Origin: Chitinophaga pinensis
Lineage (GTDB): Bacteria; Bacteroidota; Bacteroidia; Chitinophagales; Chitinophagaceae
Reading direction: 5' to 3'
Length of the DNA stretch: 42,621 bases
NCBI GenBank assembly: GCA_945897185.1
Contig: CAMDFC010000013.1
Location: 1 to 42,621 of the forward strand
The notes under the pieces were generated by a model. That model saw only the letters and a program-made list of their open reading frames with translations. It searched no databases and was not told the origin of the DNA. Both the position numbers and the translations under genes were made by a program. The number at the start of each line of letters is the position of its first letter. The first letter of the stretch is position 1. Below are positions 1-42,621 of this stretch, in pieces.

Positions 1-1
1 T

Positions 2-1837
2 GTGGTTTATGTAGCAGCAGGAGGAAACGAATGGAGTTACAACAAAGACAGAGGGTTATTTAAATCTACCGATGGTGGTGCTACCTGGAAAAAAATATTG
101 GGCAATGATGTAAAGACTGGTGCAATTGATATGGTGATGGATCCAACCAATCCGGAATTGTTGATTGTTTCAACGTGGAACCGCATCAGAAGAAGATGGA
201 GCGATCCAGTGCCTGAGGATGGCGATTATATTTATAAAACTACTGATGGTGGTGCCAACTGGAACCAACTCACCAATGGTTTACCCGAGACAAAATATAC
301 TGGAAGAATTGGACTGACTTTCTCAAAAAGCAATCCGAATGTAGTGTATGCATATGTAGATAACCACACGCCAAAGCGCGAACCCAAGGAGGGAGAATTG
401 GATCCTTATGGAAGACCCATTCAAGTAATTCCATTTGGCGTTCAGGTGTATAGGAGTGAAGACAAAGGGGAGAATTGGAAAAAAGTAAGTACCGAAGATG
501 AGAAATTGGAAAGATTTGCAGGGACTTACGGATGGGTATTTGGTCAGATTAGGGTAGATCCAAATGATGAGAATGTAGTTTATATAATGGGTGTACCATT
601 GGCAAAATCGACGGATGGCGGAAAAACATTTCAGGTGATGCGTGGTACAGATAAAGACAGTGAACAAATGCATGGTGATAACCATGCCCTTTGGATTGAT
701 CCTACCAACAGCAATTACATCATCAATGGAAATGATGGAGGTGTAATTCTTTCTTATAATGGTGGCGCCAAGTGGAAGAATTTTTTCAGAAAGATCCCTA
801 CTACGCAGTTTTATAACATTACTTACGATATGAAGCAGCCTTACAATGTGGTAGGGTCGGTTCAAGACGAAGGAAGTTATATGGGCAGTATTAAAAATAC
901 CTTTGGTATAAAGCCAGAAGGGATAATGGAATGGGATGATGCACCAGGTGGAGAGGGTACAATTATTGCGATGGATCCCCAAGATCCGAATATCATGTAT
1001 GCCAGTTCTTTCTATGGAAGGTTGATGAAAAGTGATTTGAGAATGCCTAAGACGCCATGGGGACAAAAACCACATCCTGATTCAGTGAGGTCAAAAGATA
1101 TTTTTCCCACAAAAGCAGCTGATGAAGAGGTTCACCGTGGCGAATGGTTGGCCTACACCATGTTGTCTCCTCACAACAACAAGACCATCTACCATGGATT
1201 TCAATATCTATTTGAGTCGAAAGATGGTGGAAATTCTTGGAAGAGAATCAGCGGTGATTTAACCTACAACAACAAAGAGCGCATGGGTAGAACGCCATAT
1301 GCCATCAATCACCAAGCCATAACTGCAATTGATGAGTCTCCTTTGAAAAAAGGGTTGCTCTATGTTGGTACCGATGATGGTCGCGTTTGGATGCGTATGG
1401 CAGAAGGTGCTGAATTTAAATTGATCATGAAAGGCATTCCACAAAATGCAAATGTATCTCGTTTGGTAGCTTCAGCTCACAAGGAGGGAAGGGTATATCT
1501 AACCTTGAGCAACAGAAGAGAAGATGACGACAAGCCTTATGTGTATGTTTCAGAAGACATGGGCAATACCTGGAGAAGTATAGCAGCAAATTTGCTTGCA
1601 TCGCCAGTGAATGTGGTTAGGGAGGATGATAAAAATGCGAACATATTGTATTGCGGAACAGACATGGGAATCTATGTTAGTACAGACGCGGGTAAATCCT
1701 GGAAGTCGCTTCAAGCAAATCTTCCAGCTACTGTTTCGGTGCAAGATTTATTTATTCATCCAAGAGACAGAAACTTGGTAATAGCAACTTATGGAAGGGG
1801 TGTATATGCCATCGATGACATCAGTACAATCAAATAG
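2..1837 (+). CDS. Asp-box (VPS10/sortilin-like BNR) repeat protein, 5' end outside window
   Basis: This is the 3' part of a large gene; the reading frame is open to the window edge, so the true start lies upstream. About 611 residues remain. The sequence repeats the Asp-box pattern S/T-x-D-x-G-x-x-W at least six times, for example STDGGATWKK near the start, KTTDGGANWNQL, RSEDKGENWKKV, ESKDGGNSWKRI and VSTDAGKSWKSL near the end. Such repeats form the blades of a beta-propeller. Bacteroidota relatives are annotated as VPS10/sortilin or glycosyl-hydrolase-like proteins of about 1000 residues and are usually secreted. No catalytic residue can be assigned, so binding, adhesion or hydrolysis all remain possible. 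It is followed 23 bp later by an SDR gene on the same strand. Confidence 0.85.
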   Translation: MVYVAAGGNEWSYNKDRGLFKSTDGGATWKKILGNDVKTGAIDMVMDPTNPELLIVSTWNRIRRRWSDPVPEDGDYIYKTTDGGANWNQLTNGLPETKYTGRIGLTFSKSNPNVVYAYVDNHTPKREPKEGELDPYGRPIQVIPFGVQVYRSEDKGENWKKVSTEDEKLERFAGTYGWVFGQIRVDPNDENVVYIMGVPLAKSTDGGKTFQVMRGTDKDSEQMHGDNHALWIDPTNSNYIINGNDGGVILSYNGGAKWKNFFRKIPTTQFYNITYDMKQPYNVVGSVQDEGSYMGSIKNTFGIKPEGIMEWDDAPGGEGTIIAMDPQDPNIMYASSFYGRLMKSDLRMPKTPWGQKPHPDSVRSKDIFPTKAADEEVHRGEWLAYTMLSPHNNKTIYHGFQYLFESKDGGNSWKRISGDLTYNNKERMGRTPYAINHQAITAIDESPLKKGLLYVGTDDGRVWMRMAEGAEFKLIMKGIPQNANVSRLVASAHKEGRVYLTLSNRREDDDKPYVYVSEDMGNTWRSIAANLLASPVNVVREDDKNANILYCGTDMGIYVSTDAGKSWKSLQANLPATVSVQDLFIHPRDRNLVIATYGRGVYAIDDISTIK

Positions 1838-1860
1838 AATATAAAATAAATTGGTTAATC

Positions 1861-2676
1861 ATGTTTAAAGGAAAAACGGTTTTCATTACAGGTGCAAGCA
1901 GAGGAATTGGAAAAGCAATTGCGCTAAAACTTGCTAAAGACGGAGCTAATATTGTTGTGGCAGCAAAATCAGTAGAGGAAAATCCAAAGTTAGGCGGCAC
2001 AATATTTTCAGCGGCTGCTGAAATCGAAGCTGCTGGTGGCAAAGCGCTTGCTGTAGTTTGTGATATCCGAAATGAAGACCAAATTATTGATGCGGTTAAA
2101 AAGGCCGTCGAACGTTTTGGTGGAATAGATATCTTGATTAACAATGCTTCGGCTATTTCTCTTACAACAACGGAAGCAACCGAAGCCAAGCGATTTGATT
2201 TGATGCACGACATTAATGTAAGAGGAACATTTTTGGTTTCTAAACATTGCATAGCTCATTTGAAAAAAGGCGCCAATCCTCACATTTTAAATTTATCTCC
2301 ACCCATCAACATGGATCCTAAATGGCTGGGAAATCATGTGGCTTATACCATGAGTAAATACAACATGAGTATGATGGTGATTGGTTTTGCTGAGGAATTG
2401 AAGCCTTTTAGAATAGCTGCAAATGCTTTGTGGCCGAGAACGACAATTGCAACAGCTGCAGTGATGAATTTATTAGGCGGACAAATGTTGATCAACATGA
2501 GTCGCACTCCGGAAATCATAGCAGATGCGGCTTATGCCATTTTAAAGCGACCATCATCAACGTGTACTGGTAATTTATATTTGGATGAAGATGTATTGGC
2601 TGAAGAAGGTGTTACAGATTTGTCAGGTTATTCGGTTATTCCAGGTGCAACTTTGTATACAGATTTATTTTTATAA
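1861..2676 (+). CDS. SDR-family oxidoreductase, HSDL2-like
   Basis: A 271-residue short-chain dehydrogenase/reductase. The N-terminal TGASRGIG nucleotide-binding loop (residues 10-17), the NNAS motif and the catalytic YTMSK (YxxxK) are all present, so it should be an active NAD(P)(H)-dependent enzyme of the cytoplasm. Segments such as GKAIALKLAKDGANIVVAAK, GGIDILINNASAIS and ANALWPRT closely follow the SDR domain of hydroxysteroid dehydrogenase-like protein 2 (HSDL2), known from animals and many bacteria. The SCP2 lipid-binding domain of animal HSDL2 is missing. The substrate is unknown; a fatty-acyl or steroid-like lipid is a family-based guess. It ends two bases before the convergent lptC gene. 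Confidence 0.88.
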   Translation: MFKGKTVFITGASRGIGKAIALKLAKDGANIVVAAKSVEENPKLGGTIFSAAAEIEAAGGKALAVVCDIRNEDQIIDAVKKAVERFGGIDILINNASAISLTTTEATEAKRFDLMHDINVRGTFLVSKHCIAHLKKGANPHILNLSPPINMDPKWLGNHVAYTMSKYNMSMMVIGFAEELKPFRIAANALWPRTTIATAAVMNLLGGQMLINMSRTPEIIADAAYAILKRPSSTCTGNLYLDEDVLAEEGVTDLSGYSVIPGATLYTDLFL

Positions 2677-2678
2677 GC

Positions 2679-3212
2679 TTATTGCTGAACACGAATTATA
2701 CTGTTGGTCACTTTGTAGATTTCAAAGGTTTTAAAATCTTGAGGTGCGGAGAGACCCTCTCCATACATAATTAAATCTGGGGTGTTGATTCTAACGGGCT
2801 TATCTGTATAAAACCGCTCTAGGTTTTGATCCCAGGTAAGCTCTTTACAGAATAGGGTATCGCCTTTGATATTGTATACCTTTACATTGTCTTTGAGGTA
2901 AACAAATTTTCTAGTTTCAAAATAGATCGCAGAATTTGCATCTAGCCGGTTTTCTATAGTCAAGAGTGAATCATAAAAATCGACGTGCAATGTATTTGGC
3001 AATTCAATTCTTGAGCTTGTATCTTGGTAGCGAAGCATTTTTGGAGCGGTGAGTTTTGCTTTCATTTTGCCCGACTGGCTCATGTAACTTTCGATATTGA
3101 CGGCTTCATCCACACCCAATTTTTTTCCGAAAATTGCATTGACTTTACTTTCATCGTTTTCACATCCGACTAGAAAAGTAATCAGTAAAAAAATGAATGT
3201 CTTCCTGATCAC
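2679..3212 (-). CDS. lptC: LPS export ABC transporter periplasmic protein LptC
   Basis: A 177-residue lipoprotein. The signal MIRKTFIFLLITFLVGC places the lipid-modified Cys at residue 17. The rest has the LptC/OstA-like beta-jellyroll pattern of short alternating strands (MRYQDTSSRIELP, VDFYDSLLTIENRLDANSAIYF, DNVKVYNIKGDTLFCKELTWD). LptC passes lipopolysaccharide from the inner-membrane LptBFG complex to the LptA bridge. It is the third gene of a minus-strand operon after coaX and an outer-membrane protein, a gene order common in Bacteroidota. Sequence conservation in this family is low, so the call rests on pattern, length, lipoprotein signal and context together. Confidence 0.82.
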   Translation of the reverse strand: MIRKTFIFLLITFLVGCENDESKVNAIFGKKLGVDEAVNIESYMSQSGKMKAKLTAPKMLRYQDTSSRIELPNTLHVDFYDSLLTIENRLDANSAIYFETRKFVYLKDNVKVYNIKGDTLFCKELTWDQNLERFYTDKPVRINTPDLIMYGEGLSAPQDFKTFEIYKVTNSIIRVQQ

Positions 3213-3223
3213 AGAGATTTTTT

Positions 3224-4528
3224 TTATTGGTATTTTGGTTTATTGAACCAAATATCGCTCAGGTTGAGTCCGAATGAAACTTTAAATAAACTTTCTCTAA
3301 TATCATTTTCTCTATTTCCTCTGTAGCCAATCTCAAATGCTGTATTGATTGTTGTGTATTGGTTGGTATACACATTTCTTCTCACGGGAAACCCAGCACC
3401 AAATGTGAAACTGTATTGTGGGATAGTCCTGTTCAATTTTACATTGTCGGGTCCGAATGTAGCCCCTAGTCGATATGCAACCCTACTAAAATAGTTGTCA
3501 GACTTGAAATTGGGAAGAATTTGTGCGCCCACCCTGGCTGTCCAGCTGTTTACTAAATTATCCGGTGCGCCGTAATATCTGTAATTGGACCAATTGGCAA
3601 AATTGATTTCACCACCGAATAACCAATCTGTTTCATGGTGTAAGATAAAACCTACACCCCAAGAAGATGGATGAATGATTGTCCCTCTTTCGTTTTGGCT
3701 ATAAGAAACACTGTCAACTTCAATGACTCCTACATTTGGATTAAAATCAATGGTTTGTCTTGTTGAGTTTCGAGATGCTTTCATTTCTGTCTGTAGGTTA
3801 CCGTGTGCACCTAAACGAAGCGATACTTTCTCAGAAACTGTTATTTTGTATTGAACGCCGAAATTAAAAAACATCCCACCAAATCTGGTAGAATCAACTG
3901 AATTGGTTGCTTTGTATGCAACTGAATCATTAATGAAGTTTACCCTGGATGAATATTCCTTGTTGCCAAACATGTATCCCACGTTTAAACCAGCGTTGAA
4001 ATGTTTGTTACCGTAACCTACTCCCGTAAAGGCTTGATAGGTGCCGCCATTACCTTGGTAATTGTACCTCACGCTGTCAATGCCAGGTAATCTTTTGCTT
4101 ACAAGTATATCATAGTTGATTCTGCTGATAGGCCTTAATCCGAGGTTCATTCCCCAGTTTTTACTTTTCGAAAGCGGAAGTCCCAGTTGGAAATACGAAG
4201 GAATCAGGTAGGATGAAGCAAATTTTCTTGGGGGGGTTAATGCCCTTAATGTTCTTGAGTTATAGTCCAAGCCAATATCGAAAGAGGTGATTTTTAGTTC
4301 AGCATAAGACGCAGGATTTGCAAAATTGACAGTGGCATAGTCGGCATAAGCTGAACTGATGCCACCCATAGCCCTATTTAGAATGTTCTGTTGGGCAATG
4401 GGGTCTCCCAATCCATACCTTGAATATGGAGAATTTTCTTGCCCTCTACTCTCATGTAAACCTAATAGCAGGAATGCAGATAAGAAAATGAAAAATAAAG
4501 AGTTAGCTGTTGGTCTCACAAATCGCAT
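3224..4528 (-). CDS. outer-membrane beta-barrel protein (OmpP1/FadL-like fold)
   Basis: About 434 residues from the ATG at 4528; an upstream ATG at 4561 would add 11 residues that do not fit a signal peptide. The chosen start gives MRFVRPTANSLFFIFLSAFLLLG followed by a cleavable signal ending near ESRGQ. The mature part begins NSPYSRYGLGD, then NRAMGGISSAYAD and NFANPASYAELK, a signature of Bacteroidota outer-membrane proteins related to the FadL/OmpP1 barrel, and continues with many amphipathic strands to a C-terminal barrel strand. It overlaps coaX by 26 bp and lies 11 bp before lptC, so the three are probably co-transcribed. The cargo or function is unknown. Confidence 0.82.
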   Translation of the reverse strand: MRFVRPTANSLFFIFLSAFLLLGLHESRGQENSPYSRYGLGDPIAQQNILNRAMGGISSAYADYATVNFANPASYAELKITSFDIGLDYNSRTLRALTPPRKFASSYLIPSYFQLGLPLSKSKNWGMNLGLRPISRINYDILVSKRLPGIDSVRYNYQGNGGTYQAFTGVGYGNKHFNAGLNVGYMFGNKEYSSRVNFINDSVAYKATNSVDSTRFGGMFFNFGVQYKITVSEKVSLRLGAHGNLQTEMKASRNSTRQTIDFNPNVGVIEVDSVSYSQNERGTIIHPSSWGVGFILHHETDWLFGGEINFANWSNYRYYGAPDNLVNSWTARVGAQILPNFKSDNYFSRVAYRLGATFGPDNVKLNRTIPQYSFTFGAGFPVRRNVYTNQYTTINTAFEIGYRGNRENDIRESLFKVSFGLNLSDIWFNKPKYQ

Positions 4529-5225
4529 ACAATCCTTTGTATAATAAATCGGGGTCTGCAAATATCTTCTTTTTTAACAGCCTTTCAAAATAGGTGCAAT
4601 CGCCCCCGGTTAAAACCACGTTAAAGTTGCTGTATTTTTTCTCATATTCTTCCACAATTCCCTCTATTTCCTTGGCCATACCCATGATCACGCCGCTCAA
4701 AATATTGGATTTGGTGTCGAACCCAACCAATGGGAAGTTCCAATCTTTCTCAATGAGTGGTAAAAGTGCAGTTTGTTCATGCAATGCGCGAAACCGCATT
4801 TCTAAACCTGGGGATATGCTTCCCCCGAGAAATTGGTTGTATTTATTGATAAAATTAAAGGTAATGCAGGTGCCCAGTCCAATAACCAGGTTGTTTTTGC
4901 CCGGAAAAAAATGAACCACAGCTGCAGCAAGCGCGAGGCGGTCTGCACCCACCGTTTCTGGTTTGCCCACGGGCAGCGTAAAATTGAGTTTTGAAAGGTG
5001 ATTCAGCTCATGAAAAGCTGTTTTTTCTTTCAATAGTCCATTGATTTCAGGGGAATGGTGAATAACAGAAGAAAGAATGGATCGATCTGGATGGTATTTA
5101 TCCAGAAGACCTTTTATATCCTCTGTTCCATCCCCTGTTAGCGACTGGCTATGGAATAAATTGCCGTTTTCAAAGATGGCAGCTTTCATTCTTGTATTTC
5201 CAAAATCAAGACAGAGGGTCCTCAT
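4503..5225 (-). CDS. coaX: type III pantothenate kinase
   Basis: About 240 residues from the ATG at 5225 (MRTLCLDFGNTRMKAAIFENG); an in-frame ATG six codons upstream is less likely because the ASKHA phosphate-1 motif should be close to the N-terminus. Diagnostic CoaX motifs are LDFGNTRMK, VGADRLALAAA, GLGTCITFNFI, GGSISPGLEMRFRALHEQTA and VVLTGGD. The enzyme phosphorylates pantothenate as the first committed step of coenzyme A synthesis in the cytoplasm. It is the first gene of the coaX-OMP-lptC operon and is transcribed away from the meaB-like gene, leaving 86 bp between the two starts. Confidence 0.95.
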   Translation of the reverse strand: MRTLCLDFGNTRMKAAIFENGNLFHSQSLTGDGTEDIKGLLDKYHPDRSILSSVIHHSPEINGLLKEKTAFHELNHLSKLNFTLPVGKPETVGADRLALAAAVVHFFPGKNNLVIGLGTCITFNFINKYNQFLGGSISPGLEMRFRALHEQTALLPLIEKDWNFPLVGFDTKSNILSGVIMGMAKEIEGIVEEYEKKYSNFNVVLTGGDCTYFERLLKKKIFADPDLLYKGLYAICETNS

Positions 5226-5311
5226 TCTTTGCGCTTTACACAAAGGTGTGACAAACTTGGCGAAAGCTTGATTTTATTTATCGTGATAATGCAATAATTT
5301 TAAGGCCTCTC

Positions 5312-6031
5312 ATGGATAAATCAATCATACATCAAGCATTGTCTGGCGATAAAAAAAGTATTGCCCGATGTATTTCGTGGATTGAAAACAAATCAATTGG
5401 CTACGAAGCAGTTATTGAGGCCACTACACATAACGAACCAGCTCCCTTGATTGGTATTACTGGTCCGCCTGGCGCCGGAAAAAGCACGCTGGTGGATGCT
5501 TTGGTATCAGTATATGTAGCTGAAGGGAAAAAAGTAGCTGTGCTTTGTGTAGACCCCTCTTCGCCTTTTCATGATGGTGCACTGTTGGGCGATAGGATAA
5601 GGATGGGCAGGTGGTACAACGAGCCCTTGGTTTATATTCGATCGCTCTCCAGTAGGGGATCATTGGGTGGATTGAATCCCACGGCCAGGGAAATCACAGA
5701 TTTTCTCAGGTACTGCGGTTTTGATGGGGTAATTATTGAAACGGTAGGTGTTGGGCAATCTGAAGTAGAGGTAGCCAGGTTGGCCGATTTAACCATTTTG
5801 GTGCTTGTTCCAGAATCTGGAGATGAAGTGCAGTTTATGAAAGCCGGATTGATGGAAGCCGCCGATCTTTATGTGGTAAATAAATCAGACCGTCCGGGTG
5901 CTGAATTGTTTACTACCCAACTTAAAAATCAAGTTCACGAACAAGATCTGGTTTTTAATACGGTGGCATCATCGGGTGAAGGCGTAGATTTGCTGAAAGA
6001 AAGAATTTCGAAATATTTTTATAAATCCTAA
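5312..6031 (+). CDS. meaB: MeaB/ArgK-family GTPase, short form
   Basis: A 239-residue G3E P-loop GTPase. The Walker A motif GPPGAGKST lies at residues 51-59, followed by VDPSSP, GALLGDRIRM, the family motif ETVGVGQSEVEV and the NKSD base-recognition motif. MeaB proteins protect and reload the B12-dependent methylmalonyl-CoA mutase. Typical members have about 320-335 residues; this one ends right after the G domain and so lacks most of the C-terminal dimerisation region. No mutase gene is in the window. The CDGSH gene follows 10 bp downstream and an acyltransferase gene after that, probably in one operon. The family is certain; the mutase-chaperone role is inferred. Confidence 0.88.
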   Translation: MDKSIIHQALSGDKKSIARCISWIENKSIGYEAVIEATTHNEPAPLIGITGPPGAGKSTLVDALVSVYVAEGKKVAVLCVDPSSPFHDGALLGDRIRMGRWYNEPLVYIRSLSSRGSLGGLNPTAREITDFLRYCGFDGVIIETVGVGQSEVEVARLADLTILVLVPESGDEVQFMKAGLMEAADLYVVNKSDRPGAELFTTQLKNQVHEQDLVFNTVASSGEGVDLLKERISKYFYKS

Positions 6032-6041
6032 ACTATTGAAC

Positions 6042-6305
6042 ATGAGTGAAATAATCCCAAACGAAGGTTTTCCAATTGTTGCGAAGTCTGAACCTTGCTG
6101 CGTAAAAGTTGAAGCAGGTAAAACCTATGCCTGGTGTACCTGTGGTTTGAGCGAGAAGCAACCATTTTGTGATGGCAAACACAAAAAAATTGAAGGCAAT
6201 TCCTACGCCAGTCTAAAAGTTACTTTTGAAGAAGAAAAAGAAGTTTGGCTTTGTCAGTGTAAAAAAACAAAGACACCTCCTTTTTGCGATGGAAGTCATA
6301 AATAA
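6042..6305 (+). CDS. CDGSH iron-sulfur domain protein (two motifs)
   Basis: An 87-residue protein from the ATG at 6042; a TTG six bases upstream is a poorer start. It holds two CDGSH-type [2Fe-2S] cluster motifs: CTCGLSEKQPFCDGKHK and CQCKKTKTPPFCDGSHK, each with the C-x-C...C-D-G-x-H ligand pattern (three Cys and one His). Tandem CDGSH proteins are small soluble bacterial iron-sulfur proteins thought to carry clusters or electrons; no specific partner is known. It sits between the MeaB-like GTPase (10 bp upstream) and an acyltransferase (21 bp downstream). Confidence 0.93.
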   Translation: MSEIIPNEGFPIVAKSEPCCVKVEAGKTYAWCTCGLSEKQPFCDGKHKKIEGNSYASLKVTFEEEKEVWLCQCKKTKTPPFCDGSHK

Positions 6306-6326
6306 TAAAGCCATAGTTAAGCGCAG

Positions 6327-7229
6327 ATGAGATTAAAGGAACGCTTTTTGTATATTCTTTTATATGCTTTTTCTCTACTGCCAATGCAGGTGCTTTATCT
6401 GTTGAGTAATTTGTTTGCTTTTGTTGCATTTTCTGGATTGGGGTATCGAAAGGAGATTGTAATGTCTAATCTTTCTATTGCATTTCCTGAAAAATCGGAT
6501 CGTGAAAAAGTGGCAATCGCCAAAGAGTTTTATTTGAACTTCTGTGATGCACTCGTAGAGTCGATTAAGTTAATAAGTGCAGACAACCGTCTTATTGATA
6601 AACGTTTTGTTGTGGATCCTGAAATGATCAGGGCTTTTGAAGGCACTGAAAAAAATATTCAGATACATGCTATGCACAATTTCAGTTGGGAGATTGTGAA
6701 TTTAGGCGTTGCAAGGGAAATGGCATTGCCATTTTTAGGGGTGTATCAACCCATCACCAATTCTTTTTTTAATGAGTTGTTTAAAAAAATAAGATCTAGA
6801 AATGGCACTGTATTGATTCCTGCCAATGATTTTAAAAATAATTTTTTACCACATGATGGAAAGCAATATGTGATTGCATTGGTTGCTGATCAAAATCCTG
6901 GTGACCCCGCAAAAGCTTGGTGGGTCAACTTTTTCGGGAAGCCAGCACCTTTTGTAATGGGTCCTGAAAATGCTGCTCGTCAACGCAATACCGTTGTATT
7001 GTTTGCCAATTTTTATAAAGTAAAACGCGGGGTCTATAGTTTCAGTGTTGAAAAAATTACAGACCATCCATCAGATTTGGAGCCAGGCGAGCTTACCTTA
7101 AAATACATCAAATACGTAGAAGATAAAATAAGAGAGCGGCCAGCAAATTATTTATGGAGCCACCGTAGATGGAAGCATCCATACAAGCCAGCGTATGAAA
7201 ATCTTACTTTGGGTAGCCTGGGTATTTGA
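6327..7229 (+). CDS. lysophospholipid/lipid A acyltransferase (LpxL/HtrB family)
   Basis: A 300-residue protein with an N-terminal membrane segment (FLYILLYAFSLLPMQVLYLLSNLFAF in part) and the LpxL/HtrB domain. The catalytic H-x4-E motif is HNFSWE, with His117 and Glu122. Other family marks are the region around VALVADQNPGD and FFGKPAPFVMGPENAA, and YLWSHRRWKHPY near the C-terminus. In proteobacteria these enzymes add secondary acyl chains to lipid A at the inner-membrane cytoplasmic face; Bacteroidota homologues may act on lipid A or on aminolipids. It is the last gene of the apparent meaB-CDGSH-acyltransferase unit. Confidence 0.88.
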   Translation: MRLKERFLYILLYAFSLLPMQVLYLLSNLFAFVAFSGLGYRKEIVMSNLSIAFPEKSDREKVAIAKEFYLNFCDALVESIKLISADNRLIDKRFVVDPEMIRAFEGTEKNIQIHAMHNFSWEIVNLGVAREMALPFLGVYQPITNSFFNELFKKIRSRNGTVLIPANDFKNNFLPHDGKQYVIALVADQNPGDPAKAWWVNFFGKPAPFVMGPENAARQRNTVVLFANFYKVKRGVYSFSVEKITDHPSDLEPGELTLKYIKYVEDKIRERPANYLWSHRRWKHPYKPAYENLTLGSLGI

Positions 7230-7249
7230 GGAGAGTAAATTATACGCAG

Positions 7250-7615
7250 CTACTTCAAAAGATCCGATATCATCTGATTGATCATTTCTAATCGATCTAA
7301 ATTTAATTTGTAGTACATGTATTTACCATCTCGATCTGTTTTTACAATCCCTGATCTTCTGAGGATGGCCAGGTGCTGGCTCGCTACAGATTGTTCCAGT
7401 CTTAAATCGACAAATATTTCAGTTACAGTTGCTTGTCCCTTTTTGTCAATCAACTTGATCATATCTTGCCTCAACTTGTGGTTGATGGCACGAAATACAA
7501 GGGAAGCTTTTTTAATGGTAAGGTGATCTAAAAATGGTGCTTTTGTCTGCAATTGATTTGGTTTCGTAAATGGACTTGACTGACCAAGATGATCTCCTTT
7601 TAAAAAATCAGACAT
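7250..7615 (-). CDS. ArsR-family winged-helix transcriptional regulator
   Basis: A 121-residue protein with an N-terminal extension of about 35 residues and then an ArsR/SmtB winged helix: FRAINHKLRQDMIKLI, the recognition region LRLEQSVASQHLAILRRSG, and the wing IVKTDRDGKYMYYKL. The protein contains no cysteine at all, so it cannot use the thiol metal site of classic ArsR/SmtB sensors; it may sense another ligand or act through protein contact. It is convergent with the acyltransferase (20 bp) and lies 114 bp downstream of tsaB on the same strand. That gap contains AT-rich direct repeats around AGTATA/AGTATT that could be an autoregulatory site, but this is not firm. Confidence 0.85.
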   Translation of the reverse strand: MSDFLKGDHLGQSSPFTKPNQLQTKAPFLDHLTIKKASLVFRAINHKLRQDMIKLIDKKGQATVTEIFVDLRLEQSVASQHLAILRRSGIVKTDRDGKYMYYKLNLDRLEMINQMISDLLK

Positions 7616-7729
7616 AGACGGTGTTTGGGTGTAGGTTAGTGTTCTACTACGAATATACTGCTAAATACTATTTTGTAGAAAAAGATTAAAACATTAAACT
7701 AAACGTAATATGAAAGTCCAAAACATCGA

Positions 7730-8410
7730 CTATCCGTGTTGGGTAGTATAGAAATCTTTGGTGTAAAATGGAGCTGCGCCAAAGAGGTCGGCAAAGAGGC
7801 CTTTTGAATAATGTTCAAATGCTAAAATGCCATGGCTACTGTTGTTTTGGAGTGGTTGGGTAAACCTTGCATTTTTATCTTTACATATTACTTCCCACTT
7901 TGAACTGCCATCACCAACAAATAAAATTGAGTTGGTTTCGAGTAAATTACCAAAGCTATTTTCCTCTAAAACCATGTTGTTAGGTGGAACTAGTGATTCC
8001 ATGTTTTTATTGTAGACTGCTGTAAAAACTTCCATCCTTCTGGCATCAATCATTGGTGCAATCAATTCTGCCGGATTTTCTTTGTTGCCATAAGCCATCC
8101 AATAGAGGGTGTTGATGCAAATTAATGGCAATTGGACAGCATAGCATATTCCTTTTGCAGCTGCTAAACCCACACGCAACCCTGTGTAAGAGCCTGGTCC
8201 ATTAATCACCGATACTGCATTAAAATCTGCGAGGGTGATGTTGTTTCTATTGCAAATGCGCTCAATGGCAGGATGTAAAAAAGCAGCATGTTCTTTTTGA
8301 GTATTATTAATGAGTTCATCAACCAAGATTCCGTCTATGCTTATCCCAACACTGGCCTCTGACAGTGAGGTATTGATGAGTAGAATTGGGATACTTTGTT
8401 TTGTGCTCAT
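7730..8410 (-). CDS. tsaB: tRNA threonylcarbamoyladenosine biosynthesis protein TsaB
   Basis: About 226 residues from the ATG at 8410 (MSTKQSIPILLINTSLSEASVG). An in-frame ATG at 8500 would add 30 residues and run into ridA, so it is rejected. The ASKHA-fold motifs of TsaB are present: INTSLSEASVGI, HAAFLHPAIERIC and the strongly conserved NGPGSYTGLRVGLAAAKGIC, followed by PMIDARRMEVFTAVY. TsaB partners TsaD and TsaE in placing the t6A modification at position 37 of ANN-decoding tRNAs. It is divergent from ridA, with 70 bp between the two starts. Confidence 0.93.
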   Translation of the reverse strand: MSTKQSIPILLINTSLSEASVGISIDGILVDELINNTQKEHAAFLHPAIERICNRNNITLADFNAVSVINGPGSYTGLRVGLAAAKGICYAVQLPLICINTLYWMAYGNKENPAELIAPMIDARRMEVFTAVYNKNMESLVPPNNMVLEENSFGNLLETNSILFVGDGSSKWEVICKDKNARFTQPLQNNSSHGILAFEHYSKGLFADLFGAAPFYTKDFYTTQHG

Positions 8411-8427
8411 GTATTGACAATGAAATG

Positions 8428-8435
8428 CAAAAATA
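8428..8435 (-). promoter_or_regulatory. candidate Bacteroidota -7 element for tsaB
   Basis: On the minus strand this reads TATTTTTG, a full match to the TAnnTTTG consensus of the main Bacteroidota sigma factor. It lies 18 bp upstream of the chosen tsaB ATG, which would give a leader of about ten bases. No clear TTTG -33 element is seen at the usual distance, so this is tentative. It also supports the shorter TsaB start. Confidence 0.35.
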
Positions 8436-8480
8436 GGTTGATGGAAACCAATTATCTTCGTCATTCTAAATTTAATTACA

Positions 8481-8861
8481 ATGAACAAGCAAATCATCAA
8501 TACTACTGCTGCTCCTGCACCAATTGGACCCTATAACCAGTCCGTAAAGGCCAATGGGTTTTTGTTTGTATCCGGACAAATTGCTATCGATCCAAATACT
8601 GGAAACATTGATGCTCAATCTATTGAAGAAGAGACACATCAGGTAATGAAAAACCTTTCTGCAATACTTAATGAAGCAGGTATAGGATTCTCTGCTGTTG
8701 TAAAGACAACGATTTTTCTTACTGATATGGCTCATTTTGCAACAGTTAATGATGTGTATGCACATTATTTTGAGGGTGAGCACCCTGCAAGGGAGACTGT
8801 TGCTGTAAAAGGGTTACCTAAAAATGTAAATGTAGAGATCAGTATGATAGCGCTGGTATAA
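8481..8861 (+). CDS. ridA: RidA family enamine/imine deaminase
   Basis: A 126-residue protein of normal RidA (YjgF/YER057c/UK114) length. Family motifs are APAPIGPYNQSVKANGFLFV, SGQIAIDP and the substrate-binding arginine of HPARETVAV (Arg104, equivalent to Arg105 of the family). RidA hydrolyses reactive 2-aminoacrylate and other enamine intermediates released by PLP enzymes, working as a cytoplasmic trimer. The near-consensus TATCTTCG at 8453-8460 may be its -7 promoter element. It is divergent from tsaB. Confidence 0.95.
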   Translation: MNKQIINTTAAPAPIGPYNQSVKANGFLFVSGQIAIDPNTGNIDAQSIEEETHQVMKNLSAILNEAGIGFSAVVKTTIFLTDMAHFATVNDVYAHYFEGEHPARETVAVKGLPKNVNVEISMIALV

Positions 8862-8963
8862 ATTTTGGCTGTATAAAAAAAAGCAGTATTTTGTTTCGTA
8901 AAGCACAAGCTCGTAACCATGATTTTCTTTACAGTGTATTATCAAAAAACAATTAAATAATTC

Positions 8964-10061
8964 ATGAGAATTCTAATACTATTCATTTCATTTATGTCTT
9001 TTTTCATTTTTACAAATGAAGTCAACGCTCAAGGTTGTGTAGCGATAAGGGGACTCGGAAGTGCATCCTGTATCAACCATGAAACTTCTGTTGATACCAG
9101 TTCATGGTCGCTTACCATCAATAACAGGTATTTTAAATCGTACAAGCATTTTGTTGGATTAGCAGAGCAGAAAGAAAGAATTGAAAGTGGAACAGAAGTA
9201 ATCAATCATACCTTTAGTACTGATTTTTTTATCCAAAAAAACATCAATAGTCGGCTTTCTTTGGCAGTAAATATCCCGCTGATTTCCAATGCACGTTCTT
9301 CATTGTATGAACATGGTGGAAATGTAGGGGGAGCATCTGCAAGACATAATACACACTCGTTTGGGATAGGTGATGTCAGGATTGCAGGTTATTATTGGTT
9401 GCGTGATCCATTTAAAGCTAAAGTATGGAATGTGCAAGCAGGATTGGGTTTGAAATTGCCTACTGGGGATTATCGTTATAGCGATTATTTTGTTCGAAAT
9501 GACACCACAAAGGTCTTGGGGCCTGTTGATCAGTCGATTCAATTGGGTGATGGCGGTACGGGTATATCGCTTGAGCTTTCTGGTTATTATGCCTTAAACC
9601 ATAAATGGTCCGTTTACAGTAATTTTTTCTACATGGCTAATCCTCGTGAACAGAATGGGGTATCCACTGCACGTGGAGGAGTTTCCACTGCTGCCAGCAT
9701 TGCTTATGGAAGTAATGTGATGAGTGTAGCTGATCAATACATGTATCGTGCAGGGATAAGCTACATGGGGAAATATTTGACCGGAACTTTAGGTGTTCGT
9801 AAAGATGGAATTCCTTCCGTTGATTTGATTGGTGGAAACAATGGGTTCAGAAGGCCTGGTTATGTGGTAGCAGTTGAACCGGGTTTGAGTTATATGAAAA
9901 ATAAAGTGACTTATTTTATTAATCTTCCTGTATCTGTTCAAAGAAACAGGACCCAAAGTGTTCCTGATAAAATACGTACTGAAAAAACAGGAGTTTATTT
10001 TAAAGGGGATGCTGCTTTTGCAGACTATCTCATCAATGCTGGGATAGTGCTTCGATTTTAA
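8964..10061 (+). CDS. outer-membrane beta-barrel protein, MetA-phenol-degradation/transporter-like
   Basis: A 365-residue protein with signal peptide MRILILFISFMSFFIFTNEVNA, then a mature start QGCVAIRGLGSASC holding two cysteines 11 residues apart. The body alternates short amphipathic strands (WSLTINNRYFKSYKHFVG, LSLAVNIPLIS, VWNVQAGLGLKLPTGDY, GISLELSGYYALN, LSYMKNKVTYFINLPVSV) and ends in LINAGIVLRF, a typical barrel end with terminal Phe. The LPTGDY segment is characteristic of the MetA-pathway-of-phenol-degradation/outer-membrane transporter group. Its substrate is unknown and its neighbours (ridA, an aldehyde dehydrogenase) do not settle it. Confidence 0.75.
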   Translation: MRILILFISFMSFFIFTNEVNAQGCVAIRGLGSASCINHETSVDTSSWSLTINNRYFKSYKHFVGLAEQKERIESGTEVINHTFSTDFFIQKNINSRLSLAVNIPLISNARSSLYEHGGNVGGASARHNTHSFGIGDVRIAGYYWLRDPFKAKVWNVQAGLGLKLPTGDYRYSDYFVRNDTTKVLGPVDQSIQLGDGGTGISLELSGYYALNHKWSVYSNFFYMANPREQNGVSTARGGVSTAASIAYGSNVMSVADQYMYRAGISYMGKYLTGTLGVRKDGIPSVDLIGGNNGFRRPGYVVAVEPGLSYMKNKVTYFINLPVSVQRNRTQSVPDKIRTEKTGVYFKGDAAFADYLINAGIVLRF

Positions 10062-10117
10062 TCAATGGGTTAAAAAATGAACTATCTTTCTTGTTGATTG
10101 TTTTTTAACAAGAATAC

Positions 10118-11554
10118 ATGATGGAATCAACTTTAACGCCCACCACAAAGCAATATCAGTCAGCAGGAACCAAGCCTGATTTTAAAGAAGTTTTTAATCA
10201 GCAGGTCGATTTTTTCCATACTCAAGCTACGCAACCAATTGCATTTAGAATTGCGCAATTAAAAAAACTAAAGCAATCCATTCTAGATCATCAATCAGAG
10301 GTATATGCTGCGCTTTATAAGGATTTGCGAAAGTCTGAATACGAGGCGTTTGGTTCTGAAATTGGACAAATAATTAAAGAAATCGATTTTGCAATACGTC
10401 ATCTTCCAACATGGGCCTCTCCCAAGCGAGTTCCTACGCCTATGATGTTCTTTCCATCAACCAGTAGGTTACATCGCGATCCTTTGGGTGTGGTGTTGAT
10501 TATTTCTCCTTGGAATTATCCTTTTTTCCTATCTATCAGTCCACTTGTAAGTGCGATTGCTGGAGGCAATACGGCTATTGTTAAGCCATCAGAAGAAGCA
10601 GCGCATACGGCAGTTGTGGTAGAAAAAATACTTTCAGGCATTTTTGAATCGAATTACGTTCATGTTGTTCAGGGTATTGGAGAAGAAGTAGTTCCGCCAA
10701 TGCTAAGTGAAGTTCGTTTCGACCATGTGTTTTTTACTGGTAGTACTGAAGTGGGACAAAAAATCATGGAAATGGCAGCTAAAAAATTGGTGCCAGTTAC
10801 ATTAGAGTTGGGTGGAAAAAGTCCATGTATAGTAGACCAATCAGCATCGCTCGACTATACTGCAAAGAAAATTGCCTGGAGTAAATTGATGAATGCAGGT
10901 CAGACCTGCATTGCACCTGATTATGTGCTTGTGCACCGTTCTGTAAAAGACCAACTGGTTTCCAAACTCAGAGAAAATTTTAAGCAAATGCATGGGGAGG
11001 ATCCTTCAAAAAGTGAAGATTTTGGAAGAATCATCAATGCAAAAAGATTCAAGAGTATTGCAGCATATCTTACCCAAGGAAAACTAGTTACAGGGGGTAG
11101 GCATAATGAAGCTGATCTTTATATTGAGCCAACCATTCTTGAAGATATTTCTATGAATGATTCAGTGATGCAGATGGAGATATTTGGCCCGGTTCTTCCT
11201 GTTATTGCTTACGACTCAAATGAAGAAGTTATAAAGTGGATTGAAAAAAATCCATTCCCTCTTGCGCTGTATGTTTATGCAGAAGATAAGAATGTACAGG
11301 ACTATTTTATTTCAGCTGTGCGATTTGGAGGGGGTGCAATTAACAATGGGATCATTCATTTAGCCAATCCCCATCTTCCTTTCGGCGGTGTTGGTCTGAG
11401 TGGTACCGGACAATACCATGGTAAATTTGGGTTTGATACATTTACGAGACCCAAAGCAGTTTTGCATTCAAGGTCTTGGTTCGATGTTCCACTTTGGTAT
11501 GCCCCATACAAGGGCAAAACAAGTTTATTGAAAAAGATTTTCAAATTCGCTTAA
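10118..11554 (+). CDS. aldehyde dehydrogenase, ALDH3-like
   Basis: A 478-residue NAD(P)-dependent aldehyde dehydrogenase. Visible motifs are GVVLIISPWNYPF, GNTAIVKPSE, FFTGSTEVGQ, LELGGKSP with general-base Glu230, NAGQTCIAPDY with catalytic Cys264, and MEIFGPVLPV. The C-terminal part FGGVGLSGTGQYHGKFGFDT is typical of class 3 (ALDH3/coniferyl/fatty aldehyde) enzymes, as is the length under 500. It oxidises an aldehyde to the acid; fatty or aromatic aldehydes are likely but unproven. A second ATG follows directly at 10121 and either may be used. The glutathione peroxidase gene starts 8 bp after its stop, so the pair may be a detoxification unit. Confidence 0.92.
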   Translation: MMESTLTPTTKQYQSAGTKPDFKEVFNQQVDFFHTQATQPIAFRIAQLKKLKQSILDHQSEVYAALYKDLRKSEYEAFGSEIGQIIKEIDFAIRHLPTWASPKRVPTPMMFFPSTSRLHRDPLGVVLIISPWNYPFFLSISPLVSAIAGGNTAIVKPSEEAAHTAVVVEKILSGIFESNYVHVVQGIGEEVVPPMLSEVRFDHVFFTGSTEVGQKIMEMAAKKLVPVTLELGGKSPCIVDQSASLDYTAKKIAWSKLMNAGQTCIAPDYVLVHRSVKDQLVSKLRENFKQMHGEDPSKSEDFGRIINAKRFKSIAAYLTQGKLVTGGRHNEADLYIEPTILEDISMNDSVMQMEIFGPVLPVIAYDSNEEVIKWIEKNPFPLALYVYAEDKNVQDYFISAVRFGGGAINNGIIHLANPHLPFGGVGLSGTGQYHGKFGFDTFTRPKAVLHSRSWFDVPLWYAPYKGKTSLLKKIFKFA

Positions 11555-11562
11555 TCTATGTA

Positions 11563-12252
11563 ATGGGAAATAAATTTATAAAAATTGGAATTGCAGTAAT
11601 CATGGTTTCGGCTATTGCATATGCCTGTACTGCATCTAAAACATCAACCAACATGAGTTCCAGACAAAATATGCTAAAGAAGTTTTATCCTGTACTTACC
11701 AATGTAACACGGTTTTTTGGGGTAAATAGCAAAGTGGTACTACCTGCAACAATTGCCAGTCCTGTTTCTTCCATTTACAACATTCCATTTGAGTTGATTA
11801 ACGGGGACACTTCGAATTTGTCGGTTTACAAAGGGAAAAAGATTATTATCGTGAATACGGCAAGTGATTGTGGTTATACAGGTCAATATGAAGAGTTGCA
11901 AAAATTGTATAGTCAGCGTAAATCTGAAATTGTCATTATCGGATTTCCTGCAAACGATTTCAAGCAACAAGAAAAAGGGAGTAACGAAGAAATTGCATCG
12001 TTTTGTAAAAAAAACTATGGGGTTGAATTTCCTTTGGCAATGAAAGCAACGGTAATTAAAAATGATCATCAACATGCCATCTTCAAATGGTTATCTGATC
12101 CATCTCAAAATGGTTGGAATACACAGGCTCCTTCATGGAATTTTTCTAAGTATGTACTTGATGAAGATGGAAAGTTAATTGGTTATTTTGATCCCGGTGT
12201 TAGTCCACTTGGTAATGATTTTTCAAAAATTTTAGATACTCCTAAACCCTAG
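11563..12252 (+). CDS. glutathione peroxidase family lipoprotein
   Basis: 229 residues from the ATG at 11563; longer readings start inside the upstream aldehyde dehydrogenase gene. The N-terminus is a lipoprotein signal (KIGIAVIMVSAIAYAC, lipid Cys22), followed by a linker and a GPx domain. The peroxidatic site is NTASDCGYT (Cys103), with FKQQEKGS supplying the Gln and PSWNFSKY the Trp-Asn. The usual FPCNQF reads FPANDF, but the Cys of EIASFCKK (Cys148) matches the resolving Cys of thioredoxin-dependent GPx enzymes. It probably reduces lipid or hydrogen peroxides in the periplasm using thiol reductants. A lipid-anchored GPx is less common than the cytoplasmic form. Confidence 0.9.
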   Translation: MGNKFIKIGIAVIMVSAIAYACTASKTSTNMSSRQNMLKKFYPVLTNVTRFFGVNSKVVLPATIASPVSSIYNIPFELINGDTSNLSVYKGKKIIIVNTASDCGYTGQYEELQKLYSQRKSEIVIIGFPANDFKQQEKGSNEEIASFCKKNYGVEFPLAMKATVIKNDHQHAIFKWLSDPSQNGWNTQAPSWNFSKYVLDEDGKLIGYFDPGVSPLGNDFSKILDTPKP

Positions 12253-12257
12253 TTTGG

Positions 12258-12809
12258 ATGGTTAGTCAAGATGAACAAATGTTGGTATTGGTGAATGAAC
12301 AGGATGAAGCAATTGGCACCATGGAAAAAATGGAAGTGCATCAAAAAGGATTGCTACACAGGGCCTTCAGTGTTTTTTTATTTAACAGCAGAGGGGAAAT
12401 GTTTTTACAGCGCAGGGCTTTAAAGAAATACCATAGTGGGGGTTTATGGACCAACGCTTGTTGTAGTCATCCTTATCCAACAGAAACGCCTGTAGCTGCT
12501 GCTATGCGGAGGATGAAAGAAGAGCTGGGTTTTACTACTCAGGTTGAATCGGCATTTTCATTTATTTATAAAGCGGCTTTGGACAATGAGCTAACTGAGT
12601 ATGAATTTGATCATGTATTGATTGGTAATTATGATGGAGACATATTGCTCAATGAGGATGAGGCAGCTGATTACTGTTTCCGCTCGATAGAAGACCTCAA
12701 AGAACATCTTGCCCAATATCCGGCCAAATATACTGCCTGGTTCAAAATTGCACTTCCCATGTTAGACGAGTATTTAATTAGAAATAAGATGAGTATACAT
12801 GAAGCCTAA
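12258..12809 (+). CDS. idi: isopentenyl-diphosphate Delta-isomerase type 1
   Basis: A 183-residue Nudix-fold enzyme. Catalytic Cys69 is in TNACCSHP, matching Cys67 of the E. coli enzyme, and Glu114/Glu116 are in ELTEYEFDHV. The Nudix region reads PVAAAMRRMKEELGF. It interconverts isopentenyl and dimethylallyl diphosphate, feeding isoprenoid and carotenoid synthesis in the cytoplasm. The stop overlaps the following desaturase gene by 11 bp, which indicates co-transcription and probably translational coupling, and ties this isomerase to pigment formation. Confidence 0.96.
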   Translation: MVSQDEQMLVLVNEQDEAIGTMEKMEVHQKGLLHRAFSVFLFNSRGEMFLQRRALKKYHSGGLWTNACCSHPYPTETPVAAAMRRMKEELGFTTQVESAFSFIYKAALDNELTEYEFDHVLIGNYDGDILLNEDEAADYCFRSIEDLKEHLAQYPAKYTAWFKIALPMLDEYLIRNKMSIHEA

Positions 12810-14265
12810 AAAAGCAATTGTTGTTGGCGCAGGAATTGCTGGAATTGCTACTGCTATTCGATTATCCTTGAAAGGATTTGAAGTGGAAGTACATGAAAAA
12901 AATACAGTCGCAGGCGGTAAAATGTATTTAATTGAAAAGGGGGGTTATAAATTTGATGCTGGGCCTTCTCTATTTACCCAGCCTGCAAATATCGAAGAAT
13001 TGTTTACACTCGCTGGAGAAGACATAAAAAATTACTTTCAGTACGATTCCCTTTCACTTGCTTGTAGGTATTTTTTTGAGAATGGGAAGCAGGTAAATGC
13101 GTATACTTCTGCTGAAGCCTTTGCCAATGAGATGGAAGAAAAGCTAGGAGAACCGAAAGCGCATGTGTTGCGTTATTTGCGCAACGCTGAAAAAGTATAT
13201 GAGGCAGTTGGACAAATATTTCTCAATTTTTCATTGCATAAAGCAGCCACATGGTTGCATCCAAGGGTATTAAAAGCGCTGTCCACTGTTAAGTTTTCTT
13301 ATTTATTCAATACGTTGAATGAATTCAATCACCATAATTTTTCTACACCAGAGGCGGTCCAAATTTTCAATCGTTTTGCTACCTACAACGGAAGTAATCC
13401 TTATAGTGCGCCAGGCATGTTGAGTTTGATCCCGCATTTGGAGCAGAACCAAGGCACTTTTTATCCTACCGGAGGAATGATTAGTATTCCCAATGCTTTA
13501 GTGGCCCTAGCAGAAAAAAAAGGAGTAAAGTTTGTGCTCAACAGCACTGTAAAAGAAATTGTAGTAAAGGATAAAAAAATCTGTGGCATAACAAATGAAA
13601 ATGGATTTGTTTCTGCTGATTTGGTGGTTAGCAATGTAGACAGTTATTTTACCTACAAGCAGTTATTGGGGGATGCTGCTTCTGCAAAAAAAATTCTCAA
13701 GAACGAGAGAAGCAGCAGTGCTTATATTTTTTATTGGGGAGTGAAGAAATCATTTCCTGAGCTCCATTTGCACAATATCTTTTTTAGCGCGTCTTATCAG
13801 GAAGAGTTTCAGCATCTTTTTGTGAAGAAGCAATTTTTTCATGATCCCACCATTTATATCAATGTTACTTCTAAAATGGAAAGTGGTCAGGCCCCTGAGG
13901 GCTGCGAAAATTGGTTCGTGATGGTCAATGCCCCTGCAAATACGGAGATGGATTGGAAGGCTCAACGCGAGGAATTGAGGAGAAATGTAATTACCAAATT
14001 GAATCGCATGTTGTCTACTAACATAGAAGAGCATATCGAGGTAGAAGAGGTGCTAACACCGTTAGACATTGAGCAAAAAACAGATTCTTACAAGGGATCT
14101 CTTTATGGGACCAGTTCCAATTCGAAATGGGCCGCTTTTTTGCGACAAGCTAACTTCTCTTCCCAATTAGAGGGTCTTTATTTTACAGGCGGGAGTGTAC
14201 ATCCAGGAGGAGGTATTCCATTGTGTTTGAAAAGTGCAAAAATAGTTTCAGAAATGATTGGCTAG
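12799..14265 (+). CDS. crtD: carotenoid desaturase of CrtI/CrtD family, probably CrtD
   Basis: A 488-residue FAD-dependent phytoene-desaturase-family protein. The N-terminal dinucleotide fold is VVGAGIAGIATAIRLSLKGF followed by EKNTVAGGKM, and the C-terminal FAD motif is YFTGGSVHPGGGIPLCLKSA. The segment FDAGPSLFTQPANIEELF resembles 1-hydroxycarotenoid 3,4-desaturases (CrtD) rather than Bacteroidota CrtI, which as recalled carries a GPSWYWMP-like segment. The adjacent cruF homologue supports CrtD, since the hydratase and this desaturase act in sequence. No crtB lies next to it. A plain phytoene desaturase remains possible. It overlaps idi by 11 bp. Confidence 0.8.
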   Translation: MKPKKAIVVGAGIAGIATAIRLSLKGFEVEVHEKNTVAGGKMYLIEKGGYKFDAGPSLFTQPANIEELFTLAGEDIKNYFQYDSLSLACRYFFENGKQVNAYTSAEAFANEMEEKLGEPKAHVLRYLRNAEKVYEAVGQIFLNFSLHKAATWLHPRVLKALSTVKFSYLFNTLNEFNHHNFSTPEAVQIFNRFATYNGSNPYSAPGMLSLIPHLEQNQGTFYPTGGMISIPNALVALAEKKGVKFVLNSTVKEIVVKDKKICGITNENGFVSADLVVSNVDSYFTYKQLLGDAASAKKILKNERSSSAYIFYWGVKKSFPELHLHNIFFSASYQEEFQHLFVKKQFFHDPTIYINVTSKMESGQAPEGCENWFVMVNAPANTEMDWKAQREELRRNVITKLNRMLSTNIEEHIEVEEVLTPLDIEQKTDSYKGSLYGTSSNSKWAAFLRQANFSSQLEGLYFTGGSVHPGGGIPLCLKSAKIVSEMIG

Positions 14266-14329
14266 TATAGCGAATGGCAAAAAACAAAGAATATCTTCAA
14301 CCATTGGTCAGTATATTGGTTATTTAAGT

Positions 14330-15013
14330 ATGCCCATAAACCTTCAATCCTTCTTGCCCAACTACGCATTTTTCAGGAATCCCTTGAAATGGTCAATTTT
14401 TTTGGCCTTGTTGGTGCATGTTTCTGGAGCTATTGGTATCGGATTTTTTAATCGACAGTTTTTTGTTGGGTTTACCGCCCTCAATCTTTTTTTGATGTTT
14501 CTTTTGTTGCTGTGGAATGAAGCTGAACTCAACAGCAAGCTATTGAAAGCATTTCTATTTGCATTTTTTGTTGGAATACTCACCGAAATTGTTGGCGTAA
14601 ATACAGGCATGTTGTTTGGAAGTTATCATTATGGTAGCGTATTTGGAGAGAAAATCAAAGGGGTGCCAATTTTAATTGGACTGAATTGGTTTTGTATAGT
14701 CTATGCTTCTCATCAAATCGCTCTTTCCCTCAGCATTAAATTTAAATTTAACTGGGTTGGTACTTCGTTAACTACATCCACAATCGCGACCATTTTTGAT
14801 TGGATCATGGAGCCCGTAGCCCTAAAGCTTGGATTTTGGCACTGGCAGGACAATGAAATACCAATATTTAATTATATGAGTTGGTTTGGAGTCTCATTTT
14901 TAGTCGCCTTGTTCTTCTCCTGGCTTGGCATTAAAAAGACCAATAGATTCGCACTGTACCTGCTGCTGATACAAGTTGTGTTCTTTGTATTTCTTAATTT
15001 ATTCCTTTCCTAA
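14330..15013 (+). CDS. cruF: carotenoid 1',2'-hydratase CruF-like (DUF422) membrane protein
   Basis: About 227 residues from the only nearby ATG (14330); a TTG at 14258 overlapping crtD would add 24 residues. The protein has about six hydrophobic segments and the DUF422 signatures EIVGVNTGMLFGSYHYG, GVPILIGLNWFCIVYAS and DWIMEPVALKLGFWHW. Members hydrate the psi end of carotenoids such as gamma-carotene (CruF) in Bacteroidota, cyanobacteria and Deinococcus. Its place directly after the CrtD-like desaturase fits a pathway making the hydroxylated acyclic end of saproxanthin or myxol. It is an inner-membrane protein and the last gene of this crt block. Confidence 0.87.
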   Translation: MPINLQSFLPNYAFFRNPLKWSIFLALLVHVSGAIGIGFFNRQFFVGFTALNLFLMFLLLLWNEAELNSKLLKAFLFAFFVGILTEIVGVNTGMLFGSYHYGSVFGEKIKGVPILIGLNWFCIVYASHQIALSLSIKFKFNWVGTSLTTSTIATIFDWIMEPVALKLGFWHWQDNEIPIFNYMSWFGVSFLVALFFSWLGIKKTNRFALYLLLIQVVFFVFLNLFLS

Positions 15014-15078
15014 AGGTGATTTTTAGCAAAGTTCATGTAAAAGGGATGGGTTATATATGACTGTCAAAAGAAGAGCAC

Positions 15079-15099
15079 ATGATTAAAATCATCTTTTTT
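15079..15099 (+). terminator. weak Rho-independent-like hairpin after cruF
   Basis: The 14-bp perfect palindrome ATGATTAAAATCAT is followed by C and six T residues on the plus strand. It is suitably placed to end transcription of the idi-crtD-cruF unit, but the stem is short and purely AT-rich except for one G-C pair per arm, and it overlaps the 3' end of the convergent LOG-family gene. Confidence 0.35.
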
Positions 15100-15472
15100 C
15101 ACCCAACAACCAGCTTGGTTTTCTTTCCATCGTTTTGAGTCCGTATGTCTCTATGCATTTGCGAATAAGGCCAATGGCCGCTTCCATGATTCCTGGTCCA
15201 CCTCCTCTGAGTACCGTAAAACCCAGTTTAGCCCCCTCAGCAGCAAATCTTCTGGTGAGGTCGTAATAAGGACTATCCTCCTTGAACCAGGCAGAGCCAA
15301 AAATGGTCACGCATGGTCCTGAAAAATGTAACGCACGGAAGCCTCTGATAAATTCAATACAGACCTTGATCACGAACTTGAAGTCTGACCATCTTGAACG
15401 CGGGCCATCTAAAAATTTAATTCTTTTTGCGGCATGTTTCAAATATAAAAAGGCCCTACAGATGCGGGGCAA
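15089..15472 (-). pseudogene. LOG-family (TIGR00730) protein, internally deleted
   Basis: 127 codons remain from a TTG at 15472. The N-terminal half is a clear LOG/cytokinin-riboside phosphoribohydrolase family start: ALHFSGPCVTIFGSAW, YYDLTRRFAAEGAKLGF and GGGPGIMEAA. Normal proteins have about 230-250 residues, with NRGA after this motif and a catalytic PGGxGTxxE further on. Here IMEAA runs straight into IRKCIETYGLK and KPSWLLGEKR, which looks like the native C-terminus of Bacteroidota LOG proteins. This suggests an in-frame loss of roughly 100 codons, including the active site. A TGA stop lies in the same frame nine codons upstream of the TTG, with a further open stretch beyond it. The nucleosidase function is therefore probably lost. 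Confidence 0.6.
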
Positions 15473-15496
15473 TATGTTCAGGCAATGATTTTTATT

Positions 15497-15637
15497 TCAC
15501 TTTTTCATAAGAGAGGGATGCCTGATGACTTTGGGTAGGGTTGGATTTTTGGTTTTTGTTTTGGATGTTGGATTTACGGGCTTTTGGATAGGATGATTCG
15601 GATTTTCGTTTTCGGCACCATGGAAATGGTCTGTCAT
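15497..15637 (-). other. short ORF in frame with, and upstream of, the broken LOG gene
   Basis: A 46-codon open frame from ATG at 15637 to TGA at 15497, in the same frame as the LOG remnant, so the two would be one gene but for this single stop. Its product is polar and rich in Asn, Pro and Lys (HPIQKPVNPTSKTKTKNP). It may be the original N-terminal extension of the LOG protein, cut off by a nonsense mutation, or a chance frame. The rest of the 308-base gap between the LOG remnant and umuD holds only AT-rich DNA and the umuD operator-like palindrome. Confidence 0.3.
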
Positions 15638-15737
15638 CTGCAATATGAAACTACTAAATTCTCTTCAATAATCCTAAACATAATTTGCTAAAGTTTTATT
15701 AATTAAGTGTTTATACTGAATTAAGCACTATTTTGAT

Positions 15738-15777
15738 TACTAATAAAATTAGCATATTATTGCTAATAAAATTAGTA
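15738..15777. promoter_or_regulatory. nested palindromic operator-like site upstream of umuDC
   Basis: Two 17-bp arms, TACTAATAAAATTAGCA and TGCTAATAAAATTAGTA, flank the spacer TATTAT. Each arm holds the dyad CTAAT-AAA-ATTAG, and the arms are also inverted repeats of each other apart from the central AAA. The site therefore offers two dimer sites 23 bp apart, about two helical turns, and ends three bases before the umuD ATG. That position would let a bound repressor block promoter or ribosome access. It is probably the control site of the umuDC cassette; the binding protein is not known and the site does not match a LexA box that I recognise. Confidence 0.6.
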
Positions 15778-15780
15778 TTT

Positions 15781-16212
15781 ATGGATGGGGAAATTTATTA
15801 CCAAGCAGCCTACAGCGGCTCAAAAACCTTTCAACAGCAGGAAGTGAAAACAGCCAATGCCACTGGGTTTGGTGCAGCTTCAGACGACTATGCCGAAAGA
15901 GGCATCGACCTCAACGAACAATTGATTCGAAACAAGCCGGCCACCTTCTTCATGCGGGTATGCGGCGAAGCCATGGTTGGGGCAGGTATTTTTGATGGCG
16001 ATACGGTGATTGTTGATCGAAGCATCAAACCGATGAGCGGAAAGATTGTAATTGCGGTACTTAACGGCGATATGTTGATTCGAAGACTCGATAAAGGGTT
16101 CAATAAAATTCGTTTACTGCCCGAAACCAACAGACTTTCACCTATAGACGTGGATCCTCTTTCAGAATTTTCTATCTGGGGTGTGGTTACGTATGTGATT
16201 CATCAGGTATAG
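15781..16212 (+). CDS. umuD: UmuD-like S24 protein with substituted catalytic dyad
   Basis: 143 residues from ATG 15781; a TTG start at 15733 would run through the palindromic site and is rejected. It aligns along the whole of E. coli UmuD: the arm, ERGIDLNEQLIRNKPATFF, GAGIFDGDTVIVDRS, GKIVIAVLNGDMLIRRL and FSIWGVVTYVIHQV at the end. The nucleophile Ser60 of UmuD (GDSM) is Ala64 here (GEAM, codon GCC at 15970), and the general base Lys97 (VKKL) is Arg101 (IRRL, codon CGA at 16081). The cleavage site Cys-Gly reads Thr28-Gly29. RecA-stimulated self-cleavage should thus be impossible. umuC starts 41 bp downstream. Confidence 0.88.
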   Translation: MDGEIYYQAAYSGSKTFQQQEVKTANATGFGAASDDYAERGIDLNEQLIRNKPATFFMRVCGEAMVGAGIFDGDTVIVDRSIKPMSGKIVIAVLNGDMLIRRLDKGFNKIRLLPETNRLSPIDVDPLSEFSIWGVVTYVIHQV

Positions 16213-16253
16213 CAGTAGACCCGAATTCATTTTTCATCACTACAACGTACACG

Positions 16254-17552
16254 ATGTTTGCCATTGTTGATTGTAACAGTTTTTATTGTTCTTGCGAACG
16301 CTTGTTCAGACCTGATCTTCACAACAAGCCCGTTGTGGTATTGAGCAACAACGATGGCTGTATCGTTTCCCGCAGCGATGAAGCCAAGCGTGCAGGTATT
16401 GATATGGGTGCACCTTTGTTTGAAAGTCGACAATTAATCAAAGAAAAACAGGTGGCTGTTTTTTCTTCTAATTATCACCTGTATGGCAACCTAAGCATGC
16501 GTGTGATGGATACCCTCCGGGCATTGGCTGATGATGAAGTCCATCGCTGTGTGGAAGTCTATTCTGTAGACGAAGCATTTATCAATGTAGATCATCTGCC
16601 AGTAGGCCACCTACAACCGTTTGCAGAAAAGTTAAGGGATGTGGTGGTGGGATGGACGGGCATTCCAGTTTCGGTAGGTATCGCACCCTCTAAGGTATTG
16701 AGTAAGGTGGCAAACCGCATTGCTAAAAAAGACAAGCAAAAAACGCAGTGTGTAATGGTATTGGACAACGATGAAAAAGTGCAACAGGCATTAATGGCTA
16801 CTGATGTAGCAGACCTTTGGGGCATTGGTAGGCGTTATGCACGCAAACTCAAAGACCTTTATGGTATAAATACTGCATGGCAACTTAAACACATGCCCAT
16901 TGAATGGGCCAGAAAAAATTTAGGTGGAATTGTAGGTGTGCGTATGATTAAAGAACTCAATGGGGAGTCGTGTATTCTGTTGAAAAATCCGTTGGAAAAG
17001 AAAAAAATGATTGCTACCACAAGGATGTTTGGTAAACCCGTTTTTACCTTGCAAGAAATAAAAGAAGCCGTGGCTACCTATACAGCACGTGCAGCAGAGA
17101 AATTAAGAAGACAAAACAGCGCCGCAACTACGTTGGACGTATTTGTAGTTTACAATGGGATAGAAGGGCAACCCTATACGTATGAGCCCAAACACCTGTA
17201 CAATCATTTTTTACTGCTGAAGCCTACTTCAGATACGGCGCAGCTCATCAAAACGGCTTTGCCCTTGGTAGAGTCCTTGTATAGAAAAGGCGCTAAGTAC
17301 CTTAAGGCGGGGGTTGTGCTTGGGGGCTTGGTGCCTGATGATGCCCTACAAGGAAATCTTTTTGCAACTTCGAACGTGCACCAAAACCGCGCTTTGATGC
17401 AGGCACTAGACAATATCAATTTCAGTATGCGGGATGACATGGTGAAGTTTGCTGCATCTGGCTTGTCTAGAAATTGGAAAATGCGACAAGAAATGAGGAG
17501 CAAAAGATTTACCACCAGGTGGGATGAGCTTTACTTGATTAAGGACAAATAA
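16254..17552 (+). CDS. umuC: DNA polymerase V catalytic subunit UmuC (Y-family)
   Basis: A 432-residue Y-family translesion polymerase, similar in length to E. coli UmuC (422). Catalytic carboxylates are Asp6 in MFAIVDCNSFY and Asp106/Glu107 in YSVDEAF. Other marks are VVVLSNNDGCIVSRS, SVGIAPSKVLSKVANR, DLWGIGRRYARKL (helix-hairpin-helix) and the C-terminal FTTRWDEL. A beta-clamp binding peptide of the QxxLF type, QGNLF, lies at residues 366-370. All key residues seem intact, so the polymerase should be active. With UmuD it performs mutagenic bypass of damaged DNA. It forms a two-gene cassette with umuD, 41 bp apart. Confidence 0.95.
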   Translation: MFAIVDCNSFYCSCERLFRPDLHNKPVVVLSNNDGCIVSRSDEAKRAGIDMGAPLFESRQLIKEKQVAVFSSNYHLYGNLSMRVMDTLRALADDEVHRCVEVYSVDEAFINVDHLPVGHLQPFAEKLRDVVVGWTGIPVSVGIAPSKVLSKVANRIAKKDKQKTQCVMVLDNDEKVQQALMATDVADLWGIGRRYARKLKDLYGINTAWQLKHMPIEWARKNLGGIVGVRMIKELNGESCILLKNPLEKKKMIATTRMFGKPVFTLQEIKEAVATYTARAAEKLRRQNSAATTLDVFVVYNGIEGQPYTYEPKHLYNHFLLLKPTSDTAQLIKTALPLVESLYRKGAKYLKAGVVLGGLVPDDALQGNLFATSNVHQNRALMQALDNINFSMRDDMVKFAASGLSRNWKMRQEMRSKRFTTRWDELYLIKDK

Positions 17553-17567
17553 GGGACGGCTTTCTGC

Positions 17568-17599
17568 CTTGATAGCTTGGTGCTAATTGTATAACTTTG
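17568..17599 (+). promoter_or_regulatory. candidate Bacteroidota promoter for the DHS-like gene
   Basis: TAACTTTG at 17592-17599 matches the TAnnTTTG -7 consensus exactly, and CTTG at 17568-17571 sits 20 bp upstream where a TTTG -33 element is expected. The start codon follows 18 bp after the -7 element. This is one of the best promoter candidates in the window. Confidence 0.5.
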
Positions 17600-17617
17600 G
17601 CACCTAAATAAAATTGT

Positions 17618-18592
17618 ATGTCAAAAGGACCTGTTTCTCAATTTATTCAACACCATTACCGTCACTTCAATGCTGCTGCACTTGTGGATGCAGCAAAAGG
17701 ATATGAACAGCATTTGCTTGAAGGAGGTAAAATGATGGTGACACTCGCAGGTGCCATGAGTACCGCAGAATTGGGCGTTTCACTTGCTGAAATGATCAGA
17801 CAGGGAAAGGTAGATATTATCTCTTGCACAGGTGCAAATCTGGAAGAAGACGTCATGAATCTGGTTGCGCACTCGCACTATAAGCGTGTTCCTAACTACC
17901 GAGATCTTACACCACAGCAAGAATGGGAATTGCTAGAGCAAGGATTGAACAGGGTAACCGATACCTGCATCCCGGAAGAAGAAGCATTCAGGAGAATTCA
18001 ACACCATATTGTAAAACTTTGGAAGGATGCTGATGCCCAGGGCGAAAGGTATTTTCCACACGAGTTCATGTACAAGCTTTTGAAAAGCGAAGTAATGAAG
18101 GCGGATTATGAAATTGATACCAAAGACAGCTGGATGATTGCAGCCATGGAGCGTAACCTTCCTATAGTTATTGGTGGTTGGGAAGACAGCACAATGGGCA
18201 ACATCTTTGCTTCTTATATCATTAAAAATGAAATGAAAGCCACCACCATGAAAAGTGGTATTGAATACATGGTTTGGTTGTCTGATTGGTATCGCCAAAA
18301 CAGTGGAGGTAAAGGAGTAGGCTTCTTCCAAATTGGCGGTGGTATTGCAGGTGATTTTCCTATATGTGTTGTTCCAATGATGTACCAAGATTTAGAATGG
18401 CACGACGTTCCTTTCTGGAGTTATTTCTGCCAAATCAGTGATTCTACTACTTCATATGGTTCTTATTCTGGTGCAGTACCCAACGAGAAAATTACCTGGG
18501 GGAAATTGGATATACATACTCCTAAATACATTGTAGAGAGTGACGCTACCATTGTAGTGCCCTTGATTTTTGCATATATATTGGGTTGGTAA
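17618..18592 (+). CDS. deoxyhypusine synthase-like protein (polyamine enzyme)
   Basis: A 324-residue member of the deoxyhypusine synthase family. The N-terminal part has TLAGAMSTAELG and the TGANLEEDVMNLVAH region of the NAD site; the C-terminal part has SGAVPNEKITWGKLDI, where Lys296 matches the catalytic lysine of human DHS (SWGK, Lys329), followed by ESDATIVVPLIFA. Bacteria lack eIF5A, so the enzyme cannot make deoxyhypusine on that target; characterised bacterial relatives form sym-homospermidine or transfer the spermidine butylamine group in other polyamine routes. No other polyamine gene is nearby. The stop codon overlaps the epimerase start by one base (TAATG). Confidence 0.87.
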   Translation: MSKGPVSQFIQHHYRHFNAAALVDAAKGYEQHLLEGGKMMVTLAGAMSTAELGVSLAEMIRQGKVDIISCTGANLEEDVMNLVAHSHYKRVPNYRDLTPQQEWELLEQGLNRVTDTCIPEEEAFRRIQHHIVKLWKDADAQGERYFPHEFMYKLLKSEVMKADYEIDTKDSWMIAAMERNLPIVIGGWEDSTMGNIFASYIIKNEMKATTMKSGIEYMVWLSDWYRQNSGGKGVGFFQIGGGIAGDFPICVVPMMYQDLEWHDVPFWSYFCQISDSTTSYGSYSGAVPNEKITWGKLDIHTPKYIVESDATIVVPLIFAYILGW

Positions 18593-19602
18593 TGGAAGAG
18601 GAAAAAAAGCAGTCGGTGCTTACTTTTTATTGCGACCGTCTTCAGCAAAACGGATGGGAGGAAATTGTCCTTCGTGATGAAGCTACAGGCTGCAAGGCAA
18701 GCATCATTCCCGCTGCTGGTGCTATCTTGAATAAATTAGAGGTGGTACACAAAGGAAGCGTTTACAATATTGTTGAAGGTTTCAAAGACGCTGAAGATTG
18801 GAAAGCCAATCTTACCAATGGTTTTAAAGGGTCTAAGCTTTCTCCTTATGTATGTAGACTAAACAATTCTACTTATAACTGGGAAGGTCAACAATACAAG
18901 TCCGATAAGTTTATTTTAGACGGACACGCAATACATGGACTATTATATGACGTGCCACACGAAATTCAAATTGCTGAGGCCTCTGCATTCATGTGCGAAT
19001 GTAAACTACTATACAGATACAAAGGAGATCATCCAGGATATCCTTTTGCTTTTGACATGAATGTGCGGTATCGGTTGGAAGAAGCAAACCGGCTAACCAT
19101 CATCACTACAGTCCATAACCGAAGTGGAAAGACCATCCCTATTTCAGATGGTTGGCATCCTTATTTTAAATTGGGAGAAACCATCGATACAGCAACCCTA
19201 CAATTCAATTCTAAAACACAATTGGAATTTGATGATAACTTAGTGCCAACAGGGAAAAAAATCAGAAATTCAAAATGGTTCAAAGGAGATAGCTTAGCAA
19301 ATGTATTTTTAGACAATGCATTTCTGTTGAATATGGATGAGCCTATGCCACATTGTACATTGAAAGATGATCAATTGGGACTTGCTTTGCATATTTATCC
19401 AGAGCGGTCTTATCCCTATCTGCAGATATATACACCTCCACATAGGAAAAGCATAGCCATCGAAAACCTTAGTTCAGCTCCAGATGCGTTTAATAATAAA
19501 ATGGGACTGATTGAATTGGGTCCGGAAGACAGCCAAGCATTTCAAACCCGCTACCGTATTGAATCCTTGTCATCTAACTACGATAGTACGCCAATTCTTT
19601 AA
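18592..19602 (+). CDS. aldose 1-epimerase family protein
   Basis: 336 residues from the ATG at 18592, which shares its A with the stop of the preceding gene; a TTG at 18586 is an alternative. The galactose-mutarotase fold is shown by SIIPAAGAILNKLEV, SKLSPYVCRLNNSTY, DGHAIHGLLYDVPHE, ISDGWHPYFKLG and the final IELGPEDSQAFQTRY. Catalytic-type His residues lie in HAIHG and GWHPYF. The enzyme would interconvert alpha and beta anomers of a sugar in the cytoplasm; the exact sugar cannot be told. Overlap with the DHS-like gene implies co-transcription, although the two functions have no obvious link. It could support the downstream sugar locus. Confidence 0.88.
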   Translation: MEEEKKQSVLTFYCDRLQQNGWEEIVLRDEATGCKASIIPAAGAILNKLEVVHKGSVYNIVEGFKDAEDWKANLTNGFKGSKLSPYVCRLNNSTYNWEGQQYKSDKFILDGHAIHGLLYDVPHEIQIAEASAFMCECKLLYRYKGDHPGYPFAFDMNVRYRLEEANRLTIITTVHNRSGKTIPISDGWHPYFKLGETIDTATLQFNSKTQLEFDDNLVPTGKKIRNSKWFKGDSLANVFLDNAFLLNMDEPMPHCTLKDDQLGLALHIYPERSYPYLQIYTPPHRKSIAIENLSSAPDAFNNKMGLIELGPEDSQAFQTRYRIESLSSNYDSTPIL

Positions 19603-19857
19603 TGAGTTCTTGTTGCTGCAATTGTTCATATTCATCTTCAAGTGTAACCAGTTTTGTATCCCACGTATGTAGTTGAGGAAATAAGTACGTGAATTGACCA
19701 GGTATTCTTTTTTATAAATTAATAGTGGGGACTTACAAAGAATGCTGATGACGGTCACCCAGCCACCTAATTTTTATCAATTTGGGCTCCTAAAATTCGA
19801 ACTTTGTGGGCTATACCTGTGTTTAAAAGCTGTAACTTAGATTAACTTTTATTGGGT

Positions 19858-20361
19858 ATGGTAGCTGTTTATTTTCTTTTAATTGTACTGGGTGTTTTTC
19901 TCTTCATGGAAGCGATTACTTGGTGTACACACAGGTGGGTGATGCATGGCTTTCTTTGGTATTTACACAAAGACCACCACCAAGTTGAACCGGGGTTTTT
20001 TGAAAAAAATGACGCTTTTTTTATCATTTTTGCCTTACCCAGTATGATGTGTATCATCTACGGGACAGAACCCGGGAAATGGTGGTTGCAAGCAATTGGT
20101 TTTGGTATAATGGCTTATGGGATGGCTTATTTTTTGATACATGACGTTATTATCCATCAGCGGTTCAAATGGTTTTCAAGGAGCAACAATACCTATATTC
20201 GCTCTATTCGTTGGGCACATAAAATGCACCACAAACATTTAGGTAAGCATGATGGGGAGAGTTTTGGTATGCTTCATGTCCATAAGAAATATTGGGATAA
20301 AGTAAGACGCGACAAACAGCTCATGAAAGACAAGCGGGTTGAATATGCTCCAGAAGCCTGA
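19858..20361 (+). CDS. crtZ: beta-carotene hydroxylase CrtZ
   Basis: 167 residues from the ATG at 19858 (a TTG six bases earlier is unlikely). It is an integral membrane di-iron hydroxylase of the fatty-acid-hydroxylase superfamily. The histidine boxes are HRWVMH, HKDHH, HDVIIHQR and HKMHH, the usual set of CrtZ enzymes, separated by hydrophobic stretches. CrtZ adds the 3-hydroxyl to the beta-ionone ring of carotenoids. Its 3' end overlaps crtY by 17 bp, so the two ring-forming and ring-decorating genes are coupled. The 255 bp upstream contain no intact gene; TAACTTAG at 19833-19840 is a possible imperfect -7 element. Confidence 0.95.
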   Translation: MVAVYFLLIVLGVFLFMEAITWCTHRWVMHGFLWYLHKDHHQVEPGFFEKNDAFFIIFALPSMMCIIYGTEPGKWWLQAIGFGIMAYGMAYFLIHDVIIHQRFKWFSRSNNTYIRSIRWAHKMHHKHLGKHDGESFGMLHVHKKYWDKVRRDKQLMKDKRVEYAPEA

Positions 20362-21499
20362 TTACGACTATATCATTCTTGGTGGGGGTTGTGCTGGTCT
20401 AAGTTTGATCATGCACATGCTTACGTCTTCCCATCTTTCCAACAAACGGATACTTTTAATTGAAAAAGAAGTTAAGGACAAAAACGACCGTACCTGGTGT
20501 TTTTGGGAAAAAGGCAATGGATTTTTCGAAAGTATCGTTCATCGTAAATGGAATCATGCATGGTTTCATGCAGACGGTTATTCATCTCTTAAGACGCTAG
20601 GGCCTTATGCTTATAAAATGATAAGGGGATTAGATTTCTATCAGCATTGCTATGCTGTTATGCGAGAATCGGGTAGAGTAGATTTACTGCATGAATCTGT
20701 TAAGAAAGTAAATAACGCAAACGGACTAGTTGTCGTAACAACACAGAATAAGGTTATTCAGGGAAAATATGCATTCAATAGTATCATGGCAGAACAAACT
20801 GCGTACAAGAAAGATGACCTGGTTTTGTTGCAACACTTCAAAGGATGGATTATTGAAACGCCTTCCGCATTTTTTGATACTGAAAATGCCACGTTGATGG
20901 ATTTTCGAGTGAATCAGGATGAAGGAACCACTTTTATTTATGTAATGCCCTTGTCACCTACTCAAGCACTTGTTGAATATACATTGTTTACATCTTCATT
21001 GTTAAGTGATGAACATTATGAGTGGGCACTTAAAAATTATATTGCAGAATATTTGAAGTTAAATGAGTACAGCATAAAGGAAAAAGAATTCGGTATCATA
21101 CCCATGACCAATCACCAGTTCTCTGTTGGAGAGGGTGCTGTCATCAATATCGGAACTGCTGGGGGACAAACAAAGCCGTCTAGTGGTTATACATTTAGAT
21201 TTATTCAAAAGCATGTTCACGCAATTGTTGGATTACTTGATGAGGGGAAACACCCTTTGGTGAAAAAATCGCTTTTTGAGAAGCGGTTTATGTGGTTTGA
21301 CAGCGTGCTTTTGTATATTCTGTATCATAAAAAAATGCCTGGTGCACGTGTTTTTTCATTGATGTTCAGCAAGAATAAAATTAGTCGCATTTTTAAATTC
21401 CTCGATAACGAAACAGCACTTCACGAAGAACTTGTTTTGTTGAATACCCTCCCTCAATGGCCATTCATGATGGCCGGATTCAAGGTAATGATGAAATAA
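20345..21499 (+). CDS. crtY: lycopene beta-cyclase CrtY
   Basis: 384 residues from the ATG at 20345, inside the end of crtZ. The N-terminal dinucleotide-binding motif is YIILGGGCAGLSL, followed by LLIEKEVKDKNDRTWCFWE, a CrtY-type signature. Further family motifs are LMDFRVNQDEGTTFIYVMPL and NIGTAGGQTKPSSGYTFRF. The enzyme closes the beta-ionone ring of lycopene or related carotenoids at the membrane in a redox-neutral, flavin-dependent reaction. With CruF and CrtD in the window, cyclisation at one end only would give a monocyclic carotenoid. The glucan locus starts 48 bp downstream. Confidence 0.94.
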   Translation: MLQKPDYDYIILGGGCAGLSLIMHMLTSSHLSNKRILLIEKEVKDKNDRTWCFWEKGNGFFESIVHRKWNHAWFHADGYSSLKTLGPYAYKMIRGLDFYQHCYAVMRESGRVDLLHESVKKVNNANGLVVVTTQNKVIQGKYAFNSIMAEQTAYKKDDLVLLQHFKGWIIETPSAFFDTENATLMDFRVNQDEGTTFIYVMPLSPTQALVEYTLFTSSLLSDEHYEWALKNYIAEYLKLNEYSIKEKEFGIIPMTNHQFSVGEGAVINIGTAGGQTKPSSGYTFRFIQKHVHAIVGLLDEGKHPLVKKSLFEKRFMWFDSVLLYILYHKKMPGARVFSLMFSKNKISRIFKFLDNETALHEELVLLNTLPQWPFMMAGFKVMMK

Positions 21500-21547
21500 G
21501 CGTTACATTCATTTGTATTTACTCGTGTCTCACTAATTTGAAATTGT

Positions 21548-22990
21548 ATGAAAAAACGGTTTATATTTTTATCACTGTTTGTTTATTTAACCTTATTTGG
21601 AATTTCCTGTAGTAAATCTTCAACTCAAATTTCTGTACAACCCACTCCTCCAGCAAGTACTAAAAACGGTGTTGCAGTATGGATTACACAGGCTGATCAA
21701 AGTTTAAAATTAATTAAACAAACATTATCATCTGCAACAGGATCTCTGCCCAATACCGCTAGTGTAATTGCTTTAGATGTAACAAATACTTTTCAAGAAG
21801 TGGATGGTTTTGGATTTACACTCACAGGGGGAAGTGCTACTTTGATTAAGAAGTTACCAGCTGCTTCAAGAACAGCATTGCTTAATGAACTTTTTGGAAG
21901 GTCTGAAACTGCAATAGGGGTGAGCTACCTTAGGGTTAGTGTTGGAGCTTCAGATTTAAGTGCTTCTGTTTTTAGTTATAACGATTTGGCAATTGGACAG
22001 ACAGACATAGGGTTAACCCAGTTTACACTTGCGCAAGACACCATCGATTTAATACCTGTTTTACAAGAGATTCTATCGATTAATCCTGCTATCAAGATAA
22101 TGGCAAGTCCTTGGAGTCCGCCAGTTTGGATGAAGGACAACAAATCAAGTGTTGGTGGAAAATTAATGAAAGAATTTTATCCAGTTTACGCCAATTATTT
22201 TGTGAAGTACATACAGCAAATGAAATTGAAAGGCATAACTATTGATGCAGTTACCATTCAAAATGAACCCATGAATCCCAACAACAACCCCAGTCTAAAA
22301 ATGGAGGCGGTTGAGCAAGCAGATTTTATCAAAAATCATTTGGGACCTGCATTTAAATTGAACAATATTGCTTCTAAAATAATTATATGGGATCATAATT
22401 GTGATCTGCCACAGTATCCAATGGACATCCTTGCTGATCCTGCTGCAAATACATTTATTGATGGATCTGCTTTTCACTTGTATGGAGGAAATATCAGTGC
22501 ATTGTCAACTGTGAAAGCAGCCTATCCGAATAAAAATATTTATTTCACGGAACAATGGACAAGCAAGGATGGAGAATTTGGAGGTGATTTACAATGGCAC
22601 ATTAAGAACGTCATCATTGGTTCACTTCAAAATTGGAGTCGCGTTGCGTTAGAATGGAACCTTGCCAATGATGCAAGTTTTGGTCCGCATACCCCCGGTG
22701 GTTGCACAGCATGTAAAGGCGCATTAACCATCGATGGTTCAATCATTACGCGGAATGTGGCTTACTATATTATTGCGCATGTATCAAAATTTGTAACTCC
22801 CGGATCTGTCCGTATCGCTCATACACCTGTAGCGGGTTTCCCTTCAGTTGCTTTTAAAACACCAGAAGGCAAATTGGTCCTGCTTGTGTTGAATGAATCT
22901 GGCAATACACAAGCTGTGCATGTTGTGCAGGGGGATAAATGGGTTCGCGTAGAATTAAAAAATGGATCAGTTAGCACTATAATAATTTAA
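21548..22990 (+). CDS. glycoside hydrolase family 30 lipoprotein
   Basis: A 480-residue exported enzyme. The lipoprotein signal ends FGISC with Cys21. The GH30 TIM barrel starts at QEVDGFGFTLTGGSA; the acid/base is Glu240 in TIQNEP and the nucleophile Glu335 in IYFTEQW, with SPWSPPVWMKDN between. The C-terminal beta domain ends with VLLVLNESGN. GH30 covers glucosylceramidases, endo-beta-1,6-glucanases and other beta-glycosidases; beta-1,6-glucan is plausible here, given the glucanase neighbours, but the subfamily is not fixed by eye. It is the first gene of a tightly packed run (GH144 starts 2 bp later) and is probably surface or periplasmic. Confidence 0.9.
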   Translation: MKKRFIFLSLFVYLTLFGISCSKSSTQISVQPTPPASTKNGVAVWITQADQSLKLIKQTLSSATGSLPNTASVIALDVTNTFQEVDGFGFTLTGGSATLIKKLPAASRTALLNELFGRSETAIGVSYLRVSVGASDLSASVFSYNDLAIGQTDIGLTQFTLAQDTIDLIPVLQEILSINPAIKIMASPWSPPVWMKDNKSSVGGKLMKEFYPVYANYFVKYIQQMKLKGITIDAVTIQNEPMNPNNNPSLKMEAVEQADFIKNHLGPAFKLNNIASKIIIWDHNCDLPQYPMDILADPAANTFIDGSAFHLYGGNISALSTVKAAYPNKNIYFTEQWTSKDGEFGGDLQWHIKNVIIGSLQNWSRVALEWNLANDASFGPHTPGGCTACKGALTIDGSIITRNVAYYIIAHVSKFVTPGSVRIAHTPVAGFPSVAFKTPEGKLVLLVLNESGNTQAVHVVQGDKWVRVELKNGSVSTIII

Positions 22991-22992
22991 AA

Positions 22993-24672
22993 ATGAAGTT
23001 TAAAATCTCGAATTTAGTTTTTGTTCTACCGCTTTTAGTCCAGTTTTTTTTGGTGTCATGTAAAAAAAAGGAAACACCCGAAACGCCTGTTGCAAAAACT
23101 TTTCAATTGCAACTTGTTGAATTAGATGGATCGCTTGTTAGCACATCATTGACAAAAGAGGTGGGTCGGCAGCCAAAAATAATGCTAAGTTTTTCTGCTC
23201 CACTTAATCGAGCTAAAGTGCTTTCATCAATTGTTTTAGGAGAGAGTGCAACCAATCGTTCTTCATTAACGCTTACTTACTTGAAAAATGATTCAGTATT
23301 GGTGGTAACTCCTGAGCAGCCATTAAAGGGACTAACAAAATACCAATTCAATATTAGTTCATCTTTAGAAGCAGCTGATGGAAGTAAAATTAATGGCATT
23401 TATGAACTGCTTTTTCAAACAGGCTTTGATGCTGTTGATAAATTTCCTCAATTGGCTGATGATAAATTGTTGGATACTGTTCAAAGAAGAACTTTTGCTT
23501 ATTTCTGGGAATTCGGACATCCTGTTTCTGGTTTGGCAAGAGAAAGAAATACTTCAGAAGATATTGTTACATCTGGTGGTAGTGGTTTTGGTATTATGAC
23601 CATCCCTATAGCAATTGAAAGAAATTTCATAACTAAGGGAGAAGGGTTAGAGCGCATGAAAAAAATTGTTGGGTTTTTAAAAAATACAGCACAACGGTTT
23701 CATGGTGCATTTCCACATTGGTTGAATGGGCGCACGGGTACAGTAATTCCATTCAGTCAAAAGGATAATGGAGCGGATCTTGTTGAGACATCTTATTTGA
23801 TTGCAGGGTTGCTGACTGCCCGTGAATATTTTATTGGTGGTAGTCCGGATGAAATTGCCCTTCGAAATGACATTACCAGTATATGGGAATCCGTTGAATG
23901 GTCGTGGTTCCGTAAAAATGGAGAAAATGCATTGTATTGGCATTGGAGTACCAATTTTGGATGGGATATGAATATGAAAATCCAAGGATGGAATGAGTGT
24001 TTAATCACTTATATTTTAGCAGCTTCTTCACCAACATATGGTGTCCCAAAAGAAGTCTATGATCAAGGGTTTGCACGAAGTGGAGGGCAGGTATCTAACC
24101 AAAGCCATTATGGTTTTCAACTTCCTTTAGGACCTTCTTTAGGTGGTCCATTGTTTTGGTCTCACTATAGCTTTTTAGGTGTAAATCCATTTGGGCTTAA
24201 AGATGCCTATGCCAATTATGAACAGCAGGTGGTCAATCATAGTAAAATCAATCACGCTTACTGTGTAGAAAATCCGAAAAAATTTGCAGGGTACAGCAAC
24301 GTGTGTTGGGGTCTGACAGCTAGCGATATTCCAAATAATGGATATGCTGCCAATGCTCCTGGTAATGATATTGGTGTAATTACACCCACGGCTGCGATTT
24401 CATCGTTACCATTTACGCCTAAAGAAAGTATGGATGCATTGAAATTTTTCTATTACAAGCTTGGTGATAAATTATGGGGACCTTATGGCTTTTATGATGC
24501 ATTTTCCTTTAAGGATTTGTGGTTTGCAAGTTCAACTTTGGCCATAGATCAAGGTCCTATTGTCATCATGATTGAAAATCATAGGTCTCAACTTATCTGG
24601 AACCTATTCACAAAAAGTGCAGAAATAAAGACCGGTATGCGTGCATTGGGTTTTTCCGCTCCGTATCTTTAA
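22993..24672 (+). CDS. GH144 (glucoamylase-like) lipoprotein, probable beta-1,2-glucanase
   Basis: A 559-residue lipoprotein (signal ending FFLVSCKKK). Residues of about 35-150 form a bacterial Ig-like domain with PKIMLSFSAPLN and TKYQFNISSSL. The rest is the glucoamylase-like/GH144 (alpha/alpha)6 domain: LDTVQRRTFAYFWEF, SGGSGFGIM, HGAFPHWLNG, ADLVETSYLIAGLLTAREYF, YWHWSTNFGWDMNMKIQGWNE in part, and IDQGPIVIMIENHRS. GH144 was defined by the endo-beta-1,2-glucanase of Chitinophaga pinensis; related Bacteroidota enzymes release sophorose. A GH3 gene two genes downstream gives the pairing seen in beta-1,2-glucan loci. It follows the GH30 gene by 2 bp. Confidence 0.88.
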   Translation: MKFKISNLVFVLPLLVQFFLVSCKKKETPETPVAKTFQLQLVELDGSLVSTSLTKEVGRQPKIMLSFSAPLNRAKVLSSIVLGESATNRSSLTLTYLKNDSVLVVTPEQPLKGLTKYQFNISSSLEAADGSKINGIYELLFQTGFDAVDKFPQLADDKLLDTVQRRTFAYFWEFGHPVSGLARERNTSEDIVTSGGSGFGIMTIPIAIERNFITKGEGLERMKKIVGFLKNTAQRFHGAFPHWLNGRTGTVIPFSQKDNGADLVETSYLIAGLLTAREYFIGGSPDEIALRNDITSIWESVEWSWFRKNGENALYWHWSTNFGWDMNMKIQGWNECLITYILAASSPTYGVPKEVYDQGFARSGGQVSNQSHYGFQLPLGPSLGGPLFWSHYSFLGVNPFGLKDAYANYEQQVVNHSKINHAYCVENPKKFAGYSNVCWGLTASDIPNNGYAANAPGNDIGVITPTAAISSLPFTPKESMDALKFFYYKLGDKLWGPYGFYDAFSFKDLWFASSTLAIDQGPIVIMIENHRSQLIWNLFTKSAEIKTGMRALGFSAPYL

Positions 24673-24696
24673 GCTATTCAACTAGCAAAAGCCATT

Positions 24697-26436
24697 ATGA
24701 AAAAGTTATTCTTCTTTTTTGTCTTCTTGTTTTCTATCATCAGCGTTTCTGCACAGCAAAAAACCTATTGCAACCCCATCAACATTGATTACGGCTATAC
24801 GCCAATTCCCAATTTTTCTACTTGGGGTAAGCACCGTGCTACAGCTGATCCAGTTATTGTGAATTATAAAGGAGATTATTATTTGTTTAGTACAAACCAG
24901 TGGGGGTATTGGTGGAGTAGCGACATGAACAATTGGAATTTTGTATCAAAAAAGTTTCTTCGTCCTTGGCACAATGTATACGATGAGCTTTGTGCACCAG
25001 GTATAGGTATTGTAGGAGACACCATGCTGGTATTTGGGTCTACTTATTCTAAAAACTTTACCCTGTGGATGAGTACAGATCCGAAAGCAAACGACTGGAA
25101 GCCATTGGTAGATTCATTGGATATTGGCGGATGGGATCCCTCATTTTTCACAGATGATGATGGCAGGTTTTATATGTATAATGGAAGTAGCAATCGCTGG
25201 CCTTTGTATGGTGTTGAGTTAGACAGAAAGACCTTTAAGCCCATAGGCACAAGGAAAGAATTATTCGGATTGGATAGCTGGCGTTATGGTTGGCATAGGT
25301 TTGGAGAGTATATGGACGATACTTTCTTAGATGGATTTCTAGAAGGTGCAGAAATGGTGAAGCACAATGGAAAATATTATTTTCAATATGCAGGTCCGGG
25401 TACCGAATTCAGTGGATATGCAGATGGTGTGGCCGTTGGAGATGGGCCACTTAATTATTTCCAAAATCAATCTGATCCATTAAGCATGAAAGCAGGTGGA
25501 TTTGCACGTGGAGCAGGGCATGGTGCAACTTTTCAAGACAACCAGAAAAAATATTGGCATGTATCTACCATGGTAGTTGCAGTAAAAAATAATTTTGAAC
25601 GCCGATTGGGAATATGGCCTGCAGGTTTCGATAAAGATGATGTGATGTATTGCAATACTGCTTTTGGCGATTATCCTCATTTTCTCCCTGGAGATATGAT
25701 TGACCACAAACAATCTCGTTTTACTGGATGGATGTTGTTGAACTACAAAAAGCCAGTGCAAGTATCTTCTACTTTAGGAAGTCAGTACAACGCCAACAAT
25801 GCAGTAGATGAAAGCATCAAGACCTATTGGAGTGCTGCTAGTGCAAACAAAGGCGAATGGATTCAAACTGATTTGGGTCAAACATCCACAATCAATGCCG
25901 TTCAAATTAACTATGCCGATCAGGATGTTAGCTTTTTAGGTAAAACACTGAATGAGCAACACCAGTATTTGCTTTATTATTCATTGGATGGTAAAAAATG
26001 GAATGTATTGATAGACAAATCAGCCAACAAGAAAGATGTTCCACATGATTATATCGAATTGGAAAAACCAATCCAGGCGAGGTACATCAAACTTGAAAAC
26101 ATTCATATCCCTTCTGGAAAATTTGCAATTAGTGGTCTACGTGTTTTTGGTAACGGAAATGGAACAAAGCCTGAAGCTGTAAAAGATTTTTATGTATTAA
26201 GGACGGAAAAAGACAAGCGCAGTGCATGGTTAAAATGGAGTCCGGTTGATAATGCTTACGCATACAATATTTACTTTGGGACTGACCCCGATAAATTATA
26301 TAACAGCATTATGGTGCACGATGCCAATGATTATTACTACAAAGGAATGGATAGTAAAAAGACCTATTATTATAAAATAGAAGCCATCAATGAAAATGGT
26401 GTTTCTCTTTCATCAAAAATTACAAAAGCTGAATAA
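24697..26436 (+). CDS. GH43-like secreted glycosidase with discoidin and Fn3-like domains
   Basis: A 579-residue protein with cleavable signal (KKLFFFFVFLFSIISVSAQ). The five-bladed propeller of family 43 type begins at TADPVIVNYKGDYYLFST with the base Asp, continues with GGWDPSFFTDDDGRFYMY (second Asp) and FLEGAEMVKHNGKYYF (candidate acid Glu). Residues of about 365-490 are an F5/8-type C (discoidin) carbohydrate-binding domain (YNANNAVDESIKTYWSA, GEWIQTDLGQ, RYIKLENIHIP). The last 85 residues look like a fibronectin type III module. It probably removes arabinosyl, xylosyl or galactosyl groups; specificity cannot be read. It lies between the GH144 and GH3 genes. Confidence 0.85.
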   Translation: MKKLFFFFVFLFSIISVSAQQKTYCNPINIDYGYTPIPNFSTWGKHRATADPVIVNYKGDYYLFSTNQWGYWWSSDMNNWNFVSKKFLRPWHNVYDELCAPGIGIVGDTMLVFGSTYSKNFTLWMSTDPKANDWKPLVDSLDIGGWDPSFFTDDDGRFYMYNGSSNRWPLYGVELDRKTFKPIGTRKELFGLDSWRYGWHRFGEYMDDTFLDGFLEGAEMVKHNGKYYFQYAGPGTEFSGYADGVAVGDGPLNYFQNQSDPLSMKAGGFARGAGHGATFQDNQKKYWHVSTMVVAVKNNFERRLGIWPAGFDKDDVMYCNTAFGDYPHFLPGDMIDHKQSRFTGWMLLNYKKPVQVSSTLGSQYNANNAVDESIKTYWSAASANKGEWIQTDLGQTSTINAVQINYADQDVSFLGKTLNEQHQYLLYYSLDGKKWNVLIDKSANKKDVPHDYIELEKPIQARYIKLENIHIPSGKFAISGLRVFGNGNGTKPEAVKDFYVLRTEKDKRSAWLKWSPVDNAYAYNIYFGTDPDKLYNSIMVHDANDYYYKGMDSKKTYYYKIEAINENGVSLSSKITKAE

Positions 26437-26448
26437 TACAAATAGAAC

Positions 26449-28710
26449 ATGAAAAAAATGCGCTTACTCTTATGCCTTGTATTGTTTGCAACACAAATAC
26501 ATGCCCAAGACCAAAAAATGAATGCCTTCATCACTGCTTTGATGGCAAAAATGACAGTAGAAGAAAAAATAGGACAACTTAACCTGATTACTCCTGGTTC
26601 TGGAATACTTACAGGATCAGTAGTGAGTACAGATGTAGAGGGAAAAATTAAATCAGGAAAGGTTGGTGGACTATTCGGTGTAATTGGTGCTGAAAAAGTG
26701 AAGCAAGCACAAGACATTTCCATGAAAGAATCGAGGTTAAAAATTCCTTTGCTCTTTGGTTCTGATGTGATACATGGGCATAAAACAACTTTTCCTATTC
26801 CTATAGGTGTTAGTTGTACTTGGGATACAGCATTGATTAGGCAAAGTGCAATTATTGCAGCAGCGGAAGCCACAGCGGACGGATTGAATTGGGCTTTCTC
26901 TCCTATGGTGGATGTGGCCCGCGATCCACGCTGGGGAAGGGTTTCTGAAGGTTCTGGTGAAGATCCATTTTTAGGAAGTCAGATTGCCATCGCTATGGTG
27001 AAAGGTTACCAGGGGGCTTCACTTGCAGACAAACAAACACTACTTGCTTGCGTTAAACATTTTGCTTTATATGGTGCAGCAGAAGGCGGACGTGATTACA
27101 ATACGGTAGATATGAGCAAGATTAAAATGTACAATGAGTATTTGGCTCCATATAAAGCAGCTGTTGATGCAGGCGTTGCTACCATCATGAGTTCATTCAA
27201 TGATGTTGATGGAGTTCCAGCAACAGGTAATAAATGGTTGCTGACAGACCTATTGAAAAAAGACTGGAAATTCAATGGCATGGTTGTGAGTGATTACACA
27301 TCAGTTAATGAAATGGTCAATCACCGTATGGGTAACCTACAAGAAGTTTCTGCCCAATCGATCAAAGCAGGATTAGACATGGACATGGTGGGTGAAGGTT
27401 TTTTAACGACATTAAAAAAGTCGTTGGATGAGAAAAAAATTACCATGCTGGATATCGACCGTGCTTGTCGCAAAGTACTTGAAGCAAAGTATAAAGTAGG
27501 ATTGTTCGATGATCCTTATCGTTATATTGATGCAGCACGTGGTGCTAAAGAAGTTTTGAGCGCAGATAAGCGTGCGTTTTCTAGAAAAATAGCTGGACAA
27601 TCTTTTGTGTTGTTAAAAAATGAAAAGCAAATTTTGCCATTAAAGAAAACCCAAAAAATAGCATTGATTGGTCCGCTTGCCAATGATAAAAACAACATGC
27701 TCGGTACCTGGGCCGTAAGCGCAGATCCACAGCTATCCATTCCCGTATTAATGGGTATGCAGCAACAATCGAATGCAACAAGCATTGTGTATGCAAAAGG
27801 GGCCAATATTACAGACGATACTACGCTTGCAAAAAAAGTGAATGTATTTGGACTGCGTGTAGATATCGACAAAAGAACTCCTGACGCCATGCTACAAGAA
27901 GCCTTATCAACTGCAAATGCCTCAGATGTAGTGGTGGCTGTATTGGGTGAAGCCTCTGAAATGAGTGGAGAGGCGGCAAGCAGAAGCGATATCACATTGC
28001 CGGCAAGCCAGATTAAATTATTGAATGCATTGTACACAACTGGAAAACCTGTTGTTGTTGTTTTGATGAGTGGAAGACCCTTGGTACTGACCAACATGAT
28101 TGAAGGTGCAACTGCAGTTTTACATGTATGGCATGCTGGTATTGAAGCAGGCAATGCGATAGCGGATGTGTTGTTTGGTGAAGTGAATCCATCTGGTAAA
28201 TTGTCGATGACTTTCCCTTACAGTGTAGGGCAGATCCCTGTTTACTATTCACAGAAAACAACAGGCAGACCGATGGATCAAAACAATAAATTTTCAACCA
28301 AGTATTTAGATATTCCAAATGAGCCATTGTTTCCATTCGGTTTTGGATTGAGCTATACCCAATTTGCATATAGCGATGTAAAATTATCTTCTAATAAAAT
28401 CAGCAAGTCTGAATCAATTACAGCTTCGGTAACGCTCACAAATAAAGGTCAGTATGATGGCGCAGAAGTAGTGCAATTGTACATTGAAGACAAAGTGAGA
28501 AGTATAACACCTTCTGCTAAAGAATTGAAGGGTTTTCAAAAGGTCAATTTAAAAGCCGGAGAAAGCAAAACAATTACTTTTAAATTAACCGAGGAGATGT
28601 TGAAGTTTTGGAACGCGGATATCAAATTTGTTTCAGAGTCCGGAGATTTCAACTTGTTGATTGGTGGAAATAGTCGCGATTTACAATCAGTGCCTTTCCG
28701 CTTACTCTAG
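26449..28710 (+). CDS. bglX: glycoside hydrolase family 3 beta-glucosidase (BglX-like)
   Basis: A 753-residue exported enzyme with signal MKKMRLLLCLVLFATQIHAQ. It has the GH3 N-terminal barrel (MTVEEKIGQLNL, LLFGSDVIHGHKTTFPIPIG, FSPMVDVARDPRWGRVSEGS, CVKHFALYGAAEGGRDYN), with nucleophile Asp282 in GMVVSDYTSV. The C-terminal alpha/beta domain (GQSFVLLKNE, MSGEAASRSDI, VWHAGIEAGNAIADVLFGE) and an Fn3-like end follow. It hydrolyses glucosyl units from short beta-glucans in the periplasm. GH3 enzymes of this length next to GH144 include beta-1,2-glucosidases acting on sophoro-oligosaccharides, which fits this locus. Confidence 0.94.
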   Translation: MKKMRLLLCLVLFATQIHAQDQKMNAFITALMAKMTVEEKIGQLNLITPGSGILTGSVVSTDVEGKIKSGKVGGLFGVIGAEKVKQAQDISMKESRLKIPLLFGSDVIHGHKTTFPIPIGVSCTWDTALIRQSAIIAAAEATADGLNWAFSPMVDVARDPRWGRVSEGSGEDPFLGSQIAIAMVKGYQGASLADKQTLLACVKHFALYGAAEGGRDYNTVDMSKIKMYNEYLAPYKAAVDAGVATIMSSFNDVDGVPATGNKWLLTDLLKKDWKFNGMVVSDYTSVNEMVNHRMGNLQEVSAQSIKAGLDMDMVGEGFLTTLKKSLDEKKITMLDIDRACRKVLEAKYKVGLFDDPYRYIDAARGAKEVLSADKRAFSRKIAGQSFVLLKNEKQILPLKKTQKIALIGPLANDKNNMLGTWAVSADPQLSIPVLMGMQQQSNATSIVYAKGANITDDTTLAKKVNVFGLRVDIDKRTPDAMLQEALSTANASDVVVAVLGEASEMSGEAASRSDITLPASQIKLLNALYTTGKPVVVVLMSGRPLVLTNMIEGATAVLHVWHAGIEAGNAIADVLFGEVNPSGKLSMTFPYSVGQIPVYYSQKTTGRPMDQNNKFSTKYLDIPNEPLFPFGFGLSYTQFAYSDVKLSSNKISKSESITASVTLTNKGQYDGAEVVQLYIEDKVRSITPSAKELKGFQKVNLKAGESKTITFKLTEEMLKFWNADIKFVSESGDFNLLIGGNSRDLQSVPFRLL

Positions 28711-28762
28711 TGATGGTTGCATAAGGCAAATTGTGTATCTTAAATGACCAAAACAACCAACT

Positions 28763-30067
28763 ATGTTTAATGATACAGGCAATGCCATGTCTACCAATGG
28801 CCTCACAGCGCAAAAACTATTTATTCTTTCGCTCACGGCTTCTTTGGCTGGATTCATATTTGGATTTGATATGGTGGTCATATCAGGAGCAGATAAAGAC
28901 ATTCAACTATTGTGGAATACTTCACCATGGTTTCATGGATTCTTTATTATGTCGATGGCATTGTGGGGGACGGTGATTGGTTCAATTTTTGGAGGCAGGC
29001 CGACTGAAAAATACGGACGAAAAAAAATCTTGCTTTTGGTAGGGTTGTTATTTACTGTTTCAGCTTTTGGTTCTGCACTGGCACAAGATCCCTATACATT
29101 TTCTTTGTTTCGTTTACTTGGTGGAATCGGTATTGGTATTTCTTCAGTAGCTGCCCCCACCTATATTTCTGAGATTTCTACACCTTCTTCAAGGGGTAAG
29201 CTGGTGGCCATGTATCAATTTAATATTGTGTTTGGTATTTTGATTGCCTATCTATCCAATTATTTCCTTTCAGGAGTTGGTGGTGATAATGATTGGCGAT
29301 GGATGTTGGGCGTAATGGTAGTGCCATCTATTATTTATACCATTGGAGTTCTATATATTCCAGAGAGTCCGCGTTGGTTACAAACTCAGGGATCAATAAA
29401 TAAAGAAGAAATAGTAAGTGCAGCGATGCTCTTGCAACCTAAGTACAGCAGGATTATGTGGTTGGCTTTCATGATTGCTTTTTTCAACCAATGGTCGGGT
29501 ATCAATTTTATTTTATATTATGCCCCTAGGATCCTTGCTGCTGCCGGTTTGGCTGAGCAGGAGTCACTTTTAAATTCCGTTGCTTTGGGTGGCACCAATT
29601 TGATTTTCACTTTTGTAGGCTTGTATTTGATTGATCGCTTGGGTAGGAAGACTTTATTGGTTATTGGTTCGTTTGGGTACATCATCAGTCTTGCTATGGT
29701 GGCCTACGCATTTTATGCTTCGGCTTCTTCTACTTTTCTACTCATCTTCTTGCTCGTATTTATTGCATCGCATGCAGTTGGACAAGGAGCAGTGATTTGG
29801 GTATTTATTTCAGAAATATTTCCTAACAAAGTAAGGGCACTTGGTCAGGCTTTTGGCGCAAGTATTCATTGGGTTTTTGCGGCTGTAATTACTTTGATTG
29901 CACCAATATTTATTGATGATGTCAATGGAATTTTTAAAGAAAACCCCTGGCCTATTTTTGCATTCTTTGGTTTGATGATGACTTGGCAATTGTTTTGGGT
30001 GCTCACCAAGGTGCCAGAAACAAAAGGTGTTTCCCTTGAAGAGTTAGAAAAAAAGTTGGTCGATTAA
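28763..30067 (+). CDS. MFS sugar porter
   Basis: A 434-residue inner-membrane protein with about twelve hydrophobic segments. Sugar-porter signatures are GRPTEKYGRKK after the second segment, PESPRWL before the central loop, RLGRK in the second half and VPETKG near the C-terminus; QWSGINFILYYAP is the sugar-binding helix 7 region. These mark the family of XylE, GLUT and GalP proteins, usually proton symporters for monosaccharides. It is placed to import glucose or another sugar released by the upstream hydrolases, 52 bp after the GH3 gene. There is no SusC/SusD pair in the window. Confidence 0.93.
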   Translation: MFNDTGNAMSTNGLTAQKLFILSLTASLAGFIFGFDMVVISGADKDIQLLWNTSPWFHGFFIMSMALWGTVIGSIFGGRPTEKYGRKKILLLVGLLFTVSAFGSALAQDPYTFSLFRLLGGIGIGISSVAAPTYISEISTPSSRGKLVAMYQFNIVFGILIAYLSNYFLSGVGGDNDWRWMLGVMVVPSIIYTIGVLYIPESPRWLQTQGSINKEEIVSAAMLLQPKYSRIMWLAFMIAFFNQWSGINFILYYAPRILAAAGLAEQESLLNSVALGGTNLIFTFVGLYLIDRLGRKTLLVIGSFGYIISLAMVAYAFYASASSTFLLIFLLVFIASHAVGQGAVIWVFISEIFPNKVRALGQAFGASIHWVFAAVITLIAPIFIDDVNGIFKENPWPIFAFFGLMMTWQLFWVLTKVPETKGVSLEELEKKLVD

Positions 30068-30096
30068 CACTTGTATTTTATAATTATATTTTTGGA

Positions 30097-31812
30097 ATGA
30101 TGAAAAAGCAAATTGCTATTGTTGCCTTATTGTTGTTGTGTACTTCCTTTCTTTTTGCACAGACTTTCGAAGTGATGCTTCCCGCATCTATTTCAAATAA
30201 ACCTTTGGATGGAAGGTTGTTGCTGTTGTTTTCTAAGTCTACTGCAGGCGAACCGAGATTTCAAATTAGTGATGATGAAGCCACGCAACAAGTTTTTGGA
30301 ATGGATGTTGATCAATGGAAACCAGGAACCAAGAAGCAGTTTGATGCAAGTGCTTTTGGCTATCCTGTTGAAACCATTAAACAAATTACCAGTGGTAACT
30401 ATAGGGTGCAGGTTGTTTTACATATTTATGAAACGTTCAAACGCAAAGACGGAAACATTGTAAAATTACCCATGGATAGAGGAGAGGGTCAGCATTGGAA
30501 TATTGCCCCAGGAAATTTATATTCTAAAACCCAAGACATAAAGTATACACCTGAGACTAGCTTCAAGCTTATATTGAACCTTGATCAGAAAATTCCTCCA
30601 ATAAAAGAACCAGAGGACTCTAAATATGTGAAGCACATCAAGATTCAATCCAAATTACTTACTGAATTCTGGGGGAGACCCATGTATTTGGGTGCGCATA
30701 TTTTATTGCCAGAAGGATGGGAATCACATATAAATGTAAAATATCCATTGGCCATTTATCATGGTCATTTTCCCGATGATTTTGGTGGTTGGAGAACAAC
30801 TCCACCAGACGAAAATATAGTTCCAGATACCGTGAAGCGCTTTAATTTAATAGGCTATAATAAAATTGTACAGCAAGAGGCCTATGATTTTTATAAGATG
30901 TGGACTGGCCCCGAATTTCCAAGAGTAATTGCCATAGAGATTCAGCATGCCAATCCGTTTTATGACGATTCGTATGCGGTGAATTCTGCTAATATTGGTC
31001 CCTATGGTGATGCCATTACCTATGAACTGATTCCTGAAATCGAAAAAAGGTTTAGGGGTATTGGTGAAGGATGGGCACGGTTTATGTATGGAGGAAGTAC
31101 AGGAGGGTGGGAAGCAATGGCTGCACAGGTTTTTTATCCCGATCAATACAATGGTAGTTACGCTGCTTGTCCTGATCCTATTGATTTTCATCATTACATG
31201 ACGGTCGATTTATACAACCATAAAAACGCTTATTACGCTGAAGGGCCATTTAGAAAAACACCAAGACCTGGACACCGTGATTACCTTGGTCACGTAAACG
31301 CAATGGTGAAAGATATGAATTTCAGAGAGTTGGCTTTGGGTTCAAAAGGAAGAAGTGGTGACCAGTGGGATATATGGGAGGCTGTATATTCTCCAGTTGG
31401 TAAGGATGGTTACCCCAAGCGTGTTTTTGATAAAAAAACAGGTGACATTGATAAAGCGGTTGTAGACTATTGGAAAGAAAATTTTGACTTGACCCATATT
31501 GTTCAAAGAGATTGGCCAAAGATTGGAGAAAAACTAAAAGGGAAACTTCACCTGTATGTTGGGGATATGGATAATTTCTATTTAAACAATGCTGTTTACA
31601 GTGCAGAAGACATGTTGAAGAAACTTTCCAATCCATCTTGTAACTGTGAAGTAGATTATGGAGATAGGGCAGAGCATTGCTGGAACGGAGATCATAAAAA
31701 TCCAAACTACATCAGTAGACTAAGATACCATCGCATGTTTATCCCTAAATGGAGTGAAGAAGTAAAACTTCGTTCACCAAAAGGGGTTGACCTTCATTCT
31801 TGGCGGTATTGA
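30097..31812 (+). CDS. secreted esterase-like alpha/beta hydrolase
   Basis: A 571-residue protein with signal KKQIAIVALLLLCTSFLFAQ. The first 170 residues are a beta-rich domain. An esterase domain follows, starting at YLGAHILLPEGW and YPLAIYHGHF; the nucleophile is Ser334 in YGGSTGGWEAM (G-x-S-x-G). Candidate triad partners are the Asp of YVGDMDNFYLN and His in AEHCWNGDH. The pattern fits the enterochelin-esterase/esterase-D-like family of Bacteroidota. It may remove acyl groups from polysaccharide. It starts 29 bp after the MFS gene and seems to close the glucan locus. Confidence 0.78.
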   Translation: MMKKQIAIVALLLLCTSFLFAQTFEVMLPASISNKPLDGRLLLLFSKSTAGEPRFQISDDEATQQVFGMDVDQWKPGTKKQFDASAFGYPVETIKQITSGNYRVQVVLHIYETFKRKDGNIVKLPMDRGEGQHWNIAPGNLYSKTQDIKYTPETSFKLILNLDQKIPPIKEPEDSKYVKHIKIQSKLLTEFWGRPMYLGAHILLPEGWESHINVKYPLAIYHGHFPDDFGGWRTTPPDENIVPDTVKRFNLIGYNKIVQQEAYDFYKMWTGPEFPRVIAIEIQHANPFYDDSYAVNSANIGPYGDAITYELIPEIEKRFRGIGEGWARFMYGGSTGGWEAMAAQVFYPDQYNGSYAACPDPIDFHHYMTVDLYNHKNAYYAEGPFRKTPRPGHRDYLGHVNAMVKDMNFRELALGSKGRSGDQWDIWEAVYSPVGKDGYPKRVFDKKTGDIDKAVVDYWKENFDLTHIVQRDWPKIGEKLKGKLHLYVGDMDNFYLNNAVYSAEDMLKKLSNPSCNCEVDYGDRAEHCWNGDHKNPNYISRLRYHRMFIPKWSEEVKLRSPKGVDLHSWRY

Positions 31813-31817
31813 TCATG

Positions 31818-31837
31818 TGGCCCTGCGGGTCTTCATT
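31818..31837 (+). terminator. weak candidate terminator after the esterase gene
   Basis: GGCCC-TGC-GGGTC can pair as a five-base-pair stem with one G-T pair and a three-base loop, and is followed by TTCATTTG. It lies a few bases after the esterase stop codon and would separate the glucan locus from the next gene. The T-run is interrupted, so the call is weak. Confidence 0.25.
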
Positions 31838-31891
31838 TGCAAATCAAATTGGTTAAATTGACCCAATAAAAGCGACTAAGCGTCAATTATT

Positions 31892-33445
31892 ATGAGAAAG
31901 TTGTTTTCATATATCTTGTTATTTTGTTTTATCCATAGTGCTGTTGGGCAGGAGCTGTTTTATTCTCCAGCCGAATCAGGTGTGGATGATTTAATAAAGT
32001 ACGAGGCAATTGGTAGGCTAGGGAAACACATTTTAATTTACCGTGAAAACAAATCACAACATTTAATTAATGTGTACGGAAACTCCATGAATCTTATAAG
32101 GAAAGTAGAATTGAATTTTCTTCCCAAGGAGGTGTTGAAAATTGATTTTATAAACATGGGGGATAAAGCCGATTTGATTTTCCAATATGTAAACAAGAAT
32201 TGGTTATATAGTGCTTTAACCTCAATTAATGAGGATGGGAAACTAACAACAGACCCAGTGATATTGGATTCTTTGTTGTTGAAAGATATTTCAGAATTTC
32301 CATTGTTTCAAGTGATTACTAATCAGGGAAAAAGCAAAGTCATGCTTTTTTATTTTCATCAGTCCAGCGAAAACTTAACACGAATAAGCACCAAATTATT
32401 TGGGAGTAATAAAATGGATTTGATTGACCGTGCTGAGCTTCTTGTATCTACGCCAGATGGGATTGACAAATTGACCCAATTTCAATTAGATAGAGAAGGC
32501 AATCTAATTTTTCTCCGTAACGAATTGAAAGAAGAGACAACAACCGATATTTCTAGATCTGATATTCTAATAAAGCCGGTTGGGATTGACGCAATAAAAA
32601 ATGCAACCATTCAGTTTAATAAAATTGGCATCAAAGACTTAAAAATTGCAATCGATAATAAAAATTCAAGAGTGATTGCGGCATCAATTTTCACTTCTGG
32701 AAAAAAAATGCATGCGCAAGGAATATTTTCACTTGTTGTAGACATGTCTTCTGGCAATGTTTCTCACTGGCGACAAGAATATTTCTCAGATAGTTTACGT
32801 AAAGATGTCAAAATCAGACAAGCCAGAGAGAGCCAAATTTTTGATGATTATTTTTTGGATGAAATAATACCTTATACCAACGGAGGTTTCGCATTGTTGT
32901 TGGAATCTAGAACTACTGAAGGAACTAGGGGTATGGTGGGTGACAATCGAACATTGTATAGATCGGAACCACTACCACCCAGGGTTATCTATAATGGTAA
33001 TACCGCAGATGGTAGTCTTTTTACTATGGTAAGAACTCCCTATCAACCATTTCAAATGCCTATTGAATCTTCTTCTCGTTCCTATATTAAAAATACAGCA
33101 GGGAACCTGGTTTTGTTTTCATTTAGTAATGAAAGTGATCTCCAGGATATTCAAATACTTAGAAAAGCACAATCTGAAGACCGTACTGCACATTTGATAT
33201 CTTATGCATTGGTAAAGAGTGGATCGGGTATTCGATTTTTATACAACGAAAAAGATAAACCCGATATGAGTTTGCGTAGTGTTGGATTTGTTCCTGGTGA
33301 TAGGTTAAAAAGAAATCCAGCTGTAAAAGGAGCTATTCCTAGTATGCGGTTCATGACGAGATACGCAACTCAAATCGGATCAAATGAATGTATTATACCC
33401 TGCACCAAATCTAATTATGGGAGTTTTGCGAGAGTTGTGTTTTAA
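31892..33445 (+). CDS. secreted protein of unknown function
   Basis: A 517-residue protein with signal MRKLFSYILLFCFIHSAVGQ and no lipobox. I do not recognise a family. The body is built of short beta-strand-like segments (GKHILIYRENKSQHLINVYG, ADLIFQYVNKNWLY, GFALLLESRTTEGTRGMVGD), suggesting a repeated beta-sheet or propeller-like fold, without visible Asp-box or Kelch motifs and without clear catalytic residues. The C-terminus (SNYGSFARVVF) is not a sorting domain that I can name. It stands alone, 79 bp after the esterase and 49 bp before the aldo-keto reductase, all on the plus strand. Confidence 0.75.
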   Translation: MRKLFSYILLFCFIHSAVGQELFYSPAESGVDDLIKYEAIGRLGKHILIYRENKSQHLINVYGNSMNLIRKVELNFLPKEVLKIDFINMGDKADLIFQYVNKNWLYSALTSINEDGKLTTDPVILDSLLLKDISEFPLFQVITNQGKSKVMLFYFHQSSENLTRISTKLFGSNKMDLIDRAELLVSTPDGIDKLTQFQLDREGNLIFLRNELKEETTTDISRSDILIKPVGIDAIKNATIQFNKIGIKDLKIAIDNKNSRVIAASIFTSGKKMHAQGIFSLVVDMSSGNVSHWRQEYFSDSLRKDVKIRQARESQIFDDYFLDEIIPYTNGGFALLLESRTTEGTRGMVGDNRTLYRSEPLPPRVIYNGNTADGSLFTMVRTPYQPFQMPIESSSRSYIKNTAGNLVLFSFSNESDLQDIQILRKAQSEDRTAHLISYALVKSGSGIRFLYNEKDKPDMSLRSVGFVPGDRLKRNPAVKGAIPSMRFMTRYATQIGSNECIIPCTKSNYGSFARVVF

Positions 33446-33494
33446 TTCATTTTCCATTTAGTTTGTATCTTGCGGGCATTAATAAAATAATACA

Positions 33495-34484
33495 ATGACC
33501 TATAAAGCAAGTGAATCTCGTTATTCAAAAATCGCTTACCGCAGGTGTGGTAACAGTGGCTTGATGCTTCCATCTATTTCTCTGGGTTTATGGCATAATT
33601 TTGGACATGTAGATCTTCGGTCGAATTTTGAAAATATTTTGTATACAGCCTTTGACTTAGGGATAACCCATTTCGATTTGGCAAACAATTATGGTCCACC
33701 CCCTGGTAGTGCAGAATCCAACTTTGGTGCTATCCTAAAAGATGGATTTGGAAGATACCGTGATGAGATGATTATTTCTACCAAAGCGGGCTACACCATG
33801 TGGGATGGACCCTATGGAGATTGGGGAAGTAAGAAGTACCTGGTTGCAAGTTTAGACCAAAGCCTAAAAAGAATGGGCTTGGAGTATGTCGATATTTTTT
33901 ACCACCATCGTCCAGATCCAAACACACCCATAGAAGAAAGCATGATGGCCCTAGATTTGATCGTTAGGCAAGGGAAAGCACTGTATGCCGGCATATCAAA
34001 TTATCCCCCCGATCTGGCGCAAAAGGCCTTTGATGTTCTTCGAGAACTCGGAACTCCCTGCATAATTCACCAGCCCAAATTTTCTATGTTTGAAAGAACC
34101 CCTGAAGCAGGCTTGTTAGACACATTAGAAAAAAACAATATAGGATGTATCGCTTTCTCACCTTTGGCCCAGGGATTACTGAGTGATAAATACTTGAAGG
34201 GCATTCCTGATCAGTCTAGGGCGGCTAGAAATCCGTCTTTGAGTCCCGATCAAATAACTCCTGAAATGGTCTTAAAAATCACGAAATTGAATGATTTTTC
34301 GGCAAAAAGAGGCCAAAAACTCGCAGAAATGGCAATTTCTTGGTTATTGAAAGATGCGCGAGTTACTTCTGTTTTAATTGGAGCCAGTAAGGTTAATCAC
34401 ATTCATGATGCCTGCAGCGCGCATCAGCGGACAGACTTCTCAGAAACAGAACTTGCTGAGATTGAAGCTGTTTTGGCCAGTTAA
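33495..34484 (+). CDS. yghZ: aldo/keto reductase, YghZ (L-glyceraldehyde 3-phosphate reductase) type
   Basis: A 329-residue NADPH-dependent aldo/keto reductase. The catalytic tetrad is visible as Asp61 and Tyr66 in FDLANNYGPPPGSAE, Lys97 in STKAGY and His138 in FYHHRPD. Long stretches match E. coli YghZ/GpR: LPSISLGLWHNFGHV, SLDQSLKRMGLEYVDIFY, CIAFSPLAQGLLSDKYL and WLLKDARVTSVLIGAS. The E. coli enzyme reduces L-glyceraldehyde 3-phosphate and methylglyoxal; other substrates are possible. It is about 20 residues shorter than the E. coli protein at the C-terminus. Confidence 0.92.
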   Translation: MTYKASESRYSKIAYRRCGNSGLMLPSISLGLWHNFGHVDLRSNFENILYTAFDLGITHFDLANNYGPPPGSAESNFGAILKDGFGRYRDEMIISTKAGYTMWDGPYGDWGSKKYLVASLDQSLKRMGLEYVDIFYHHRPDPNTPIEESMMALDLIVRQGKALYAGISNYPPDLAQKAFDVLRELGTPCIIHQPKFSMFERTPEAGLLDTLEKNNIGCIAFSPLAQGLLSDKYLKGIPDQSRAARNPSLSPDQITPEMVLKITKLNDFSAKRGQKLAEMAISWLLKDARVTSVLIGASKVNHIHDACSAHQRTDFSETELAEIEAVLAS

Positions 34485-34646
34485 ATGATGAATAATTCGA
34501 CTGCGTAAACAATAAATATTTTACTGCTTCGTTAATAATAGACTGATAACTAGCTTAGTGCAAACATTTTGTTTAGTTTATCGGTAAAATAAATTCAAAA
34601 ATATTAAACAATTAATAGGTATCTATTTATTCCTAATGCCATGTTA

Positions 34647-34662
34647 AATGAATTTATTCATT
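34647..34662. promoter_or_regulatory. 16-bp palindrome upstream of the cytochrome/YceI operon
   Basis: AATGAAT-TT-ATTCATT forms a perfect seven-base inverted repeat 56 bp before the first gene of the operon. It sits in the 234-bp AT-rich gap after yghZ, which otherwise holds no gene, tRNA or clear terminator. It may be an operator, but AT-rich DNA produces such palindromes by chance fairly often. Confidence 0.3.
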
Positions 34663-34718
34663 AAGCTTTTAATAACGCACAAGGTCTAAATTAATATTCT
34701 TTTATATTATTTTGCACA

Positions 34719-35414
34719 ATGAAAATCCGTCACATTTTTACCCTACTTGTAATCGTACTGATTGCTTCTTGTACACATGAAGTTATTAATTCACCAACAG
34801 ATCCAGCCTCACCTATTGATGTTGGCCGCGGTGGCATAACACCAACCACTTCGGATACGGTTTGTTTCAATTCACAGGTTTTACCACTTTATGTATCTTA
34901 TTGTGGATCCAATGGTTGCCATAGCGACATTAGCCGTGAGGAAGATGTAATTACCACTTCTTACACCCGTATCATGGAAGGTATCCGCGCCAAAAACGCA
35001 TCCAGAAGTGAATATTACACCATCATTAATGGAGAGATGCCTCCAAGAGGTAGTCCACAAATGTCTGCCGATCAGAAAAATACTATATTAAAATGGATCA
35101 ACCAGGGGGCCTTGAACACAAACTGTCTCAATTCATGCGATACGACTAAGTTCACCTTTAATGATCCAATTAAAACCTTACTTACCAATAACTGTCTTGG
35201 TTGTCATGGTACTAAACCAGGTTCGGGTAATGTTTTTTTGGGTGACTATGCAAGTGCAAAGGCCTATATAGGGGCTAACCCTACAAATTTCTTGAAAGTT
35301 ATAAATCACGATCCAACAATTGCAGCTTCTAAGCGAATGCCTCCAGCAGGCAAGATGGTAGATTGCCAAATTGGTCAGTTTACTAAATGGGTCAATAAAG
35401 GATTTCCTCAATAA
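34719..35414 (+). CDS. c-type cytochrome lipoprotein with two heme sites
   Basis: A 231-residue lipoprotein (signal MKIRHIFTLLVIVLIASC, Cys18) with two modules. The first has the unusual heme motif CGSNGCH (C-x4-CH), the second a standard CLGCH (C-x2-CH). Possible distal methionines lie in GEMPPRG and RMPPAGK. The modules resemble the planctomycete-type cytochrome c domain (PSCyt1-like) found in many Bacteroidota lipoproteins. It probably carries electrons in the periplasm or at the outer membrane. It is the first of five closely spaced genes; the next starts 5 bp after its stop. Confidence 0.82.
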   Translation: MKIRHIFTLLVIVLIASCTHEVINSPTDPASPIDVGRGGITPTTSDTVCFNSQVLPLYVSYCGSNGCHSDISREEDVITTSYTRIMEGIRAKNASRSEYYTIINGEMPPRGSPQMSADQKNTILKWINQGALNTNCLNSCDTTKFTFNDPIKTLLTNNCLGCHGTKPGSGNVFLGDYASAKAYIGANPTNFLKVINHDPTIAASKRMPPAGKMVDCQIGQFTKWVNKGFPQ

Positions 35415-35419
35415 TAATT

Positions 35420-35791
35420 ATGAAGCATATTCTACTAATTACAGCAGCCTTATTTCTGTTCGGACTAAGTTCATGCTTTTACGACAAGGCTGATTTAATT
35501 TATCCTCAACAAACAACCTGTGATACAGCAACAGTAACTTATAGCGGGACAGTTGCACCCATTCTTACATCAAATTGTAATGGTTGTCATGGTGGAACAG
35601 CAGGAGCTGGTGCGGGTATAAAATTAGATACGTATCCAGCAGTCATGACTTATGTTACAAATGGAAGATTAATCAATTCCATGTTGCATAACGGAAAGGC
35701 ATCAGCAATGCCAAAAGGAGGCTCCAAACTTGATGCTTGTACTATTAATAAACTTAATGCCTGGATAACAAAAGGCGCAACCAATAATTAA
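35420..35791 (+). CDS. single-heme c-type cytochrome lipoprotein
   Basis: A 123-residue lipoprotein. The signal ends LFGLSSC with Cys18. One heme-binding motif, CNGCH, lies in SNCNGCHGGTAG, and a candidate axial Met is in SAMPKGGSKLD. The module (TYSGTVAPILTSNCNGCH through LNAWITKGA) is a short version of the second domain of the preceding protein, suggesting duplication. It is the second gene of the operon and is likely an electron carrier or a regulatory heme protein. No enzyme partner is obvious nearby except the YceI and beta-barrel genes that follow. Confidence 0.82.
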   Translation: MKHILLITAALFLFGLSSCFYDKADLIYPQQTTCDTATVTYSGTVAPILTSNCNGCHGGTAGAGAGIKLDTYPAVMTYVTNGRLINSMLHNGKASAMPKGGSKLDACTINKLNAWITKGATNN

Positions 35792-35812
35792 AATTTTAAT
35801 CAATACTTTAGC

Positions 35813-36364
35813 ATGAAAACTTCAATGACCAAAATTACACTTATCGCTACTTTTGTATTAACTGCATTCTCTAGCAATGCCCAAAAAGTGTATGCTACAA
35901 AAACTGGACAAGTCTTTTTTAATGCAACAGGGGGACTAGAAAAAATTGCAGCGGTAAACAACCAAACTGATTCAAAATTTGTTGGAGAAAACGGACAAGT
36001 AATTTTTGCAGTCCTTGTAAAAGGCTTCAAATTTGAAAATCAATTGATGGAAGACCATTTCAATGAAAATTATATGGAGTCTACAAAAATTCCAAAAGCT
36101 GATTTCAAGGGATTCATCACCAACATCAAAGAAGTAAATCTTGCAAAAGATGGTACATATCCTGTGAACCTCGATGGTAACCTAACCGTACATGGTGTTA
36201 CCAATAAAGTGAGCACAACTGGTACAATGAAAGTTGCAGGTGGTGTTCCTGAAATGGAAGGTGCCTTCAAAATCAAATTAAAAGATTATAATGTAACTGG
36301 TCTATATATCGGAGAAAAAATTGCTCCTGAAGTAACCATCACTGTAAAATGCAAATACCAATAA
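35813..36364 (+). CDS. YceI family periplasmic protein
   Basis: A 183-residue secreted protein with signal KTSMTKITLIATFVLTAFSSNAQ. The YceI lipocalin-like barrel is seen in KTGQVFFNATGGLEKIAAVN, LMEDHFNENYMESTKIPKAD, KADFKGFI, VNLDGNLTVHGVTNKVSTTG and GLYIGEKIAPEVTITVKC. YceI proteins bind long isoprenoid chains and are linked in some bacteria to quinone handling and stress. Placed after two cytochrome lipoproteins, a role with membrane quinones is plausible but inferred. The stop TAA shares its last A with the next start (TAATG). Confidence 0.93.
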   Translation: MKTSMTKITLIATFVLTAFSSNAQKVYATKTGQVFFNATGGLEKIAAVNNQTDSKFVGENGQVIFAVLVKGFKFENQLMEDHFNENYMESTKIPKADFKGFITNIKEVNLAKDGTYPVNLDGNLTVHGVTNKVSTTGTMKVAGGVPEMEGAFKIKLKDYNVTGLYIGEKIAPEVTITVKCKYQ

Positions 36365-37269
36365 TGCGAGTTATAAATAACCTCAAGCTCATTGTACTGA
36401 TCACAACCATGACATTACCATTGGCATCCCTTGCACAAATAGACTTATTTGCGGAAAAGGAGGAGCCGGTAACAGATATTGTGACTGCCACTTTCAAATC
36501 TACCCGTGTTGTTAATGGACATTCCATTGAAAATGTGGGTGCAGGCATACTAGACTTTAAAATACGGCACCGTTTTGGTCAGGTTAGCGATGGGGCCTAT
36601 AACCTTTTTGGGTTGGATCTGGCGTCTATTCGTCTTGGACTCGACTACGGAATTACCAAAAATTGGATGGTGGGTATTGGAAGAAGTACATTCGAAAAAC
36701 AATTTGATGCCTTTACAAAAATTAGGTTACTTTCTCAAACTACTGGCGCAAAAAATTTCCCCATTTCAGTGAGTTATGCAGGTACAGCAATTTATAAGTC
36801 GGTTAAAAATACAACCACGGCCTACGTTCCATATGAAAGTGACCGTTTGTCTTATGCACATCAATTGATCATTGCCAGGAAATTTGGCGATTATTTCTCA
36901 CTCCAGTTGACCCCAACAATCTTCCATTATAATCTTGTTGAAAAACAAGATTTACCAAATGATTTCAAATCTTTGGGTATTTCATCGAGAGTTAGGCTGA
37001 CCAAGCGTTTAAATCTTACGGGGGAATATTTTTACCGATTTGATAAAATTCCGGGTTACCAGAATTCGTTATCTGTTGGATTTGATATTGAAACAGGAGG
37101 ACACGTGTTTCAGTTGCATATGACCAATTCGACTGGTATGACAGAAAGGACATTTATTAATGAAACGACCGGTGAGTGGGGTAAAGGAAATATCAGATTC
37201 GGATTTAATATCTCAAGGGTCTTCACAGTTAGAAAACCCAAAGAATTCAGAAACAAAGCAGCATTATGA
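36364..37269 (+). CDS. DUF5777-type outer-membrane beta-barrel protein
   Basis: 301 residues from the ATG at 36364; an ATG five codons upstream inside yceI is less likely. A signal peptide (LKLIVLITTMTLPLASLAQ) is followed by a barrel sequence: TATFKSTRVVNGHSIENVGA, LDFKIRHRFGQV, LFGLDLASIRLGLDYGI, NWMVGIGRS and the final IRFGFNISRVFTV. The block around FGLDLASIRLGLDYGITKNW is the mark of the DUF5777 family of Bacteroidota. No function is known. It overlaps yceI by one base and the next gene by four (ATGA), so translation of the three is probably coupled. Confidence 0.82.
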   Translation: MRVINNLKLIVLITTMTLPLASLAQIDLFAEKEEPVTDIVTATFKSTRVVNGHSIENVGAGILDFKIRHRFGQVSDGAYNLFGLDLASIRLGLDYGITKNWMVGIGRSTFEKQFDAFTKIRLLSQTTGAKNFPISVSYAGTAIYKSVKNTTTAYVPYESDRLSYAHQLIIARKFGDYFSLQLTPTIFHYNLVEKQDLPNDFKSLGISSRVRLTKRLNLTGEYFYRFDKIPGYQNSLSVGFDIETGGHVFQLHMTNSTGMTERTFINETTGEWGKGNIRFGFNISRVFTVRKPKEFRNKAAL

Positions 37270-37679
37270 AGAAAATAATTCTATCTATACTTGTACTAGC
37301 ACTAGTTGGCGCAGCAGGTACTTATTACTATGCATTTGTATATTCCAAGAACAGAAAATTTGATATGGTTAATGCAGAAGCAATGACAATTGAAGCAAAT
37401 GCTTTGGTTAAAGCGTTTCAGGAAAATGAAACCGAAGCAAATAAAACTTATTTAGATAAGGTATTGTTGATTAGTGGTTCTGTATCTGCTACAGATCAAA
37501 CACAGACTGGAGATAGAACACTTACCTTATCTTCTGATGATCCTTTTGCAGGTGTTATGGTTACGCTTGATTCAACCGAGGCAGCAGCTATAAACATGAA
37601 CGACAAAGTTACTGTGAAAGGTTTTTGTAAAGGCTTTTTGAGTGATGTTGTTATAACGGGTGCAATAATTGTGAAGTAA
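37266..37679 (+). CDS. membrane-anchored OB-fold (tRNA_anti-like) protein
   Basis: A 137-residue protein with an N-terminal membrane anchor (KKIILSILVLALVGAAGTYYYAFVY) and an exported OB-fold domain. The pattern ALVKAFQENETEANKTYLDK, VLLISGSVSATD, VMVTLDSTEAAAINMNDKVTVKG matches the tRNA_anti-like OB-fold family, which despite its name is not known to bind tRNA. The ATG lies within the stop of the DUF5777 gene. It is the last gene of the operon and is followed by a clear terminator. Its role is unknown; it may help to assemble or anchor the other exported parts. Confidence 0.78.
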   Translation: MKKIILSILVLALVGAAGTYYYAFVYSKNRKFDMVNAEAMTIEANALVKAFQENETEANKTYLDKVLLISGSVSATDQTQTGDRTLTLSSDDPFAGVMVTLDSTEAAAINMNDKVTVKGFCKGFLSDVVITGAIIVK

Positions 37680-37703
37680 TTTAATTTCATTCTTATAAAA
37701 AAA

Positions 37704-37736
37704 GACCCTTGTATTAATTATGCAAGGGTCGTTTTT
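37704..37736 (+). terminator. Rho-independent terminator of the cytochrome/YceI operon
   Basis: An eight-base-pair perfect stem, GACCCTTG / CAAGGGTC, with an 11-base loop is followed by GTTTTTATTTT; a run of seven A residues precedes it. It starts 25 bp after the OB-fold gene stop and is the clearest intrinsic terminator in the window. Confidence 0.85.
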
Positions 37737-37768
37737 ATTTTCTTTCTAACCAAGATGGGTGTTTTGAA

Positions 37769-37776
37769 TATCTTTG
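37769..37776 (+). promoter_or_regulatory. candidate -7 element for the Gfo/Idh/MocA gene
   Basis: TATCTTTG matches the TAnnTTTG consensus exactly and lies 22 bp before the ATG at 37799, just after the preceding terminator. TTTC at 37743-37746 is a weak -33 candidate at 22 bp spacing. Confidence 0.45.
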
Positions 37777-37798
37777 GGTAGATTAGCAATTGTAAAAA

Positions 37799-38878
37799 AT
37801 GCGTATGAATTTCCCAATTAGAATTTTAGTCGTAGGCTGTGGTAACATGGGTGCATCTCATGCAAAAGCCTACCATGCAATGCCTGAGTTTCAAATTTGT
37901 GGTTTGGTTTCTACTGGAGCCAGTAAGCATAAATTAAATGCAGATTTGGGTGGGGTTTACCAGCTATTTGATAGCTATGCACAGGCATTGGAAGAAACCA
38001 AGCCGGACGCAGTTTGTATTTCTACCTATCCAGATACACATGAAGAATATGCTGTAATGGCATTTGAAAAGGGTTGTCATGTATTTATGGAAAAACCTAT
38101 TGCAGACTCAGTTGCTGGTGCCGAACATGTTGCAGTATCAGCCAGAACTGCAGGGAAAAAGCTTGTGGTAGGGTATATTTTAAGACATCATCCATCTTGG
38201 ATCAAGTTTATTGAAATAGCCCAGCAATTGGGTAAGCCCTTGGTGATGCGTATGAACCTCAACCAACAAAGCCATGGTTACATGTGGGATGTTCACCGTA
38301 ACCTGATGAAAAGTTTGAGTCCCATTGTTGATTGTGGCGTTCATTATATTGATGTAATGTGTCAAATGTCGAGGTCAAAGCCTTTATCTGTAACTGCCAT
38401 TGGCGCAAGGCTTACGAATGATATTCCTGAGGGGAACTATAACTATGGTCAACTACAAATCAGATTTGAAGATGGTTCTGTGGGTTGGTACGAAGCAGGT
38501 TGGGGACCAATGATGAGCGAGACGGCTTTTTTTGTGAAAGATGTAATTGGACCTAAAGGATGTATTTCAATAGTTGCAAAAGATGCCGGAGGCAAAGGGA
38601 AGTCAGATTCTATAGAAGCACATACCAAAACTGAATCGCTGCGTTGGCATCATGCTGACATCGACAGTAATAATGAATTCACCAATCAAGATGAGTGGAT
38701 TGATTTAACCGATGAGCCAGATCATCAAGAATTGTGTAACAGAGAGCAATCTTATTTTTTAAAAGCCATTGTAGAGGATATCGACCTGACTGACCATATG
38801 GATGATGCAGTAAATAGTCTCAAAATTGCATTTGCCTGCGACGAAAGTGTTAGGACTGGCGCAGCTGTAAGTCTCTAG
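37799..38878 (+). CDS. Gfo/Idh/MocA family NAD(P)-dependent oxidoreductase
   Basis: A 359-residue protein. The N-terminal Rossmann motif is ILVVGCGNMGASHAKAYH, followed by CISTYPDTHEEYAVMAFEKG and the conserved VFMEKPIADSVAG, whose Lys is the family catalytic or binding residue. The C-terminal alpha/beta domain has VGYILRHHPSWIKF and SPIVDCGVHYIDVMC, with Asp and His in the usual D-x3-H arrangement. Such enzymes oxidise or reduce sugars, inositols or related compounds; the substrate is not readable. An alternative start is the ATG two codons in. It stands alone between the terminator and the convergent hypothetical gene. Confidence 0.92.
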   Translation: MRMNFPIRILVVGCGNMGASHAKAYHAMPEFQICGLVSTGASKHKLNADLGGVYQLFDSYAQALEETKPDAVCISTYPDTHEEYAVMAFEKGCHVFMEKPIADSVAGAEHVAVSARTAGKKLVVGYILRHHPSWIKFIEIAQQLGKPLVMRMNLNQQSHGYMWDVHRNLMKSLSPIVDCGVHYIDVMCQMSRSKPLSVTAIGARLTNDIPEGNYNYGQLQIRFEDGSVGWYEAGWGPMMSETAFFVKDVIGPKGCISIVAKDAGGKGKSDSIEAHTKTESLRWHHADIDSNNEFTNQDEWIDLTDEPDHQELCNREQSYFLKAIVEDIDLTDHMDDAVNSLKIAFACDESVRTGAAVSL

Positions 38879-38894
38879 TAAGGGTGATTGGTAA

Positions 38895-39455
38895 TTATTT
38901 TTTCCATCCCCATGGAGAAGGTGGTAAATCGACTGGCTTTGTAAGATCAAATTTTACAGTAAACAATCGGTCTGTGCCAATTCTTCTTAGGTTGTATGTG
39001 AATGAATTTTCATCGACAGTAATCCACCAAACATTTCCAAAAGCCGCTGGGATTATTTTTACCGTTTCTTCATCAGCTGGAAATATTTGCATGTTGGCTG
39101 AACCTGAATTTATTTGAGTGCCACCATATTGTGTTACCTTATCTTCAGATCCATCTTCGTGTCTGTGGTCGTGTTTCAATGTAATTGTATTCGCTCCATT
39201 TGTAAGTACCCAGGTTCTAGATCTGTTTTCTCCAACATGAAAAGAAATTTTGATTTCACCTTGCTTGCATGATATAATATGCATAACCAGTTGCTTCCCT
39301 TTAAAATCATCGGTAGTACCTTCGGTAATAACTCCTTCATAAGCTTTGCCGCAATGCTTTTCAAGTGCCGACCAAAACTTTGATACATTATTTTGTTCTT
39401 GTGCAATTAAATTACTTCCGATTAAAAGAAGCAAGAACAGGAGTAGTTTTTTCAC
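38895..39455 (-). CDS. conserved secreted protein of unknown function
   Basis: 186 residues from the GTG at 39455, which gives a clean signal peptide (VKKLLLFLLLLIGSNLIAQ); a TTG at 39485 would overlap the nitroreductase stop and add ten residues. The mature part contains KFWSALEKHCGKAYEG, GENRSRTWVLTNG, LKHDHRHEDGSEDKVTQYGG, a His/Asp-rich stretch that might bind metal, and FTYNLRRIGTDRLFTVKFDL. I recall similar unnamed proteins across Bacteroidota but know no function. It is the last gene of the minus-strand riboflavin run, convergent with the Gfo/Idh/MocA gene. Confidence 0.75.
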   Translation of the reverse strand: MKKLLLFLLLLIGSNLIAQEQNNVSKFWSALEKHCGKAYEGVITEGTTDDFKGKQLVMHIISCKQGEIKISFHVGENRSRTWVLTNGANTITLKHDHRHEDGSEDKVTQYGGTQINSGSANMQIFPADEETVKIIPAAFGNVWWITVDENSFTYNLRRIGTDRLFTVKFDLTKPVDLPPSPWGWKK

Positions 39456-39481
39456 TATGTAGTATTGAACTGTTTGAAAAA

Positions 39482-40207
39482 TCAATGAATGATCACAGTG
39501 TCGTTATAGGGTAGTCGCTTTCGTTCACCATGAATTCCCTCTGGAGTTCCTTTGCCTACTGCTACAATCATATTTAATTCAGCTCCCTTTGGTAGTCCCA
39601 ATGCTTTTCGTGCAAGAATAGGATCAAAGCCTTCCATTGGGCAAGTATCATATCCTTGTGCGCCAATAGCCAGCATAAAGTTTTGTGCAGCCAAAGCACA
39701 AGATTTTTGTACAATCACATTTTGATCTCGGTTACCATTGATTCGCATAAAAGGATTGCTAAAACCTTTTATAAAACAGATCACTCTTCTAATTAAAGTT
39801 GAAAAACCAAACCAATCTCTTCGATAGACCAAAGGCATTAAAATTCCATAATAATCTATTCCTCTCTTCTCTCGTTTAGTGGGTTCTCTATCACCTATCG
39901 CTTCTTTAACCAAGTTCAGGTTCCAATCTGCATGTGATTTCCAAAGGTCCCTTCTTCCAACAAATGCGATTAAATGTTTGGCAGTTTTTGCAGCTGATTG
40001 ATTTAAGCAGATGGGATGGAACTTTTCTTGAACTGATTTGTCCTTGATCCAATGAAACTCCCACAACTGCATGTTGCTGCTGTTTGGAGCAAGTATGGCA
40101 AGTTCAATTGCTTTTTTAATTATTTCATCAGGCACTTCAATTTCTGTATCAAATTTTCTGTTTGATCTTCTGTTGTTGACGATATTTTCAAAAGCGGTAA
40201 TACTCAC
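39482..40207 (-). CDS. nitroreductase family FMN-dependent protein
   Basis: 241 residues from the GTG at 40207, which puts the FMN-binding RRSNRKF motif at the usual distance; a TTG at 40216 directly after the ribH stop is an alternative. Family features are NNRRSNRKF, ILAPNSSNMQLWEF, SCALAAQNFMLAIGAQGYDT, the CPMEGFDP substrate-loop region and ELNMIVAVGKGTPEG. Such enzymes use FMN and NAD(P)H to reduce nitro compounds, quinones or enones. It begins 9 bp after ribH, so an FMN enzyme is made together with its cofactor genes. It lacks features that would show it to be BluB. Confidence 0.88.
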   Translation of the reverse strand: MSITAFENIVNNRRSNRKFDTEIEVPDEIIKKAIELAILAPNSSNMQLWEFHWIKDKSVQEKFHPICLNQSAAKTAKHLIAFVGRRDLWKSHADWNLNLVKEAIGDREPTKREKRGIDYYGILMPLVYRRDWFGFSTLIRRVICFIKGFSNPFMRINGNRDQNVIVQKSCALAAQNFMLAIGAQGYDTCPMEGFDPILARKALGLPKGAELNMIVAVGKGTPEGIHGERKRLPYNDTVIIH

Positions 40208-40216
40208 GTTATTCAA

Positions 40217-40636
40217 TTATATCGAATAGTTTCTAAATGCATTGACCATAAAGATTGCTGTGTCAGCAAATTCTTTTCCTTTATTCATTCTATCATGTGC
40301 AGCCCTTTCCATGGCCAGTTCTTCATTTTGTGTTGTTAAAATACCAAAGATGATTGGAATGGGTGATTGTGCAGAAATCTGACTAATGCCTTGAGTTACA
40401 TATTGGCATACATATTCATAGTGGTCGGTATCTCCTTTGATGATTGCACCAATCACAACAATTGAATCAATTTGATTTTTATCTATCAGGAACTTGCTGT
40501 ATGCGACTGTTTCAATGGCACCCGGACAAGTAAAGGTTTTAAATGGAATACCCAACGTTCTCAATTGGTTTTCACATCCGCTTAGTAATAAGTCGGTTAT
40601 TTCTGTATTGAAATCAGATTTTACAATTGCAATCAT
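40217..40636 (-). CDS. ribH: 6,7-dimethyl-8-ribityllumazine synthase
   Basis: A 139-residue protein, a little shorter than usual because the N-terminal arm is trimmed (MIAIVKSDFNTEITDLLL). Lumazine synthase motifs are FTCPGAIETVAYSKFL, VVIGAIIKGDTDHYEYVC and PIIFGILTTQNEELAMERA. It condenses the ribBA-derived dihydroxybutanone phosphate with the pyrimidine intermediate, making the substrate of riboflavin synthase. Its ATG overlaps the ribBA stop (ATGA), indicating translational coupling. Confidence 0.95.
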   Translation of the reverse strand: MIAIVKSDFNTEITDLLLSGCENQLRTLGIPFKTFTCPGAIETVAYSKFLIDKNQIDSIVVIGAIIKGDTDHYEYVCQYVTQGISQISAQSPIPIIFGILTTQNEELAMERAAHDRMNKGKEFADTAIFMVNAFRNYSI

Positions 40637-41865
40637 TTTACTAGTTTAATGGAGTGTTTTGCAAAATATTTTTTAGTCTCTAAATAGTGTGTGTTGTGCT
40701 CGTTAAGGGTACTCGCTATGGTGTATTTCTTTAAAGGAATTCCAGCTTGATTAACAGCATCTATTTTTAATGGGTTGTTGGTAATCAAATCTCCATTTGT
40801 GATTTTATAGAATCTTAAAATCTCAATGGCATCTTGATAATTTCTTGCATCAGCCTGAAAACCAAGTTGTTCATTGGCTTCATAAGTATTTACCCCCTTC
40901 TTTTGGAGTTCATAAGTGGCAATCTTATTGCCAATGCCAATTCCTCTTCCTTCGTGTCCTTTTAAATGTATCAAGTAACCATGACCTCTTTCTGCAATAG
41001 CTGCTAATGCATCAGTAAGTTGTTTGCCACAATCGCATTTGAGGCTGTGGAATACGTCACCCGTTATACATTCACTATGAATTCTAATCAGCGGATCTAC
41101 TGATGAATTTTTTTGAGTAGACAATACCGAATGTTCCATTCCTGTGAGTGTATTTTTAAACACTTCTATTGTAAATTCTCCGAATTCAGTCGGCAAGGTA
41201 GAACTGGAATACAATGAACAGTTAGGCAGAAAATGATTTGATTCAAAGTGAGTTTCAGTCGATCGAATATATTCAAGCAGTTGATTAATGCTGATGATTT
41301 TCAGTTGGTGTTGTTGAGCGAAATTGGCAAGACCATTTCTCCTCATCATCGTTCCGTCTTCTTCCATGATTTCACAAATAATTGCAGCAGGTGGTAGATC
41401 GCATAATTTACATAAATCTACAGCTGCTTCAGTATGTCCTTTTCTTTCTAAGAGACCACCTTTCTTTGATAAGACTGGGAAAAGATGCCCCGGTTTTATA
41501 AAATCTGATGAAGTAGAATTTGGATTTGCAACGAGTTGTGCAGTAATTGATCGGTCAAATGCAGAAATTCCTGTAGAAGTGCCATACTCGTTTACGGCAT
41601 CAACTGCATCTAGAAATGCTGTATGGTGTGGATCTTTCTTATTACTTCTTTGTTTTTGTAAATCAAGTCGTATTGCAGTATTGTAGTCGATCGCTATGCA
41701 AACCAACCCTTTTCCGTAGGTCGCACAAAAATTCAGTTGATCGGGGGTACAAGAGGAAGCAGGAATGACAATATCGCCTTCATTTTCTCTATCCTCATCA
41801 TCTACCACAATAATTGCCTTGCCATTTTTAAAAGCAATTAAGGCATCGGAAACACTATTGAACAT
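40633..41865 (-). CDS. ribBA: bifunctional DHBP synthase/GTP cyclohydrolase II
   Basis: A 410-residue fusion. Residues of about 5-203 are 3,4-dihydroxy-2-butanone 4-phosphate synthase (VVDDEDRENEGDI, TGISAFDRSIT, PGHLFPVLSKKGGLLERKGH, EAAVDL). Residues of about 225-405 are GTP cyclohydrolase II, with zinc ligands Cys266, Cys277 and Cys279 in CITGDVFHSLKCDCG, then GHEGRGIGIGNK and EANEQLGFQADARNY. It supplies both entry substrates of riboflavin synthesis. It overlaps ribE by 11 bp upstream and ribH by 4 bp downstream, so ribE-ribBA-ribH form one operon. Confidence 0.96.
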   Translation of the reverse strand: MFNSVSDALIAFKNGKAIIVVDDEDRENEGDIVIPASSCTPDQLNFCATYGKGLVCIAIDYNTAIRLDLQKQRSNKKDPHHTAFLDAVDAVNEYGTSTGISAFDRSITAQLVANPNSTSSDFIKPGHLFPVLSKKGGLLERKGHTEAAVDLCKLCDLPPAAIICEIMEEDGTMMRRNGLANFAQQHQLKIISINQLLEYIRSTETHFESNHFLPNCSLYSSSTLPTEFGEFTIEVFKNTLTGMEHSVLSTQKNSSVDPLIRIHSECITGDVFHSLKCDCGKQLTDALAAIAERGHGYLIHLKGHEGRGIGIGNKIATYELQKKGVNTYEANEQLGFQADARNYQDAIEILRFYKITNGDLITNNPLKIDAVNQAGIPLKKYTIASTLNEHNTHYLETKKYFAKHSIKLVK

Positions 41866-42451
41866 GGTTGCTTATTAAAAGTTTTTCTGTGTATTTAGCC
41901 AGGATGTCGAACTCAAGATTCACCCAATCACCCGCCTTCAATTGGATGAAATTGGTTTTTTCTAAGGTTACAGGAATGATGCACAATTCAATATGGTCTT
42001 CGTCTACTTTATTAATAGTTAAACTGGTTCCATTCACTGCAATCGACCCTTTATAAACAACGTATTTTTCAAAAGGTTGGGGGATGTTTATTTTAATGGT
42101 CCAGGCTTGGCTGTCAGGGTCAATTGATTTGACCGTGCTTACTGTATCAACATGGCCCAAAACATAATGTCCGCCTAAATGCTGACCAGCTTTGAGGGGT
42201 AATTCAAAATTCACCTCAAATCCTGAACAGTAATGCTGGATTCTGGTTTTTGACAGCGTTTCATTGGAGGCGTAAAAACCTATTGTTTCCTCATTGAGCT
42301 CATTGGCAGTTAAGCAGGTACCATCAATTGCAATGCTATCTCCAATTGCAACGGCTGCCAATAAGGAGTGCCTAAATATTTTTAGCGCTGCACCATCTTG
42401 GTTTTTTTCAAAAAAAGCGATTTTAGTTTTCTCTACAAGTCCTGTAAACAT
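41855..42451 (-). CDS. ribE: riboflavin synthase alpha subunit
   Basis: A 198-residue protein made of two lumazine-binding barrel repeats. Repeat one starts MFTGLVEKTKIAF and contains GDSIAIDGTCLTANEL; repeat two contains LGGHYVLGHVDTVSTV and KGSIAVNGTSLTINKV. It dismutates two dimethylribityllumazine molecules to riboflavin and the pyrimidine precursor. It is the first gene of the minus-strand riboflavin operon and is divergent from ribD with 42 bp between the start codons. No FMN riboswitch fits in so short a leader. Confidence 0.95.
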   Translation of the reverse strand: MFTGLVEKTKIAFFEKNQDGAALKIFRHSLLAAVAIGDSIAIDGTCLTANELNEETIGFYASNETLSKTRIQHYCSGFEVNFELPLKAGQHLGGHYVLGHVDTVSTVKSIDPDSQAWTIKINIPQPFEKYVVYKGSIAVNGTSLTINKVDEDHIELCIIPVTLEKTNFIQLKAGDWVNLEFDILAKYTEKLLISNHVQ

Positions 42452-42463
42452 CCTTAATGTCTT

Positions 42464-42471
42464 TAACTTTG
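42464..42471 (+). promoter_or_regulatory. candidate -7 element for ribD
   Basis: TAACTTTG, a full match to TAnnTTTG, lies 22 bp upstream of the ribD start. CCTG at 42441-42444, 19 bp upstream, is only a poor -33 match. It overlaps the leader of the divergent ribE promoter. Confidence 0.4.
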
Positions 42472-42476
42472 GACTG

Positions 42477-42484
42477 CAAAGCTA
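42477..42484 (-). promoter_or_regulatory. candidate -7 element for the ribE-ribBA-ribH operon
   Basis: On the minus strand this reads TAGCTTTG, again a full TAnnTTTG match, 25 bp upstream of the ribE start. Together with the plus-strand element at 42464 it suggests two face-to-face promoters packed into 42 bp. No good -33 element is seen. Confidence 0.4.
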
Positions 42485-42493
42485 TAACACAAA

Positions 42494-42621
42494 ATGGTAT
42501 CAACATATTATTTAAATGAGGCATTAAAAGAAGCACAAAAAACTGATCCTAAGTCAGTTAGGCCCAATCCCTTGGTAGGAGCTGTTGTGGTGGATGCAAG
42601 TCAAACTATTGTGGGGAGGGG
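42494..42621 (+). CDS. ribD: RibD (riboflavin deaminase/reductase), N-terminal fragment cut by window end
   Basis: The first 42 codons of a gene running out of the window, starting with MVSTYYLNEALKEAQ. The segment SVRPNPLVGAVVVD matches the start of the cytidine-deaminase-like domain of RibD, where (S/R)PNPxVGAV is nearly invariant; the zinc ligands lie beyond the window. RibD deaminates and reduces the pyrimidine intermediate formed by GTP cyclohydrolase II. Its divergent position next to ribE makes this a complete riboflavin pathway locus (ribD, ribE, ribBA, ribH). Confidence 0.85.
   Translation, partial: MVSTYYLNEALKEAQKTDPKSVRPNPLVGAVVVDASQTIVGR

Follow-up and report, generated by a model that had tools for sequence, protein, structure and literature searches.

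A family-wide UmuD variant of Chitinophagaceae lacking the Ser-Lys dyad and its possible role in a Pol V without proteolytic activation

The umuDC locus and the assignment of its first gene

The DNA analyzed here, a stretch of 42,621 nucleotides from Chitinophaga pinensis (contig CAMDFC010000013.1 of assembly GCA_945897185.1) and in the following referred to as the window, encodes on its forward strand at 15781..16212 a 143-aa protein (umuD) for which ORF translation, profile matches and fold matches indicate an S24 fold devoid of the Ser-Lys dyad. Upstream, two SOS boxes of identical sequence, CTAATAAAATTAG, are located at 15740..15752 and 15763..15775 (without strand assignment), both corresponding to the motif CTAA-N5-TTAG (PMC8565304). 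After a spacing of 41 nt, umuD is followed on the same strand by umuC (16254..17552), encoding a Y-family polymerase of 432 aa with a DUF4113 tail, in which Asp6, Asp106 and Glu107 are intact, in agreement with the initial annotation, where the catalytic Asp/Glu residues had been listed as kept. The next gene after umuC (17618-18592, forward strand) belongs to the deoxyhypusine synthase family (PF01916, 139.8 bits) and has no evident SOS link. For the 127-aa frame upstream of umuD (15089-15472, reverse strand), no Pfam family was found; by eye, it looks LOG-like. Two more single matches to CTAA-N5-TTAG within the window, at 14053-14065 and 42549-42561, are possibly due to chance.

In textbook accounts, SOS mutagenesis has a second lock, the self-cleavage of UmuD. 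The window protein matches PF00717 with 75.3 bits (Pfam) and the NCBIfam model NF007621, named 'Pol V autoproteolytic subunit', with 126.5 bits at a cut-off of 110, while a Pfam search of the 143 aa at E 0.001 did not give any HTH match. In phmmer, residues 28/29-141 align to E. coli UmuD/UmuD' (E 5.7e-20 for 1umu). From residue 51 onward, the AlphaFold core is modeled at a pLDDT of about 95, and in the Foldseek comparison with the PDB, ranks 1-4 are occupied by UmuD'/UmuD with TM values of 0.92-0.95 on the target. Judged by this predicted fold, which the initial annotation had proposed to compare with UmuD', the ORF at 15781-16212 encodes a UmuD.

In the window protein, Ala64 (codon GCC, 15970..15972) faces the catalytic Ser60 of E. 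coli UmuD, and Arg101 (codon CGA, 16081..16083) the catalytic Lys97. Both replacements had previously been assigned by eye and are now confirmed by codon reading as well as by the phmmer alignment. A misalignment of the dyad can be ruled out, as the alignment with E. coli UmuD contains a single gap of one residue which is located after the Lys97 column, so that GEAM faces GDSM and LIRRL faces TVKKL. Likewise, the assignment of Thr-Gly in place of the Cys24-Gly25 cut site of E. coli UmuD holds, corresponding to Thr28-Gly29 (ACT GGG, 15862..15867, forward strand). As 28 residues precede Gly29, the frame does not begin at the cut site. The claim of an alignment over the full length of the E. coli protein, in contrast, has to be corrected, since similarity spans residues 28-141 only and the N-terminal arm (15781..15861, forward strand) does not align, being remodelled and without the canonical hydrophobic anchor according to the arm comparison.

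Distribution of the variant and state of the cleavage apparatus

Within the genus, 32 of 41 genomes gave a match to the window UmuD, in all cases a frame without internal stops. Identity amounts to 70-100% in 31 of these matches, the 32nd being a protein of 35% identity with Ser/Lys. Of the 244 genomes in the family sample, 151 gave a match, with orthologues of more than 50% identity in about 117 genomes (counted by eye). The remaining family matches listed show 35-50% identity and represent mostly a different, canonical-looking UmuD, and a second, canonical UmuD is encoded in some genomes of the family. In the phylum sample (395 genomes), matches of at least 53% identity were exclusively obtained from the window's own family, with a next best value of 49%, and all of the 102 clade loci looked up from these genome searches belong to this family. 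In addition, 84,980 species genomes were scanned with clade-derived patterns, and the best 80 of 548 relatives were taken, comprising 30 orthologues and 50 others from across Bacteria. Seventeen of these 30 orthologues are assigned to Chitinophagaceae (with the genera Niastella, Flavitalea, Flavihumibacter, Sediminibacterium, Lacibacter and Limnovirga), one to Chitinophagales and one to Sphingobacteriales, and 11 have no such rank in the record. Hence, wherever the family is known, the orthologues are from Chitinophagaceae, with the area outside the family covered by these best 80 relatives and the clade-derived patterns.

Among the 164 distinct orthologues (in the following, the clade), not a single protein has an intact dyad. 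The two columns read Ala/Arg in 149 proteins, Ser/Arg in 12, Thr/Arg in two and Cys/Arg in one, with Lys completely absent, while the 115 other UmuDs show Ser/Lys in 108, Ser/Arg in six and Ala/Arg in one case. The Ala/Arg pair, first noticed in a single sequence, turned out to be a clade trait with respect to alignment of the dyad columns across relatives (Ala/Arg in 149/164, Arg in 164/164). A sequencing error or a recent or strain-specific loss is rejected, as the same pair is found in the nearest relatives and across the family. A canonical-looking UmuD standing far from the Chitinophagaceae clade, L199 from the MAG Deltaproteobacteria bacterium, has the cut site SAGFPSP and the Ser residue, with the catalytic Lys replaced by Arg.

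A core tree was calculated by a quick method from 168 of 225 distinct proteins after removing the dyad columns, 77 of its 165 inner forks being unresolved. The orthologues are placed on one side of one starred branch, along with three copies without the arm motif, because of which the arm-motif label needs four changes on this tree. Reading the tree by eye, Ser appears in six scattered places within a mostly Ala-bearing group and never together with Lys, so that this column has ceased to behave like a catalytic one, with Arg101 being invariant. By the same reading, Ala was probably the early state of the clade at this position. Recruitment of another nucleophile or base, by which the protein would still cleave itself, could be considered in view of the Ser residue in 12 of the 164 orthologues, but is very improbable, as none of the 164 has Lys, the Ser column of the remaining 152 is occupied by Ala, Thr or Cys, and both P1 and P3 of the cut site have changed too.

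The latter changes were quantified in a recount leaving P1 free, for which six rows mislocated by the pattern were read by eye. Among 116 distinct clade proteins, Ala is not found at P1 (Thr 108, Ser 3, Asn 2, Pro 1, not locatable 2), compared with 102 of 109 other UmuDs. Of the exceptions among the latter, four start at the cut, two carry a local insertion and L095 has Thr. Similarly, a hydrophobic P3 residue is present in 0/114 clade proteins versus 100/104 other UmuDs, with Asn in the window UmuD and mostly Asn/Asp in the clade, and Pro at P9 in 0/114 versus 78/102. A hydrophobic pair at the positions equivalent to E. coli L17 and F18 occurs in 0/114 versus 76/104. Judged by these positions, the entire cleavage apparatus is gone in the clade, beyond the dyad alone. 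A new arm motif is conserved in the clade, Y-x-G-S/T-K-x-F/Y-x-Q-x-x-V/I-x-T-A-N-A, which is followed by T-G-F. As G-F behind the cut is conserved in the clade and in other UmuDs alike, it does not necessarily indicate a cleavage site.

Set against the core, amino-acid differences accumulate less in the clade arm than in the arm of canonical UmuDs, the arm-to-core ratio being 1.46 versus 1.81-2.04 (three canonical sets with 2.04, 1.93 and, from only five proteins, 1.81). This ratio was used since the canonical arm dN/dS in the comparison family is based on four synonymous and six non-synonymous differences, which is too few. In AlphaFold, the arm of the window UmuD is modeled at a pLDDT of about 50 versus 72-74 for residues 1-20 of one canonical control, and the gap is smaller around the cut (51-53 versus 54-62 for residues 21-40 of the control); both models were built with the same 72 rows, and confidence is a weak proxy for docking in this comparison with one control. 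Regarding databases, the dyad-less window UmuD, the only protein scanned with NF007621, passes the cut-off of a model whose name says autoproteolytic, so that automatic annotation of the clade is likely wrong on mechanism.

UmuC partner, selection and SOS control

Of the 128 clade loci having at least 500 nt of downstream sequence, 116 contain a umuC-like frame behind umuD in the same orientation, and 12 show none. In all of the 158 complete UmuC copies, about 80 of them labelled as clade (the split being approximate, since duplicate proteins escaped this label), Asp6, Asp106 and Glu107 are kept. The UmuC partners of the clade form one group with a support of 100 (FastTree, 82 versus 67 rows) and show clade-specific changes at 14 positions, among them Ser9, Cys12 and Val105 in the vicinity of the catalytic residues, Arg393 and an insertion at 224. 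These changes fit co-adaptation with the variant UmuD, but could also be plain lineage markers. Three orthologues without detected umuC downstream, L085, L097 and L132, have lost the NATGF arm motif and kept Arg, while the other nine of the 12 umuC-less clade loci keep the motif or nearly so, which speaks against a simple link between loss of umuC and loss of the motif. Because Arg stays in L085, L097 and L132, the idea that Arg101 serves as an arm clamp appears weakened from these sequences. As mere guesses, Arg101 might form a salt bridge within the dead site or touch UmuC.

Within the genus, pooled dN/dS amounts to 0.079 over 30 umuD loci and to 0.063 over 23 umuC loci, as obtained from non-independent pairs with pS of 0.05-0.6. 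Inside umuD, dN/dS falls from 0.19 in the arm to 0.11 near the former cut site and 0.06 in the core. By this measure, both umuD and umuC are under purifying selection, which for umuC had been an issue of the initial annotation, and its suggestion of selection rather than decay behind the dyad loss is well in line with the low values of both genes and the clade-wide conservation. Relaxed decay, i.e., genes being remnants in the course of loss, might be seen in L085, L097 and L132, lacking a detected umuC as well as the arm motif, and in the nine of 41 genus genomes without a match. For the bulk of the clade, it is contradicted by the low dN/dS values of umuD and umuC. The invariant Arg101, the absence of internal stops from all 32 genus frames and the SOS boxes at 110 of 112 clade copies also stand against decay, which is the least probable of all explanations considered here.

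The motif CTAA-N5-TTAG is the operator of the non-canonical LexA of Bacteroidetes, and Bacteroidetes UmuD is treated as a target gene in the same source, in the relevant parts of which the sole question about UmuD is whether or not it has a DNA-binding domain (PMC8565304). Considering distinct clade proteins with at least 120 nt of upstream sequence, the box precedes 110 of 112 copies (L106 and L138 being the two boxless ones), compared with 0.7% in mononucleotide shuffles. It is also present in 15 of 93 loci filed as other, four of which (L085, L097, L132, and L155) are clade members with changed arm motif, whereas eleven are from the window's family. Based on these motifs, SOS transcription control of clade umuD looks intact. 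The whole genome (G000) contains 21 CTAA-N5-TTAG sites versus 99 for the reversed control pattern, so that the operator word looks avoided elsewhere in this genome. As at umuD, a tandem box pair precedes recA (PF00154) in the same genome (G000:C27:16237-16273, loci L236 and L237), with a spacing of 24 nt versus 23 nt at umuD.

The box also precedes an HTH-S24 gene (G000:C4:59185-59940), the product of which matches HTH_3 with 42 bits and S24 with 19.9 bits, the latter under the Pfam cut-off of 23.3. This protein is a candidate LexA-like repressor and the presumed controller of umuD. Of the 244 family genomes, 228 gave matches to it, which are weak in some cases, and the nearest 30 copies have all kept Ser, Lys and Ala-Gly and are each preceded by a box. 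A second repressor match in the window's genome spans the HTH part only. A Pfam S24 search did not reveal a second UmuD in this genome, the only other PF00717 match being the LexA-like repressor. Thus, the repressor has retained the parts required for RecA-driven self-cleavage, whereas UmuD has not.

A further reading is cutting in trans, with the arm being removed by the LexA-like repressor, by the second, canonical UmuD of some family genomes or by an unrelated protease. The strong conservation of the T-G-F junction, the intact Ser/Lys dyad in the 30 nearest repressor copies and the presence of that second UmuD in some genomes would be compatible with such a reaction, for which trans-cleavage of E. 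coli UmuD S60A by an active partner is a described example (PMC5342242). Still, we regard it as rather improbable, as the canonical Ala at P1 and the hydrophobic residue at P3 are replaced, mostly by Thr and Asn/Asp, respectively, while the repressor's own site is Ala-Gly, and the window's genome offers nothing but this repressor as a further PF00717 match.

The main rival to a function without cleavage is a permanent brake, in which the protein never leaves the UmuD2C checkpoint state, UmuC is held inactive and replication is slowed after damage. It gains its weight from the S60A variant of E. coli UmuD, as this full-length non-cleavable protein, sharing its key change with the clade, strongly reduces UV mutagenesis and sensitizes the cells (PMC3901139, PMC5342242). 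In addition, the arm is kept and conserved in the clade. On the other hand, a never-released polymerase would not need the complete conservation of its catalytic residues (158/158, about 80 from the clade) and the umuC dN/dS of 0.063, a release partner is missing since the Pfam S24 search gave no second UmuD in the window's genome, and the clade has lost the anchor by which the E. coli arm is held down. Overall, a brake seems unlikely. Among the three options offered in the initial annotation, a cleavage-independent function appears to fit the sequence data best, whereas both cutting in trans and a permanent inhibitor are weakened.

An uncut UmuD as possible partner of UmuC

The product of umuD is probably the accessory subunit of Pol V in a variant mutasome which is spread over the family and works without proteolytic activation. 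For the more specific proposal that the family has abolished proteolytic licensing of Pol V, leaving an uncut, arm-bearing UmuD with invariant Arg as obligate partner of a co-evolved UmuC and transcription as the sole gate, arguments for and against appear about balanced. According to the mechanism envisaged, full-length UmuD would pair directly with UmuC, and its arm would no longer dock over the dead active site. In this undocked state, the protein may resemble the non-cleavable UmuD' mimic T14A L17A F18A of E. coli, and the new conserved arm motif would contribute to the function of the complex instead of serving as a removable inhibitor. Control would be exerted by transcription alone via RecA-driven self-cleavage of the separate LexA-like repressor.

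A precedent for an uncut active form can be found in E. coli, where weakened arm docking at T14, L17 and F18 results in a non-cleavable UmuD' mimic (PMC5342242). As S60A lowers mutagenesis, loss of cutting alone need not yield an active polymerase. Moreover, in a published in-silico model of Pol V, the new N-terminus of UmuD' adjoins the UmuC active site, so that an uncut arm must be accommodated there (PMC11791011). A plain UmuD' mimic would not need an arm, whereas the clade has retained and conserved it. Not in favor of the proposed Pol V subunit are the 12 of 128 clade loci without umuC downstream and the higher dN/dS of the arm (0.19) compared to the core (0.06).

With E. coli UmuD (PDB 1umu, 1ay9, and 8gmt), the window protein shares fold, downstream umuC, an SOS-type promoter and a similar arm length, but it differs in lacking Ser, Lys and the arm anchor, in having Thr-Gly for Cys-Gly and in the operator CTAA-N5-TTAG. 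Of the laboratory variants described in PMC3901139 and PMC5342242, S60A has lost the same Ser residue, and T14A L17A F18A finds its counterpart in the clade positions L17/F18, which are without a hydrophobic pair. Unlike these non-cleavable UmuDs, the clade form is natural and family-wide, shows the Lys to Arg replacement and bears a new conserved arm. UmuDAb of Acinetobacter is also a UmuD relative with a changed role, from a group without canonical LexA, but is described as having an N-terminal DNA-binding region and cleaving itself (PMC8565304), whereas the window UmuD is without an HTH match and has lost the dyad. SipA of Streptococcus pyogenes, likewise a dead peptidase of related fold (Foldseek E 0.034) with a non-enzymatic job, belongs to the signal-peptidase branch and functions in pilus assembly, with no polymerase involved as far as described in PMC4049620. 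The non-canonical Bacteroidetes LexA is connected by its operator CTAA-N5-TTAG preceding umuD, and the HTH-S24 protein of the genome fits its type; it keeps the dyad and corresponds to the presumed controller, not to the window UmuD (PMC8565304). In the open-access literature, neither a clade-wide arm-bearing UmuD without dyad was found to be reported, nor this clade in searches for UmuD/umuDC in Chitinophaga or Chitinophagaceae and for UmuD as pseudoprotease.

Loss of both dyad residues and of the cut site in a UmuD maintained by strong selection, in most cases beside its polymerase, suggests that the textbook cut activating mutagenic repair has been given up in this family. HumD of phage P1 (NCBIfam NF051876) by-passes cleavage by truncation and is without an arm, whereas the window UmuD keeps and remodels it. 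HumD-like proteins can be found among another UmuD lineage of the same family, where L100, L102, L142 and L144 start at Met-GFPSP with an in-frame stop upstream, i.e., in the UmuD' form, and L095 has just ten residues ahead of Gly. All five bear Arg for Lys, and one has Ala for Ser. An SOS box is located upstream of L100, L144 and L095, while none was seen upstream of L102 and L142. These truncated UmuDs represent independent escapes from cutting in the same family. As the cut has been lost in two different ways, the family appears not to depend on cutting. A clade without the cut, along with the truncated UmuDs of the family, provides a test of what the cut is for, be it delay of mutagenesis, release of UmuC or control of the arm. 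The genomes encoding L100, L102, L142 and L144 also hold a window-type orthologue.
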